Shown: piece by piece, positions 1 to 64,000 of the stretch
Layout: every line of letters begins with the position of its first letter
Numbering within the stretch: position 1 is the stretch's first letter
Origin: Sphaerolaimus hirsutus
Taxonomy: Eukaryota > Nematoda > Chromadorea > Monhysterida > Sphaerolaimidae
Assembly: GCA_964036195.1 (NCBI GenBank)
Contig: OZ038451.1
Span: 1,054,001 to 1,118,000 of the forward strand
DNA: 64,000 nt
Direction of reading: 5' to 3'
Translations under genes and position numbers: made by a program
Notes under the pieces: generated by a model
The model's database searches: none
Seen by the model: only the letters and a program-made list of their open reading frames with translations
What the model was told of the DNA's origin: nothing

Positions 1-88
1 TGCAGGAAAACGGAAAACGGAAAGGTAAAAAATTTTCCTGCGGAAAGGCGGAAACGGAAAACGGAAACGGAAATTTGACACCCTACAT
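1..88. mobile_element. Truncated TAGGGTGTCAA-family hAT-like element (right end)
   Basis: Runs of GGAAAACGGAAA end in TTTGACACCCTA, the terminus seen intact at 11535-12093. The rest lies outside the window. Confidence 0.7.
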
Positions 89-614
89 TTTACAGAATTT
101 TTGACTATTGATTTTAAATTTTACAAAGTAAAATTAAAAAGTAAATTTTACACAGTCTGGAAGTGCCCTAGTTATCTCTGGACCTACAGGTAAATTTTAC
201 CATACAAGTAAATACCTTTGTATTTATAGAACAGATATTTATGATACACATCCTATTTAAATATATTTAACTAAATAGATATTCTCACTTGTTAATCAGC
301 TGTTCTGAAATAGTGGATGTTTTGTCTAACTTGCATGAATAGTTGTTTCCGTGGTATATATTCTATTCTGTGCTACATATTTATTTACCTACATTCGGTG
401 TAAATAAATTAGAGCAATGTTCCATGTTTTGTAAAAAATCTTGAAACCGTAGTCCAACTAATCCAACGGATATGAAAGCATGGAACAACGTAATTTTCGG
501 CATTCTGCTAGTGATTTTAATAAGTGAAAATGTGATTAAAGGTGAGCGAACTCTCTGACAAACAAACAAAAATTTCTAGGTGATACATAGCATAGTTGTT
601 CAAACGGGGGTGCA

Positions 615-824
615 CTGATACGCACATCTGCCCGTTACGCACATTTGCCCGTTTTTTTCACTTGACACTTTTTCAAGTGATTTTCAGATATGAGTGAAGT
701 GAAAAAAGTTCACTAATGTAATTGCGCAACTTTTTTTCACTTTACTCATATCTGAAAATCACTTGGAAAAGTGTCAAGTGAAAAAAACGGGCAAATGTGC
801 GTAACGGGCAGATGTGCGTATCAG
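615..824. mobile_element. Palindromic MITE, 210 bp
   Basis: The two halves are near-perfect inverted repeats starting CTGATACGCACATCTGCCCG and continuing through TTTGCCCG and TTCACTTGACAC, so nearly the whole element folds on itself. Confidence 0.8.
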
Positions 825-931
825 GCCTGCCCGGTTCAAACGTATTTACTTTGACTCGCAAAATATACTCGTAATCTCGTATACTCGAGTACTGAGTAAA
901 TACGTTTACGTTTCTCTGAGAAAAGTTCCAT

Positions 932-1314
932 TACCGTATTTATCCGTGTAAACAGCCCGGGTGTTATACAAAACCGAGGCACTTTTCGGCAACCTTTTCT
1001 TGAAATAACTTGTATTTATAACGCCCAGGCTTTGAGTCGTTGAGCAAATTTTGGCTTAATTATTTACATATTTTGTGTTCCCTCCTAACGTGCATCGAAT
1101 TCAATGGAAAAAAACGTACACACCGGGGAAAAACAATGTGTGCCGCAATGCACAACATTAAAACAGCTCAAACCAACTGGACCTTAAGCCGTGTAAATAT
1201 TTCAACTTGGCTCACATTTTTTGAAGGCAAGCTTAACGCCCCGGGGGCGCTATAAAGCTGTATAACGCCCCGGGAGTTGTGCACGGGGGGCGGTTTACAC
1301 GGAGAAATACGGTA
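932..1314. mobile_element. TACCGTATTT...CCGTGTAAAC MITE
   Basis: Termini TACCGTATTTATCCGTGTAA and the inverted GTTTACACGGAGAAATACGGTA, with internal GCCCGGGCG-type blocks. Terminal TA suggests a 2-bp target duplication. A relative is at 49599-50810. Confidence 0.75.
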
Positions 1315-1699
1315 GTCACTTCTACGTATACTTTTTAAGAGTACTGGTGTACAGAAAACGTTTCAGATGGTGTTTTAAATAGACTTTTTCAAAGCATAGA
1401 AGGGGAAAATAAGAGCAAATATGGTGAAAAATGGAGGAACATAACCGAAAATGTGTGTAACAGCATAATTGTGCTGAATATAGGTACAAAGTTATTAAAA
1501 TGAGTGATTTCAAGCGAAAATTGTGGTGAAATTTCTCAAAAATACTCTTTTACGATTTCTGGGGAGAAAGTATGTACACTAACGGTTACTCATGAGCAAA
1601 CGTAAAAAAATTAATTTACGTTTTCTGTACTCAGGGGATGAGTAAAAATAAATACTTCACGTTAACGGATACTTTGAAAAAAGTTCAGTACTTTCAACC

Positions 1700-3410
1700 A
1701 TGGTTGGTTTTAGTAAAATTCTTTTTACTAAAATTGTATTTTATTTTTATTAAAATTGTATTTTTATTATTTTATTCATGTTTCATTTTATTTTATTTTA
1801 TTTTATTCTGAAATGTCATTAATAAAATAAAATGAAACCATTTTACAAAAATTTTACAAATATTTTACAAAAATTTTACAAAAAATCGGAATCTTGGATG
1901 CAAGGCCATAAAACAATGTGCACGCTAGAATTTTATGTACCGTATTTCCTCGAAATACCCCCCTCTCGAAATACCCCCCCCCCCCTGAAAATGGACACTA
2001 TGAAAAAATAACCCACCCCCTCGAAATACCCCCCACCCCTAATTGAGTGTACAGTTAATGTACATGACAAAACTGCGGTTTGTGATTCGGCCAATGCAAA
2101 ACACGTTAAAAACTATGAATTGTTACGTTAGAACGGTGTTACACACTTATATAAGTCAATAGACTCTTATATATAGCGGTTATTGTTGCATTTTTCTATG
2201 TCTGCGTATGTTACAGAGACAATTTAGTACTGGAATTTCAAAAAAATTTCTGGCGAAATAATAAGCCGCCCCCCTCGTTTAACCCTCCCTCAAAATTCTC
2301 ACTCTGAAACAATCACTCCCGGGGGGTATTTCGAGGAATTATGGTAGAATTGTGACCCTCACAAGGGCCGGAAGATAGCTAAAAATTTGTTACTTTTCGG
2401 GGGTGGGGGGGGCTTGCAGGGTTCAGTGTATAGGCTTTTTCAAGTATGGAACAAAGAAAATAGGAAAAAAATCACATAAATTAGTGATTTTTAGGTGATA
2501 ATGTATTAAAAGATGTGAAAATTTGCAATTTTGAGCAAAAATATTTTTCAATCAATACAATGAAAGCAACAACAAGGCACGAGTTATGCAAATTGGCAGT
2601 TAAATCTTAAGCAACAGCATAGAAAACTTTTTATAGGGTTTTACAGACACTCGAGTTTTTGTAAAATTTTACTAAAACTGTACAAAAATTCGAATTTTTG
2701 TAAAATTTTAGTAAAATTGTACAATAATTCAAATTTTTGTACAATTTTAGTAAAATTTTACAAAAACTTGAGTGTCTGTTAAATTCTATAGAAAGTTTTC
2801 TATCATGTTGCTTAAGTTCCTAACTGCCAATTTGCAGAACTAGTGCCTTGTTGTATCTTTCATTGTTGTGATTGAAACATATCGTTGCTCAAAATTGCAA
2901 ATTTTCACATTTGTTGAAATATTTTCACCTTAAAGATCACTAATTTATGTGATTTGTTTTCATTTTCTTCATTCCATAAACCTTGAAAAAGCCTATATAT
3001 TGAACCCCGCAAGCCCTCCCCCCACCCAAAAAAAAAACAACCAAATTTTAGGTATCTTCCCTTGGGAGGAGCAATTATATGCATATATCCAGGACATCCT
3101 GAGGGTCAAAATACAAAATGCCTACCTCACAACTCATGTCAAAAGTTTACATAAAAAATTTTTTTGTATTCATCTGCATGCTTCTAGCATGCACATTGTT
3201 TAATGTCCTTGCATCCAAGATTTCCGATTTTTTGTAAAATTTTTGTAAAATATTTGTAAAATTTTTGTAAAATGGTTTCATTTTATTTTATTAATGACAT
3301 TTCAGAATAAAATAAAATAAACTGGAACATGAATAAAATAAAAATAAAATACAATTTTAATAAAAATAAAATACAATTTTAGTAAAAAGAATTTTACTAA
3401 AACCAACCAT
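1700..3410. mobile_element. Long fold-back element with nested insertions
   Basis: Arms of about 210 bp (1700-1910 and 3200-3410) are inverted copies, starting TGGTTGGTTTTAGTAAAATT. Inside are a TACC-family MITE (1938-2346) and a second inverted repeat (about 2400-3040) whose arms share AGGCTTTTTCAAG and a poly-G/poly-C edge. Confidence 0.8.
1938..2346. mobile_element. TACCGTATTTCCTCGAAATA family MITE, copy 1
   Basis: Inverted termini TACCGTATTTCCTCGAAATA / TATTTCGAGGAATTATGGTA with adjacent C-run and G-run blocks; TA at both ends. Internal segments (AACACGTTAAAAA, GTTACGTTAGAAC) recur in the other copies. Confidence 0.85.
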
Positions 3411-4120
3411 GACCATCACCACCAGGCACCAATAGCACCCGAGAAATATGGTTGCCAACAGCCAAGTGCCAAAAGCGCCATGGCGCTTTTTGTGTTGGTG
3501 CTAGTATTTAACGAACATCAGTGCCAGGCGTTTTGTTCCTGACGCCTATTCCTGCAAACTTATAACGTAAATATACAGACACACACCACCAATTTTTTGC
3601 TGTAAAAAGCACCGTGGAACTTTTTCATTTGGTGAGAGTGCCTGGTAGTAACGATGACAAACCCCTTGCAAAAAGTATTTTAATTTTTAAGTGTTTTTTT
3701 CTCAAATGAATTTTCGGATTTTCGAATTTTTCTCCAAAAATAAATTCGAATTTTGAATTGAATTTTCGAATTTTTTGGGGCAGTTTTCGGATTTTTTTAC
3801 GGTATTTTTCGAATTTTGTGTATTACTTTTCGAATTTTTTAAAGGAAAATATTGGATTTGAAGCTTTCAACACTGTAATTGGACAGTTTTAATGTTTGGA
3901 TCACTTGTTAACCTTATTATCACTGTAATTAAGCATTTCAAATGATCAAATCGCAAATGTGGATGAGTTTGCCACGTCTTCATTTCATTCACGCAATTAC
4001 GCCATAGTTGTTAGAATGTATTGAGGTTAACTAAATAAATATATATACTCAAGTAGTGCGTAGATACATATTTATGTTTCCTCTGAAAGAAAGTACCTGT
4101 ACTCATCGTTTTTATGCTTT

Positions 4121-4570
4121 TACCGTATTTCCTCGAAATACCCCCCCCCTCGAAATACCCCCCCCCTCGAAATACCCCCCCTCAAAATGGACACTATGAA
4201 CTTATAACCCCCCCCCTCGAAATACCCCCCCCCCAAATTCAGTGTATAGAGAACGTAAATGACAAAGGCTGCGGTTTGTCATCTGGGTAATGCAAAACAC
4301 ACGTTAAAAACGATGACTCTGTTATGTGAGAACAGTGATTATACATCTACACACTTATACAAGTGCTTAGAGTCTTATAACTGGCGATTTTTGTTGCATT
4401 TTCGACGTCTGCGTACGTTTCAGACGACAATTTAGTACTTGGTTTTCAAAAAATTTCTGGCGAAATAATAAACCCCCCCCTCGAAATACCCCCCCCCTCG
4501 TTTAACCCCCCCTCAAAATTCTCACTCTGAAACAATAAACCCCCCGGGGGTATTTCGAGGAAATACGGTA
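4121..4570. mobile_element. TACCGTATTTCCTCGAAATA family MITE, copy 2
   Basis: Starts TACCGTATTTCCTCGAAATA and ends TCGAGGAAATACGGTA, with several CGAAATACCCCCCC repeats near each end. Confidence 0.88.
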
Positions 4571-5095
4571 TATCGGCTTTTTAAGGAATAGTAAAGAAAA
4601 ATGTAAGATCAGGAATACAGGAAAATTTGTAAAAACTGTGCGACACAATTTTGTCGTGCGTTGGAAATTCCTGTGAGCCTGAAAATATTGGTAGAGAAAC
4701 CAGTATCTAAACTTTATGCAAGGATTCTACCATAAGGTAATGCAGTTCTGACTCGACTCGAGACTCGAGATTTTTGCCAAGGCTTGAGTTTTCACTGACT
4801 TGCCCAACTCGACTCGCCGACTCGACTGGAAAAATTTGGTGGCTGTGACCAACGATGGAAAAAACACAGAAATTGAACACAGAAACTCATTGAGTTTCTG
4901 TGTTTTTGTTTTACGACGAAACACGGAAACCCATAAATTTTGAAAAACTCAAAAAAAATTTGGAGAACACAGAAACACGGAAACACAGAAAAGTTTTTTT
5001 TCGTTTTTTTTCAGCGAAGCGGTTGATTGAATGCACATTAATTCAGTTAAACTAAACAAGATAAGATATGCATGTATAGTATGTAAATATGTACA

Positions 5096-5521
5096 TACTG
5101 TATTTCCTCGAATTACCCCCCTCGAAATACCTCCCCCCTCGCAATACCCCCCTCAAAATGGGCACTATGAATTAATAAACCCCCCTCGAAATACCCCCCC
5201 CCCCAAATTCAGTGTATAGGGAACGTAGATGAGAAAAGCTATGGGAAACGCAGAATACACGTTAAAAACAATGATTGTGTTATGTTAGAACATGGTTTAT
5301 ATCATCTACATACTTATACAAGGCTATAGACTCCTATACATGGTGGTTTTTGTGGCATTTTTCAACGTTTGCGTAGGTTAGAAGTACTGGGTGTTCAAAA
5401 AATTTCTGGCGAAATAATAACCCCCCCTTGAATTACCCCCCCCCCAACCTCAAAATACCCCCCTCAAAATTCTCACTCTGAAAAAATAAACTCCCTGGGG
5501 GTATTTCGAGGAAATACAGTA
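5096..5521. mobile_element. TACCGTATTTCCTCGAAATA family MITE, copy 3
   Basis: Starts TACTGTATTTCCTCGAATTA and ends TCGAGGAAATACAGTA; same internal layout as the 4121-4570 copy. Confidence 0.85.
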
Positions 5522-5624
5522 CCTAATGTATTCATATTTTATTATGGTACAAAAAGGTAATTTAAGATGGCATGCATATCTCATGGTGGATTTGACAATT
5601 TAAGTTTCGACATTTAAGTATACC

Positions 5625-7205
5625 TACCTTATTACCTCGAATTAACCCCCCTCAAAATGGACTGGTGAAATAATAAGCCTCCCTCAAAATAACCCCCTCC
5701 GGGATGATATACATCATGCATCCAATGTACATGGTGTATTTATTACTGCTAATTTGCATCACAGCTACACATAGACTGTACTAGGTTGTGTGGCTATCTA
5801 AATTTTTATTTCAAATACACTACCGTGCAGAATAGTTGAGACTTTTTGTGCTGCGTGATTAATGTTGCCAGAATTTCAAAATGGTCGATCTTCAAAACAT
5901 TTGGATACTATACATGGGTACCCTGGGGGGTTGACTACACATGCCCGGGATGACCGCCCCTCGAGTTCAAATATGCATATATTCCTAGTGTACAAACATA
6001 TTAACTCAGTTTGTTCATGTTTCAGAATAGTTGAGACTTTTCTTGTTTTGGGCAGTAGCCACTCAGTATCTCACTTTAAAGTCTATATCCAATTCCTATG
6101 TTTATTTTTTAACACTCTTTTCACCATGGCAACTGCTTGCCTGCATTGCTGAGCTCTGTGTGCAGCAAGAAACATTCAAGCATGAACAGCATATGGCAAT
6201 GCATATATGGAAATGTGGCATTTATTTATTTTTGCTGCAGTTTTGCATCTATTGCCAGCAACTCAGAAATGGGGGTAGGCATACTACTGAGTGGGGCTAT
6301 TTGATGTGTAAATTTGAGGTTTTGGCTTTGCTCTATTAGGGAGAAAAGTTGGCCCAAAAGTGAATGAGTAATGTGCAATTATTTTGGATGGAATGATGAT
6401 GGAAGTTTGTAAGTGCTATAACTTTTGATTGGAAAGAGATATTGAAAAACGTTTTGGTTCAGATTAATTCTCTCTATCTGAAGTATGTTATAGATTGTTC
6501 AAGAACAAAATTTTCATGCTGCAAACCCCAGTAAAATAAGCATAAAATATTTAGAGACCATTAAAAACTTTGAAGTGTCATAACTTTTGATTGGAAAGAG
6601 ATATTGAACTGATTTTTGTTTTAAATGAATCCTCGTTGTCTATAGTATATGATAGCATGTTCAAAAAAATTATTTTTTCATGTTCAAAAACTGGGTCAAA
6701 TTGACATACGGAATTTAGACATCACTAAACCGACCACAAAAATAGAATCTGCAGGTTTTCCCCATCATTTTAAGTGTTGAATGATTCAAATCAGCCCAGA
6801 AATGGTTGAGTTATTAAGCTTAAAAGACACTCATCCAGATTGCCCATTTTTTGTATATTTATTGACCATCTTTTTATAAACCCCCCTTATCTTAGGCCTG
6901 GGGGATTATTTGAGCAAACAAAAAATTTTTGTAGTAGCCCCAGCATTGAACCCTAACATACTCAAACGGCATCAAAATTGGGAAAGGGACAAGAAATTGG
7001 GAAGCAAAAAAGTGCGGTGGACCCCCAGCCTACTGTTTCTCTATGTGTGAAAAGTCTCAACTATTCTGCACGGTAGTGTATATCCTGTTTGTACGCATTT
7101 ATAACCTGTTTTGGGTATGTAAATGCTTACTATTTTCTATGATCCTTACAAAACTTTCTGACGAAATAATAAACCCCAATGGGGGTATTTCTAGGTAATA
7201 TGGTA
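5625..7205. mobile_element. TACC-family MITE copy 4, split by a Tc1/mariner-like insertion
   Basis: Left part starts TACCTTATTACCTCGAATTA; right part ends GGGTATTTCTAGGTAATATGGTA-like sequence at 7205. The two halves are separated by the TA-flanked element at 5818-7078. Confidence 0.75.
5818..7078. mobile_element. Tc1/mariner-like non-autonomous element, 1261 bp
   Basis: Terminal inverted repeats of about 29 bp starting CACTACCGTGCAGAATAGTT, flanked by TA on both sides. The size and TA target fit Tc1/mariner. No intact transposase frame is present. Two internal copies of a segment with AACTTTTGATTGGAAAGAGA occur about 150 bp apart. Confidence 0.82.
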
Positions 7206-8825
7206 GTTGTAGTTCAAATCAATTCTGAAGTCTTCCATACAGTGCACATCCATTGAAGAATTTTGGAGTACTGCGTAAATTGTCGTTTCTGGGCATTTTG
7301 TTGCTGGTGCTGTGATCTGGATGTCCTCATTGTGGACATTTTTATGGACTTTTTTGACACTTGAATGAATACACAAATGTTATGTGGGGTTAAAACATAT
7401 GTGCAAAACCAATATTTTATAAGAAAACCACTGTTTCCAGATCGAAATGCTGTAAATCAGAAATTTTGGGGGGAAAACTCAAATTTTTGGGGAAAAAAAC
7501 TCAAAAAACTTGAGTTTTTACAAAAAACACAGTAATAAAAACAGAGTTACTCAAGTTTTTTCGAGAAAAAATCTCAAAACACAGGTATTCAATTTTGAAA
7601 AACTCAAATTCAGAAAGTGTTTTCTTTGGAGAACTTACCCATCGTTGGCTGTGACTCGAACTGATTTGCCTTACTACTCCTAGTTTCAAAAAATCGAGTT
7701 TCGAGCCCCAGTGCCAGGCGCCAGCACTTTTACATCTTTTACTTTTACATGTTTACATAATGGCCAATAATGCAGCAAATTCAAATGAACAACACCTGAC
7801 TGGGCCAAAATGGGGCAAGTACAGCAAATATCATGATCGAGTGATACACATAAAGAGACACATTTCATTGGAATTGAGCCATCCACATGAGAGGTGATTT
7901 TGCACACAGAGAATTAATATTGGTTGTGAAAATAGTACTGGTGAACACATCTACATAAATGTTATTTATAAGTCGTCATAAAATCAAACTATTTTCATAA
8001 CTTTTTGGCCTATTTAAGCTATTTTTGGTTACATATGTGCTTATATATACACATTTTCAACTAGGTATTTCCCTATTTTACGCCGATTTATCACTTTCCC
8101 CCTCTTTGCTTATAAGAAGTCTATATAAAAGACCATCTGAAATACGTTTTCTGTACTCCAGAGTTGTTAGAACTACTGAATTTTTTAAATGTATATGTAA
8201 ACTTAAGGTATTTTTTTACTCACCACAAAGTAAAGAAAACGTAAAATACTTTTTTACTCATACTTATGCGTAAATATGGGTACTTTTCTGATTGAAAAAA
8301 TCACATTTGGATTTTGCCACTTGTGGTTGGATTCTGCTATTATAAAAATGCTTAATATTGATTTGATTCAAAAAGTGAGGCAGGATGTTATTTACGGAGC
8401 TTCGTGTTTGATCCAAGCAAAAGACCATGTTAAATTACATAAGTTAAAGCATTTATTTTATTTGACACAAATAAAATACTTTTCACCTCTTGTGTTTGAC
8501 ACAAATGCTTTTGAAATGTTTGTACTAGCAAAAAATGCAAATGGCGGCGTAAGCTACGCCCACCAACTCAAAATTAACGAAATGTGTCAACTCAATGTTC
8601 AGTTGACACTAGGGTTCGAACGGGACCGCAGTCCTGGTATATGGTTCAGCAAAAAGTCTGGACTGGGGCAGTCCCAGTCCCGGTCCCGACCCCCCAGTCC
8701 CGGTCCCGGTCACGGTCCCGACCCCCCAGTCCCGGTCCCGGTTAGCATTCGAAAAAATCACCGATTTTTTGGAAAATATATATAAATATATCACTCCAAT
8801 ATTGGAAAAAATATAAATATATATA

Positions 8826-9272
8826 CAGTCATCCCCGGGTTATCGGGTGGAGTGAAATTTCTGAAAACGTACCCGGTAATGCGGGGAACCCGATAACCGG
8901 GGGACGTGATGTAGAAGCGCCATGACGCTGGCGCCTGGAACTAGGCCCTAATTAAAAGAACCATCATTTACAACACTAATTAGTGAATGTAAATGCTATT
9001 GAAATGCAACGTTTCACCATTTACTGGACATTTGTCGATGCTCGACCATGACGGGTTTCTTTGGGTTCGTTGAATGTATCAAATAACCGATAACTGAAGC
9101 CATTTTATATGTAAAAGTGCTATTTTTTCATCAATCCCACCCGATAACCCGGGAATGCGGGGAAACCTTCAATCCGGGGAATTTAGTTCACACATGTCCC
9201 CGTTTTTCAAAATTCCACCCATTAAACCGGGGAACCCTATAACCGGGGGAACCGTTAACCCGGGGACCACTG
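8826..9272. mobile_element. pogo/Tigger-like MITE, 447 bp
   Basis: Inverted termini CAGTCATCCCCGGGTTATCG and (reverse) CAGTGGTCCCCGGGTTAACG, flanked by TA. Such CAGT..TCCCCGG ends are typical of pogo/Tigger elements. Internal CCGATAACC blocks repeat. Confidence 0.78.
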
Positions 9273-10134
9273 TAAATCACTCTAGGTCTCCAGAAAATAT
9301 AATTAAATTACTGAAAAAATAACTCTAAGCTCAAAAAAAATCTCAAAAAATCACTTGCGCTTTATTTCAATTTCAAGCAATATTCTGGGCTTTATTTACC
9401 ATTTGCAAGCACAAAAAATGTACTCTAAGATACCACAGTACATTTATTATCATTCCACAAGCAGTATTCATTTATACAGTATTTTACAAGTGAAAACATC
9501 AAGCAAATATCACAGAAAAATTCAACCTTCAGTTCAACCTCAATGAAAACTTCAAAAATATTTTGCACTGCAAATATTTAGCTCTCAACCTATAGCGCCT
9601 GGTTGTGGCAATGGACGTTTGACTAAATAGGTGCTCATGCTCAGCACTTTTTCATTGGTGATGTGCTGTGAAAACTCATTTTTGGGCACATGGCTACGTT
9701 TTGGCAACATTGTGATGACACTAGTGCTCTGGTGACATTTTTCCACAGTTGTTCCCAATATTTGACAACAGCCAACATTGTTGCATGTCACCAAGCATTG
9801 TCAGTTTTCAAAAATGGTAAACTGAGCTTGCAATCACTGTAGAAAAATTTTCATCACATCAAATTGGTATTTTTTTATTTAAAGTCATGTTTTATTTCAG
9901 AAAAGTATGTTAAAAGGTAGAGAGATGCTTAATACCTAAAACATAACCATAGAATTCATTGCAGGATGACATAAAAAAAGTTACTAAGACAGTTTACATT
10001 TTTGTCACATACAAAATGAAAACTAATTGATAGTGATGTCACCATTTGTCATCATTTGAGTTTGAGTTGTGATCAAACTAGTGATTTGCCAACACCACCC
10101 CACCAAAATTCATGCCATTTGTGAAAACTGAACA

Positions 10135-10560
10135 TACTGTATTTCCTCAAATTACCCCCTGGGGGGTTTATTTTTTCAGAGTGGGAATTTTGAGGGGGGT
10201 CAAACAAGGGGGGTATTTCGAGGGAGGGGGGTTATCATTTTGTCAGAAAATTTTCAAATCCCATTACTAAATTGTTGTTGCAAATGTACACAAACATCAA
10301 AAAATGCAACAAAAACTGCCATTTATAACACTATGGACTTATATATGTATGTAGACAGTATATAACCAGTTCTAACATAACAGTCATTGTTTTTAACATG
10401 TGTTCTGTGTTTCCCAGATCACAAACCGCATTATGTTCTCTATTCAGTAAATTGGGGTGGGGTATTTCAAGGGGGGTTATAAGTTCATAGTACCCATTTT
10501 GAGGGGGGTATTTCTCAACAGGGGATATTTCGAGGGGGGGTATTTTGAGGAAATATGGTA
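10135..10560. mobile_element. TACC-family MITE copy 5
   Basis: Starts TACTGTATTTCCTCAAATTA and ends TTTTGAGGAAATATGGTA; internal CCATTTATAA and GTTCTAACATAAC blocks as in other copies. Confidence 0.85.
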
Positions 10561-11534
10561 TATAGCATTCAGTAGTGGAAAACTTAATGGTAACATGTCA
10601 CCATTTTTGGCCATTTCAGTTTTCAAAAAAGTCAGGGTGAAAACTAGTGTGTGTAGGCTAACAATATTTACCTGCTTCAAATACAATTTTAACCCAATAA
10701 TGCTCTACATGAACAGAGAGATTTTCTGGAGAAAATCCCTGCAAATTTCTCTTGCACAGATTGCATGTTTTAGTCATAAAGAGCAATCATTGCACCACAA
10801 TGTATCAAGTATGAGTGATTTTCTCAGTGATTTTTTTTCAAATTCAAAAATATATATAAATACATCACTCAGAATTTGTATTAAATATAAATATATATAA
10901 ATCACGGGTTATTTATATTTATTGTGATTTTCGAAAATATAAATCATGGGTTATTTTTCGAATGCTAGTCCCGGTCCCAACATCAGAACATTTCTGGTCC
11001 CGGTCCCGGTCCGAAGAGCTGGTCCCGTTTGAGCCCTAGTTGACACACAAATAATCTTGTTGCTGTGTCAACTAGTGTGTGGGCCACGAATAAGTTAACG
11101 TATCACAGAGATGACTTTTTAAACTTTTTATGGAAATCGCATGCATAAAAAATCGTTGGCACGCTTCCAGCGGGAACCACGCGTGCAGGGTGTCATGGAA
11201 ATGTCATGTCACCAAATGTCATGCGAAGCTTCAAAAGTCATGTAAAATGAAAAATGTCATGGAAAGTGTCAAAAGTCATGAAAGTGCCCTGCAATATATA
11301 AATTTTTCCTTTATTTTTACTGGACGATGTACACCCTTCGTGACATTATGTATTACTGATACTGCATGATATTTTACATTTTACTGCACAGTTGACATGG
11401 TTCTGGACAGATCCTGGAAAAACCTGAGAAAATACTGTACAATAGTTACCACATTTGTGTATTGTAAAAAATGAAAAAATTATCGTTTTTTAGATGGTCT
11501 ATTTTAAGTGCATAATAATGGTATTAGTGATTGT

Positions 11535-12093
11535 TAGGGTGTCAACTTTCCGTTTTCCGTTTCCCCTTTCCGCAGGCAAATTTTTTTCCATTTCCGTTTT
11601 CCTGCTGCTAAATTTTTTTTCCGTTTCCGTTTCCGTTTTTCCGGCTCATTTTCCGTTTTCCGGCTAAAATTACAGTTTTTCTGCCTTTTTTTCCGTTTTC
11701 CAGCTCAATTGTCTGTTTTTCCAACTTTTTTCATTTTCTGGCTCAATTCTCTGTTTTCTGTTTCAGCCAAACTGGTAAACATGCATGCAGGTTTTCAATT
11801 ATGTGAATTGTTTCTATTTTTAGCAATATTTCTGCAAATTTTTTGATTTCTGGATAAATTTCTGCAATTTTTTTTCCATTTCCAGCAAAATTTCAGCAAA
11901 CTTTTTCCGTTTCCGGCATGATTTCAGCAAATTTTTCCGTTTCCGTTTCCGTTTTCCGGCCTTTCATTTTTCCGTTTTCCGTTTTCCAGCAGGTGCAAAT
12001 TTTTTCCCGTTTCCGTTTCCGTTTTCCGGCAACTGCAAATTTTTTCCCGTTTCCGTTTCCGTTTTCCACCAAAAAGTTTTTGTTGACACCCTA
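11535..12093. mobile_element. hAT-like MITE, TAGGGTGTCAA termini, TTTTCCG arrays
   Basis: Ends TAGGGTGTCAA and TTGACACCCTA; perfect 8-bp duplication GTGATTGT (11527-11534, 12094-12101). The body is almost entirely TTTCCGTTTTCCG variants. It lies 104 nt downstream of the b4galt stop codon. Confidence 0.9.
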
Positions 12094-12196
12094 GTGATTG
12101 TTGGCACTTTGTAAAGACATAAAAACTGCGGAAATAGCATCAAATCACTGCAGGAATTAAATAAAATTGTAGCAAATAAAAATAAATGTAAATTAA

Positions 12197-12377
12197 TCAG
12201 CTCTTTTTCTCTGCAGTAACCATCTTCTTATGCCACAAATCAGGTGCTCTTCCAACATCCACCAAAATGTGATAATATAATGGCTTTTTAGATATCGACA
12301 AGATCTTCCATTCTTGTTGTCTCAGCCCATCTGATTCCATTCTGTACTTGGCAGTGTTTATAAGTCTCAGCACTTCC
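12197..12377 (-). CDS. b4galt: b4galt exon 8: C-terminus and stop
   Basis: Encodes residues 331-389 and TGA. It carries KYRMESDGL, EWKILSISKKPLYYHILVDV and a Lys-rich tail (AEKKS) longer than the usual end just after VDIG. The acceptor is TTTCTTTCAG. No clear AATAAA occurs on the minus strand in the next 150 nt, and a hAT-like element starts 104 nt downstream of the stop. Confidence 0.92.
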
Positions 12378-15300
12378 CTGAAAGAAATTATCATGAGTTT
12401 GTGCAATTTTTTTTCATATTTCTCTGGATTTTTTCTTGATTAGTCAAGTGATAAAAATTTCAACATTTGAATGACCTGCCTGCCAGGGTGCCAGCCATTC
12501 CAGACCCTGTAAAATGTTATATGTCATAAAAAATGTGTAAAGTCATGTAAAGTGCACTGGAAAATAACAAATGGACGTTTCCCATTTTCCAGGGCATTTT
12601 ACATGACTTTTCACACTTTACATTACATTTGACATTTTATAGGGACTGATGGCTGTGTTTAAAGGTGGGAGGCTGTGCTGAGCTAAAGACTGAGGGTAAC
12701 AACATATTGGTATGTTCCATACATATAATGACAGCATACATGTTGAATGTTTTTTAATGTGTCCCACAAGATATTTTTCAATATTTGGCTGTCAAAGGGA
12801 AATGGCATGCACATTAACTAAAAACGTTCACTAATTATCATTTGTCCTGTTGATAACGTGGGCAGTGAGTTCTTCATAAAAAAACTATTAAGCCAGAATT
12901 AGAGCTTGAGCATGTAATGTGAAATGTTGACGTGGAATGTTTGACGTGAAATGTCGATGTGAAATGATACAATTTTGACGTACAGTTAATAACACATTAA
13001 TTACTTAATATTTTTCAAATCTTTTTTGGGACATTAAACCAGGACAATCTTATTCTGAAATTACAAGACCGTATCTTGGTCTGTTCTCATGTAATCAATT
13101 TTACGACATCATTTCACGTAGTCATTTTATGTCCAATCAACGCTGAGCTCTAATTCTGGCTTAATGGAAATGAAAAAAAAGCTCAGCCTTCAAACAACAG
13201 AAGTAGGTGAATGTATGCACTTAACTTTACATTTATGCACTTTTCAGAAAATCTCCCATCATTAAAGCCAACAAAAGTGAAGAACTCACTTGTAATCAGT
13301 ATGTTTTCTTTTTGTATGTCCCATCATTGTGTATCGGGACACTGGCTGTGGCAGGCGTTCCACCCTGCACAGACAAAGCACAGGCCGTGAAAATTCTTAT
13401 AAAAGATGAAAAAATGTCAAAATATAAGTTGAGGGATGTATTCATTCTCTGCATTAAGAGAATTCAAACTTCATTATGTTTATTTGAACCAGTAGTGGTG
13501 AGTTTGCAAAGTCATATGTGCACATGCAAATGTGCATGCAAATGCTCATGTAAATGCACATGCAATTGCAACTTTGGATTGTGCATTTGATGCTGCACAC
13601 TTAAAGAATGGCATGCGCTCTCTTTTTGAATGTCTCCCATGTGCAGAATTCACAACAAAAATGGGTATGTTGATGTGATGTGAAGCGTTGTGAAGTAACT
13701 TCACGCCAACACATCCGGATGCTTCACCAAGCATGCAAGCACTTTCACGCAAATCATGAGAATTTGTATGACGTCACTTCACACTTCTAAATATGGCACT
13801 GACACACAATGTACTTGTATATGTTAATAAAGGATTTGGAAATGTCCTCCTGTGATGTGTCTGCCACAATTTTGGAAGCACCTGATGTGCACAGAGAAAC
13901 TGGGTGAAGTGTCTGGGAGACACTTCAAACAGGAATTTCTTGATGCTTGTGGAAGCTTGTGGAAGCATGTGGAGGTATGTTGAAGCATATGAAAGCATGT
14001 GGAAGTGTGTTAAATTGCATGAACAATGTGTGATGCATGTGGATGCATGTGAGAGAATGTGGAAGCATGTCCACCAAGCATGTGAAAGCATGTTGCAGCA
14101 TGCTGAAGCATTTGGAAATATGTGGAAGCTTGTGGAAGTGTGAAGTAGCATGTGCAAGCATGTGGAAGCATCTGGAAATGTGTGGAAGCATGTGGAAACA
14201 TGGGGAAGCATGTGGAAGCTTGTGGCAGTGTGCATGAGCATACCAAAGCATGTGGATTAGTGTGAATCCATGTGGAAGCGTGTGGAAGTTGTGGTAGTGC
14301 ATGGGAACTTGTGGAAGTGCGTGGCAGCTTGTGAAAGTGTGTGGAAGCCTGTGACAGTTAGTGGAGGCATGTATATGTGTCTGAAAGTGTGCCGAAGTCT
14401 GTGAAATTGTGTGAAAGCATGTGGAAGCATGAGGGAGCTTGTGGAAGTGTGTGGAAGCATGTAAAAAAATGTGGAAGCATGCATGTGCCTGAATGTGTGT
14501 GGAAGTATGTGGAAGTGTGTGAAAACATGTGAAAGCATGTGAAAGCATGTATATGCACACCGCTTCATGCAGTCGGCTTCCACACGCTGCATATGCCAAT
14601 TTTTGCTGTGATTCTATGCAATCAATCACTCAACTTCCAGTTGACCAAAAAGCTCAACCTTTTGAAAACGGCCTTTATTCTGTATCCAAGGTCTTCATCT
14701 TCACCTCCATAACCCCAAAACATATTCGAGTGTCCATTTATTTGTCTGTACTGGTCCAATGTGAAACCGATCACGCCGCCAACCAGGTGATCATAGAATA
14801 ACCTCCATTTGAGTACGTCCACATAGGCGCCGTGGTGGATGGGCACGCCGTTCTGGGGGCAGTGGTACGAGTGCGTGTCGTACAGAGGCAGCATGTCCAC
14901 CTGCGAGTTCGAGGTAGTGATGTTTAAAGCACCGGGAAAAATGGCACCGCACCGCACCGGCATGTTTGCCATCGCGTGAAAAGGGCACCTGGCACCCTGG
15001 GGCACCGGCCAAAAAAGGGCACCGCACCGCACCGGCACCGGTGCCATTCTGAAAAAATGGCACCGGCACCTAAGGGCACCGGAGGGTTGCCGGTGCTAGC
15101 ACCGAAAGGCACCGCACCAGGTAAAATTTTGCGTAGTGATATTAAAAGTGCCAGGACCTTGGCGAGAAGTGCCAAAAGCGCCCTGGCACTTTTTCCAGCC
15201 CCCATCACCAAAATCTATGGCGCCAGGGCAGAATGGCGCCAACTGCCATGGCGCTGAGCACCAATAGTGCCACAACGAAATCGCGCCTGAAGCCAAATGA

Positions 15301-18300
15301 GTCATGGCGCTTTTTGTGTTGGCGCCAGCACCAATGCCATGCGCTTTCGCAGGCGACAGGAGTACTCGGTGCCAGGCCAGGACCAGGATGTTTGTTTGAT
15401 TTTATAACATCGCTCTTTTCTGACACGCCGAGATCACTTTTATCCGTCTCAATGATTGTTTTGTTTAAAATCGCTAGTTTTTATGTTTGTTAAAAGAAAA
15501 TCAATAAAAAAGGTCGTTGGCACGTGAATTTGATTGGGTCACTTTTTGAATGAACACACATGTCCTGGAAAAAACCGCAGTTCACACCCTTGAAACCCTG
15601 CCGGTGCCCTTCCCGGTGCCCCACTTTTTCTGGCCGGTGCCAGCACCTAAAGGCACCCTCGAAAAAGGGCACCGCACCGGTGCTATTCTGAAAAAAATGG
15701 CACCGGCACCGGCAGGGCACCTCTGAAACTTGCGAGGGCACCGCACCAGCACCGGTGCTGGTGCCCTTCGGTGTCCAGCACCGGGGCACCGGTGCCCCGG
15801 TGCCTTTACATCACTAGTTCGAGGCAGCTCAGGCGCAAATTCCAAAATTACTTGTGTCTTAATCGATAATGCGCGAACAGGGTACTCATTTTACAAAAAG
15901 GAGAAGGAAAATTGAAAAAAAGGCGGAGTCAAGTACAACCAACACTTGCTTGAAATATTTTTGGACGATTATTATTTTAATTATGATGACGTCATGATGG
16001 AGTCTTTCTTTCAGAAAAATGGATATCATGTGGTCTGCAAAGAATAAGATAAAAACCATACGAGAAGTGAAAAGTAAAAGTGAAGTGAGAGGTTAAAGAA
16101 ATTAAAAGTTTACTTCGCTTTTAACTTTTTAACTTTGTCGTTTTTACTTTTTTACATTTTCCAGGGAATTTGCCATCATTGATATAAAAAAACTATATAT
16201 TTGAATAAAAGAGTGTGACCGCTGTGTGCCGAAATGTGGACTGGCGAGTGTGCAAAGTCATAGTGCACATGCGAATGCACATGCAAAGTGCATGGACACT
16301 AACTGACGTCGTGGAAGAGCACGCAATCGACGGGCAGGAGCTGCGCCAGCGTGAAGCCCGCATTCATTAGTTTCCCCTTGTTGAACAGTTCATCGCTGCC
16401 TGCCTGAACGTATAATCATAGTAGACTCGCTTTACACCATAAATAGTCGTCAAAACGTGTGTACGTTGAGTCGAAAAATACGTATATTACGTAGACATAG
16501 AAAAACGCAACAATAACCACCGTGTATACTTGACTAGACTTATAAAAGTATTAATCTGGTATAAACCCTGTTCTAACGTAACACAGTCACTGTGGGTATT
16601 AAGCTGGATTTGCAGCTCGACGGAAAATTATGACACAACGGAGTATTATTTTTCACCGCAAAATTATTTACAGTCGAATGGAGAAAGATACAGTGTTATC
16701 ACTTTAGAGTTAAGTAGTCCTATAAATTGTCTTTTATGTGTGTAAAAATTGTTTCATTATCCTTATTTTTATGTAGTAATTAATTTTGCGGTAAACTTTT
16801 GTCATCACGGAAAATTCCAACTGAAAATTCTAATGGAAAAGTACAAAAAATGTACTGCAAAATTATTTACTACATAAATAATAAGGATAATGAAACAATT
16901 TTTGCACACATTAGGCCGGAATTAGAGCTCAGCGTCGATTCAACGTGAAATGATGACGTGAAATGACGTCGTGAAATTAATTACACGAGTGTGGATCATG
17001 CTACGGGTGTACAATTTTCTAAGGATAATACCGTATTTCCTCGAAATACCCCCCGAGGGGTGATTGTTTCATAGTGGTCCCGAGAGGGGGGGGGTTAAAC
17101 GAGGGGGGGGTATTTCGAGGGGGGGGGGGTTATTGTTTCACAAGAAAATTTTTGAAAACCAAGTACGAAATTGTCGTCTGAAACGTACGCAGACGTCGAA
17201 AAGTGCAACAAAAACCGCCATTTAAAAGGTTCTGTAGACTAATATTAGTATGTAGATGGTATGTACACTGTTCTAACGTTACACCGACATTGTTTTAACG
17301 TGTGTTCTGCAGTACACTGAACACAAACTACAGTTATTGTCATGTACGTTCCCTTTACACTCAATTTGGGGGGGGGTATTTCGAGGGGGGGGGGTGATTG
17401 TTTCATAGTGGTCTCGAGAGGGGGGGGGGGTCAAACGAGGGGGGGGGGGTATTTCAAGGGGGGGGGGTATTTCGAGGAAATACGGTATATGAATCAATAC
17501 CTTAATCGTGCAATACCTTATTGCAATCAATACCTTATTGCAAGCAGCAGTCTGACGTGAAATGTCAAGTTGTTCCCTGACACTGTGACGTGAAATGATG
17601 ATGACGTGAAATGATAAAAATTGAATTTTTCAATTCGCTCTAGTTGTGGCTGATAACACTCAGTATTGGACACGATTAAGGTATTGATTCATATATTATC
17701 CTTAGAAAATTGTAGACCCGTAGCATGATCCACACTCGTGTAATTAATTTCACGACGTCATTTCACGTCATCATTTCACGTCGAATCGACGCTGAGCTCT
17801 AATTCCCGCTTAAAAGACAATTATTAGAGGTGTTTAACTGTAAAGTTACAACATTGTATCTTTCTCTATTCTTCTGTAAATAATTTTGCAGTGAAAAATA
17901 ATTCTCCGTTGTGTCATAATTTGCCGTCCAGCTGAAATTCCAGCTTTATGCTGCAATTACAGCTCGGACGTAAAATTGACCGGGTGTAAAATTGATTTTG
18001 GGCATAAAATTAATTACAGATGAATGGATAAAGATACGACATTGTTATTTCAGTCAAAGAAAGCATAGATGCAGACGTTTCTTGTGTCCAAAGCTCATGA
18101 GTTTATTTTAATCGTACTGGGAGTTATGAATTTTAGCACAATTTTGTCAATTGTGTGCTGTAAGTGGCGTTAAATTTAGGGTGTAAAATTCATAACTTCT
18201 AGTCCAATTAAAATAAACTGATGAGCTTTGGACACAAGCAACATCTGCATGTGCGCTTTCTTTGACTGAAATTACAATGCCATATCTTTGTCCATTCACC

Positions 18301-21300
18301 TGTAATTACCGTAATTCAATTTTACGCTGGTCAATTTTACGCCCGAGCTGTAATCGCAGCATTACAGCTATTATTGCAATGGAAGTTACAAAATTTTGAC
18401 AAAATGTAAAATTGATTACAACATAATGGATAAAGATATGGTGCTGTAACTTTAGTAAGGTAAATAGTGAACAAAGAGGTAGTTAGGGTTCAAACAGGAC
18501 CAGTTTTTTAAACTGGGACTGTGACCGGGACTAGGGTTCAAACGGGACCACGGTCCCGGTACATGATTCGGCAAAAAGTCGGGACTGGGGTGGTCCCGGT
18601 CCCGGTCCCGGTCCGACACCCCAGTCCCGGTCCCGGTCCCGACAATTAAAAAAAAGCCAGTCCCGGTCCCGCTCCTGGTCCGACCCCCCAGTCCCGGTCC
18701 CGGTCCTGGTCCCGGAATTTTATAGCAGTCCTGACAAGGCATGGAAAAACGTATTTTTCAATGACCTGGGTGAAAATAATTATGTTGTTTTTTTATAAAA
18801 TGTTTTTTCAAAGGCTCCCAAATATAGTTACAATGTGGTCAACATATACACGTAAATACGTCAGACAAATAGCAGTATCTTATGATGTCATATATTTATA
18901 TAGCAATATAATGGTTGTGGAGCCATGCTGTAGTATTATAAGTGGTGATTTCTGCCAAAAATCTAGGTGTTGTTACAAGTGTCTTGTCGAACTTGTTACA
19001 TAAATAGATTGCTTTTCATCTAATATTCACGACTTCAAGTGAAGATGGGAATGGAATAGTGCTTGAATAATGTTATAAGAACAGGCTCATACATTGAGAG
19101 TGGTCCTTCACACAGTGGAGGTGTGTGGAACAACATTGGCTGGATATCTCCACCTATACAATTGCGAGAGAACTGCACGCTAAGCATGCTTCAATGCAAA
19201 AGATAGGAGGCACAATCACAGGCCTCATTGTGCCCGATTCGTGTGTGTTTTTGCACACAATGCAGTCACTATTTATTAGTACAAATGCCCTTTACAAACA
19301 CGATCCACAATCTTGACAAACAGGGTTAGTAGATGGCAAAGTTGCTTCCCAAGAATGCAATTGCACATGTATAGGGGGTTGACTTGAGTTTTTAGGGGCT
19401 GAGTTTACAATTCAGGGTTGAGTTGATGGGTGTTGATAAATTAGGGTTGAGTTGACAGAAGTTTAAAGATAAGGGGCTGTTGACACAAGTTTAAAAATTA
19501 GAGGCTGAGTTTATGGGAGTTGAGTTGATGGGTGTTTGCCAAATTAGGGGCTGAGTTTATGGGAGTTAACAATAACATTACCATAATCCTTAAGTGAGGC
19601 CCCCGGGGCTAAAAAATATAAATTGTGATATAACGCATTTGTGGGTTACTGATTACAATGATTTGAAATATGCACTCCATTCTGACAGTACATTACGATA
19701 ACCCTGAAATTGAACCCAAAATGGGGCCAAAATTTTCAAATTGTGAAATGATGCATTGTGGGTTTCTAATTGCACTGATTTGATATATAATGCACTCCAT
19801 TTTGACACTACATTACCATAACCCTGAAAATGAACCACTGGGGCCAAAAACTTTCAATTTGTGAAATGATGCATTTTTGGGTTTCTGGTTGCACTGATTT
19901 CAAATTTAGGTTTCTGATTGCACTGATTTGATATATGCACTCCATTGACACTACATTACCATAACCTGAAAAATGAACCCATGGGGCCAAATACTTTCAA
20001 TTTGAGAAATGATGCATTTTCAGGTTTCTGATTGCACTCATTTGAAATATGCACTTCATTTTGACACTACATTACCATAACCCTGAAAATGAACCACTGG
20101 GGCCAAAAAATTTCAATTTGTGAAATGATGCATTTTTGGGTTTCTGATTGCACTGATTTCAAATTTGGGTTTCTGATTGCACTGATTTGATATATGCACT
20201 CCATTTTGACACTACATTACCATAACCCTCAAAATGGACCCATGGGGTTTAATACTTTCAATTTGAGAAATGATGCATTTTCGGGTTTCTGATTGCACTC
20301 ATCTGAAATATGCACTTCATTTTGACACTACATTACCATAACCCTAAAATGAACCCCCTGGGCCAAAAACTTTCAAATCATAAAATGATGGATTTGTGAG
20401 TTTCTGAGTGTAGTGATTTCAAATATGCCCAGGGCTTAAAAAATTAGAAATTGTGAAATGATTCAATGTGGGTTTCTAATTGCACTGATTTGAAATATGC
20501 ACTCCGTTTTGACACTACATAACCCTGAAAACTACATAACCATAACCCTGAAAATGAACCTCTGGAGCCAAAAACTTTCAATTTGTGAAATCATTCATTT
20601 TTGGGTTTCTGATTGCACTGATTTCAAATTTGGGTCTATGATTGCACCAATTTGATATATGCACTCCATTTTGACACTACATTACCATAACCCTAAAAAT
20701 GAACCCATGGAGCCAAATACTTTCAATTTGAGAAATGATGCATTTTCGGGTTTCTGATAGCACTCATTTGAAATATGCACTTCATTTTGACACTACATTA
20801 CCATAACCCTAAAAATGAACCCCCTGGGCCAAAAACTTTCAAACCATAAAATGATGGATTTGTGGGTTTCAGAGTGTAGCTATTTCAAATATGCCCAGGG
20901 CTTAAAAAATTAGAAATTGTGAAATGATTCGATGTGGGTTTCTAATTGCACTGATTTGAAATATGCAATCCATTTTGACACTACATAACCCTGAAAACTA
21001 CATAACCATAACCCTGAAAATGAACCTCTGGAGCCAAAAACTTTCAATTTGTGAAATCATTCATTTTCAGGTTTCTGATTGCACTCATTTGAAATATGTA
21101 CTTCATTTTGACACTACATTACCATAACCATAAAAATGAACCCCCTAAGCCAAAAACTTTCAAATCATAAAATGATGCATTTGTGGGTTTCTGATTGTAG
21201 CGATTTCAAATATGCACTCCATTTTGACACTACATTACTAAAACTCTGAAATTGAACCCCTAGACCCAAAAATTTCTATTTGTAAAATGATGCATTTTGC

Positions 21301-24300
21301 AGGTTTCTTATTGCACTGATTTGAAATGACTCAATTTCAACTCTACATTACTGTAAGCCTTAAATTGAAGCCATGGGGCTAATAAATTAGAAATTGTGAA
21401 ATGATGCATTTGTGGCTTTTTGATTGCCTTGATTTGAAATATGCACTTCATTTTGACACTACATTACCATAACCCTGAAAATGAACCCCCAGGGCCAAAA
21501 ATGTTCAAATCATAAAATGATGTGTTTGTGGGTTTCTGATTGTAGCGATTTCAAATATGCACTCCATTTTGACACCACATTACTAAAACCCTGATAATGA
21601 ACCCCTGGGCACAAAAACTTTCAATTTGTGAAATGATGCGTTTGTGGGTTTTTTATTGCAGTGATTTGAGATGTGCACTCCATTTCTACTCTACATTACC
21701 ATAACCTTTTAAGTCTAACCCTTGGGGCTAAAAAATTGAAAATTGTGAATTGATGCATTTGTGGATTGATGATAGTGATTTTTTGAAATATTCATACCAT
21801 TTTCACACTACATTACCATAAACCTGAAAATGAGTTTACGGGAGTTTCCAACTTAGGGGCTGAGTTTATGGGAGTTTCCAAATTAGGGGCTGATTTTAAG
21901 GGAGTTTCCAAATTAGGGGCTAAGTTTATGGGAGTTTCTAAATTAGGGGCTGAGTTTATTGGAGTATCCAAATTAGGGCTGAGTTTACGGCAGTTTCCAA
22001 ATTATGGGTTGAGTTTACAGGAGTTTCCAAAATTGGGGGCTGAGTTTATGGGAGTTTTCAAATTAGAGGCTGAGTTTATGGGAGCTTACAAATAAGTGGC
22101 TGAGTTTATGGGAGTTTGCAAGTTAGGGGCTGAGTTTACGAGAGTTTGCAAGTTAGGGGCTGAGTTTATAGGAGTTTCCAAATTAGGGGCTGAGTTTACA
22201 GGAGTTTCCAAACTAGGGGCTGTGTTTACAGGATTTAGAGGGGGTCCCCATGGGGTGCCATTTTTGGGGGGTCTTTAGGGGGTGCCATTTTCTGGAGGTA
22301 CATATGGGGGTGCCATTTCAAGGGGGTCCACATAGGGTGCCATTTTTTGGGTGGTCCCCAGGGGTGCCATTTTTTGGTGGTCCTCAGGGGGGTGCTATAT
22401 TTTTTTTTGCAGGGGGGTCCTAAGGGGGTGCCATTTTGGGGTGGTCCCCAGGGGGTGCCATTTTTGGAGAGTCCCCAGGGGGAGCCAACTTTGGGTGGGT
22501 CCCCAGGGGGTGCCATTTTTGTGGGGGTTCCTAGGGGGTGCCATGTTTGGGGGGTCCCCAGGGGGTGCTATTTTGGGGGGTCCCAAGGGGGTGCTATTTT
22601 GGGGGGTCCCAAGGGGGTGCCATTTTTGGGGGGTCCCTAAGGGGTGCCATTTTTCGGTGGTCCTCAGGGGGTGCCATATTTGTGGGGCCCTAGGGGGTCT
22701 CATTTTTGGGCAGTTCCCAGGGGGTGCCACTTTTGGGGGGTTCCCCGGGGGGTGCCATTTGGAGGGGGGTCCCCATTGGGGTGTCAGTTTTTGCAAGCCT
22801 CTGAGTAGTGGGTACCTATAGCAGGATTCTCTCCAACCTTCAGTTGGGTTTTGTGGTTCTCTACAATTAATACCACAAGGATTTACAAACACAAAAAGAA
22901 CAGCAAAGCACAAATGTAACCAATTGAAGATTACAACAAAGTTTGACACCTTGCAAAAACCACACTATCATATCACAAAACCTATACCACACAGAATGCA
23001 CACTGCACACCATCATACCAAATCGCAAACTGTCCACATTTTACTACCGAGTTTCATGCCCAACCATTTTACAGTTAACAGTTTTACATTTTACCAACCA
23101 AGTTTACAAAAATCCATTCCAAAACATTGCATCTTTGGTATTGGTCTTGTTATTGTTGGTACATTACATACTGCATTTCAAAACACATGCCTAGCATGTG
23201 GGCAAACTTAACTAAAGTATCATATTTTCTCCAATGGTATTAATTTTAGAGAACCACAAAACCCGACCGGAGGTCGGAGAGAATCCTGCTAGTTACGTAC
23301 AAAAAGGGTTCAAACGAGACCGTGGTCCCTGTACATGGTTCAGCAAATCCCAGTCCCGGGACCGACCACCCAGTCCTGGTCCCGGTATTGGTCCTGACAA
23401 TTGAAAAAAGCCAGTCCCGGTCCCGGTCCCGGTCCGACACCCCAGTCCCGGTCCCGGTCCCGACATTAGAAAATTTCTGGTCCCGATCCCGGTCCCGGGC
23501 CGAAGAATTGGTCCTGTTTGAACCCTAACAGGGACCACAAATTTTCTAATGTCGGGACCGGGACTGGGGGGTCGGGACCGGGACCGGGACTGGGGGGTCG
23601 GGACTGGGACCGGGACCGGGACTGGGGGGTCGGTCCCGGGACTGGAATTTGCCGAACAATGTACCGGGACCATGGTCTCGTTTGAACATATTGGTACATA
23701 ATATCCAGCCAATGTTGTTCCACACACCTCCACTGTGTGAAGGACCACTCTCAATGTCCTCAAGGATCGCTATAAAATTCTGGGACCGGGACCGGGGAAT
23801 GGGTGGTTGGGACTGGTACCAGGACCGGGACTGGGTGGTTGGGACCGGGACCAGGACCGGGACTGGGTGGTTGGGACCGGGACCGGGACTGGGTGGTTGG
23901 GACCGGGACCGGGACTGGGTGGTTGGGACCGGGACCGGGACTAGGGTTGGGGAACCGAACCGAACCGAACCGAACCGAGAACCAAGCACAATTTTGGAAC
24001 CGAGAACCGAGAACCGGAACCGAAAAAAATACCCGAACCGGAACCGAGAACCGGCACTTAGACCCGGAACCGAACTAAAGAACCGAAAGAACCGAAATTT
24101 TATACAATAATCGGCGGCCACCCCCCCTTCCTGGGTGAGAGTTGGAAGATGCATGAAAATGTAACTTCCGGCATCAATTTTTGGGGTGATTTGTAAAAAT
24201 TCTGCGCGCAAGCACGCAATTCTTGCTTCACGCGACTGGTGATTTCATCTCACTGGTCGCGCAGCCTCATGTGTTCACGATCCTGACTAAACAGCAGTCT

Positions 24301-27300
24301 GTGGGGGTCTGTGCCAGTGTGCATGTAAACCTGGTGCGCATGTAGGCACATTTTCCCACATTTTTCCATCACACTGATATTTTAGAAGTACATTGGTAAT
24401 CGTACTGTTAATTCTCTATAAAATACAGCGAGTGGGGTGCCAGTCTCTCTATATGTACATGTATTTACATATATATCAGAGATTTTTGGCACCAATGCCA
24501 ATGGTGCCAGCACCATGATTAGGGTTTCAAATTTCTGTTTCCGCAGGAAATTTTTTTACCTTTCCATTTTCCATTTTACAACAGCTGAAATTTTTTTACC
24601 TTTCCATTTTCCATTTTCTGGCAGCTGAAAATTTTTACCTTTCCGTTTTCCATTTTCAGGCAGCTGAAAATTTTTTACCTTTCCATTTCCGTTTTCCGGC
24701 CAATAATTTTTTTTTACCTTTCCGTTTTCCGTTTTCCGCTGAGTGAAATTTTTTTTACCTTTCTGTTGCTGTTTTCCGGCAGAAATTTTTTTTTACCTTT
24801 CCATTTTCCGTAAAGTGAAAAAATTTTACCTTTCCGTTTTCCGTTTTCCGTAAAAAAATCTTTTTGACACCCTAGCCATGATGCCATTCCATCACCATGT
24901 AGGCAAACTTTTAGGGCGGGTGGCTGAATCCTCCTCCCGTACACAAGGCTCAGTAAACAAACAGACACCATGCTCAAAAATCCTGGATATGTACCTGGCC
25001 CCCTAAGCAAGGGGTCTACATGTGCAGTGGGTTTACATGCGCACCGAGTTTTGGCCATCTGGGGCATCTACACCAATGCCAATGGCGCCATGGCGTGGTG
25101 CCTATGAATGGCGCAAGCACCATGACACCATTCCGCCACTACAGGGGCAAAATTTTAGGGGGGTTGTTTTATGTTGTTTTTCCTTCGTTCAGCTTATATT
25201 TTTCTTATTCCCGATTTTTTCATTACCCGATACCCAACTTTTTCATTACCCGGAACCGAAATTTTTGACAATTTGGAACCGAAAGAACCGAACCGGAACC
25301 GAACTTAAGAACCGAACCGAGAACCGGAACTGAAAATTTTGAGGAACCGAGAACCGAGAACCGAACCGAAATTTTTTAGAACCGAGAACCGAGAACCGGA
25401 ACCGAAAATTTTGAAATTCCCAACCCTAACCGGGACTGGCTTTTTTAATTGTTGGGACCGGGACCAGGACCGGGACCGGGACCGGGACTGGGGTGTCGGG
25501 ACTGGGACCGCCCCAGTCCCGACAAATTGTATTTGCCAGGAAAAAATGTAAAAAATATATAGAAGGCTGTCACGACTGACCAGGGGGTGCTGGGGGGGGG
25601 TGCCATTTGGGGACAATGTAAAGAAGTGTTGGCCCCACATTCACACAAAATTTTATCTAGATTGGGCTGATCATTTGCACATGGGAATATTTTGAAAATT
25701 GATGTAGTCAATTTTCCATTTAAATGTGCCACCAGTTTAGTCTATGTGTAGCTGCAACGTAAATTAGCAGTAATAAATACACCATGTACATTGCATACAT
25801 GATGTATTCCGGGGTGTGGGGGAATTTCGAGGGGGCTCATTATTTTCCCAGCCTATTTTGAGGGGATGTTAATTCGAGGGGGGGTTAACTTGAGGGGGGG
25901 GGGGTAATTTAAGGAGGAATAATTTGAGGTAATATGGTAATTGCCAAAAAGAGCAGTGTGTGATCTGTGCAATACAGAACACACATAAAAACAAAGACTA
26001 AGGTACGTTACGACAGGGCTTGTAACGTCTAGGTATTTATGTACATGCCATAGTTGTTAAAATCTATTTAGGTACGTTTACTTGAAAAATAAGCTCACTA
26101 GTTGAGCGTACACACCTGTTTGCAAATGATTTGAGCGAGTCGTTCAAGTCTTGTACGCATTTGAAAAGAATTTCAGTTGTCGGTTCGGTTTTTTGTTTCC
26201 GAACCGACAACTGAAATTCGTTTTCAAACATGAATGACGTGCATGAATTATCTGCAAATTGGCATGTGTGTACCCTCAACTAGTGAGTATAAATCAAGTC
26301 ACTGCTTTTTATTGCAGATGTGGAACTTTATTTCAGAATTACGCAACTTGTTCACTTCTTTTTTGTCGGCACAAAATGGAGTGTCAACGTGGCTTAAAAG
26401 TTTATACATTTTTAATCACGCACCTGTTCCACAACCAAAAATCGAAAATCGATCAATTGTTTCTGCAACATGGGAATGAGGTAGCGCAGAATCCTCGCCA
26501 AGTGCTCCTGCCTGCAATCGGGACAAGCAAGTACCGGATTTCCACAGCAATACACCCGGAGATTCTGATTTGGTCAGAAAAATTGCAGGGGAAATCGATG
26601 GTGGAATTATTCACGCAGGCTTTTAAATCAGCACATGCAAATGCACAAGTCCATGACTAGTGATGTAAAAGCGCCATGGCGCTGGCGCCTGTCGCTTGCG
26701 CCAAAGCAAAAAGCGCCATGGCGCTTTTGGCGCTTGGCACCTTTTTTGCTGTGGCGCCATTAACGCTTGGCGCTGTGCTACGGAAAAGCGCCATGGCGCT
26801 TTTGGCGCTTGGCACTATGATGCCGTGGCGCTATTGGCGCTTGGCGCTAGCATTATAAAATGCGCCAAAAAGTGCCAAGGAGTTCAAAAAATAGATCATC
26901 ATTTTATGTAAAAAGACTTTGTGTGCAAAATTTTCACAAGTAAATATGTTACTGTACGTGTATTCCAGGAAGAACAAACCCTCCACTGGCTTTTTTTGTA
27001 AACTATGTCCATGCAATTGCAAGGATATTCAAAAAAATTCTCAAAAAATGGGCCTAATGGTTCCCATCCCACATCAAATCTTGCTCAGGAGCCGACGAGC
27101 GACGTTCAAATGCGCTTGGCGCCAACATTCTTTGGCGCCACTGGCGCTTGGCACAGTGTTCTAGAATAGCTTCATGGTGCTTTTGGTGCTTGGCGCTATT
27201 TTGCTGTGGCGCTTTTGGCGCTTGGCGCAAAAAGTCTGGCGCTTTTTACATCACTATCCATGACCAATTGTGGTTACATACACGGCAGTTAAAAACTCCC

Positions 27301-30300
27301 GACACTACATAGTCATACCCAACTGGCATTGAATTGGCTCAAATCTTATCGGGACTGCAGGGGCCAGATTTAATTCTCCCTACAGATTTGTAGGGTAGGG
27401 CGTACGCCCGACAGATTTTTTAAAGTTCAGCCGCATCGACGCACATGCACCGAGAGCAAGGCGGTTCGTAAAATATACGAAACCATCCCTTAAGGTCGCC
27501 GATATTGCAATATGACGTATATCGCTTCGATTTTGGCCCGGAAATCACTATTTCGTCATTTCTTGGCCATCTGCCAATTCGCTTTTTATTTTATTTTGTC
27601 GGGCGGGTTACTGGCATAAGTCGCGCTTTTGTACGCTCGTGCATGCATTTCTTTCTTGTCGCTGCCCTCATGGTTTCGGTTGCAGACAGTGAACACTAAA
27701 AAAGTGACCACCTGACTACACAAAAGCGCGACTTATGCGAGTAACCTGCCCGACAAAATAAAATAAAAAGTGAATTGGCAGACGGCCAAGAAATGACGAA
27801 ATAGTTATTTCGAAGCGATCTACGTCATATTGCAATATCGGCGACCTTAAGGGATGGTTTCGTATCTCCACCTATACAATTTCGATAGAACTGCACGCTA
27901 AGGATGCTTCAATGCAAAAGATAGGAGACACAATCACAGGCCTCATTGTGCCCGATTCGTGTGTGTTTTTGCACACAATGCAGTCACTATTTATTAGTAC
28001 AAATGCCCTTTACAAACACGATCCACAATCTTGACAAACAGGGTTAGTAGATGGCAAAGTTGCTTCCCAAGAATGCAATTGCACATGTATAGGGGGTTGA
28101 CTTGAGTTTTTAGGGGCTGAGTTTACAATTCAGGGTTGAGTTGATGGGTGTTGATAAATTAGGGTTGAGTTGACAGAAGTTTAAAGATAAGGGGCTGTTG
28201 ACACAAGTTTAAAAATTAGAGGCTGAGTTTATGGGAGTTGAGTTGATGGGTGTTTGCCAAATTAGGGGCTGAGTTTATGGGAGTTAACAATAACATTACC
28301 ATAATCCTTAAGTGAGGCCCCCGGGGCTAAAAAATATAAATTGTGATATAATGCATTTGTGGGTTACTGATTACAATGATTTGAAATATGCACTCCATTC
28401 TGACAGTACATTACAATAACCCTGAAATTGAACCCAAAATGGGGCCAAAATTTTCAAATTGTGAAATGATGCATTGTGGGTTTCTAATTGCACTGATTTG
28501 ATATATAATGCACTCCATTTTGACACTACATAACCCTGAAAACTACATAACCATAACCCTGAAAAAATTGATGCATTTTTGTGAAATGATGCATTTTTGG
28601 GTTTCTGGTTGCACTGATTTCAAATTTAGGTTTCTGATTGCACTGATTTGATATATGCACTCCATTGACACTACATTACCATAACCCGAAAAATGAACCC
28701 ATGGGGCCAAATACTTTCAATTTGAGAAATGATGCATTTTCAGGTTTCTGATTGCACTCATTTGAAATATGCACTTCATTTTGACACTACATTACCATAA
28801 CCCTGAAAATGAACCACTGGGGCCAAAAAATTTCAATTTGTGAAATGATGCATTTTTGGGTTTCTGATTGCACTGATTTCAAATTTGGGTTTCTGATTGC
28901 ACTGATTTGATATATGCACTCCATTTTGACACTACATTACCATAACCCTCAAAATGGACCCATGGGGTTAAATACTTTCAATTTGAGAAATGATGCATTT
29001 TCGGGTTTCTGATTGCACTCATCTGAAATATGCACTTCATTTTGACACTACATTACCATAACCCTAAAATGAACCCCCTGGGCCAAAAACTTTCAAATCA
29101 TAAAATGATGGATTTGTGAGTTTCTGAGTGTAGTGATTTCAAATATGCCCAGGGCTTAAAAAATTAGAAATTGTGAAATGATTCAATGTGGGTTTCTAAT
29201 TGCACTGATTTGAAATATGCACTCCGTTTTGACACTACATAACCCTGAAAACTACATAACCATAACCCTGAAAATGAACCTCTGGAGCCAAAAACTTTCA
29301 ATTTGTGAAATCATTCATTTTTGGGTTTGTGATTGCACTGATTTCAAATTTGGGTCTATGATTGCACCAATTTGATATATGCACTCCATTCTGACAGTAC
29401 ATTACGATAACCCTGAAATTGAACCCAAAATGGGGCCAAAATTTTCAAATTGTGAAATGATGCATTGTGGGTTTCTAATTGCACTGATTTGATATATAAT
29501 GCACTCCATTTTGACACTACATAACCCTGAAAACTACATAACCATAACCCTGAAAATGAACCACTGGGGCCAAAAACTTTCAATTTGTGAAATGATGCAT
29601 TTTTGGGTTTCTGGTTGCACTGATTTCAAATTTAGGTTTCTGATTGCACTGATTTGATATATGCACTCCATTGACACTACATTACCATAACCCGAAAAAT
29701 GAACCCATGGGGCCAAATACTTTCAATTTGAGAAATGATGCATTTTCAGGTTTCTGATTGCACTCATTTGAAATATGCACTTCATTTTGACACTACATTA
29801 CCATAACCCTGAAAATGAACCACTGGGGCCAAAAAATTTCAATTTGTGAAATGATGCATTTTTGGGTTTCTGATTGCACTGATTTCAAATTTGGGTTTCT
29901 GATTGCACTGATTTGATATATGCACTCCATTTTGACACTACATTACCATAACCCTCAAAATGGACCCATGGGGTTAAATACTTTCAATTTGAGAAATGAT
30001 GCATTTTCGGGTTTCTGATTGCACTCATCTGAAATATGCACTTCATTTTGACACTACATTACCATAACCCTAAAATGAACCCCCTGGGCCAAAAACTTTC
30101 AAATCATAAAATGATGGATTTGTGAGTTTCTGAGTGTAGTGATTTCAAATATGCCCAGGGCTTAAAAAATTAGAAATTGTGAAATGATTCAATGTGGGTT
30201 TCTAATTGCACTGATTTGAAATATGCACTCCGTTTTGACACTACATAACCCTGAAAACTACATAACCATAACCCTGAAAATGAACCTCTGGAGCCAAAAA

Positions 30301-33300
30301 CTTTCAATTTGTGAAATCATTCATTTTTGGGTTTCTGATTGCACTGATTTCAAATTTGGGTCTATGATTGCACCAATTTGATATATGCACTCCATTTTGA
30401 CACTACATTACCATAACCCTAAAAATGAACCCATGGGGCCAAATACTTTCAATTTGAGAAATGATGCATTTTCGGGTTTCTGATAGCACTCATTTGAAAT
30501 ATGCACTTCATTTTGACACTACATTACCATAACCCTAAAAATGAACCCCCTGGGCCAAAAACTTTCAAACCATAAAATGATGGATTTGTGGGTTTCAGAG
30601 TGTAGCTATTTCAAATATGCCCAGGGCTTAAAAAATTAGAAATTGTGAAATGATTTGATGTGGGTTTCTAATTGCACTGATTTGAAATATGCAATCCATT
30701 TTGACACTACATAACCCTGAAAACTACATAACCATAACCCTGAAAATGAACCTCTGGAGCCAAAAACTTTCAATTTGTGAAATCATTCATTTTCAGGTTT
30801 CTGATTGCACTCATTTGAAATATGCACTTCATTTTGACACTACATTACCATAACCATAAAAATGAACCCCCTAAGCCAAAAACTTTCAAATCATAAAATG
30901 ATGCATTTGTGGGTTTCTGATTGTAGCGATTTCAAATATGCACTCCATTTTGACACTACATTACTAAAACTCTGAAATTGAACCCCTAGACCCAAAAATT
31001 TCTAATTGTAAAATGATGCATTTTGCAGGTTTCTTATTGCACTGATTTGAAATGACTCAATTTCAACTCTACATTACTGTAAGCCTTAAATTGAACCCAT
31101 GGGGCTAATAAATTAGAAATTGTGAAATGATGCATTTGTGGCTTTTTGATTGCCTTGATTTGAAATATGCACTTCATTTTGACACTACATTACCATAACC
31201 CTGAAAATGAACCCCCAGGGCCAAAAATTTTCAAATCATAAAATGATGTGTTTGTGGGTTTCTGATTGTAGCGATTTCAAATATGCACTCCATTTTGACA
31301 CCACATTACTAAAACCCTGATAATGAACCCCTGGGCACAAAAACTTTCAATTTGCTAAATGATGCATTTGTGGGTTTTTTATTGCAGTGATTTGAGATGT
31401 GCACTCCATTTCTACTCTACATTACCATAACCTTTTAAGTCTAACCCTTGGGGCTAAAAAATTGAAAATTGTGAATTGATGCATTTGTGGATTGATGATA
31501 GTGATTTTTTGAAATATTCATACCATTTTCACACTACATTACCATAAACCTGAAAATGAGTTTACGGGAGTTTCCAAATTAGGGGCTGAGTTTATGGGAG
31601 TTTCCAAATTAGGGGCTGATTTTAAGGGAGTTTCCAAATTAGGGGCTGAGTTTATGGGAGTTTCTAAATTAGGGGCTGAGTTTATTGGAGTATCCAAATT
31701 AGGGCTGAGTTTACAGCAGTTTCCAAATTATGGGTTGAGTTTACAGGAGTTTCCAAAATTGGGGGCTGAGTTTATGGGAGTTTTCAAATTAGAGGCTGAG
31801 TTTATGGGAGCTTACAAATAAGTGGCTGAGTTTATGGGAGTTTGCAAGTTAGGGGCTGAGTTTACGAGAGTTTGCAAGTTAGGGGCTGAGTTTATAGGAG
31901 TTTCCAAATTAGGGGCTGAGTTTACAGGAGTTTCCAAACTACGGGCTGTGTTTACAGGATTTAGAGGGGGTCCCCATGGGGTGCCATTTTTGGGGGGTCT
32001 CCAGGGGGTGCCATTTTCTGGAGGTACATATGGGGGTGCCATTTCAAGGGGGTCCACATAGGGTGCCATTTTTTGGGTGGTCCCCAGGGGTGCCATTTTT
32101 TGGTGGTCCTCAGGGGGGTGCTATATTTTTTTTTGCAGGGGGGTCCTAAGTGGGTGCCATTTTGGGGTGGTCCCCAGGGGGTGCCATTTTTGGAGAGTCC
32201 CCAGGGGGAGCCAACTTTGGGTGGGTCCCCAGGGGGTGCCATTTTTGTGGGGGTTCCTAGGGGGTGCCATGTTTGGGGGGTCCCCAGGGGGTGCTATTTT
32301 GGGGGGTCTCAAGGGGGTGCCATTTTTGGGGGGTCCCTAAGGGGTGCCATTTTTCGGTGGTCCTCAGGGGGTGCCATATTTGTGGGGCCCTAGGGGGACT
32401 CATTTTTGGGCGGTTCCCAGGGGGTGCCACTTTTGGGGGGTTCCCTGGGGGGTGCCATTTGGAGGGGGGTCCCCATTGGGGTGTCAGTTTTTGCAAGCCT
32501 CTGAGTAGTGGGTACCTATAGCAGGATTCTCTCCAACCTTCAGTTGGGTTTTGTGGTTCTCTACAATTAATACCACAAGGATTTACAAACACAAAAAGAA
32601 CAGCAAAGCACAAATGTAACCAATTGAAGATTACAACAAAGTTTGACACCTTGCAAAAACCACACTATCATATCACAAAACCTATACCACACAGAATGCA
32701 CACTGCACACCATCATACCAAATCGCAAACTGTCCACATTTTACTACCGAGTTTCATGCCCAACCATTTTACAGTTAACAGTTTTACATTTTACCAACCA
32801 AGTTTACAAAAATCCATTCCAAAACATTGCATCTTTGGTATTGGTCTTGTTATTGTTGGTACATTACATACTGCATTTCAAAACACATGCCTAGCATGTG
32901 GGCAAACTTAACTAAAGTATCATATTTTCTCCAATGGTATTAATTGTAGAGAACCACAAAACCCGACCGAAGGTCGGAGAGAATCCTGCTAGTATTTTAC
33001 AAACCGCCTTGCTCTCGGTGCATGTGCGTCGATGCGGCTGAACTTTAAAAAATCTATCGGGCGTACGCCCTACCCTACAAATCTGTAGGGAGAATTAAAT
33101 CTGGCCCTAGGTATGCCCGAGAAATACAAATGAATATTTAACAATATCCACACCATATTTAAATGGATTTCGATCAACAAAAATTCGAGAGAAAAATGCT
33201 TTTCACAATGTCTTTCCTAACATTGAGGAAATATTGTTAGTGATGTACATACAAAAATAATGTAATTATAAGAAATGGCAATGTATGTAAATACCTGTCT

Positions 33301-36300
33301 CTGAATGGTATAATGATGGCGACTCTGCTGCGCGATGCACACATTTCGGGCCTCCACTCACTAGCGTTTGCCAATTCGGGGTACTTCTCAGCTATATCAG
33401 ACTCGTTGAAAGCACCTGTCTTGAATGACTGTGTTTCCATTCTCCCAACTGAAAAGGATGAAAAAGTATAGTTAGGGTTCAAACGATATATCGTATCGAA
33501 TATCGAATATCGGATATCGACCATTTTTTCATATCGAATATTGAATATCGATATCGAAAATTTTGAAAAAATATCGAATATCGAATATCGATATCGAAAA
33601 GTCATATCGTTTGAACCCTAAGTATAGTACCATATTTATTCTAATACAAGGGCGCCCTTCTATTTTTTCGTAAACTTTTTACCTGCCCTTCTATTAGAGA
33701 CGACCTTCTATTCCAGACTTCTTCGCCATTTTTCAGGGAATTTGTTTCACATTCTACCAAGTTTTGGCAAAGTGTTACATCACAGACAGTTCATAGAATG
33801 ACGATTCATAGGAGTTCATTCAACATTTGACATTAAATTAGGATCTCGAAACCCAATATTTTTCATGATTTAGCAGTCACGCTCCCGATAACGATCCTGA
33901 TCCTGAAAACTTAAAAAGCCAATCCCAATCCTGAAAATTTTTAAATCACTATTCCGATCCCATTAAAATTTCCATAATGCTGCGATTACAGCTTGGGCGT
34001 AAAATTGACTGGGCGTAAAATTGATTTTTGTGCATAAAATTAATTACAGGTGAATGGATAAAGACATGGCGTTGTAATTTCAGTCAAAGAAAGCACACAT
34101 GCAGATGTTGCTTGTGTCCAGAGCTCATCAGTTTATTTTAATTGTACTAGAAGTTATGAATTTTGGCACAATTTTTTTCAATTTTACAATTTAATTGTAC
34201 GCAACTTACAGCACATAATTAAAAACTTTGTGCTAAAATTCATAACTCCCAGTATAATTAAAATAAACTCATGAGCTTTGGACACAAGAAACGTCTGCAT
34301 CTAAGCCTTCTTTGACTGAAATAACAATGTTGTATCTTTATCCATTCATTTGTAATCAATTTTACGCCCAAAATCAATTTGAGCCCAGTCACTTTTACAC
34401 CCGAGCTGTAATGCAGCATAATACCAATACCGATACCGTTACAATTTTCTTTATACCAATCCCGATCCTAAAAACAATTAGCCAATTTGTCAAATGACTT
34501 TTGTTGAATGAAAACCTCCTGTTTGCATTCTATGCCACTTCTCTGCCATGCAGACTTGTATTGTATTATGAAAAGTGTAAAAAACAAACAGAAAAATCCT
34601 GAATACAATAACTTTATCCAAAACCAATATCCCAATAAGCATTCGAAAATAACCCGTGATTTATATTTTCGAAAATCACAATAAAAATAAATAACCCATG
34701 ATTTATATATATTTATATTTTTTTCAAATTCTGAGTGATATATTTATATATATTTTTGAAATTTGAAAAAAAATCACTGAGAAAATCACTCATACTATTT
34801 AGATACATTATGGTGCAAGAATTGCGCTTTATGACTAAAACATGTATTTTTTGCAAGAGAATTCTGCTAGTGATTTTGTCCAGAAAATCTCTCTGTTCAT
34901 GTAGAGCATTATTGAGTTAAAATAGTGTTCAAAGCAGGTAAATATTGTGCCCACACACACCAGTTTTCACCATAACTTTTTGAAAACTGAAATGGACAAA
35001 AATTGTGACATTTCACCATCCAGTTTTCCACAATTGAATGCTGTAAATCTTCAGTTTTTACAAATGGCATGAATTTCAATGGGGTGGTTTTGACGAGTCA
35101 CTAATTTGTTGCTGTGTTTACCTAATGTGAAAACTCAAATGATGACAAATGGTGACATGACTATCACTAAGTCTTCATTTTGTCTGTGACAAAGATGTAA
35201 ACTGTTTTAGTAACTTTTTATGTCATCCTGCTATAACATTTTACAAAGCATCTCTTTATCTCATAACATACTTTTCTAAAATAAAACATGACATTGAACC
35301 AAAAATACCAATTTGATGTCATCAAAAATAATCTACTATAATTGAAAACTCAGTTCACCACTTTTGAAAACTGGTAACACTTGGTTTCAGACACCAATGT
35401 TGTCATTTTTCAGATATGGGGAACAACTGTGGAACAACAAATGTTGCCAAAAATCGGGTGGGCGCGCCAGCACCATCCCTCGCTGCCGAGGGAGGGCGCA
35501 AGCGACCCACCCATAATATGGTCAGACACGGCAAAATGCGGAAATCGCAAAATTGAACGCTAAATAACTTTTGAACGCAATAAGCTATCACAAAACCAAT
35601 TATACCATTAAAAAGCCCGTGTCGAGAAGTACCCTCATGCAAATTTTCAGATGAAACGGTTGAGTTCGGAGGAAGTTATTACAGATTTTATTTTTTAGGT
35701 CGTGTTGTTGTTGTTGTTGTTGTTGTTCTTGTTGTTGTTCTTGTTCTCCCGATAATCTGCAAACTGCAATAACTTCCCTGTAACACAACCAATTTTCACG
35801 CTTAATGGCTCCTATGAAAGAGCATATGATGCCTTTTATTATTTTCGGAATTTTTTACACAGGCTCCGCCCACTTTGGGACTGTAGCTGTTTGAAATTTT
35901 CAAACATCAATAAATTTAAAATCTACATACAAATGGGGCAATAAAAAAAATTTGCTGATGTGCGCCATGACTAGAGCTTTCAAATGAGCCCATTTTTGAC
36001 AATTTTGGTTGAGATTTACAAAAGTTATTCAACTTTGCTTGTTTTGTGTAAAATGCGCACATGTGCCTAAAGTACTGCTTGATGTGATACTGAGCATGTG
36101 ACCTTGGAGTCAATGAGGTTTCAGGTCATACATTCAGGTCATAAATGTCTAGTGGTTAATGTCAAGTGAAATGTCAAGTTAAATGTCAAGTCAAATGTCA
36201 AGTATGTCAAGTGATAATGTTCAGGTGATTATTGTCATGTAGTTTATGTCAAATCATAAATGTCAACTGATGATGTTCAGGTAATAAATGTCAAGTGATA

Positions 36301-39300
36301 ATATTCAGGTGATAAATGTAGAGTGGTTAACATCAAGTCAAATGACAAGGGGAATGTCTAGTCAAAGGTCAAGTCATGTCAAGTGATAATGTTTGTGATA
36401 AATGTCTAGTGGTGAATGTCAAGTGAAATGTCAAGTGAAATAAGAAGTCATATGTCAAGTGATCATGTTTCTGATAAATGTTTAGTTGTGAATGTCAAGT
36501 GAAATGTCAAGTCATATGTCAAGTGATAATGTTTGTGATAAATGTCTAGTGGTGAATGTCAAGTGAAATGTCAAGTTAAATAAGAAGTCATATGTCAAGT
36601 GATCATGTTTCTGATAAACGTCTAGTTGTGAATGTCAAGTGAAATGTCAAGTCATATGTCAAGTGATAATGTTTGTTATAAATGTCTAGTGGTGAATGTC
36701 AAGTGATAATTTTCAGGTGATAACTGTCAAGTGGTTTATGTCAAGTGATAACTATCAGGTGAAAAATGTCAAGTGGTTTATGTCAGGTCATTGTTAACTT
36801 TCAGGTGATAGACGTCTAGTGGTGAATGTGAAGTTGAATGACAAGCCAAATGTCAAGTCAAATGTCAAGTCAAATGTCAAGTCAAATGTCAAGTCAAATG
36901 TCAAGTCAAATGTCAAGTCAAATGTCAAGTCAAATGTCAAGTCAAATGTCAAGTCAAATGTCAAGTCAAATGTCAAGTCAAATGTCAAGTCAAATGTCAA
37001 GTCAAATGTCAAGTCAAATGTCAAGTCAAATGTCAAGTCAAATGCCAAGTCAAATGTCAGTCAAATGTCCAATCAAACGTCAAGTCATATGTCAAGTGAC
37101 AATTTTGAGGCAATAATTGTCAAGTGGTGAATGTCAAGTAAGTAATGTCAAGTGATAACTTTTAGGTTCTAAATGTCGAGTTCTTAATGTCAGGTGAAAC
37201 ATCAAGTAGCTACTTTCAGATGAACAATTTCAAATAAAAATCAAGTAGTTATACTTATCCAAACTAAAAATTTGTGAAATTCAAGTTGAAAATCCTTTGA
37301 ATCTTAGCATTTGGTTTCTGTTTGACTACCTATATATTGTAATGCTCAGTGACACATTTGGCATTTGCTTGATTTGTGATCACTTGTACATTTTTGAGCC
37401 TGTGGCCCCCAAAAAGAAGTATATCCCACAAAAAATGGCTAAAGCCAACAAAAAGTGGACACTGCAGCCAAACATGTGTATGCTTTTGAATGCACAAAAG
37501 TAATATATCATATACCATGCCATTTTCTGATTGAGTTATCAAAAGATGTATATCAAGGGAAATGTATACAAATCCTAATGATATAGGCTATCAACACAGC
37601 AAACTGCATCACAAGAAACAATTTAACCAAGCTTTTGCATAGCAGCGTTTTGTATCTTTAATGTTTGCAGCACTTTTGCATGGCAGTGTGAGCTGTGTTC
37701 AAGTGCTGCAAACATTAAAGATACAAAAAGCTCACGCTGCTATGCAAAAGCTTGGTGAAATTGTTTCTTGTGATGCAGTTTGCTGTGTTGATAGCCTATA
37801 TCATTAGGATTTGTATACATTTCCCTTGATATACATCTTTTGATAACTCAATCAGAAAATGGCATGGTATATGATATATTACTTTTGTGCATTCAAAAGC
37901 ATACACATGTTTGGCTGCAGTGTCCACTTTTTGTTGGCTTAAGCCATTTTTTGTGGGATATACTTCTTTTTGGGGGCCACAGGCTCAAAAATGTACAAGT
38001 GATCACAAATCAAGCAAATGCCAAATGTGTCACTGAGCATTACAATGAAGCCATGTGCCCCGAGTTTTCACAGCTCACCACTGTCAAAAAAGTAGCTTTT
38101 TAGGACACTAGATGATTGCATGAACTAAGTGCATTCACAATAAACTTGCGCAGCATACCTGGTCTGCTATAATTGCTGAACACCACCTATTTAGTCAAAC
38201 ATCCACTGCCACAACCAGGCACTATAGGTTCAGTGCAAAATGTTTTTGAAGTCGTCATTGAGGTTGTAGGTTGAGTATTTTGATGTGATATTTGCTTGAT
38301 ATTTTCACTTGCAAATATTGTATGACAAAATTACTGCTTGTGAAATGATAATAAATGGATTGTGGGACATTAGAGTACATTTTTTGCTTGCAACTGGTAA
38401 GTTAAGCCCACAATAGCCCACAATATTGCTGGAAATTGAAATAAAGCGCAAGTGATTTTTTGAGATTTTTTTCGAGCTTATAGTTATTTTTTCAGTAACT
38501 TAATTGTATTTTCTGAAGACCTTGGGTGATTTATATATATTTATATTTTTTCCAAATTTGGAGTGATATACAGTATTTGCTTGAATAGTTCCCCCCTTTG
38601 AATAATCCCCCCCCCCTCGAAAACCTCACCCCCCTTTAATGATTTGATTAATTTGTTATACCTGATTTTAACAAAAATGGCACGTTATTGTGCTTATTAT
38701 AGAGCATATTTCGTAAAATGAATTGATGGAAACATGTAAAAATGTTGACGAAATAATAATTCCCCCCTTGAATAATACCCCCCTCAAATAGTTCCCCCCT
38801 CAAAAATGCCTGACGAAATAATAATCCCCTGGGGGGGATTATTCAAGCAAATACGGTATTTATATAGGTATATTTTTAAAAAAATCAGTGATTTTATTGA
38901 ATGCTAATCCCAATCCCAACATTTCAAAGACCAATCCCGATTCTGTCTGAACCCTGGTTCAGTTTGTGTCTGAATGTGAAGTAAATTTGAAGTTACATCA
39001 ATCAACCACTACAAATGAACGAAAATAAATTCTCACCTAATTTATGTCCAGTCGGGAATGGGGGACAGCTTTGAAGGCAGTGTTTGTTGCCGCCATTGGA
39101 CGATATCTGCTCAGCTGAACTTGTGCTGTGCGCTTTTGCATTTTCTGATGGTACCGTTCCCTTCAATGCAGACAACGAAATATTGTGAATGCTATCTCTA
39201 TGCTCGTATATCTCAACCTGCGAGTGGCACGATCCATTTGAACGGAAATTTTTTGCTGGGTATCATTGAATAAAGTGGGTATTTTTGATTCCCCTCCTGA

Positions 39301-40063
39301 ACCCCTCCCAAAATTGGCCAGCTGTCTAGCTATCAGAGCAAGTTTGAAAGAAAGTTTGCAGCAATTTTTGTTTAAAATCTCTAAGTTTCATACCTTTTTG
39401 TCCATTTTCACCTACAAAAGTGCTATTTTGGGCTATACACATGGCTAGTTGTATACCGATGTTCAGTGCAATGCATCTACCGTATTTCCTCGAATTACCC
39501 CCCGGGGGTTTATTTTTTCAGAGTGAAAATTTTGAGAGAAAGATGTGAAAAATGCAACAATAACCACCATTTATAAGTTTTTACAGCCTTATATGAGAAT
39601 GTAGATGGTATAAACGATGTTCTAACGTGTTTTTAAGTGTTTTGAACGTCTGTTATGCATTTCCTGGACCACAAATTCATAGTGCCCATTTTGAGGGGGG
39701 GGGGGGGTATTTCGAGCAAATACGGTAGTATGAGTGATTTTCTCAGTTATTTTTTGCAATTTCAAAAATAAATATAAATATATCACTGAGAATTTGAAAA
39801 AAATATAAATATATATATATATAAATCTTATTTTTATTTATTGTGATTTTCGAAAATATAAAACACGGGTGATTTTTTGAATGCTAGTCATGATTCACAC
39901 TGAAACTCACGTTTCCATGAACTACTGCATTTGTACTTCTTCGCTGACGACTTCTCACTGTGACCAGATCCAAAATTTGGTAAACAAACAATGTTGTGCT
40001 GACCATCAAAATAAGCGATAATGCCGATTTCACTGGTTTCAGCATCGCAGCACAAAAAGGCAT
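12197..40063 (-). CDS. b4galt: Beta-1,4-galactosyltransferase family (GT7) gene, 8 coding exons, 389 aa (span includes introns)
   Basis: Joining 39911-40063, 39037-39217, 33295-33448, 26424-26511, 16308-16403, 14659-14900, 13290-13364 and 12197-12377 on the minus strand gives 1170 nt, an ATG start, a TGA stop and no internal stop; every junction keeps phase and uses GT-AG. The product is a type II Golgi enzyme: short cytoplasmic tail, membrane segment at about residues 14-34, stem, then the GT7 catalytic domain. Recognisable motifs are VAIIIPFRDR (154-163), FNKGKLMNAGF, the metal-binding DVD (224-226, split across exons 5 and 6), WGYGGEDED (286-294), MMGH (318-321), and the C-terminal SDGL and PLYYHILVDVG segments. 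Family members transfer Gal or GalNAc from UDP-sugar to GlcNAc on glycoproteins or glycolipids. Length matches the roughly 350-400 aa of the family. Sequons NIS, NES and NAS (N63, N126, N139) lie in the lumenal part. Donor-pocket Leu263 suggests GalNAc rather than Gal use (inference). Identity is firm; the exact paralogue is not. Confidence 0.93.
12892..13160. mobile_element. TTAA-flanked MITE, 269 bp (b4galt last intron)
   Basis: Inverted ends GCCAGAATTAGAGCT / AGCTCTAATTCTGGC, flanked by TTAA on both sides. The TTAA target suggests a piggyBac-like or Kolobok-like origin (inference). A relative is at 16915-17809. Confidence 0.78.
13290..13364 (-). CDS. b4galt: b4galt exon 7: metal-binding His block
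   Basis: A 75-nt exon encoding residues 305-329 plus two bases of Lys330: VERLPQPVSRYTMMGHTKRK then HTDY. It aligns with the family segment R....VG.Y.MI.H..D. Met318 and His321 match the metal-coordinating Met344 and His347 of bovine B4GALT1. Acceptor TGTCTGTGCAG, donor GTGAGT. Both flanking phases agree. Confidence 0.88.
13945..14560. repeat. GTGGAAGCAT-type minisatellite filling b4galt intron 6
   Basis: Irregular tandem copies of ATGTGGAAGCATGTGGAAG and variants fill much of the intron between exons 6 and 7. A shorter ATGCAAATGTGC-type run precedes it at about 13515-13565. Confidence 0.85.
14659..14900 (-). CDS. b4galt: b4galt exon 6: catalytic core
   Basis: Encodes residues 225-304 plus two bases of Arg305. 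It contains VDMLPLYD (the rest of DVD), HCPQ, the GGV block with Leu263 at the donor-selectivity position, QINGHSNMFWGYGGEDED and LGYR. The donor GTTGAG gives AG|G = Arg. Only the last 14 nt of the preceding intron are host sequence; further upstream is a 902-bp transposon (14915-15816). Confidence 0.93.
14915..15816. mobile_element. hAT-like element, TAGTGATG termini, GGCACC arrays, next to b4galt exon 6
   Basis: Ends TAGTGATGTTTAAAGCACC and GGTGCCTTTACATCACTA; perfect 8-bp duplication GTTCGAGG (14907-14914, 15817-15824). Both ends carry GGCACCGCACCGG-type arrays in inverted orientation; the middle has GGCGCC variants. Only 14 nt separate it from the 3' splice site of exon 6. Confidence 0.9.
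16308..16403 (-). CDS. b4galt: b4galt exon 5: FN.GKL.N.GF block and first Asp of DVD
   Basis: Encodes residues 193-224 (AGSDELFNKGKLMNAGF, then TLAQLLPVDCVLFHD). The FNRAKLLN-GF block is diagnostic for GT7. The last codon is the first Asp of the DVD motif. The donor is GTCAGT; the alternative GTTAGT 4 nt later breaks the frame. The acceptor is GTTCAG, keeping phase 0. Confidence 0.92.
16915..17809. mobile_element. TTAA-type MITE, larger relative of 12892-13160
   Basis: Ends GCCGGAATTAGAGCTCAGCG and inverted GCTGAGCTCTAATTCCCGC, flanked by TTAG / TTAA. Arms include AACGTGAAATGATGACGTGA and CACGAGTGTGGATCATGC. A TACC-family MITE is nested in it. Confidence 0.75.
17029..17487. mobile_element. 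TACC-family MITE copy 6
   Basis: Starts TACCGTATTTCCTCGAAATA, ends TTCGAGGAAATACGGTA. Long G-runs mark both ends and the middle. Confidence 0.85.
17948..18365. mobile_element. Fold-back MITE, GCTGCAATTACAGCTCGG arms, copy 1
   Basis: Two arms of about 180 bp in inverted orientation share ACAGCTCGG, GTAAAATTGA, AAAGAAAGCA and TTGTGTCCAAAGCTCATGAG. A second copy is at 33975-34425. Confidence 0.8.
18485..18740. mobile_element. GGGACC-array element fragment
   Basis: Two starts of the TAGGGTTCAAAC terminus (18484 and 18532) lead into GGTCCCGGTCCCGG arrays. The matching right end is not clear because later insertions disturb the area. Confidence 0.65.
19640..21830. repeat. AT-rich tandem repeats of Helitron A
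   Basis: Degenerate units of roughly 85-170 bp built from TTTCTGATTGCACTGATTTG, ATATGCACTCCATTTTGACA and CTACATTACCATAACCCTGA. Recurring multi-unit order shows higher-order duplication. Confidence 0.85.
21830..22230. repeat. 30-bp tandem repeat in Helitron A
   Basis: About 13 copies of a 30-bp unit containing GGGGCTGAGTTTATGGGAGT. Related single units occur near the 5' end at 19390-19570. The repeat length is a multiple of three, so it leaves open frames that are not genes. Confidence 0.88.
22240..22790. repeat. GGTGCCATTTTT tandem repeat in Helitron A
   Basis: About 18 copies of a unit of about 30 bp containing GGGGTCCCCAGGGGGTGCCA, directly after the 30-bp block. Confidence 0.88.
23300..23945. 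mobile_element. GGGACC-array element pieces flanking Helitron A
   Basis: 23302-23525 runs from GGGTTCAAACGAGACC to GTTTGAACCCTA with CCCGGT arrays inside. 23530-23690 and 23780-23945 hold inverted GGGACCGGGACTGGG arrays. 23690-23760 is an inverted copy of 19095-19146, so the Helitron host was itself a fold-back element. Confidence 0.7.
23942..25428. mobile_element. hAT-like element, TAGGGTTGG termini, GAACCGA arrays
   Basis: Ends TAGGGTTGGGGAACCG and CCCAACCCTA; perfect 8-bp duplication ACCGGGAC (23934-23941, 25429-25436). ACCGAGAACCGGAACCG arrays lie at both ends. It carries the nested element 24520-24874 and GGCGCC fragments. Confidence 0.85.
24520..24874. mobile_element. hAT-like MITE, TAGGGTTTCAA/TTGACACCCTA, TTTTCC arrays
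   Basis: 355 bp; flanks ACCATGAT / GCCATGAT match in 7 of 8 bases. The body is a run of TACCTTTCCATTTTCC-type repeats. Confidence 0.82.
26064..26300. repeat. Fold-back element fragment with GTCGGTTCGG arms
   Basis: An inverted repeat pairs TCAGTTGTCGGTTCGG with CCGAACCGACAACTGA and outer CTAGTTGAGCGTACACAC-like arms. Related arms occur at about 55275-55400 and 56040-56120. Confidence 0.65.
26424..26511 (-). CDS. b4galt: b4galt exon 4
   Basis: A short 88-nt exon encoding the end of Arg163 and residues 164-192 (QEHLARILRYLIPMLQKQLI then DFRFLVVEQ). It matches the family segment R.EHL...L..L.P.LQRQ...Y.I.VIEQ. The boundary after Gln192 is at the same protein position as I recall for vertebrate B4GALT genes. 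Acceptor TTGCAG, donor GTGCGT. It lies between the two Helitron-bearing introns. Confidence 0.92.
26658..27256. mobile_element. hAT-like element, TAGTGATG termini, GGCGCC arrays
   Basis: Ends TAGTGATGTAAAAGCGCC and GGCGCTTTTTACATCACTA; perfect 8-bp duplication TCCATGAC (26650-26657, 27257-27264). Arrays of GCGCCATGGCGC and TTGGCGCTTGGCGC fill the ends. Confidence 0.9.
27361..33107. mobile_element. GGGCCAGATTTAATTC MITE interrupted by Helitron B
   Basis: Left part 27361-27864 and right part 32993-33107 together make 619 bp, matching the intact 621-bp copy at 46795-47415. Ends GGGCCAGATTTAATTCTCCC / GAGAATTAAATCTGGCCC; flanks CAG / TAG. Confidence 0.85.
27865..32992 (+). mobile_element. Helitron B (non-autonomous), 5128 bp, b4galt intron 3
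   Basis: Same ends as Helitron A (TCTCCACC..., hairpin CCGACC/GGTCGG, CTAG) and nearly identical throughout, but longer because about 1.0 kb of the AT-rich tandem block is present twice. The intact MITE copy at 46795-47415 shows the empty site between 47300 and 47301 (A|T), proving insertion without target duplication. Confidence 0.9.
33295..33448 (-). CDS. b4galt: b4galt exon 3: start of catalytic domain
   Basis: Encodes residues 112-163, including WRPEMCASRSRVAIIIPFRD, the GT7 family signature that opens the nucleotide-sugar-binding fold. The acceptor has a good pyrimidine tract (TTTTTCATCCTTTTCAG); the donor is GTATTT after AGAGACAG, splitting Arg163. A 148-bp hAT-like element is inserted 24 nt upstream of this acceptor (33473-33620). 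Confidence 0.92.
33473..33620. mobile_element. hAT-like MITE, TAGGGTTCAAACG termini, ATCGAT arrays, 148 bp
   Basis: Ends TAGGGTTCAAACGATA and TATCGTTTGAACCCTA; perfect 8-bp duplication AGTATAGT (33465-33472, 33621-33628). Body is TATCGAATATCGATATCG-type repeat. It sits 24 nt upstream of the b4galt exon 3 acceptor. Confidence 0.9.
33975..34425. mobile_element. Fold-back MITE, GCTGCGATTACAGCTTGG arms, copy 2
   Basis: Same arms as 17948-18365 (GTAAAATTGA, AAAGAAAGCACACATGCAGA, TTGTGTCCAGAGCTCATCAG) in inverted halves. Confidence 0.8.
35700..35752. repeat. (GTT)n microsatellite
   Basis: About 15 GTT units with CTT interruptions. Confidence 0.9.
36120..37250. repeat. TGTCAAGT-based satellite with a homogeneous 12-bp core
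   Basis: Loose repeats of ATGTCAAGTGATAATGTTCA surround a very regular 12-bp array (AAATGTCAAGTC)n at about 36848-37058, some 17-18 copies. The 12-bp period leaves all frames open; these are not genes. Confidence 0.92.
37333..38046. repeat. Near-perfect long palindrome, arms of about 345 bp
   Basis: Left arm from about 37333 and right arm to about 38046 are almost identical inverted copies around a short centre near 37690. Outer motif AATGCTCAGTGACACATTTG pairs with CAAATGTGTCACTGAGCATT. Confidence 0.9.
38569..38858. mobile_element. TACC-related MITE (GCTTGAATAGTTCCCCCC type)
   Basis: Starts TACAGTATTTGCTTGAATAG and ends GATTATTCAAGCAAATACGGTA-like sequence; TA at both ends. Sister of 48487-48722. 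Confidence 0.8.
39037..39217 (-). CDS. b4galt: b4galt exon 2: stem region
   Basis: Encodes residues 52-111 plus the first base of codon 112. It is low-complexity, Ser/Asn-rich stem sequence ending in KHCLQSCPPFPTGHKL. The family places a C-P...L-V-G motif just before the catalytic domain, and the codon split G|TT across the next junction gives exactly KLVGRM. The acceptor is CTCGCAG and the donor GTGAGA. The stem is poorly conserved, so the acceptor rests on phase and the CAG only. Confidence 0.8.
39478..39727. mobile_element. TACC-family MITE copy 7
   Basis: Starts TACCGTATTTCCTCGAATTA and ends TTTCGAGCAAATACGGTA, about 250 bp. It is followed to 39885 by a right-end fragment of the GCATTCGAAAA family. 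Confidence 0.82.
39911..40063 (-). CDS. b4galt: b4galt exon 1: start codon, cytoplasmic tail and membrane anchor
   Basis: Encodes residues 1-51. The ATG at 40063 is the first Met after an in-frame upstream TAA. Thirteen residues (MPFCAAMLKPVKS) precede a hydrophobic stretch of about 21 residues, then a basic TVRSRQRRS stretch: a typical type II signal anchor. The exon ends in phase 0 before GTGAGT. A transposon terminus ending in GAATGCTA stops about 25 nt inside the following intron. The 5' UTR and promoter were not identified. Confidence 0.85.
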
Positions 40064-41034
40064 AACTATAAATAGGTAGGCAAAAATAGATCCCTGTGAT
40101 CCAACAGAAGTTATTAATAAACTTTTCGCGGCTTTTGGGTATAATTAGGAATTGACATAAATACACGCATATTTACTCGGCGGAATTATATAGGGTGGCC
40201 CACGTCAGGCGCACGGCTTCAATTGGCTCCCAACACGTCAATTTTGAATTAAAACTGCTCAAATTTTGTGTGTCGGTAGATAAATGTATCCCATTTGTTG
40301 TGTTAAGTGCACGGTTCCACATAACAAAAATTCATGTTGGAACGTGAAACACAGTTTTGTAAATGTTTGAACTGTCGAACGAGCTTCAATTGTCTACCAA
40401 ATCACCAATTGTTCATAAAAATAGCCCAAATTTGGCATGGCAGTAAATAAATGTTCCCTATTTAGTATGTTAAGCGCACACATTCATATCACCAGATTTG
40501 TCACATTTATCACATCATATGCAAAAAACGTGACTCCACAGGACCACCTAAATTGGGACTGTTTTCAACATGTGAATCTGAAACTGTACTTCACGTTCGA
40601 CACGAAATCTTGTGATATGAAACCGTGCACTTAACATAACAAATGGGGTACATTTATCTACCCTCATACCAAATTTGAGCCATTTCCATCCAAAATTGAC
40701 ATGTTGGGAGCCAATTGAAACCGTGCGGCTGACGTGGGCCACCCTGTACTATGCACTATATGTGATATTTTACCGTATTTCTTCTAATAGAAGAGTGCCA
40801 TTTTATTTTTTTTGTCAACTTTTTACCTGCCATTCTATTGGAGGTGCCGTTCTATTGGGATCGGGTCACGTATGATGACTTGTTCCAGTGGACAACTTAC
40901 ACAAGCGATTTGACCCATGTCCAAGTCCGAGCGATTCCCTATTTCCCTGTTTCCATGTTTCCCTATTTTTTGCTCAGTCGCCAAAATATGCTCCATTTCG
41001 CTAATTTTCACCTTTCTTAGTAGCTATATTTATA

Positions 41035-41798
41035 TACCGTATTACCTCGGATTATCCCCCTCTTGAATTAACCCCCCTCGAATTAACCCCCCCAAATGGG
41101 CTGGGGAAATAAGAAACCCCCCTCGAAATACCCCCCCCCCCTTCGGAATGATGTATGTCATGTACATAATAAATATGTCATGTATGCTATGTACATGATG
41201 TATATTACTGTTAATTTGCATTGCAGCTACACATAGAGTAGTTTGTGTAGCTATTTACGTTTTTATGTCCAAATATAGGTATCCTGTTTGGACACATTTA
41301 TTACCTGTTTTGGGTATGCAAATGCCTACTATTTACTACGATCCTTACAAAAATTTCTGACGACATAATAACCCCCCCCCCTCGAATAACCCCACCCCCC
41401 CCCCCCCTCGAATAAACCCCACCTCACTTTACAAATGTCCCACATTGAATTTTCTGAAATACGTTTTCCGTACGCGTATGCTTTGAAAATGTACGCGTAC
41501 AAGTGCTAACGGTATTTTTTTAAAAAGTTTATGTAAATGTATTTACTGCGTACTCGCGTACGCATATTTTTCGAGTCAACGTACGTACCTTTTAACAACT
41601 TTGGTGTACAGGAGTCTGTACATGTCAGTTATTGATGCATTTTTCTACCCCAGCGCACATCACAAACAATGATTTTGTACTACAATTTCAAAAAATTTCG
41701 CGCGAAATAATACCCCCCCCTCGAAATACCCCCCCCCCCCCCCTCGGGAGCACTATGAAACAATCACCCCCCGGGGGGTATTTCGAGGAAATACGGTA
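41035..41798. mobile_element. TACC-family composite
   Basis: Starts TACCGTATTACCTCGGATTA and ends TTTCGAGGAAATACGGTA. It probably contains more than one family member, because C-run blocks recur at 41100, 41370 and 41715. Confidence 0.7.
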
Positions 41799-42638
41799 TA
41801 TAGTTGGCGGACTGGTTGGTGGTTGCTACTTCATTGGCTGCCGGGTGCTGGCTGCTGACTTTGTGGGGCTCAGCTGTCAACTATCTTATTTAAACAATAA
41901 AATCGGAAGGACTAAGGGGGAATAGCACGAAAAAAATGAATGTTTGCACGAAAACAACAGATAAAAACGGCAGCCACCAATAGAACGGCAGGTTACATCG
42001 GAAATGCGCCTGACACACAAACATGTTAAAAAGGGATGATAAGAATGTCCAAACCAAGCAAATATCAATATTAAATTACACATTGGTGCCCTGATACACG
42101 CACAAAATATTTCTCGCCATTGGCCATTGGCCTACAAACACTATGTAGTTTTCACCGTGACTTGGGTGAAAACTGAAATGGCCACACAGCCACACGCCTA
42201 TTATCGCATGCTACCTATGTGTTTTAGTTTTCAAATTTAAACTTTCACTAGGGTAATGTTGTTTCAAATTTAAATTTAATAAAATAATTCCACCGTGATG
42301 ATTAATTTGCATTTGAAAAAAGTTCAGTTTTCAGTTTTGTCACGGTGAAAACTAGGCACAAAGTGACGCGAAATGATTGGCCGGCGCTTTCAAATGCAGT
42401 GAATGCAAACTTTTATGAAAATGCGAATAATATAAACATAATTGCTATACCTACTCACTACCATTATACCCACATATGAATGAAATATTTTATGTATAAT
42501 AAAAGAGGAAATTTGTCTAGAGAGAAAACCTGCTAACCACCGAGCGCACGATACATCTTTATATGATTTTCTCCCGGACAAAAATTTGAAGTAAACGCGA
42601 AAAAGGAGTGGAAAACTTCAGTGAAGACTCGTTTAAAT

Positions 42639-42720
42639 CAGAGTGTCAAAAAATGGTTTACGGAAATCGGAAATGGAGACTTTGTGAAACGGTAATGGAA
42701 AACGGAAAGTTGACACCCTA
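42639..42720. mobile_element. Minimal 82-bp hAT-like MITE
   Basis: Ends CAGAGTGTCAAAAAATGG and GTTGACACCCTA with a perfect 8-bp duplication GTTTAAAT (42631-42638, 42721-42728). The body is a few GGAAACGGAAA-type units. Confidence 0.85.
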
Positions 42721-43042
42721 GTTTAAATAGGCGGCGTTCACACGGTTTTTCTGTGACAAAACAATTTCAAGCTGTCTATCATACTTTTGTCTTGAAAATT
42801 GAAGATTTGTTGTGTCGGGTCTTTTGGCGGCCCGCACACCAGTTGACAATTGTTGGCGTGTCAACTGGTCTGTGTCAACTCAGATTTCGGCTTCCCGTGT
42901 CACAAAGCGGTTACCAAATGCACATGCGGCAATGTTGAAGAATAAATATTAAGGCAAGTGCATTGGAACGTCAAGTGCATTGCGCTGTGTGACACGTCAA
43001 GTCGATATATGAGTTGACACAGACCAGTTGACATGTGTCAAC

Positions 43043-44101
43043 TAGTGATGGAATGGCGCCATGGCGCTGGCGCCCTTTAATGGCGCCAAAGGGCGCCAGC
43101 GCCATGGCGCCATTGGCGCTTGGCGCCCTTTTCTCTGGCGCCATCATTTCGAATGGCGCCATGGCGCCCTTGGCGCTTGGCGCCATTTTCGCTGGCGCCC
43201 GGCGCCATTGTTTTGGATGGCGCCAGAAATAGCGCCAAAATTCCGCGAATAAATGTGACCAAATAGGACATTTTTGGACATTTTATCGTAGGTCGTTACA
43301 CAAAGCAGTCCTCTGTACAATATGTACCATATTTCCTCGAAATACCCCCTCGAATTAACCCCCACCCCCTCGAAATACTCCCAGGTTTTTTTCGAGTTGA
43401 ATAAAAAATTACACCCCCTCGAAATACCCCCGTCTGGAATAAGGTACATCATGTACACAATGTACATGATGTATTGATCGATGCCAAGATGCATCACATC
43501 ACAGCCACACATAATAAGACTAGTTTGTGCGGCCATCTACGTTGATACATTTAACAATATCCTGTTTTGTACCTTTTTTACCAGTTTTGGGTAGGTAAAA
43601 GCTCATCTTTACTACAGTCTGACTCGAAAATTGCTGGGGAAATAATACAACCACCCCTCGAATAAAGCCCCCTCAACCTGCCCCCCCCCCCCCCTCAAAA
43701 TTTGCACTCTGAAAAATAAATCCCCTATGGGTATTTCGACGAAATACGGTATAGCTGCCGCGATGTAGATTGGATAGCAGCCATTAAAACATCATGTTCA
43801 TTGCAAACATGATGTACCTTACTACAGAGGGGGTGTCGAGTGTGGGTTATTTTTTCCCCAGCTCGCTCAGACCTGGGGGTATTTCGAAGGGGAATTTATT
43901 CAATGGGTATTTGGAGGATATGCGGTAACATATTGCTCTTCTAAAAAAGCTTCTGTTACGATATACGTTCTAAAATAGTGTATTTTATCGTTGGCGCCAT
44001 TTTGGCGCCCGGCGCTATTTTCTCTGTCGCCCTTTGGCGCCCGGCGCCATTATTTTGAATGGCGCCATGGCGCCATTTTTCCTGGCGCTTTTCCATCACT
44101 A
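43043..44101. mobile_element. hAT-like element, TAGTGATG termini, GGCGCC arrays, with nested TACC MITE
   Basis: Ends TAGTGATGGAATGGCGCC and GGCGCTTTTCCATCACTA; perfect 8-bp duplication GTGTCAAC (43035-43042, 44102-44109). GGCGCCATGGCGC arrays are at both ends. Confidence 0.9.
43325..43751. mobile_element. TACC-family MITE copy 8, nested
   Basis: Starts TACCATATTTCCTCGAAATA and ends TTTCGACGAAATACGGTA. A related partial copy follows to about 43927. Confidence 0.78.
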
Positions 44102-44277
44102 GTGTCAACTAATGTGTGCGCCGCCTTTATCTCGATCAGTCTCGTTGCCTAGTGCAAAAATCAAATTTCATAGAGCCTATAATCATTCGATCTAGCACAT
44201 TCGATCGCATTTTTAGGTATTCTTGTCGTGGGGGAATTTGTTCCATGCGACCTTGTTAATGAGACCGCATAGAACAG

Positions 44278-44481
44278 GGGGCAGTCCCAAGCCCTGTAAA
44301 GTGTAAAGTAAAGTGTCAAAAGTAAAGTCAAATGCAAAGTAGTGTCAATTGTCATAACAAAAGTAAAGTAAAGTGTCAATTGTCATGCAAAGTTCAATAA
44401 TAAAATCTTTGCTTTTTTGTTTTGATTGACACTTCACATTTGACAGTTTACTTTACACTTTACAGGGCTTGGGACTGCCAC
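44278..44481. mobile_element. CCCAAGCCCTGTAAAG MITE, copy 1 (204 bp)
   Basis: Inverted ends GGGGCAGTCCCAAGCCCTGT / ACAGGGCTTGGGACTGCCAC flanked by CAG on both sides. Interior is AAAGTGTAAAG-type repeat. Confidence 0.82.
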
Positions 44482-45355
44482 CAGATTACCCCAGCAAAAA
44501 AGTGATCCAGTGTGCATATTGCGTAATCTATCAAATTTAATGTTTGTCCTAGGCAACGAGGCCGGTCAAATCATTATCCATCGAGGCATCACTAACGATG
44601 ACAAACAACTATTCGAAAGCGTTTTCGAATTTTAATTTTTTTTGAGTTTTTGCATTTTTCCACCATTAGAAAAAACACACTTAAAAACCTATTTTTTCTG
44701 GAAAAATTCGAATATTCAAAAATTTGGAGATTCGAAAATTGTTTTCGAATTTTTTTTGTGGTTTTAGTCGAAAATGCATATTTCAGTTGAATTTGCGTCA
44801 ATGTCCCATCGATCTATGGAAATAGCGGCAGAACAAAATATGCAGATGTAAATATCTGCGGTATTTTAACAGCTAGCAAGGCTGTAAAACATGAAAGTAT
44901 TTATATGCAAATTTCACCAGAAAAAATCGAAAATGCTTAAAATCGAGGCAAAAAATTCGAAAAGTAATAAAAAATAGTCGGAAATTTGAAAAGTAATCGA
45001 AAAAATCGGCAATTCAAAAACTAAACCCGAAAAGTTCAGACATCGTTAAAAATTTTAACGCCGTCTTCCAGTGGTTTTGCCATCGTTAGGCACCACACAC
45101 ATCAAATATTTCACTCTCATCCCAAAAAGGTTAAAAGCTCGATTTTTTATTAGTCAAAGAAACGTGTGAATTTGTTTCTTTTATTTTACCAGCGGAAAGT
45201 TGTAAATACGATGAATGATACATTTCCACGATTTTAGTATGCAGTGATCATGTGTAAACTGAAAATACAAAAAAAACTGTTCCTAAAATGGGATTCTGAA
45301 CGGGCGCAAAGGGAAAACTTAAAATGGAAAAGGGGTAAATGTGGCCACACACCTG

Positions 45356-45547
45356 GGGGCAGTCCCAAGCCCTGTAAAGTGTAAAGTAAAGTGTCAAATG
45401 TAAAGTCAAATGCAAAGTAAAGTGTCAATCAAAACAAAAAAGAAAAGATTTTATTACTGAACTTTGCATGGCAATTGACAGTTTACTTTGCATTTGACTT
45501 TACATTTGACACTTTACTTTACACTTTACAGGGCTTGGGACTGCCAC
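45356..45547. mobile_element. CCCAAGCCCTGTAAAG MITE, copy 2 (192 bp)
   Basis: Nearly identical ends to the copy at 44278-44481; flanks CTG on the left and CAG on the right. Confidence 0.82.
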
Positions 45548-45905
45548 CAGTTGACATCAAAATTTATGTGAACTAAATTCAATAAAATTTTGGTTTCTTA
45601 TGTGATTTCAACTTTCTTATGTGATAGAGCATAATTTATCTTAAATCGTGTTACAATTTTCATAAGTGTGATGCTTTAAATTTTTTCGTGTTTTTAGTTG
45701 ACATTCAGTTGACATGAATTTGCAGTGTCAATTGGTGCGTGTAAAATAAAGAATTGGATACTGAAAACCAGACAAAATTTAAATGAAGATCGTTATGTTC
45801 AAACAAGGGCAGCGCTTGGGCAGGAATCAATCTTACAGTAAAAATCTCTTAGACCGTACCGTAAATCCTCGATTCCCCCTCCCCCTGTTTGATGGATGTG
45901 AACAG

Positions 45906-46104
45906 GTGCCGGTTCCGCAAGTGGAAAAGTTAAGAGTTGAATAAAATGATAAATTAAGAGTAAAGTTAAAAGTTAAGAGTTGAGTACAATCATGTGTCGT
46001 TTTACTCAACCTTTAACTCTTAACTTCACTCATAACTTATCACTTATCATTTTACTCAACTCTTAAGTTTTAACTCTTAACTTTTCCACTTGCGGAACTG
46101 GCCC
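45906..46104 (+). mobile_element. Intergenic copy of the intron-forming MITE family, 199 bp
   Basis: Starts GTGCCGGTTCCGCAAGTGG and ends CCACTTGCGGAACTGGCCC, flanked by CAG (45903-45905) and CAG (46105-46107). Same CAG|GT...CCC|CAG layout as the element that is intron 3 of the RSRC2-like gene. Interior is GTTAAGAGTTGAG repeats in inverted halves. Confidence 0.85.
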
Positions 46105-46794
46105 CAGAACCGTCTTTTGATACTTATGGCCACAGCAAAAAAAAACGTGTTAAAATGGGTACCCACTTGCCGTATTTTGGTCATCATTAGTTGTGAATCG
46201 AAGCGATAAACACTAAAATTTAATGCGTAACTTAAGTGTAACGCGATATATGCGCGTGCATGAATATGATTCAATTAACTAACCACTTAAAGTATGTTCT
46301 GCATTTTTTCGGGGCACACCTGCGGCTGCACCCTGATTTCGCACGCTTTTCTGTCATCGTTGGCGATGACAAACAAAAAATCTAAAACTTTTTTGAATGT
46401 TAGATTTTTTTCGCAGATTTAGTATTTTTGATTGAAAGTTTGTAAAAGAATTAAAAGCTTAAATTCAATTAATTTTTTTAAAGATGGTTCTATTCGCTGC
46501 GGCACAACATAAATAATCAGTAATCCAAAAAAAATTGATAACTAAATTGGAAAATTATTTTTAGCATCAATTTTTAGAAAAAATTGACACATTTTTTCAG
46601 TGGGTATGCCATCGTTTGTCATCGCGTGTAAACGGCGACTTAGCAATTAAGGATGTTTGTCGCTGGAGTACCCTAAATGTGCTTTTTTAACTTCAGATAT
46701 CAATTAATGTCGGATCAGAGTGCCTAGTCAATATCATTGCAACAACGAGATACCTGTTGTAATAAGGATCAAATCGACAATTAACTGAGGCCTG

Positions 46795-47415
46795 GGGCCA
46801 GATTTAATTCCCCCTACAGATTTGTGTAGGGTAGGCCGTACACGCCCAATAGATTTTCAACGTTCAGCCAGGTCGAAGCACACGCATTGAGAGCAAGGCA
46901 GTTGGTAAAATACACGAAAGAATGCCCTAAGGTCGCCGATATTGCAATATGACGTGTTTTATGTAGATTTTGGCCCGGAAGTCACGATTTCTTCATATTT
47001 GGCCGTCAGCCAACTCTTTCTTTTTTCGATTTTGTTGGGCGCATAACTCGCGATTTTGTAGTCAGATGCGCACTTCTTAGTTTTCACTGCCCTACAGATG
47101 AAACATAAGGGCAGTGAAAATAAAGGAATGCGTGCACGAGCAAACAAAATCGAGAGTTACGCGAGTAATGGTCCCGACAAAATCGAAAAAAGAAAGAGTT
47201 GGCCGACAGCCAAAAAATGACGAAATCGTGATTTCCGGGCCAAAATCTACGTAAAACACGTCATATTGCAATATCGGCGACCTTAAGGGATGGTTTCGTA
47301 TATTTTACAAACCGCCTTGCTCTCGGTGCATGTGCGTCGATGCAGCTAAACTTTAAAAAATCTATCAGGCGTACGCCCTACCCTACAAATCTGTAGGGAG
47401 AATTAAATCTGGCCC
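46795..47415. mobile_element. GGGCCAGATTTAATTC MITE, intact 621-bp copy
   Basis: Inverted ends of more than 100 bp starting GGGCCAGATTTAATTCCCCC, through TGTAGGGTAGG and GCCGATATTGCAATATGACG; flanked by CTG on both sides. It shows the uninterrupted target of Helitron B. Confidence 0.88.
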
Positions 47416-48486
47416 CTGGCATACAACTGGGGGCCAGAGCACATTTAGCAAAAATCAGCAAAATGTCATGTACATGTAGTATGACAGTTAAACGCAAATG
47501 AAGATTTACACCACATTTCACATTTTACTACTACGCTTTGTCTGGCTATACATTCCTATACCGTACTTTACCTAATAGAACAGCATAACCTCCGGCATAA
47601 CGGAAAGGGCAGCTGAATTAGGGATGGCCGATGTTTTTTTCCAACCATTTTATACAAAACATGTTAGTTTGTTTTAAAAAAACAGGGGTATCGAAACTGT
47701 TTTTAAACATCAGCCAATATTGATTGTATTAGGGTGTAAACTAATTTAGTGATGATTTTTTTTGTGATTTCATACATATGTACATTCATGAGTCCCATTC
47801 TGTCATACGTTGGCCGATTTTGATACTGTTCGAGTATGTTGGGGTTTGGGGTCTGGGCTATGACGGATTGTTTTGGTTTGCTCGAATAATCCCCCACTCC
47901 AGAGATAAGGGGGGTTTATAAAAAGGTGGTCATCTTACATGGATGATTTGCACATTGACTTTGAAGCTTAATAACTCGGCACATTGCACACTGCGCAATA
48001 TTTTTTTCAACACTACAGCTTCATTTGCAACTTGATTCAATACTTTCGCATTTGAACTTTGAATTGGGATGGGAACCAGTAGACATTTGGTGTCCCAGTC
48101 AACTGGTGTGTGTGGCCACGCCACAGTGAAAGAAGAATATCAGAGCACCAACGTTTTTAAGTTAAAAACTCCGGCCATCTTTAATTGCCCATCTATTATT
48201 ATTTCGGTAATTTCAAGACATTGTCGAAATTCAAAACACAAAAATTTATTCAAACATTTATATGAAAATACATGCCCACATAAAACCAAATAGGGAGTCA
48301 TTAACCAGTAACTATGTACGCATCAATAAAATAATTTGATTTACATAAAAATAAATTATCAGTTGACAGAAGATAAATATGAATGCAAAACAACAACGGT
48401 ACATATTCGGGTAACAATGTATCTGTAACAATGTGTAATTTGCACCTATAGCAACTGGGGCTATACCAATAATATGCAAATGGGAA

Positions 48487-48722
48487 TACTGTATTTGCTC
48501 GAATAATCCCCCCCCCTCAAGGCATACGATCAATTTTTTATGTCTAATTTGGACAAGAATGGTATGTTATTGTGTAAATAAAGCATGTTTTGTCGAATGA
48601 ATTGATGGAAACATGCTTGAGAATTCTGACGAAATGATAATTCCTCCCCTTGAATAATCCCCCCTCAAAAAAGTCTGACGAAATAATAATCCCCCAGGGG
48701 GATTATTCAAGCAAATACGGTA
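48487..48722. mobile_element. TACC-related MITE, sister of 38569-38858
   Basis: Starts TACTGTATTTGCTCGAATAA and ends TTATTCAAGCAAATACGGTA, 236 bp. Confidence 0.82.
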
Positions 48723-49598
48723 CATACATACCCTACACACAGGGGTATCCAAGATTTTTACACTCGGGGGGGGGGGGGGTGAATATATGACGTATCGCCC
48801 ATCTGGAGGGATAGATAGCTGAACCTTTTCCAGGAGGGCGCTGAAGGGGGGAGGGCTCAATACATAAATATATAGGCTTTTACAAGGTATAGAAGGCACA
48901 ATCATGTGGGAAAATTCGCTAGAAAAAGGTTAAAATATACAAAATTGGTTGAAAATAGCTACCCGAAATCCTCGAATAAGTCCACAGGGGCGTTATTTTT
49001 TCGTCAGATGTTTTTGATGGTAAGTTATTCAAGGTGGCGGAGTTATTCGAGGGGGTAATTTTTTTGCTCAAAACTTGAAGTAAATTAATTGTAAATAAAT
49101 ACGAATGCAGCCTGTCAACTCATGTAATTCCGGTATTTAACTGTCCAACAACAATAAAATGATGTGTATACACATCATGTATCGGCTCTCGCTGCATTCT
49201 TTTGTATTTTTGTATTGTATCCTATTCATCAAAAGGGGGAGTTATTCAAGAAAAGAGAGTTATTTAAGAAAAGGGAGTTTTTCAAGAAAAGGGAGTTATT
49301 CAAGAAAGGCGAGTTATTCGAGGGGGAGTTTTTTTTCCTTATATCGCCGACAGGTTGGAGTTATTCAAGGGGGAGTTATTCGAGGGGGACTTATTCAAGG
49401 ACTTGGGGTATAAAGCCGAAAATAGTGATTTTGAAGGCCCGCCGTAAACAAGCAGCCCCCCTCCGCTCAAATATCCTGCATATGTGATAATACCTGACAG
49501 GAATTAACGGAACTTATTGTAATAGACTTATTTGAAAAAACGGGGGAAAACATAAATAAATTTCTGCTAATGATTTAACCGGAATTACTGTATTTCAT

Positions 49599-50810
49599 TA
49601 CCGTATTTCTCCGTGTAAACCGCCCCCCAGTGCACAACGCCCGGGCGTTATACAGCTTTATAGCGCTCCCGGGGCACTATGCTTGGTTCCAAAAACATTA
49701 GCCAAGTTTAAATATTTACATGACAAATCAAGCTGAATTATCCACTTGGTCTGAATGTCCACTTGGTTTGAATTGTTTTAATGTTATGCTTCGCTGCGGC
49801 ATGCACGAATTCCGTGGTATGCACCTTTTTCTATTGAATTCGCTGCACGCTGTGAGCGAACACTAAATACCGTATTTCCTCGAAATACCCCCAGGAGGTT
49901 TATTTTTTCAGAGTGAGAATTTTGAGGGGGTATTTCGAGGGGGGTAATACGAGGGGGGGTTATTATTTCGCCAGAAATTTTTTTAACACCCAGTACTAAT
50001 AACGTACGCAGACGTAGAAAAATGCAACAAAACAACGATGTATAAGAGTCTACAGCCTTATATAAGTATGTAGATGATATAAACGACTGAGGCTCTCTGT
50101 GCATGTTTACCCGCTGTGCATGTAGACCCTAATTTTCACACAAAATCGCTCATTTTCATACCATTTTATACATTTTCACCTTCAAAATCACTAGTTCATG
50201 TGTTTTATTGTCTATTTTAAGCTATTTCTTCTAGTATATGTGCTTATATACCCATTTTTAGTAATTTTTCACCTACTTTTAGCGATTTTTCTACCTTTTT
50301 TCCTCATTATGAAAAAGCCTATACAATGAACCCCCATGAACCCCCAAACCCCCCAAAAAATTTTTCTAGCTATCTATCCCTCCAGAGGAGCGATTAGCCA
50401 TCTATCCAACCCCCTGGAGGGTCAAAGTCTTAAATACTCCTGACATGCACAGCGGGTAAACATGCACAGAGGCACAGGCCCGATATAAACCATGTTCTAA
50501 CGTAACACAATCATTGTTTTTTACGTGTGTTCTGCGTTTCCCAGCGCTTTTATCATCTACGTTCCCTATACACTGAATTTGGGGGGTATTTCAAGGGGGA
50601 GAATTATTAATTCATAGTGCCCATTTTGAGGGGGGTATTTTGAGGGGGGGGGGGTAAATCGAGGAAATACGGTATGTAAATATTAAAGCAAAAATTTGCC
50701 GTGTACAACGCCCACCTCCGAATGATTTAACACCCGGGCGTTATACAAGTTTTAAAAAAGGTTGCTGAAAAGTGCCTCGGTTTTGTATAACACCCGGGCG
50801 GTTTATTCCG
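49599..50810. mobile_element. TACCGTATTTCTCCGTGTAA MITE with nested TACC MITE
   Basis: Left part resembles the inverse of 932-1314; the right part is at 50675-50810 (GTATAACACCCGGGCG). The nested element 49868-50674 separates them, and it holds a further insertion from about 50096 to 50475 with CTGTGCATGTTTACCCGCTG ends. Confidence 0.65.
49868..50674. mobile_element. TACC-family MITE copy 9, nested and interrupted
   Basis: Starts TACCGTATTTCCTCGAAATA and ends ATCGAGGAAATACGGTA. Interrupted by an element with CTGTGCATGTTTACCCGCTG / CAGCGGGTAAACATGCACAG ends. Confidence 0.78.
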
Positions 50811-51113
50811 GAAAAGTTCCGAACTCCGAGGAAACCGGTTAGTTTCTTCCGGAAAAGTGCCTCCAGACTCCACGGACTGCAATAAGCATAATAGTCGACA
50901 TTTGATATCCTTTATTTACATAGTCAAACGGAAAATAAAAAAACTACCAGCACAATACCAGCGATCAAAAAACACATGTAAGACTATACGCATCATGCAA
51001 ATACCATCCCCCACCTTTGTCAAACAGAAAATCGAACTTTCGATCTACTTTAGCTTTAGAATTCTTCCCAGTCGCAAATACGCTTAATCACTAGTTATTA
51101 TATTAGTTACAAT

Positions 51114-51667
51114 TAGGGTGTCAACTTTCCGTTTTCCGTTTTCCGTTTCCGCAGGCAAATTTTTTTCCGTTTCCGTTTTCCAGCTGCTAATTTTTTTTTC
51201 TGTTTCCGTTTCCATTTTTCCGGCTCATTTTCCGTTTTCCGGCTAAAATTTCAGTTTTTCCGCCTTTTTTTTCCGTTTTCCGGCTCAATTGTCTGTTTTT
51301 TCAACTTTTTTCCATTTTCTGACTCAATTCTCAGTTTTCTGTTTCAGCCAAACTGGTAAACATGCATGCAGGTTCTCAATTATGTGAATTGTTTCTATTT
51401 CTAGCAAGATTTCTGCAAATTTTTTGATTTCTGGCAAAATTTCTGCAATTTTTTTCCATTTCCGGCAAAATTTCAGCATATTTTTTCTGTTTCCGGCATA
51501 ATTTCAGCAAATTTTTCCGTTTCCGTTTCCGTTTTCCGGCCTTTCATTTTTCTGTTTTCCGTTTTCCGGCAGGTGCAAAATTTTTTCCGTTTCCGTTTTC
51601 TGGCAAGTGTAAATTTTTTTCCGTTTCCGTTTCCGTTTTCCGCCAAAATGTTTTTGTTGACACCCTA
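51114..51667. mobile_element. hAT-like MITE, TAGGGTGTCAA termini, TTTTCCG arrays
   Basis: Ends TAGGGTGTCAACTTTCCG and TTGACACCCTA; perfect 8-bp duplication GTTACAAT (51106-51113, 51668-51675). Very similar to 11535-12093. Confidence 0.9.
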
Positions 51668-51675
51668 GTTACAAT

Positions 51676-52344
51676 TAGTGATGGAAAAGCGCCATGGTGC
51701 TTTTGGCGCCATTTCGCTCTGGCGCCATTGGTGCGTGGCGCTGGGTAGGGTGTCAAACTTCCGTTTTCCGCAGGCAATTTTTTTCTCCGTTTTCCGTTCC
51801 ATTTTCTCACCGATGAATTTTTTCCTCAGTTTTCCGTTCTGTTTTCCAGTCACTACTATATTTTTTCCCATTTCCGTTTCTCCAGCTCATTTTCCGTTTT
51901 CCGGCAAAATTTTCTGTTTTTCCACCTTTTTTGCATTTTCCAGCTCAATTTTCTGTTTTTCCGCCTCATATTCCTTTATTCCGGTTCAACTGTCTGTTTT
52001 CTGTTTCAGCTAAACTGGTAAACATGCATGCAGGTTTTCAATTTTTTTGGTGGGATTTTTTTCCATTTTCCATCAAAATTTCAGCAATTTTTATCATTTC
52101 CAGCAAATATCAGCATTTTTTCCTCCATATTCCGGCAAAATTTCAGCAATTTTTTCCGTTTCCGTGCAAATTTCAATTTTCAGTTTTCCGGCTGCTGATT
52201 TTTTTCCGATTCCGTTTTCCGCCAAGTGCAAAACCGTTTCAGTTTACCGTAAAAAATTTTTTTGACAGTCTACGCTGGGGTTCGGAAACGTTTCATGGCG
52301 CTTTTGGCGCTTGGCGCCAAAGTCCTGCCGCTATTTCATCACTA
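51676..52344. mobile_element. hAT-like element, TAGTGATG termini, with nested TAGGGTGTCAA element
   Basis: Ends TAGTGATGGAAAAGCGCC and CGCTATTTCATCACTA; flanks GTTACAAT / GTTAAAAT (7 of 8). It abuts the 51114-51667 element at the same target. A TTTTCCG-array element (51746-52272) is inserted with CGCTGGG flanks. Confidence 0.85.
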
Positions 52345-52522
52345 GTTAAAATAATATTCCAGATAAACATTCAAATACTCATTGTAAGTCAAAGTTGAAA
52401 ATTCGAATTCACACCAGATTTGAAAAATTGCCGAAAAGCGCCTAAAATCAAATTAACCAGCGATTTTCAAACAAAAAAAAACCCTTAAAAATAAACCGTG
52501 ACCACGCGTTACCCGAGCGCAT

Positions 52523-52685
52523 CTACTTGGCTAGCGCGTCATTCTCGCACTCGCTGTGCAAGTCGGGCGCGCTCTTGCCCGACTTTTCGGGCACGGCGGC
52601 GGGCGCGGCGTTGGCGCCCGACCGGAGCGCGGCCATCTTGGCCGTCCACTGCTCGAAGGCGCTCTGGTAGCCCAAGCCCACGCCC
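52523..52685 (-). CDS. RSRC2: RSRC2-like exon 12: C-terminus and stop
   Basis: Residues 470-523 and TAG: R-GVGLGYQSAFEQWTAKM, then an Ala/Ser-rich tail ending NDALAK. RG.GLGF is the closing motif of the SMAP domain. The tail is longer than in human RSRC2, and this exon is clearly GC-richer than its surroundings. Acceptor ATGGCAG. Confidence 0.83.
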
Positions 52686-55600
52686 CTGCCATTCGTGGGG
52701 GTGGGGGGTTAGGGACCCGGGCAAGGGAAACGAAGAAAAATATGTGTAAAATAGCCTAAATTTGGTGGAAAATGGCTTAAAATAAGTATAAAGCAATGAG
52801 GAATATAAAGACAAAAATCTTAATGATGACTTTAATGATTTTGAAGGTGGAAATAGGAAAAAAGGTATGAAAATTAGCCATTTTTAGCTAATATTCGGTA
52901 AAAATTTCTTAAAAATCTCAGGGTGTAACCTTCCAACTGAGTACTAGACCCCTGCAAATCAGTCATGCCGTAGAAATTTCCCAATATCGTGCAGTGAAAT
53001 GGACAAACCTGCTCTGAGTAGTCTCTTTTGCAGTTTCATATTGTTTATCCAAATCTCGGAACATTTTGCCGCACCGCTGAAGCTCCTCCTAAAAAGCAAA
53101 TAGATTGTGCAGAAAATCGTAAAGATGGTGAACTCGCAGAGGAATCAAAAAACGTTATTTTGACGAACCCGTTTACAAAACGTTTTCAATGCTTGTGTTT
53201 AAAAACAAGGTATACTCGGCGTACATGATACTCTGCCCTCGCACTGATTTATGTCTCGTGTTGGAAGCGTGCCAATGATTGTTAAATCATGCGATTTCCA
53301 TAAAAATATGAAAAATTTATCGATGTGAATATGTTAATGAAAAACATTATTACAACAATCAACTTTTTGTCATTTGTCAACTTTAAGAAACTCGCACGCG
53401 TTGACGATCGTTGGCACACTTCCAGCGGGAACCACGCGTGCAAGGTATAAAGTAACCGGAGTATACTTGAAGAATACTTTTTAAAACCCTGACTAGGGTT
53501 GGAAAAAAATCGATTTTTTTTAACGACCCCGATTTTTTTTAAAAAAAATCGATTTTTTTTAAAAAAAATCGATTTTTTTAAATAAAAATCGCTGGGGTCA
53601 AAATTAGCCCCATTTCTGCCTAAAATCGCCTCTGGGGGTAATAAAAGCCATATAAATTGGTAGGGAGTGCACACTTATACTTTCTGTGCTAATATAAGTA
53701 CAGTAGAGCTTCGGAAAAGCTTGAAAGTCAGTTATTTTTAAGTGTAAATGTCATTAAATTGTTATATTTGTGACGGGAATCACACTTCATCGACAGTTTG
53801 CAATTTTATTTGCAGAAATAGCATGTTCTTGCTCAGAAGAAAATATAAATGATATTGGAAGTGAACATGGATGCATTTTGCATAAATGTTTGATGTGACA
53901 ACACAAAGCATAACTATGAATACTTCCTAAAATAATTCACAGCCTACCTTACACACTTAAAAGCACACATAAATGGGTACTACACCCCCCAAATTGGTTG
54001 TCAAAGCCATGAAAAAAGCAACTTGTGGATTGTTTGCATGAAAGTGCGCGCTCGCGCGCAAAATTTTTGCATTTTACCTAGTGCTTGAGTACCAAAATTT
54101 TTTGCCAGCGATTTTTTTTAAAAAAAATCGGTACGGGTGCTGCGATTTTTTTAAAAAAAAATCGAAATTTTTTTTAAAAAAATCGCTTAAAAAAAATCGC
54201 TTGCCAACCCTAACCCTGACCACCGCTAAACTCACATCAATAATATTTTTATCCTTGGACTTGTTGTCATCTTTCTTTGCGACAATGTCCTCAGCAGTTT
54301 TCACAGTTTTCATTCCCATCAATTTGGCAAATTTGAGGGCCGATTCTGGATTGTCGCCTGCGAATGAGACAAAAATTACCAAGGACTTTCGAATGTACGC
54401 TTGAAAGTCGATAACTCCATAAAATCGACTAAAATCGACACGAGCAAAAAAGCACTTAAGAAAAAGTCCAGTAAACAAGTTTATTTATTGCCACGACAAA
54501 ATGTTCTTTCCCGGTCCCTGATAATTTGCCTTGTGGGTAGGGTGTCAAATTTCTTTAATTCGTTTTCGCAGGCAATTTTTTTTCCGTTTTCCGGGCACTA
54601 ATTTCCCCCCCGCTTTTCAGGCTCATTTTCCGTTTTCCGGCTAAATTGTACAGTTTTTCCGCCGTTTTTCCGTTTTCCGGCTAAATTTTCTGTTTTACCA
54701 CCGTTCTTCCATTTTCCAGCTAAATTTTATGTTAGTAGACTTTTGAAGTTGATTTCTACAATCATTTAGAAGTGAGCAAACCGGCAGCGGCGGCCAAAAG
54801 GGACGACCACTTGAGTTCCGCTTTGGATTCCCGCTTTGCAACCGTTTCTGCTTTCCGCTCCGCCTTCTTTGGCACCTCGCCAGCAGTAGAACTCGATGCC
54901 TGCACATTCTTGCATTGATATACCACTGAATTATTCAATGCGCATACTTGCCCTAGTTGGCAAGGACACCAAATGTCTAGAAATATTTTTCCAACACTAC
55001 AACTTAATTTGCAACGTGGTTTGCGGGGGGTCAATATATAGGCTGTTCCAAGGTATAGAAGAAAGAAAAAGGGATATGTAGATATAAAGGCATATAGTGC
55101 ACAAAATAGCTCCAAATAAGCAATGAAACACTTGAAATCGTGATTTTGAAGGTGAAAAACTATTGTATGAAAATTAAGCGGCGTTTACACTGCATTTCGT
55201 GCCGACAAAAAAAGACAACAAAAAGTTTCATAATTCCACAATAAAGTTCCATATCTGCAAGACAAAGCAGTGAAGTATACTCACTAATGGAGTGTACACA
55301 CATGCCAATTTACAGATAATTCGGGCATGTTGTTCACGACTTGAAAACAAATTACAGTTGTCGGTTCGGTTTTCGTTTTGAAACCGAACCGACAACTGAG
55401 GCGTCCAATTCTAAAAGTCGACAAGTCCAAAATATGAAAATTTCGAGTTAGGCCCGGAAACGTCATCTGGGGCTACTTCTGCACATTTTTCATCATTTTC
55501 CATAAATTTTTTGACCTCACATGCCTATATGGCAAAGTGCCAAATTCGACATTTTTGGGGAAAAATGCAAAAATTTTGGGCAAGAAGTCGTCAAGTCCAC

Positions 55601-58600
55601 TTAGTTTTGGGCTAAAAGGCGACAAGTCCATCCTCCGATTCTTTTTTGATGGGAAAAAAACGCAAGAAATGTGATAAGTCCACTATATGCACCGATTTCT
55701 AAAAGGCGACAAGTGCATAATTTTCCCATAAGGCAGCCCATATTTTCCCATGAACAAAACTGTTCTCGCGTGCAAGAAGGCGACAAGTCCATTTCCCTCC
55801 CAAAAACAGTTTTGCTCTGACCGAATGGAATTTTATGGACACCCCATTTTTCACATATACGTTGAGATTAGGGGCTGAAAATTTGACACTTTATTGTCAA
55901 CATATGGAACTTTATGAAAAGCATGAGAGAGCCAAATTGGACATGCACCACGGGCCTGGAATTGGCTCGGAAACTTAAAATGCGATTTACTCGAAATCAC
56001 ATTTTGTGGACTTGTCGACTTTTAGAATTAGACGCCTCAACTGTAATTTGCTTTCAAGTCTTGAACGACAGGCGCAAATTATCTGCAAATTGGCATGTGT
56101 GTACACTCAACTAGTGGGTATACTTCAGTGCTTTTCCTTGCAGATATGGAACTTAATTCCGGAATTATGGAACTTTTTCACTCGTTTTTTTTGTCGGCAC
56201 ACGAAACCGTGTAAACGCCGCTTTAGCGATTTTGAGCAAAAGTTGGGGCAAAATTTCTCAACTATAGGTAGATAGGTAGCTGGACAATTTCGGGGGGGGG
56301 GGGGGGGTTCAGGGGATAGTAGCCGAAAAAAATTGCCTCTGCGATAGTTAGATAGCTTGCGGTATCGGGGGAGGGGGTAACCTCCGACTAAACCCCCTCA
56401 CAACCTTGTGGCTTCTCTGTTGCATTTGGCCACCAGTCAAAATCTCGCCCTCCTCGGCGGGTGCGGCGACAACTTCTCCCGGCTCGGTCTCGTCCAGATT
56501 AGCCCTCCTGCATTGGCGCCACAGCTCCCGGCGCTGTTTCACCAGTTCTACTTGCTCCAGCACCTGAGATTGGGGGGGTAGGGTTTTGACGTGATTGACT
56601 TTTCGGGATCGGGATCAGGATTCACTTTTTGAGATTTCGGGATCGGGATTGGTTTTTTGAGATTTCGGGATCGGGATCGGGATTGGCCGGGATTGGGGTC
56701 ACGGGATCGGGATTGACAGATTTCCGGGATCGGGTTTGGGTTCTAGGGATAGAGATTTGGGCCATTTTTCTGGCATTGAAAGTTGTTCATAAAGGTCTCA
56801 AAACACTGTTGGATGCCAGAAAAGTGGCATAAAATTGACACTGGGGGTTTGCATCCACTTTTTTGCATGCAAAAACGTCATTATTTCACTTTTTATAATT
56901 TCCACTAATTTTTCCGGGATCGGGATCCCAGACTTGGGAGTTTCTCGGGATCGGGACCGGGATTTGAAAATTTTCGGGATCGGGATTGGTATTTTTGGAT
57001 TTCGGGATCGGGATCGGGATTGGGGTTTCGGGATCGGGATCGGGACTGGTAAATCCCGGAATTTCACGGGATCAGGGATCGGGATCCCGTTTGAACCCTA
57101 GGGGGGGGGGGGTTGAGAAATTATTGATAATTTTCTCTCCTGATCGTGTGAAGTGTAACGTCTAATTCCGTGCAAAGTGTTAAATGCTCTGTAAAATATT
57201 TACTAGACGTTTACATGAAGTGTGCCACTTCTGCATAACATTTTACAATGCATCTTACGATCGAGTGGAAGCCAATTACACACTTCGCACTCAAATCTAA
57301 CACATCGTATCTGAATAATGAATAAAAACGCCTTACATGACGTTGTACAAATTTCGGGTAAAAAAAATAATATTCTATAAAAATTACAGCCAATGTAAAG
57401 CCAATTACAGCCAATAACTACCCCTCTGATGGGTGGGAAAGACATAAAATGTAGGACGTAGCCAGGGGGGGGCTGGGGGGGCGGCCGCCCCCCCTTCCCG
57501 AGCCGGATCAAAAAATGTGCCAGAAATGGCACTTCAAGAAGACGATTTTGTCGGCTGTCAAAAAAAAGTTTGCGCGCAAGCGCGCATTTTCCCTTCACAA
57601 CATATATTTTCGGCTGACCGGTCTCTGCGGCCTCAAAGCTAGTGAGAATGGACTCAAATACTGTCCATGTTGCTCTATATACCTGTAAAATACAGACGTA
57701 TACTGCTGTTTTGGCGCCAATGCCAACGCCAGTGGCGCCGTGGCGTGGCGCCTACGAATGGCGCCAGCGCCATGGCGCCATTCCCCTACTACAAGGGTAA
57801 AATTTTAGGGTGGGGGGGGGGGCGCCGCCCCCCCGTTCGCCGGGCTCCGTATACAATCCGCCCCCCCCCCCGCTCAAAAATCCTGGCTACGTCCCTGGTA
57901 AGTATTTATGTGGAATTGGGGTTCTTTTGTAACTGACGTAAAAATAACTCGTCTGGGCTCTTATTCGAGGATACACGTATCTATTCGAACGTTCCAACCT
58001 CCAAATCCCGGTTCTAATGTCGAATTTACAAATTGCCTATCTGCGGGTGCGCTTGAAAAGAATGCAAAAACATACCCGACTGGTAACAAAAGATGGGCCG
58101 GGCGCATCAGCTATGATTTTCTGAGCTCCTTCGACCACTTCGCCTCTGTTTGGCCCTGGAAATAATAAAATGCCAACGTATTTAAAGAATCTTCCACTGA
58201 CCGTACGGTCTCACATGGAATAAATATATCATATATTTCTATATCGTAGCTGGGTGTCCACTTCTAAAAACAACAATGACACCAAATTATCCTAAATTGA
58301 GTCTAGCTTTGCTACGAAATATCGTATCGAGACAATTTCACGTCCAGCTGAAGCTTACCGAAAAAAAAAACATTTGAATAAAATGTATTTACAAAAGAAA
58401 AAAGTCAACCCCAAACAAGGACGTATCCAGGGGGGGGGCGGGAGGAGGGGGGGCTGCAGTCCCGCCTCCCTGCCCGAGGTGAGACCTAAAAAGTCCCGGA
58501 AAATGCGACTTTTCCTATAAATTTTTTGATTTTTCTAAACAATTTTGCGCAATTTTTTCCCCATGCATTGTATTTTCAGCTGATCGCTCCCTTTAAACCA

Positions 58601-61600
58601 ATATCCTTGGAAATGAACACATTTTTGCGACTTTTCGCTGTATATGTATGCATAATTACATACATATAAAGCGGTTCCCGGCGCTGGCGCCAACGCCAAT
58701 AACGCCATGCCGTGGCGCCTTTGTATGGCGCTAGCGCCAAAACGCTTTTTCGTACTTATATAGGGAAAATGTTAGGGGGGGCTGAGCCCCCCCCCCGTTC
58801 GCCGACCCCCGTAAACAAGTAGCCCCCCCCCCCGCTCAAAAATCCTGGATACGTCCTTGACCCCAAACAACTTACCATAGACCCCCCTGTAGGGCATGTC
58901 GGCGCCTCCCCTGCCGCCCCTATATTTCCTGTTGAAGGGGTCATCTCTTTCTCTGGCGATTTCTTTTTTGTCCAGGTGCCACCACATGCCCCTGCCCGCG
59001 CCGCCGCGCTGCCGGTAAGGACGACCCCTGGTATCTGTGATTTGCAACTTCTTTGAATTTGGAACTTTACAGTTGAACACTTTACAGGGGGCGTGACCGA
59101 CGCCAAAGGTCAAAAAAGTTAACGCGTAAGGTTTAAAAGTCGTGTTATTCACTAAATCCCAAAAGACAATAATTAAATACAAAAACAGCAAAAAATGTAA
59201 GCGAAATTGAACTCACTTGAGTTCCATCCACCAGCCCTAAAATCATGACCATCCCCACGTGCGTCCGGGCGCCTATTGTCATCACCATATCGACTAGAAT
59301 TCCCGAATCTGTCCCTGTCTCGGTGCTGCGACAAATCGCGCCTGAACACGTATGAAGTTAAGCCTGGTTGACACGCTTTTGGGCCAACACGCACTAGTTG
59401 ACTTGACATGGAAAACAAATCCGGGACTGGGATTAGCCGAACCAGGTACCGGCACCGCGGTATTGTTTGAACCTTATTGGTATCTTATCCAGCCAATGTT
59501 GTTCCACACACCTCCACTGTGTGAGGGACCACTCTCAATGTATAAGCCTTCTCTTATAACATTATTCAAGCAGTATTCCATTGACATCTTCACTTGAAGT
59601 TGTGAATATATGATGAAACGCAATGTACGCAGGATTTTTTTGGGAGGGGGGCGGCGCCAGTTGTAGGCGCCAGCGCCATGCCAGCATTGGCGCTGGCGTT
59701 GGCGGCAACGTTTACAATATAGGTATCTTTATATACCTATATTTCGTACTAGAATCATGTTGGGGACCTTTTTTTACGCTGTCACATTATGGAAAAATAC
59801 ATAGTAATACTTGGCTGGGTATTTGCGCGCTTGCGCGCAAAAAATTTTTAGATGTTCCTACAAAATCGCTTTAGAAAAGTGTCATTTCTGGCAAATTTTT
59901 TTGAAAAATACGTTTTTTTCCATCCCTTGTCGGCACCGCTATAAAATTCCGGGACCGGGACTGGGTGGTCGGGACCGGAACCGGGACTCGCTTTTTTATT
60001 GTCGGGACCGGGACCGGGACGTCGGGACCGGGACCGCCCCAGTCCCGACTTTTTGCCGAACCATGTACCGGGACCGCGGTCCCATTTGAACCCTAGTTCA
60101 TCCCAATTACAGACCTTGCTCACGAGATCACAAATGAGGTTCAAATGCAATAGTGTTGAATCGTGTTGTAAATGAAGCAGTGGTATGGAAATAAATATTG
60201 CGATGTGCGCAATGTATTTACTAATCATGTAAAATCCACTGACGCTGTAATCCCCCGTTACACGCTAATCACCCCCTACTAGGGGTATACCGTATTTCCT
60301 CGAATTACTAATCGGTTAATTTTTCAGAGTGGGCATTTTGAGGGGGATAAAACGAGGGGGGTATTTCAAGGGGAGTTATTATTTCGTCAGAATTTTTTAA
60401 AATTCCCAGTACTAAATTGTTGTTTGACGTACACAGACGTCGAAAAATACAACAAAAACCGCCATGTAAATATAAGACTCTATATAGACTTATAAGTGTG
60501 TAGAATGTATAAACCCTGTTCTAACATAACACAGTCATTGTTGTCAATGTGTGTTCTGCGTTTCCCAGATCACAAACCGTAGCTTTTGTCATTTACGTTC
60601 TCTATACACTATATTTGGGGGGAGTATTTCGAGGGGGGTTATAAATTCATAGTGTCCTATTTTGAGGGGGGTATTTCGAGAGGGAGAGGGGGGGTTATTC
60701 GAGGAAATACGGTAGATGTGTAGCAGGTAGAAATACGTGACTGGTGGGTCTACATGACTAGCAGGGTTCCGATGAATACAGACACAGGGTCCATGTTCTT
60801 ATCTTAAATAGAACGCGCCCAAAAAACCGTTTGGACACATAACTAAAAAGAAAAAAAATCGTGTATCGTGTGAAAAGCGCCCCCAACCTTCTATCAGAGC
60901 TATCCCGGTGTCTGTGTCTCGATGTGCTCCTGGACCTCGATCTGTGCCGCTCCCGTCTACCATAATCCTCACAATAATAATCTGGGGTCAATTCCGCAAG
61001 TGGATAGTGACAAGAAAAGTGCTCTGTGGTAAGTTCGCTTATCATCAAATATATTTCAAATATATCAAAGTAATTGATGCTTGAGTTGGGACGATATATC
61101 GTATCGGATATCGACTATTTTCCACTAATGAGTATCGATATCCACGGACCATATCAATAACGAATATCAAGTTTCAGAAAAAAGTATCCGATCAGAAATA
61201 CCAACATCGAAAAGTCATTTCAACCGAAACCTTATTTTTTTATAAATACGGGTATTTCTATTTAAAATTACACTTTTTACCTGAGTTACTACACATAACT
61301 TTACAGGGGTATCTTGAATTTTGACCCTCCGAGTGGTTGGATAGATAGCAAATCGCTCCTCCGGAGGGATAGATAGCTGAAAACTTTTCTGGGGGGGTTG
61401 GGGGGGGGGGGTTGTGGTGGTTCGATATATAGGCTTTTTCGGGGCATAGAAGGAACAAAAGGGAGAAAAATCGCTAAAAGTAGGTGTAAAATAGCTCAAA
61501 ATGGGTATGCAAGAGCATATAGTACTTAAAATAGCTGAAAATAGTTTGATGCATGAACTAGTGATTTATTTAGGTATGAAAAATAGCGATTTTGAGCGAT

Positions 61601-63437
61601 CTTTGGTGTATAGTTTCTGAAAAATTGCTCCAGATAGGTAGATAGCTGGGCGATTTGGGGGGGGGGGGGTTTAGGGGGTAGTAGCCCAAAATTTTGCCTC
61701 CGGGATAGATAGATAGCTGAGCGGCCTCCAGGATAGATAGATAGCTGGGCGGTTTGGGGGGGGGGTAACCCCCCCCATTCGAGACCCCTGGAACTTTACT
61801 AAGCGCTTACCACTTTCTTGTCACTTATTCATTTGCGGAATTGGCACCTGCAGATTTCCCGCCGCTGTGCGTCCTTCTGTATTCCCGCTCTACATCGGAC
61901 TCATACACTACTTTTTCTGCAGTCGACTTTTTTGGCTTGCTGCCAGAATGAGACCGATCGCGTTTGCGCGATTTTCGACTGGAGCTCGGAGATTTCGAAA
62001 TCTTGCGTTTTTTGCCGCCGGGTGGGGAAAATTGCGTGTTTAGTTGACTTTTGACCAGAATTTCCTTTTCTTTCTGCAAGTGCGGGGGGGGGGGGGGGGG
62101 GTGGAAATGGGACAAAGACACTGAACTACCTATACTTTGAATGTTGAATGTGAATTTCGGGAATGGAACTTAAATTGCAGCAGTGCCGCGTGGGGGATTC
62201 AAACGGGCTTGACCTTCTTGGATCGGGACATTGAGCTCAGGGGTTCAGTAGGGCCCCCCCCCCCCCCCTGGAGCGATTTTTGAGAAACTACACCCCTGTT
62301 TTCGCTCAAAATCGCTATTTTTCATACCTTTATATAGTATTTCACCTCCAAAATCACTAGTTCATGTGTCTAACTGCCTATTTTGAGCTATTTTTAGTAC
62401 TATATGTCCTTATATACCCATTTGTCACCTACTTTTAGCGATTTTTCTCCTTTTCCTCCCTTCTATGCCTATATTTTAAACCCCCGCGACCCCCCCAACC
62501 CCCACCAGAAAATTTTTTCAGCTATCTATCCCTCCGGAGGAGCGATTTGCTATCTATATGAACCCCCGCGGGGGTCCAAATCTACAAAACCCCTGATTGA
62601 GCTCAAAATCAGCATCGGGATTTGGCACAATGTTCTGTATTGTAGGTTTTTCCAGATTCCAGATTCACATTTGTCACTGCAAAAAGGCATTTGGCACATT
62701 GGACAAATTTGTCCGGGATTGGGATTTAGGAAATCTTATATGGATTTGAAAATTTTCGGGATCGGGGCTTTCAGATCCAGTTTAATCCTTAGTGAAGTGT
62801 GCGAACGAATTTTTCAACATCTTAACAATCAAACAAAAATTGCGATAAAGATCGAAACCTTGAGTCGCTTGCTCAATTCTTCTTTGAGCTTCTTTCTGGA
62901 TGCAATTTTCTCACTCAAATGTTCCCGCAATTCCTTCACTATCGAATTTCCGCCAGCGTCGCTGAAAAGTCAGGGGAAAAAACTTATGAAAAATGATAAT
63001 TTGCAGACGAGTTGACGCCGGGTTTTAAACCGGATTCCATATTTATTCAGATTTTAGTTGACCGGTCCTAGGAAGGTTGAATTTCCAAGGTCCGCAATAT
63101 TGAATAAAAATATTATGGAATATCATGTGATAGTCAATATACGAATAGACTTGGAGACCAGTTGACATCGTGTGTCAACTTGTGTGTAGGTAGCGTCAGT
63201 AGAAGCGCGCTACTCTACTGGAAGAAATAAGACAATATCCACCGACCCGGAAAAAGTAATAAAAATTGTTGGCACAGTGCCAAATAAAACATACACTTCA
63301 TCCGATGATTCCCTATAATCGCTGGATTCATCGGTATCAGTAGGCTCTCTTCTCTCCGGTCTCTTTTTGGTGTACACCTTCTTTTGTATCTTGTCCTTTT
63401 TATGTTTCTTGGACGATTTTTTCGATTTTGGCGACAT
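52523..63437 (-). CDS. RSRC2: RSRC2-like arginine/serine-rich SMAP-domain protein gene, 12 coding exons, 523 aa (span includes introns)
   Basis: Twelve minus-strand exons (63295-63437, 62859-62961, 61848-62073, 60888-60981, 59217-59341, 58876-59034, 58076-58155, 56405-56563, 54782-54899, 54236-54357, 53009-53088, 52523-52685) join to 1572 nt, ATG to TAG, with phase kept at every GT-AG junction. The protein has a Lys/Arg-rich start, short helical charged stretches, SR/RS and RH-rich tracts (159-188), an RG-rich segment (232-283) and a C-terminal SMAP-type domain. The last shows the WSSLLA segment, KFAKLMGMK (411-419), MFRDLDKQYETA (452-463) and RGVGLGY (470-476), the order seen at the C-terminus of human RSRC2. 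SR-rich proteins of this type are nuclear and linked to RNA processing; the molecular role of RSRC2 is poorly defined. It is somewhat longer than human RSRC2 (about 430 aa, from memory). SMAP identity is good; orthology is probable. Confidence 0.83.
53009..53088 (-). CDS. RSRC2: RSRC2-like exon 11: SMAP helix
   Basis: Residues 444-469 plus two bases: EELQRCGKMFRDLDKQYETA then KETTQS. It parallels the family segment E.F.NLD.QYE.AR..T. Acceptor TTTGCTTTTTAG (TAG type), donor GTTTGT. Confidence 0.83.
53494..54212. mobile_element. hAT-like element, TAGGGTTGG termini, ATCGATTTTTT arrays, RSRC2 intron 10
   Basis: Ends TAGGGTTGGAAAAAAATCG and GCCAACCCTA; perfect 8-bp duplication ACCCTGAC (53486-53493, 54213-54220). 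AAAAAAATCGATTTTTTTT arrays at both ends. Its edge is 23 nt from the exon 10 donor. Confidence 0.9.
54236..54357 (-). CDS. RSRC2: RSRC2-like exon 10: KLMG core of the SMAP domain
   Basis: Residues 403-443: GDNPESALKFAKLMGMKTVK then TAEDIVAKKDDNKSKDKNIID. KF.KLMG.K is the most diagnostic motif of the SMAP/RSRC2 C-terminal domain. Acceptor CATTCGCAG, donor GTGAGT. A transposon with (ATCGATTTTTT)-like arrays ends 23 nt downstream of the donor. Confidence 0.85.
54534..54740. mobile_element. TAGGGTGTCAA element, right end not found
   Basis: Starts TAGGGTGTCAAATTTC and continues as TTTTCCGGCTAAATT-type repeats to about 54735. No TTGACACCCTA end follows. Confidence 0.6.
54782..54899 (-). CDS. RSRC2: RSRC2-like exon 9
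   Basis: Residues 364-402 plus one base: ASSSTAGEVPKKAERKAETV, AKRESKAELKWSSLLAAAA. The Trp-containing segment fits the W-x-x-L motif before the KLMG core. The donor GTTTGC is weak and inferred: reading through instead meets a stop about 18 nt later, while splicing here joins in phase to the KLMG exon. Confidence 0.7.
55177..56222. mobile_element. PIF/Harbinger-like MITE, AGCGGCGTTTACAC ends, 1046 bp, RSRC2 intron 8
   Basis: Inverted ends AGCGGCGTTTACACTGCA / CGTGTAAACGCCGCT with TTA on both sides, the target size and sequence typical of PIF/Harbinger. It interrupts a TATGAAAAT-TAGCGATTTTGAG sequence found intact elsewhere. Inside are repeats of GGCGACAAGTCCA. Confidence 0.78.
56405..56563 (-). 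CDS. RSRC2: RSRC2-like exon 8: coiled-coil-like segment
   Basis: Residues 311-363: VLEQVELVKQRRELWRQCRR, then a Glu/Ala-rich stretch and GGQMQQRSHK. The KQRRELW part resembles the K.KR.MLW segment upstream of the SMAP region in human RSRC2. Acceptor AATCTCAG, donor GTTGTG. A hAT-like element ends about 15 nt upstream of the acceptor (56579-57100). Confidence 0.8.
56579..57100. mobile_element. hAT-like element with GGGATC arrays, next to RSRC2 exon 8
   Basis: Starts TAGGGTTTTGACGTG and ends CCCGTTTGAACCCTA, flanked by G-runs. Body is TTCGGGATCGGGATCGGG repeats, inverted at the two ends only in part. It ends 15 nt upstream of the exon 8 acceptor. Confidence 0.8.
57450..57899. mobile_element. 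ACGTAGCCAGG element, sister of 58416-58859
   Basis: Ends AGGACGTAGCCAGGGGGG and TCCTGGCTACGTCCCTGG; same G-run, GGCGCC and CCGCTCAAAAATCCTGG blocks as the 58416 copy. No target duplication recognised. Confidence 0.7.
58076..58155 (-). CDS. RSRC2: RSRC2-like exon 7
   Basis: Residues 284-310: G-PNRGEVVEGAQKIIADAP-GPSFVTSR. Acceptor TTATTTCCAG, donor GTATGT. The phase fits on both sides. There is no recognisable motif, so support comes from splice sites and phase. Confidence 0.75.
58416..58859. mobile_element. hAT-like element, CAAGGACGTATCCAGG ends, 444 bp, RSRC2 intron 6
   Basis: Ends CAAGGACGTATCCAGG and CCTGGATACGTCCTTG; perfect 8-bp duplication ACCCCAAA (58408-58415, 58860-58867). Its edge is 16 nt from the exon 6 donor. 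Confidence 0.88.
58876..59034 (-). CDS. RSRC2: RSRC2-like exon 6: RG-rich segment
   Basis: Residues 231-283 plus one base: TRGRPYRQRGGAGRGMWWHL, DKKEIARERDDPFNRKY, RGGRGGADMPYRGVY. The RG repeats suggest RNA binding or arginine methylation (inference). Acceptor AAATCACAG, strong donor GTAAGT. A 444-bp hAT-like element begins 17 nt into the intron (58416-58859). Confidence 0.8.
59217..59341 (-). CDS. RSRC2: RSRC2-like exon 5
   Basis: Residues 189-230 plus one base: RDLSQHRDRDRFGNSSRYGD, DNRRPDARGDGHDFRAGGWNS. Arg/Asp/Gly-rich, disordered in character. Acceptor GTGTTCAG, strong donor GTGAGT. The next intron is only 182 nt and is the one intron in this gene with no transposon visible. Confidence 0.78.
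59940..60095. mobile_element. GGGACC-array element, right part
   Basis: GGGACCGGGAC arrays on both sides of a GTCGGGACC centre, ending CCCATTTGAACCCTA. Related sequence (GCTATAAAATTCCGGGACC) occurs near 18715 and 23770. Confidence 0.65.
60288..60714. mobile_element. TACC-family MITE copy 10, RSRC2 intron 4
   Basis: Starts TACCGTATTTCCTCGAATTA and ends TTCGAGGAAATACGGTA with the family's internal GTTCTAACATAACACAGTCA block. Confidence 0.85.
60888..60981 (-). CDS. RSRC2: RSRC2-like exon 4: RS-repeat
   Basis: Residues 158-188 plus two bases. YYCEDYGRRERHRSRSRSTS then RHRHRDSSDR is a compact RS/RH-rich tract. The acceptor CCCCAG is the duplicated CAG target of the MITE intron. Donor GTTGGG; phase fits the next exon. 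Confidence 0.82.
60985..61847 (-). mobile_element. MITE that constitutes intron 3 of the RSRC2-like gene
   Basis: Read on the minus strand it starts GTGCCAATTCCGCAAATG right after the CAG ending exon 3 and ends CTTGCGGAATTGACCC followed by a second CAG and exon 4. Inverted ends extend through TGACAAGAAA. The intron is this element plus one CAG (60982-61847, 866 nt). A later hAT insertion (61304-61790) lies inside; without it the intron would be about 370 nt. Confidence 0.87.
61304..61790. mobile_element. hAT-like element, CAGGGGT ends, nested in the MITE intron
   Basis: Ends CAGGGGTATCTTG and CGAGACCCCTG; flanks TAACTTTA / GAACTTTA (7 of 8). Interior has GGATAGATAGCTGA repeats, G-runs and AGGCTTTTTC, a sequence set also seen at about 48733, 50210, 52700-52955, 55020 and 62240. 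Confidence 0.82.
61848..62073 (-). CDS. RSRC2: RSRC2-like exon 3: basic SR/K-rich segment
   Basis: Encodes residues 83-157 plus one base: KEKEILVKSQ..., GGKKRKISKSPSSSRKSRKR (a likely nuclear localisation signal), ...VYESDVEREYRRTHSGGKSA. The acceptor CTTGCAG follows a long poly-C run. The donor G|GTGCCA is the first base pair of a MITE that forms the whole next intron. Confidence 0.82.
62230..62780. repeat. Partial CAGGGGT-type and GGGATC-type element sequence, RSRC2 intron 2
   Basis: 62240-62600 carries the CAGGGGT-family blocks (poly-C, AAATCGCTATTTTTCATACC, CTATCTATCCCTCCGGAGGA). 62700-62780 has GGGATTGGGATT and GGGATCGGG units. Confidence 0.6.
62859..62961 (-). CDS. RSRC2: RSRC2-like exon 2: charged helix
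   Basis: Completes Val48 and encodes residues 49-82: DAGGNSIVKELREHL then SEKIASRKKLKEELSKRLK, a strongly charged likely helix. Acceptor CCTGACTTTTCAG; donor GTTTCG, a weak match. Confidence 0.72.
63295..63437 (-). CDS. RSRC2: RSRC2-like exon 1: start codon, basic N-terminus
   Basis: Residues 1-47 plus two bases. MSPKSKKSSKKHKKDK opens a Lys/Ser-rich nuclear-type N-terminus followed by TDTDESSDYRESSDE. The donor GTATGT is chosen over GTGTAT two bases earlier because it is the better site and fits the next exon's phase. A longer in-frame extension upstream has no ATG. Confidence 0.75.
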
Positions 63438-64000
63438 TTTCAATTCGATTTTCTTTTTTTTTTGCAACGTTCATTATGCGTCAATAAAAAACTGCACGAT
63501 CCCGAGCGGCACACGTGTGAATATCGTGAAGAGAGACAGTTTTAATGGTAACACATTTTCTGCAGATCAGGGGTAACATTCACACATTTCACCGACTGAG
63601 AGTTTGAGTTTCAGAGAAGAGGATGCAAATTTCATCGGAATGGAGGATCGTACAGTAGTTGACAAGTGGCGTACTAAAAATGTCTAAATTGGTGCTAGCG
63701 CCAAGGCAAAAAGTGCCACGGCGCTCCTGGTGCTTGGTGCCATTCTGCTGTGACACTATACTTGCTTTGGCGCCAGCACCAAATTCTGAATTATTAGTAC
63801 GCAGCTGAACGCAGTACGCAACTTGTCAACTAGTTCACCGGCTGCCAATAACCACACCAATTGAGGGCACGAACTGAGAGAACTGGTGCCAGTCCCAGAC
63901 CCTATAAAAAGCCATGTGTCATGGAAAAGACCTTGTATAGTATCCTATTCTTTGATATCCAAATCTTACGTTTGGATAAGATCCGGATACTACAATAAAG
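63438..64000. other. Upstream flank of the RSRC2-like gene
   Basis: No gene seen. It should hold the promoter or 5' UTR of the RSRC2-like gene. From 63656 to 63832 lies a small inverted-repeat element with termini TAGTTGACAAG...CTTGTCAACTA around GGCGCC-like sequence. From 63920 there is a further fold-back stretch. Confidence 0.5.

Follow-up and report, generated by a model that had tools for sequence, protein, structure and literature searches.

A CWG-targeting, NuwaI-like transposable element family that probably supplies exact introns in the nematode Sphaerolaimus hirsutus

An RSRC2-like gene of Sphaerolaimus hirsutus contains an intron that corresponds, apparently to the base, to one copy of a high-copy MITE family, and other copies of this family appear to coincide exactly with introns of genes unrelated to it, which encode C2H2 zinc finger, FANCJ-like and ZnT-like proteins. 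We consider it very probable that the family is a CWG-targeting, PHIS/NuwaI-like MITE whose copies are spliced out by means of the GT at the element's own end and the AG of a target copy, so that insertions into exons become introns. A sense copy at CAG reads exon-CAG|GTGCC...CCC-CAG|exon, and the AG is preceded by a pyrimidine-rich stretch. The splicing itself is predicted from reading frames and homology.

The founding example lies in the window (the whole 64,000-nucleotide stretch that was analysed, located on contig C2). The exon model of the RSRC2-like gene was drawn by eye from position 63437 down to 52523, and its first five exons are phase-consistent (Table 1). The predicted intron, GT...CAG, measures 866 nt (61847-60982), and its excision restores TCTGCAG|ATTATT and preserves the frame; exons 1 to 3 total 472 nt, and the split codon is codon 158, GAT (Asp158). 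In these respects the window sequence agrees with the initial annotation, which had described an element between two CAGs on the minus strand and an Asp158 codon kept in frame. Its span of 60982..61850 does enclose the element and both CAGs, but includes the left CAG, which lies outside the intron. If the intron were retained, a stop would be met at the eighth codon of the frame. The joined protein matches the Pfam SMAP domain (E 1.1e-9, for a query chain with an XXXX spacer, one exon that is uncertain and joints that were guessed), so the label RSRC2 fits the gene. In the window, neither Rfam (gathering threshold) nor a tRNA scan gave a match.

Table 1. Features of the RSRC2-like gene and of the family in the window
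Feature	Position in window	Strand	Remarks
Exon 1, RSRC2-like gene	63295..63437	-	donor GTATGT; ATG start presumed
Exon 2, RSRC2-like gene	62859..62961	-	
Exon 3, RSRC2-like gene	61848..62073	-	phase 1 at its end; last bases TCTGCAG
Left CAG of target duplication	61848..61850	-	final bases of exon 3
CWG-targeting MITE, putative intron 3	60985..61847	-	863 bp; 5' end GTGCCAATTCCGC, 3' end GCGGAATTGACCC
Nested dispersed repeat in the 863-bp element	61306..61776	-	poly-G/CTATCTATC; borders approximate; also matches L074 element
Right CAG of target duplication	60982..60984	-	putative source of 3' splice site AG
Exon 4, RSRC2-like gene	60888..60981	-	begins ATTATT; followed by GT of next intron
Further exon, RSRC2-like gene	near 59340	-	after exon 4
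3' exons with SMAP domain, RSRC2-like gene	52523..54357	-	span approximate, placed by homology not phase
Second copy of the family in the window	45906..46104	+	199 bp; GG variant; CAG both sides; near-palindromic by eye

The ends of the 863-bp element are paired, as had been claimed: 60984-61006 and 61826-61848 form a terminal inverted repeat that is 83% complementary, and an alignment of its arms extends for about 50 nt, containing 2 mismatches and 3 gaps. The suggestion of a recent gain fares less well. The copy holds a nested repeat, its right end is altered, and it is common to a second RSRC2-like copy (C3:28538493-28539502), which has an 859-bp intron at the identical position and whose 75-nt exon 3 and exon 4 pieces are 99-100% identical to those of the window gene. 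Given this intron at the same site, the insertion is probably older than the gene duplication, unless both haplotypes are present in the assembly. The long-G-run/CTATCTATC repeat is also seen elsewhere in the window, at 62268-62595, 50185-50442, 48739-48949 and 2940-3122.

The family signal is weak inside the window and decisive genome-wide. Within the window, a 13-mer (up to 2 mismatches) gives 7 matches vs 2.63 expected, a number reached by 4 of 100 shuffles; in the 348-Mb genome, the end 18-mer GTGCCRRTTCCGCAARTG gives 6,009 matches (up to 1 mismatch) vs 3 for the reversed control. The genome-wide search for CAG-flanked ends that the initial annotation had proposed thus returns thousands of CWG-flanked ends, of which 3,623 are of the CWG-GTGCCRRTTCCGC (GT) type and 3,518 of the CWG-GGGCCRRTTCCGC (GG) type. 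Base 2 of the end motif after CWG is therefore T in 3,623 cases and G in 3,518, and is A or C in 266 (the total of 3,784 minus 3,518). The first 100 GT ends listed, which are all from contig C1, were checked for a partner within 1.6 kb: a perfect GG end lies there in the proper orientation for 51 of them, and in the control orientation for 1. The end-to-end distances of these 51 pairs are 159-267 bp (33 pairs), 482 bp (one) and 639-903 bp (17). The typical element thus has GT at one end and GG at the other, family-wide, and the family has the attributes of a MITE: small size, terminal inverted repeats, high copy number and, judged from size only, no coding capacity. The element is "directional", as first described, in that its ends differ, but the term does not describe the insertion itself, for which the two orientations are about equally frequent.

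About 190 kb of sequence around copies (L001-L030 and L061-L105, loci selected by their GT end) yielded 65 complete entries, which represent 62 distinct places, including the two in the window. CWG is present on both flanks in 55 of the 65, which indicates that the duplicated target is CWG; in the remaining 10, one side or both show a different triplet. The 55 divide into CAG/CAG (31), CTG/CTG (8), CAG/CTG (9) and CTG/CAG (7), that is, 39 with identical and 16 with mixed triplets. Point mutation seems unlikely as the sole cause of the mixed flanks, and mismatch repair of the central base at insertion is possible. For the pairs on contig C1, 8 of the 32 that could be classified are CAG/CTG-mixed, and 19 are unclassified. 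The initial annotation had named a 3-bp CAG target; the 3-bp duplication stands, but the target is CWG, with CAG and CTG about equally frequent.

A significant excess of CAG over CTG was sought in every end class tested genome-wide, and none was found. For exact left ends of the AR variant, CAG is actually the rarer triplet (1,060 vs 1,176, or 1,060/2,236, p 0.015), and GGCCC right ends are followed by CAG in 1,727 cases and by CTG in 1,791. Right ends of the RACCCCAG type were considered as a possible intron marker; the genome-wide counts (CAG 143 vs CTG 122, compared to 1,727 vs 1,791, Fisher p 0.13) do not establish it as such. Since there is no CAG excess, the family overall is not intron-only, and since CAG and CTG are about equal, splicing in this manner would be confined to sense insertions that have an AG on their right.

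Outside of the window, homology spans the junction of the candidate intron at two loci. At L088, a 228-bp element interrupts a C2H2 finger, and the zf-H2C2_5 model is complete (1-26/26) across the junction (protein E 2.4e-16, three stretches). At L082, a 189-bp element is crossed by a gapless FANCJ alignment (E 1.7e-4), with a Pfam Helicase_C_2 match (E 1.8e-4) that is under its cut-off. The L082 junction aligns to residue 673 of the 9ej9 chain (1,271 aa), which may bear a tag of about 22 residues, as we take human BRIP1 to be 1,249 residues long. With or without such a tag, the possible BRIP1 codons, 651-674, all fall within the borders 646-699, and we presume that no additional exon border occurs between c.1936 and c.2097. 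Of these borders, the published passages mark one by a splice variant at c.2097+1 and place the other near c.1936, for which one paper prints -1 in a table and +1 in the abstract. The L082 junction would therefore be located mid-exon in human BRIP1.

The other examples are less complete. At L101, a 190-bp element with diverged ends has an in-frame join to an exon of the cation-efflux (ZnT-like) type (Pfam E 1.9e-5, with 25.0 bits vs a cut-off of 26.6; best PDB match SLC30A4, E 3.2e-5); the homology is limited to the downstream exon, and the junction is assigned on frame and splice sites. At L105, the element interrupts an LDLa domain (E 4.2e-8) two positions before the end of the domain, which concerns the 5' side only, the 3' end of the element being outside the 600 bases examined. 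Weaker cases are L074, where a 989-bp element separates exons that join into an open frame and a plausible protein with no Pfam or PDB family match, and L010, where the frame is open across a 311-bp element and the Pfam match is insignificant. When six joined junctions were searched for empty sites or processed copies, none was found, and the only extra match was the second RSRC2-like copy. The claim that GT comes from the element and AG from the duplicated CAG is thus supported, at the level of predicted gene structures, in the RSRC2-like, zinc finger, FANCJ and ZnT-like genes. Genes such as those for LDLa, C2H2, FANCJ and RSRC2 proteins give the gene content a metazoan look.

The donor consensus is GTRAGT, and the putative donor CAG|GTGCCR agrees with it at the exon side and at +1 to +3, but not at +4 to +6. 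Across the 65 entries, the median pyrimidine fraction is 0.71 at -50 to -17 from the 3' end vs 0.29 at the 5' mirror position; the pyrimidine-rich stretch ahead of the AG mirrors a purine-rich 5' subterminal part. In 40 of the 65 entries, the branch-point consensus, yTRAy, occurs 15-50 nt upstream of the 3' end, as a raw count without a shuffled control. Folded as RNA, a part of one element scores a z of -2.2.

Most copies examined show no coding flank, and this includes the second copy in the window, for which none is clear. To sample the 1,060 CAG-left AR copies, 15 of 100 listed places on contig C1 were inspected (about every sixth, new ones only). Two of these have exonic flanks (L101 and L105; exact 95% interval 2-40%), and twelve lack clear coding evidence, of which L093 and L102, the only ones run against Pfam, gave no match. 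The remaining copy, L096, contrasts with the candidate exact introns in that it sits just within an ordinary intron. The gene is lipoyl-ligase-like (Pfam E 1.4e-4, under the curated cut-off), and its upstream exon, by eye, stops at its own GT. Among the 31 CAG/CAG entries, five were placed in coding exons (the window copy, L088, L082, L074 and L010). All five belong to the 10 entries of the AR variant, and none of the 21 GG-variant entries, whose junctions were assessed from open frames and by eye rather than with Pfam, stood out. A perfect right end is found in none of six exonic AR copies vs 11 of 18 others (p 0.016), or in none of five when L101, which was included by eye, is omitted (p 0.037). 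A different situation is seen at L027:1380-1940, where a sense CTG/CTG copy in an apparently coding exon has a 3' end without AG, and the nearest downstream AG, by eye, brings a stop in the likely frame; this copy may be spliced at GT-TG, may use a shifted AG or may be a broken allele.

These observations can be assembled into a mechanism in which a PIF/Harbinger-type transposase acting in trans would mobilise the elements, with CAG or CTG being duplicated upon insertion. The spliceosome would then take its donor from the first two bases of the element and its acceptor AG from the right target copy, which would restore the mRNA exactly and would allow exonic insertions of this class to persist as new introns. 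The donor may have been born when position 2 of one "GGG" end changed from G to T. A GGG start of the NuwaI type is present at one end of the family (3,518 places) and the other end is GTG; we infer that the GT end is derived from a GGG-type end because published NuwaI ends usually begin with GGG.

Several other readings of the same data were weighed. The MITE might have landed in existing introns, with the real splice sites elsewhere or coincident by chance, and the scarcity of coding flanks, together with the position of L096, is what this reading would lead one to expect. In the RSRC2-like gene, L082, L088 and L101, however, the frames reach the CAG and resume right after its second copy, and the homology at L082 and L088 continues across the junction without a gap. 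Each of these genes would need an old intron whose two boundaries coincide exactly with the element ends, and human BRIP1 has no known exon boundary at the corresponding place, so that we regard prior introns as an improbable explanation. We give a little less credence still to the idea that exonic insertions simply break genes (as pseudogenes or in one haplotype) and remain unspliced. L027 does resemble an exonic insertion without a usable AG, but the flanking exon sequences are open, and a retained copy would meet a stop within nine codons at each of the five places checked. In addition, the altered right ends of the exonic copies suggest that these are probably not brand-new, and the repeat-bearing RSRC2 copy is common to two gene copies with 75-nt flanks that are 99-100% alike.

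The least credible of the readings, and a very improbable one, is that the CAG and CTG triplets belong to the element ends and that there is no target duplication at all. CAG does flank many copies, and mostly the middle base alone varies. Yet the triplet differs among copies, both sides carry the same triplet in the majority of cases, as a CWG target duplication would lead one to expect, and the NuwaI duplication has been confirmed by empty sites elsewhere (PMC4482050). Splicing of a CWG-duplicating element through its own GT and the target AG remains the reading that we prefer.

A transposase for the family was sought within the same genome. PF13359 (DDE_Tnp_4) has at least 163 matches (306 candidates, 150 scored) and represents a high-copy transposase family. 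Paired GTGCC/GGGCC ends were sought at 30 PF13359 loci (L031-L060, about 1.5 kb on each side), and none were found; one of these loci (L032) has an isolated imperfect end motif. At another, L041, AGTTTACTGGC motifs were seen by eye to recur. A comparison by eye of PF13359 matches and TIR coordinates on contig C1, among those listed, gave no convincing pair; one TIR is approximately 3 kb from a match (C1:32.59 Mb), as chance would give likewise. A viral vector was also considered and rejected: the lone viral_contigs match (L106, a phage contig) is a 20-mer without a second end nearby, and is attributed to chance.

The initial annotation regarded the family as unfamiliar, which does not wholly apply to its kind, since it shares its CWG duplication and its GGG end with the NuwaI group (PHIS superfamily). 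As far as the published passages on NuwaI go, these PIF/Harbinger elements duplicate CWG, have TIRs of 12-61 bp that begin with GGG, are reported from animals only, and include an autonomous element that encodes a DDE transposase and a Myb/SANT protein (PMC4482050). The present family shares the CWG duplication and has GGG at one TIR end, and it differs in having GTG at the other end and in being non-autonomous with no linked transposase. The same passages describe no intron function for NuwaI, in contrast to the present family, which appears to serve as introns. Membership of the family in NuwaI/PHIS is likely, judging from its target.

Introners of Micromonas and Aureococcus are reportedly DNA-transposon-like (work of Huff and colleagues, 2016), with TSD bases giving one splice site; they have algal hosts and target lengths and ends other than those of the present family. 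Introners that take their 3' site from the TSD are already known (Gozashti et al. 2022, PMC9860276), and that survey, where animals and land plants are concerned, reports introners from just two taxonomic groups, each of them animal. The closest parallel described there is in Chrysochromulina, where the donor is also element-borne, the acceptor comes from the TSD and the mRNA length is unchanged, but the duplication is 4 bp and there are no TIRs, unlike the long TIRs and 3-bp CWG duplication of the present family. Compared to the introners of the survey in general (PMC9860276), most of the present copies examined lack a coding flank, and a TE superfamily can be proposed from the target. Amoebophrya introners, as described in part of their report (PMC7789003), similarly have inverted repeats and direct repeats of 3-5 nt over the exon-intron borders, but have mostly non-canonical sites and no family-specific inverted repeat, whereas the present family has GT-AG and a single TIR family. 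A search of the mostly open literature, covering listed titles and the opening lines of abstracts, found no CWG or Harbinger introner.

On the predicted gene structures, then, this is an introner family of a known mechanistic type, whose CWG target, in matching the proto-splice site, is unusually informative. We propose, as a possibility somewhat short of an even chance, that a PIF/Harbinger transposase that targets CWG (which contains the proto-splice CAG|G) seeds spliceosomal introns throughout an animal genome, and that the GG to GT change at one MITE end made about a quarter of the possible insertions exact introns. If true, this would provide a direct enzymatic reason for new introns arising at CAG|G. 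The origin of new introns is a long-standing question, and a family whose target links it to a named transposon group may allow transposase choice to be tested against the CAG|G context of introns. It may likewise allow a test of whether one base at the end of a transposon is enough to make insertion tolerable within genes.
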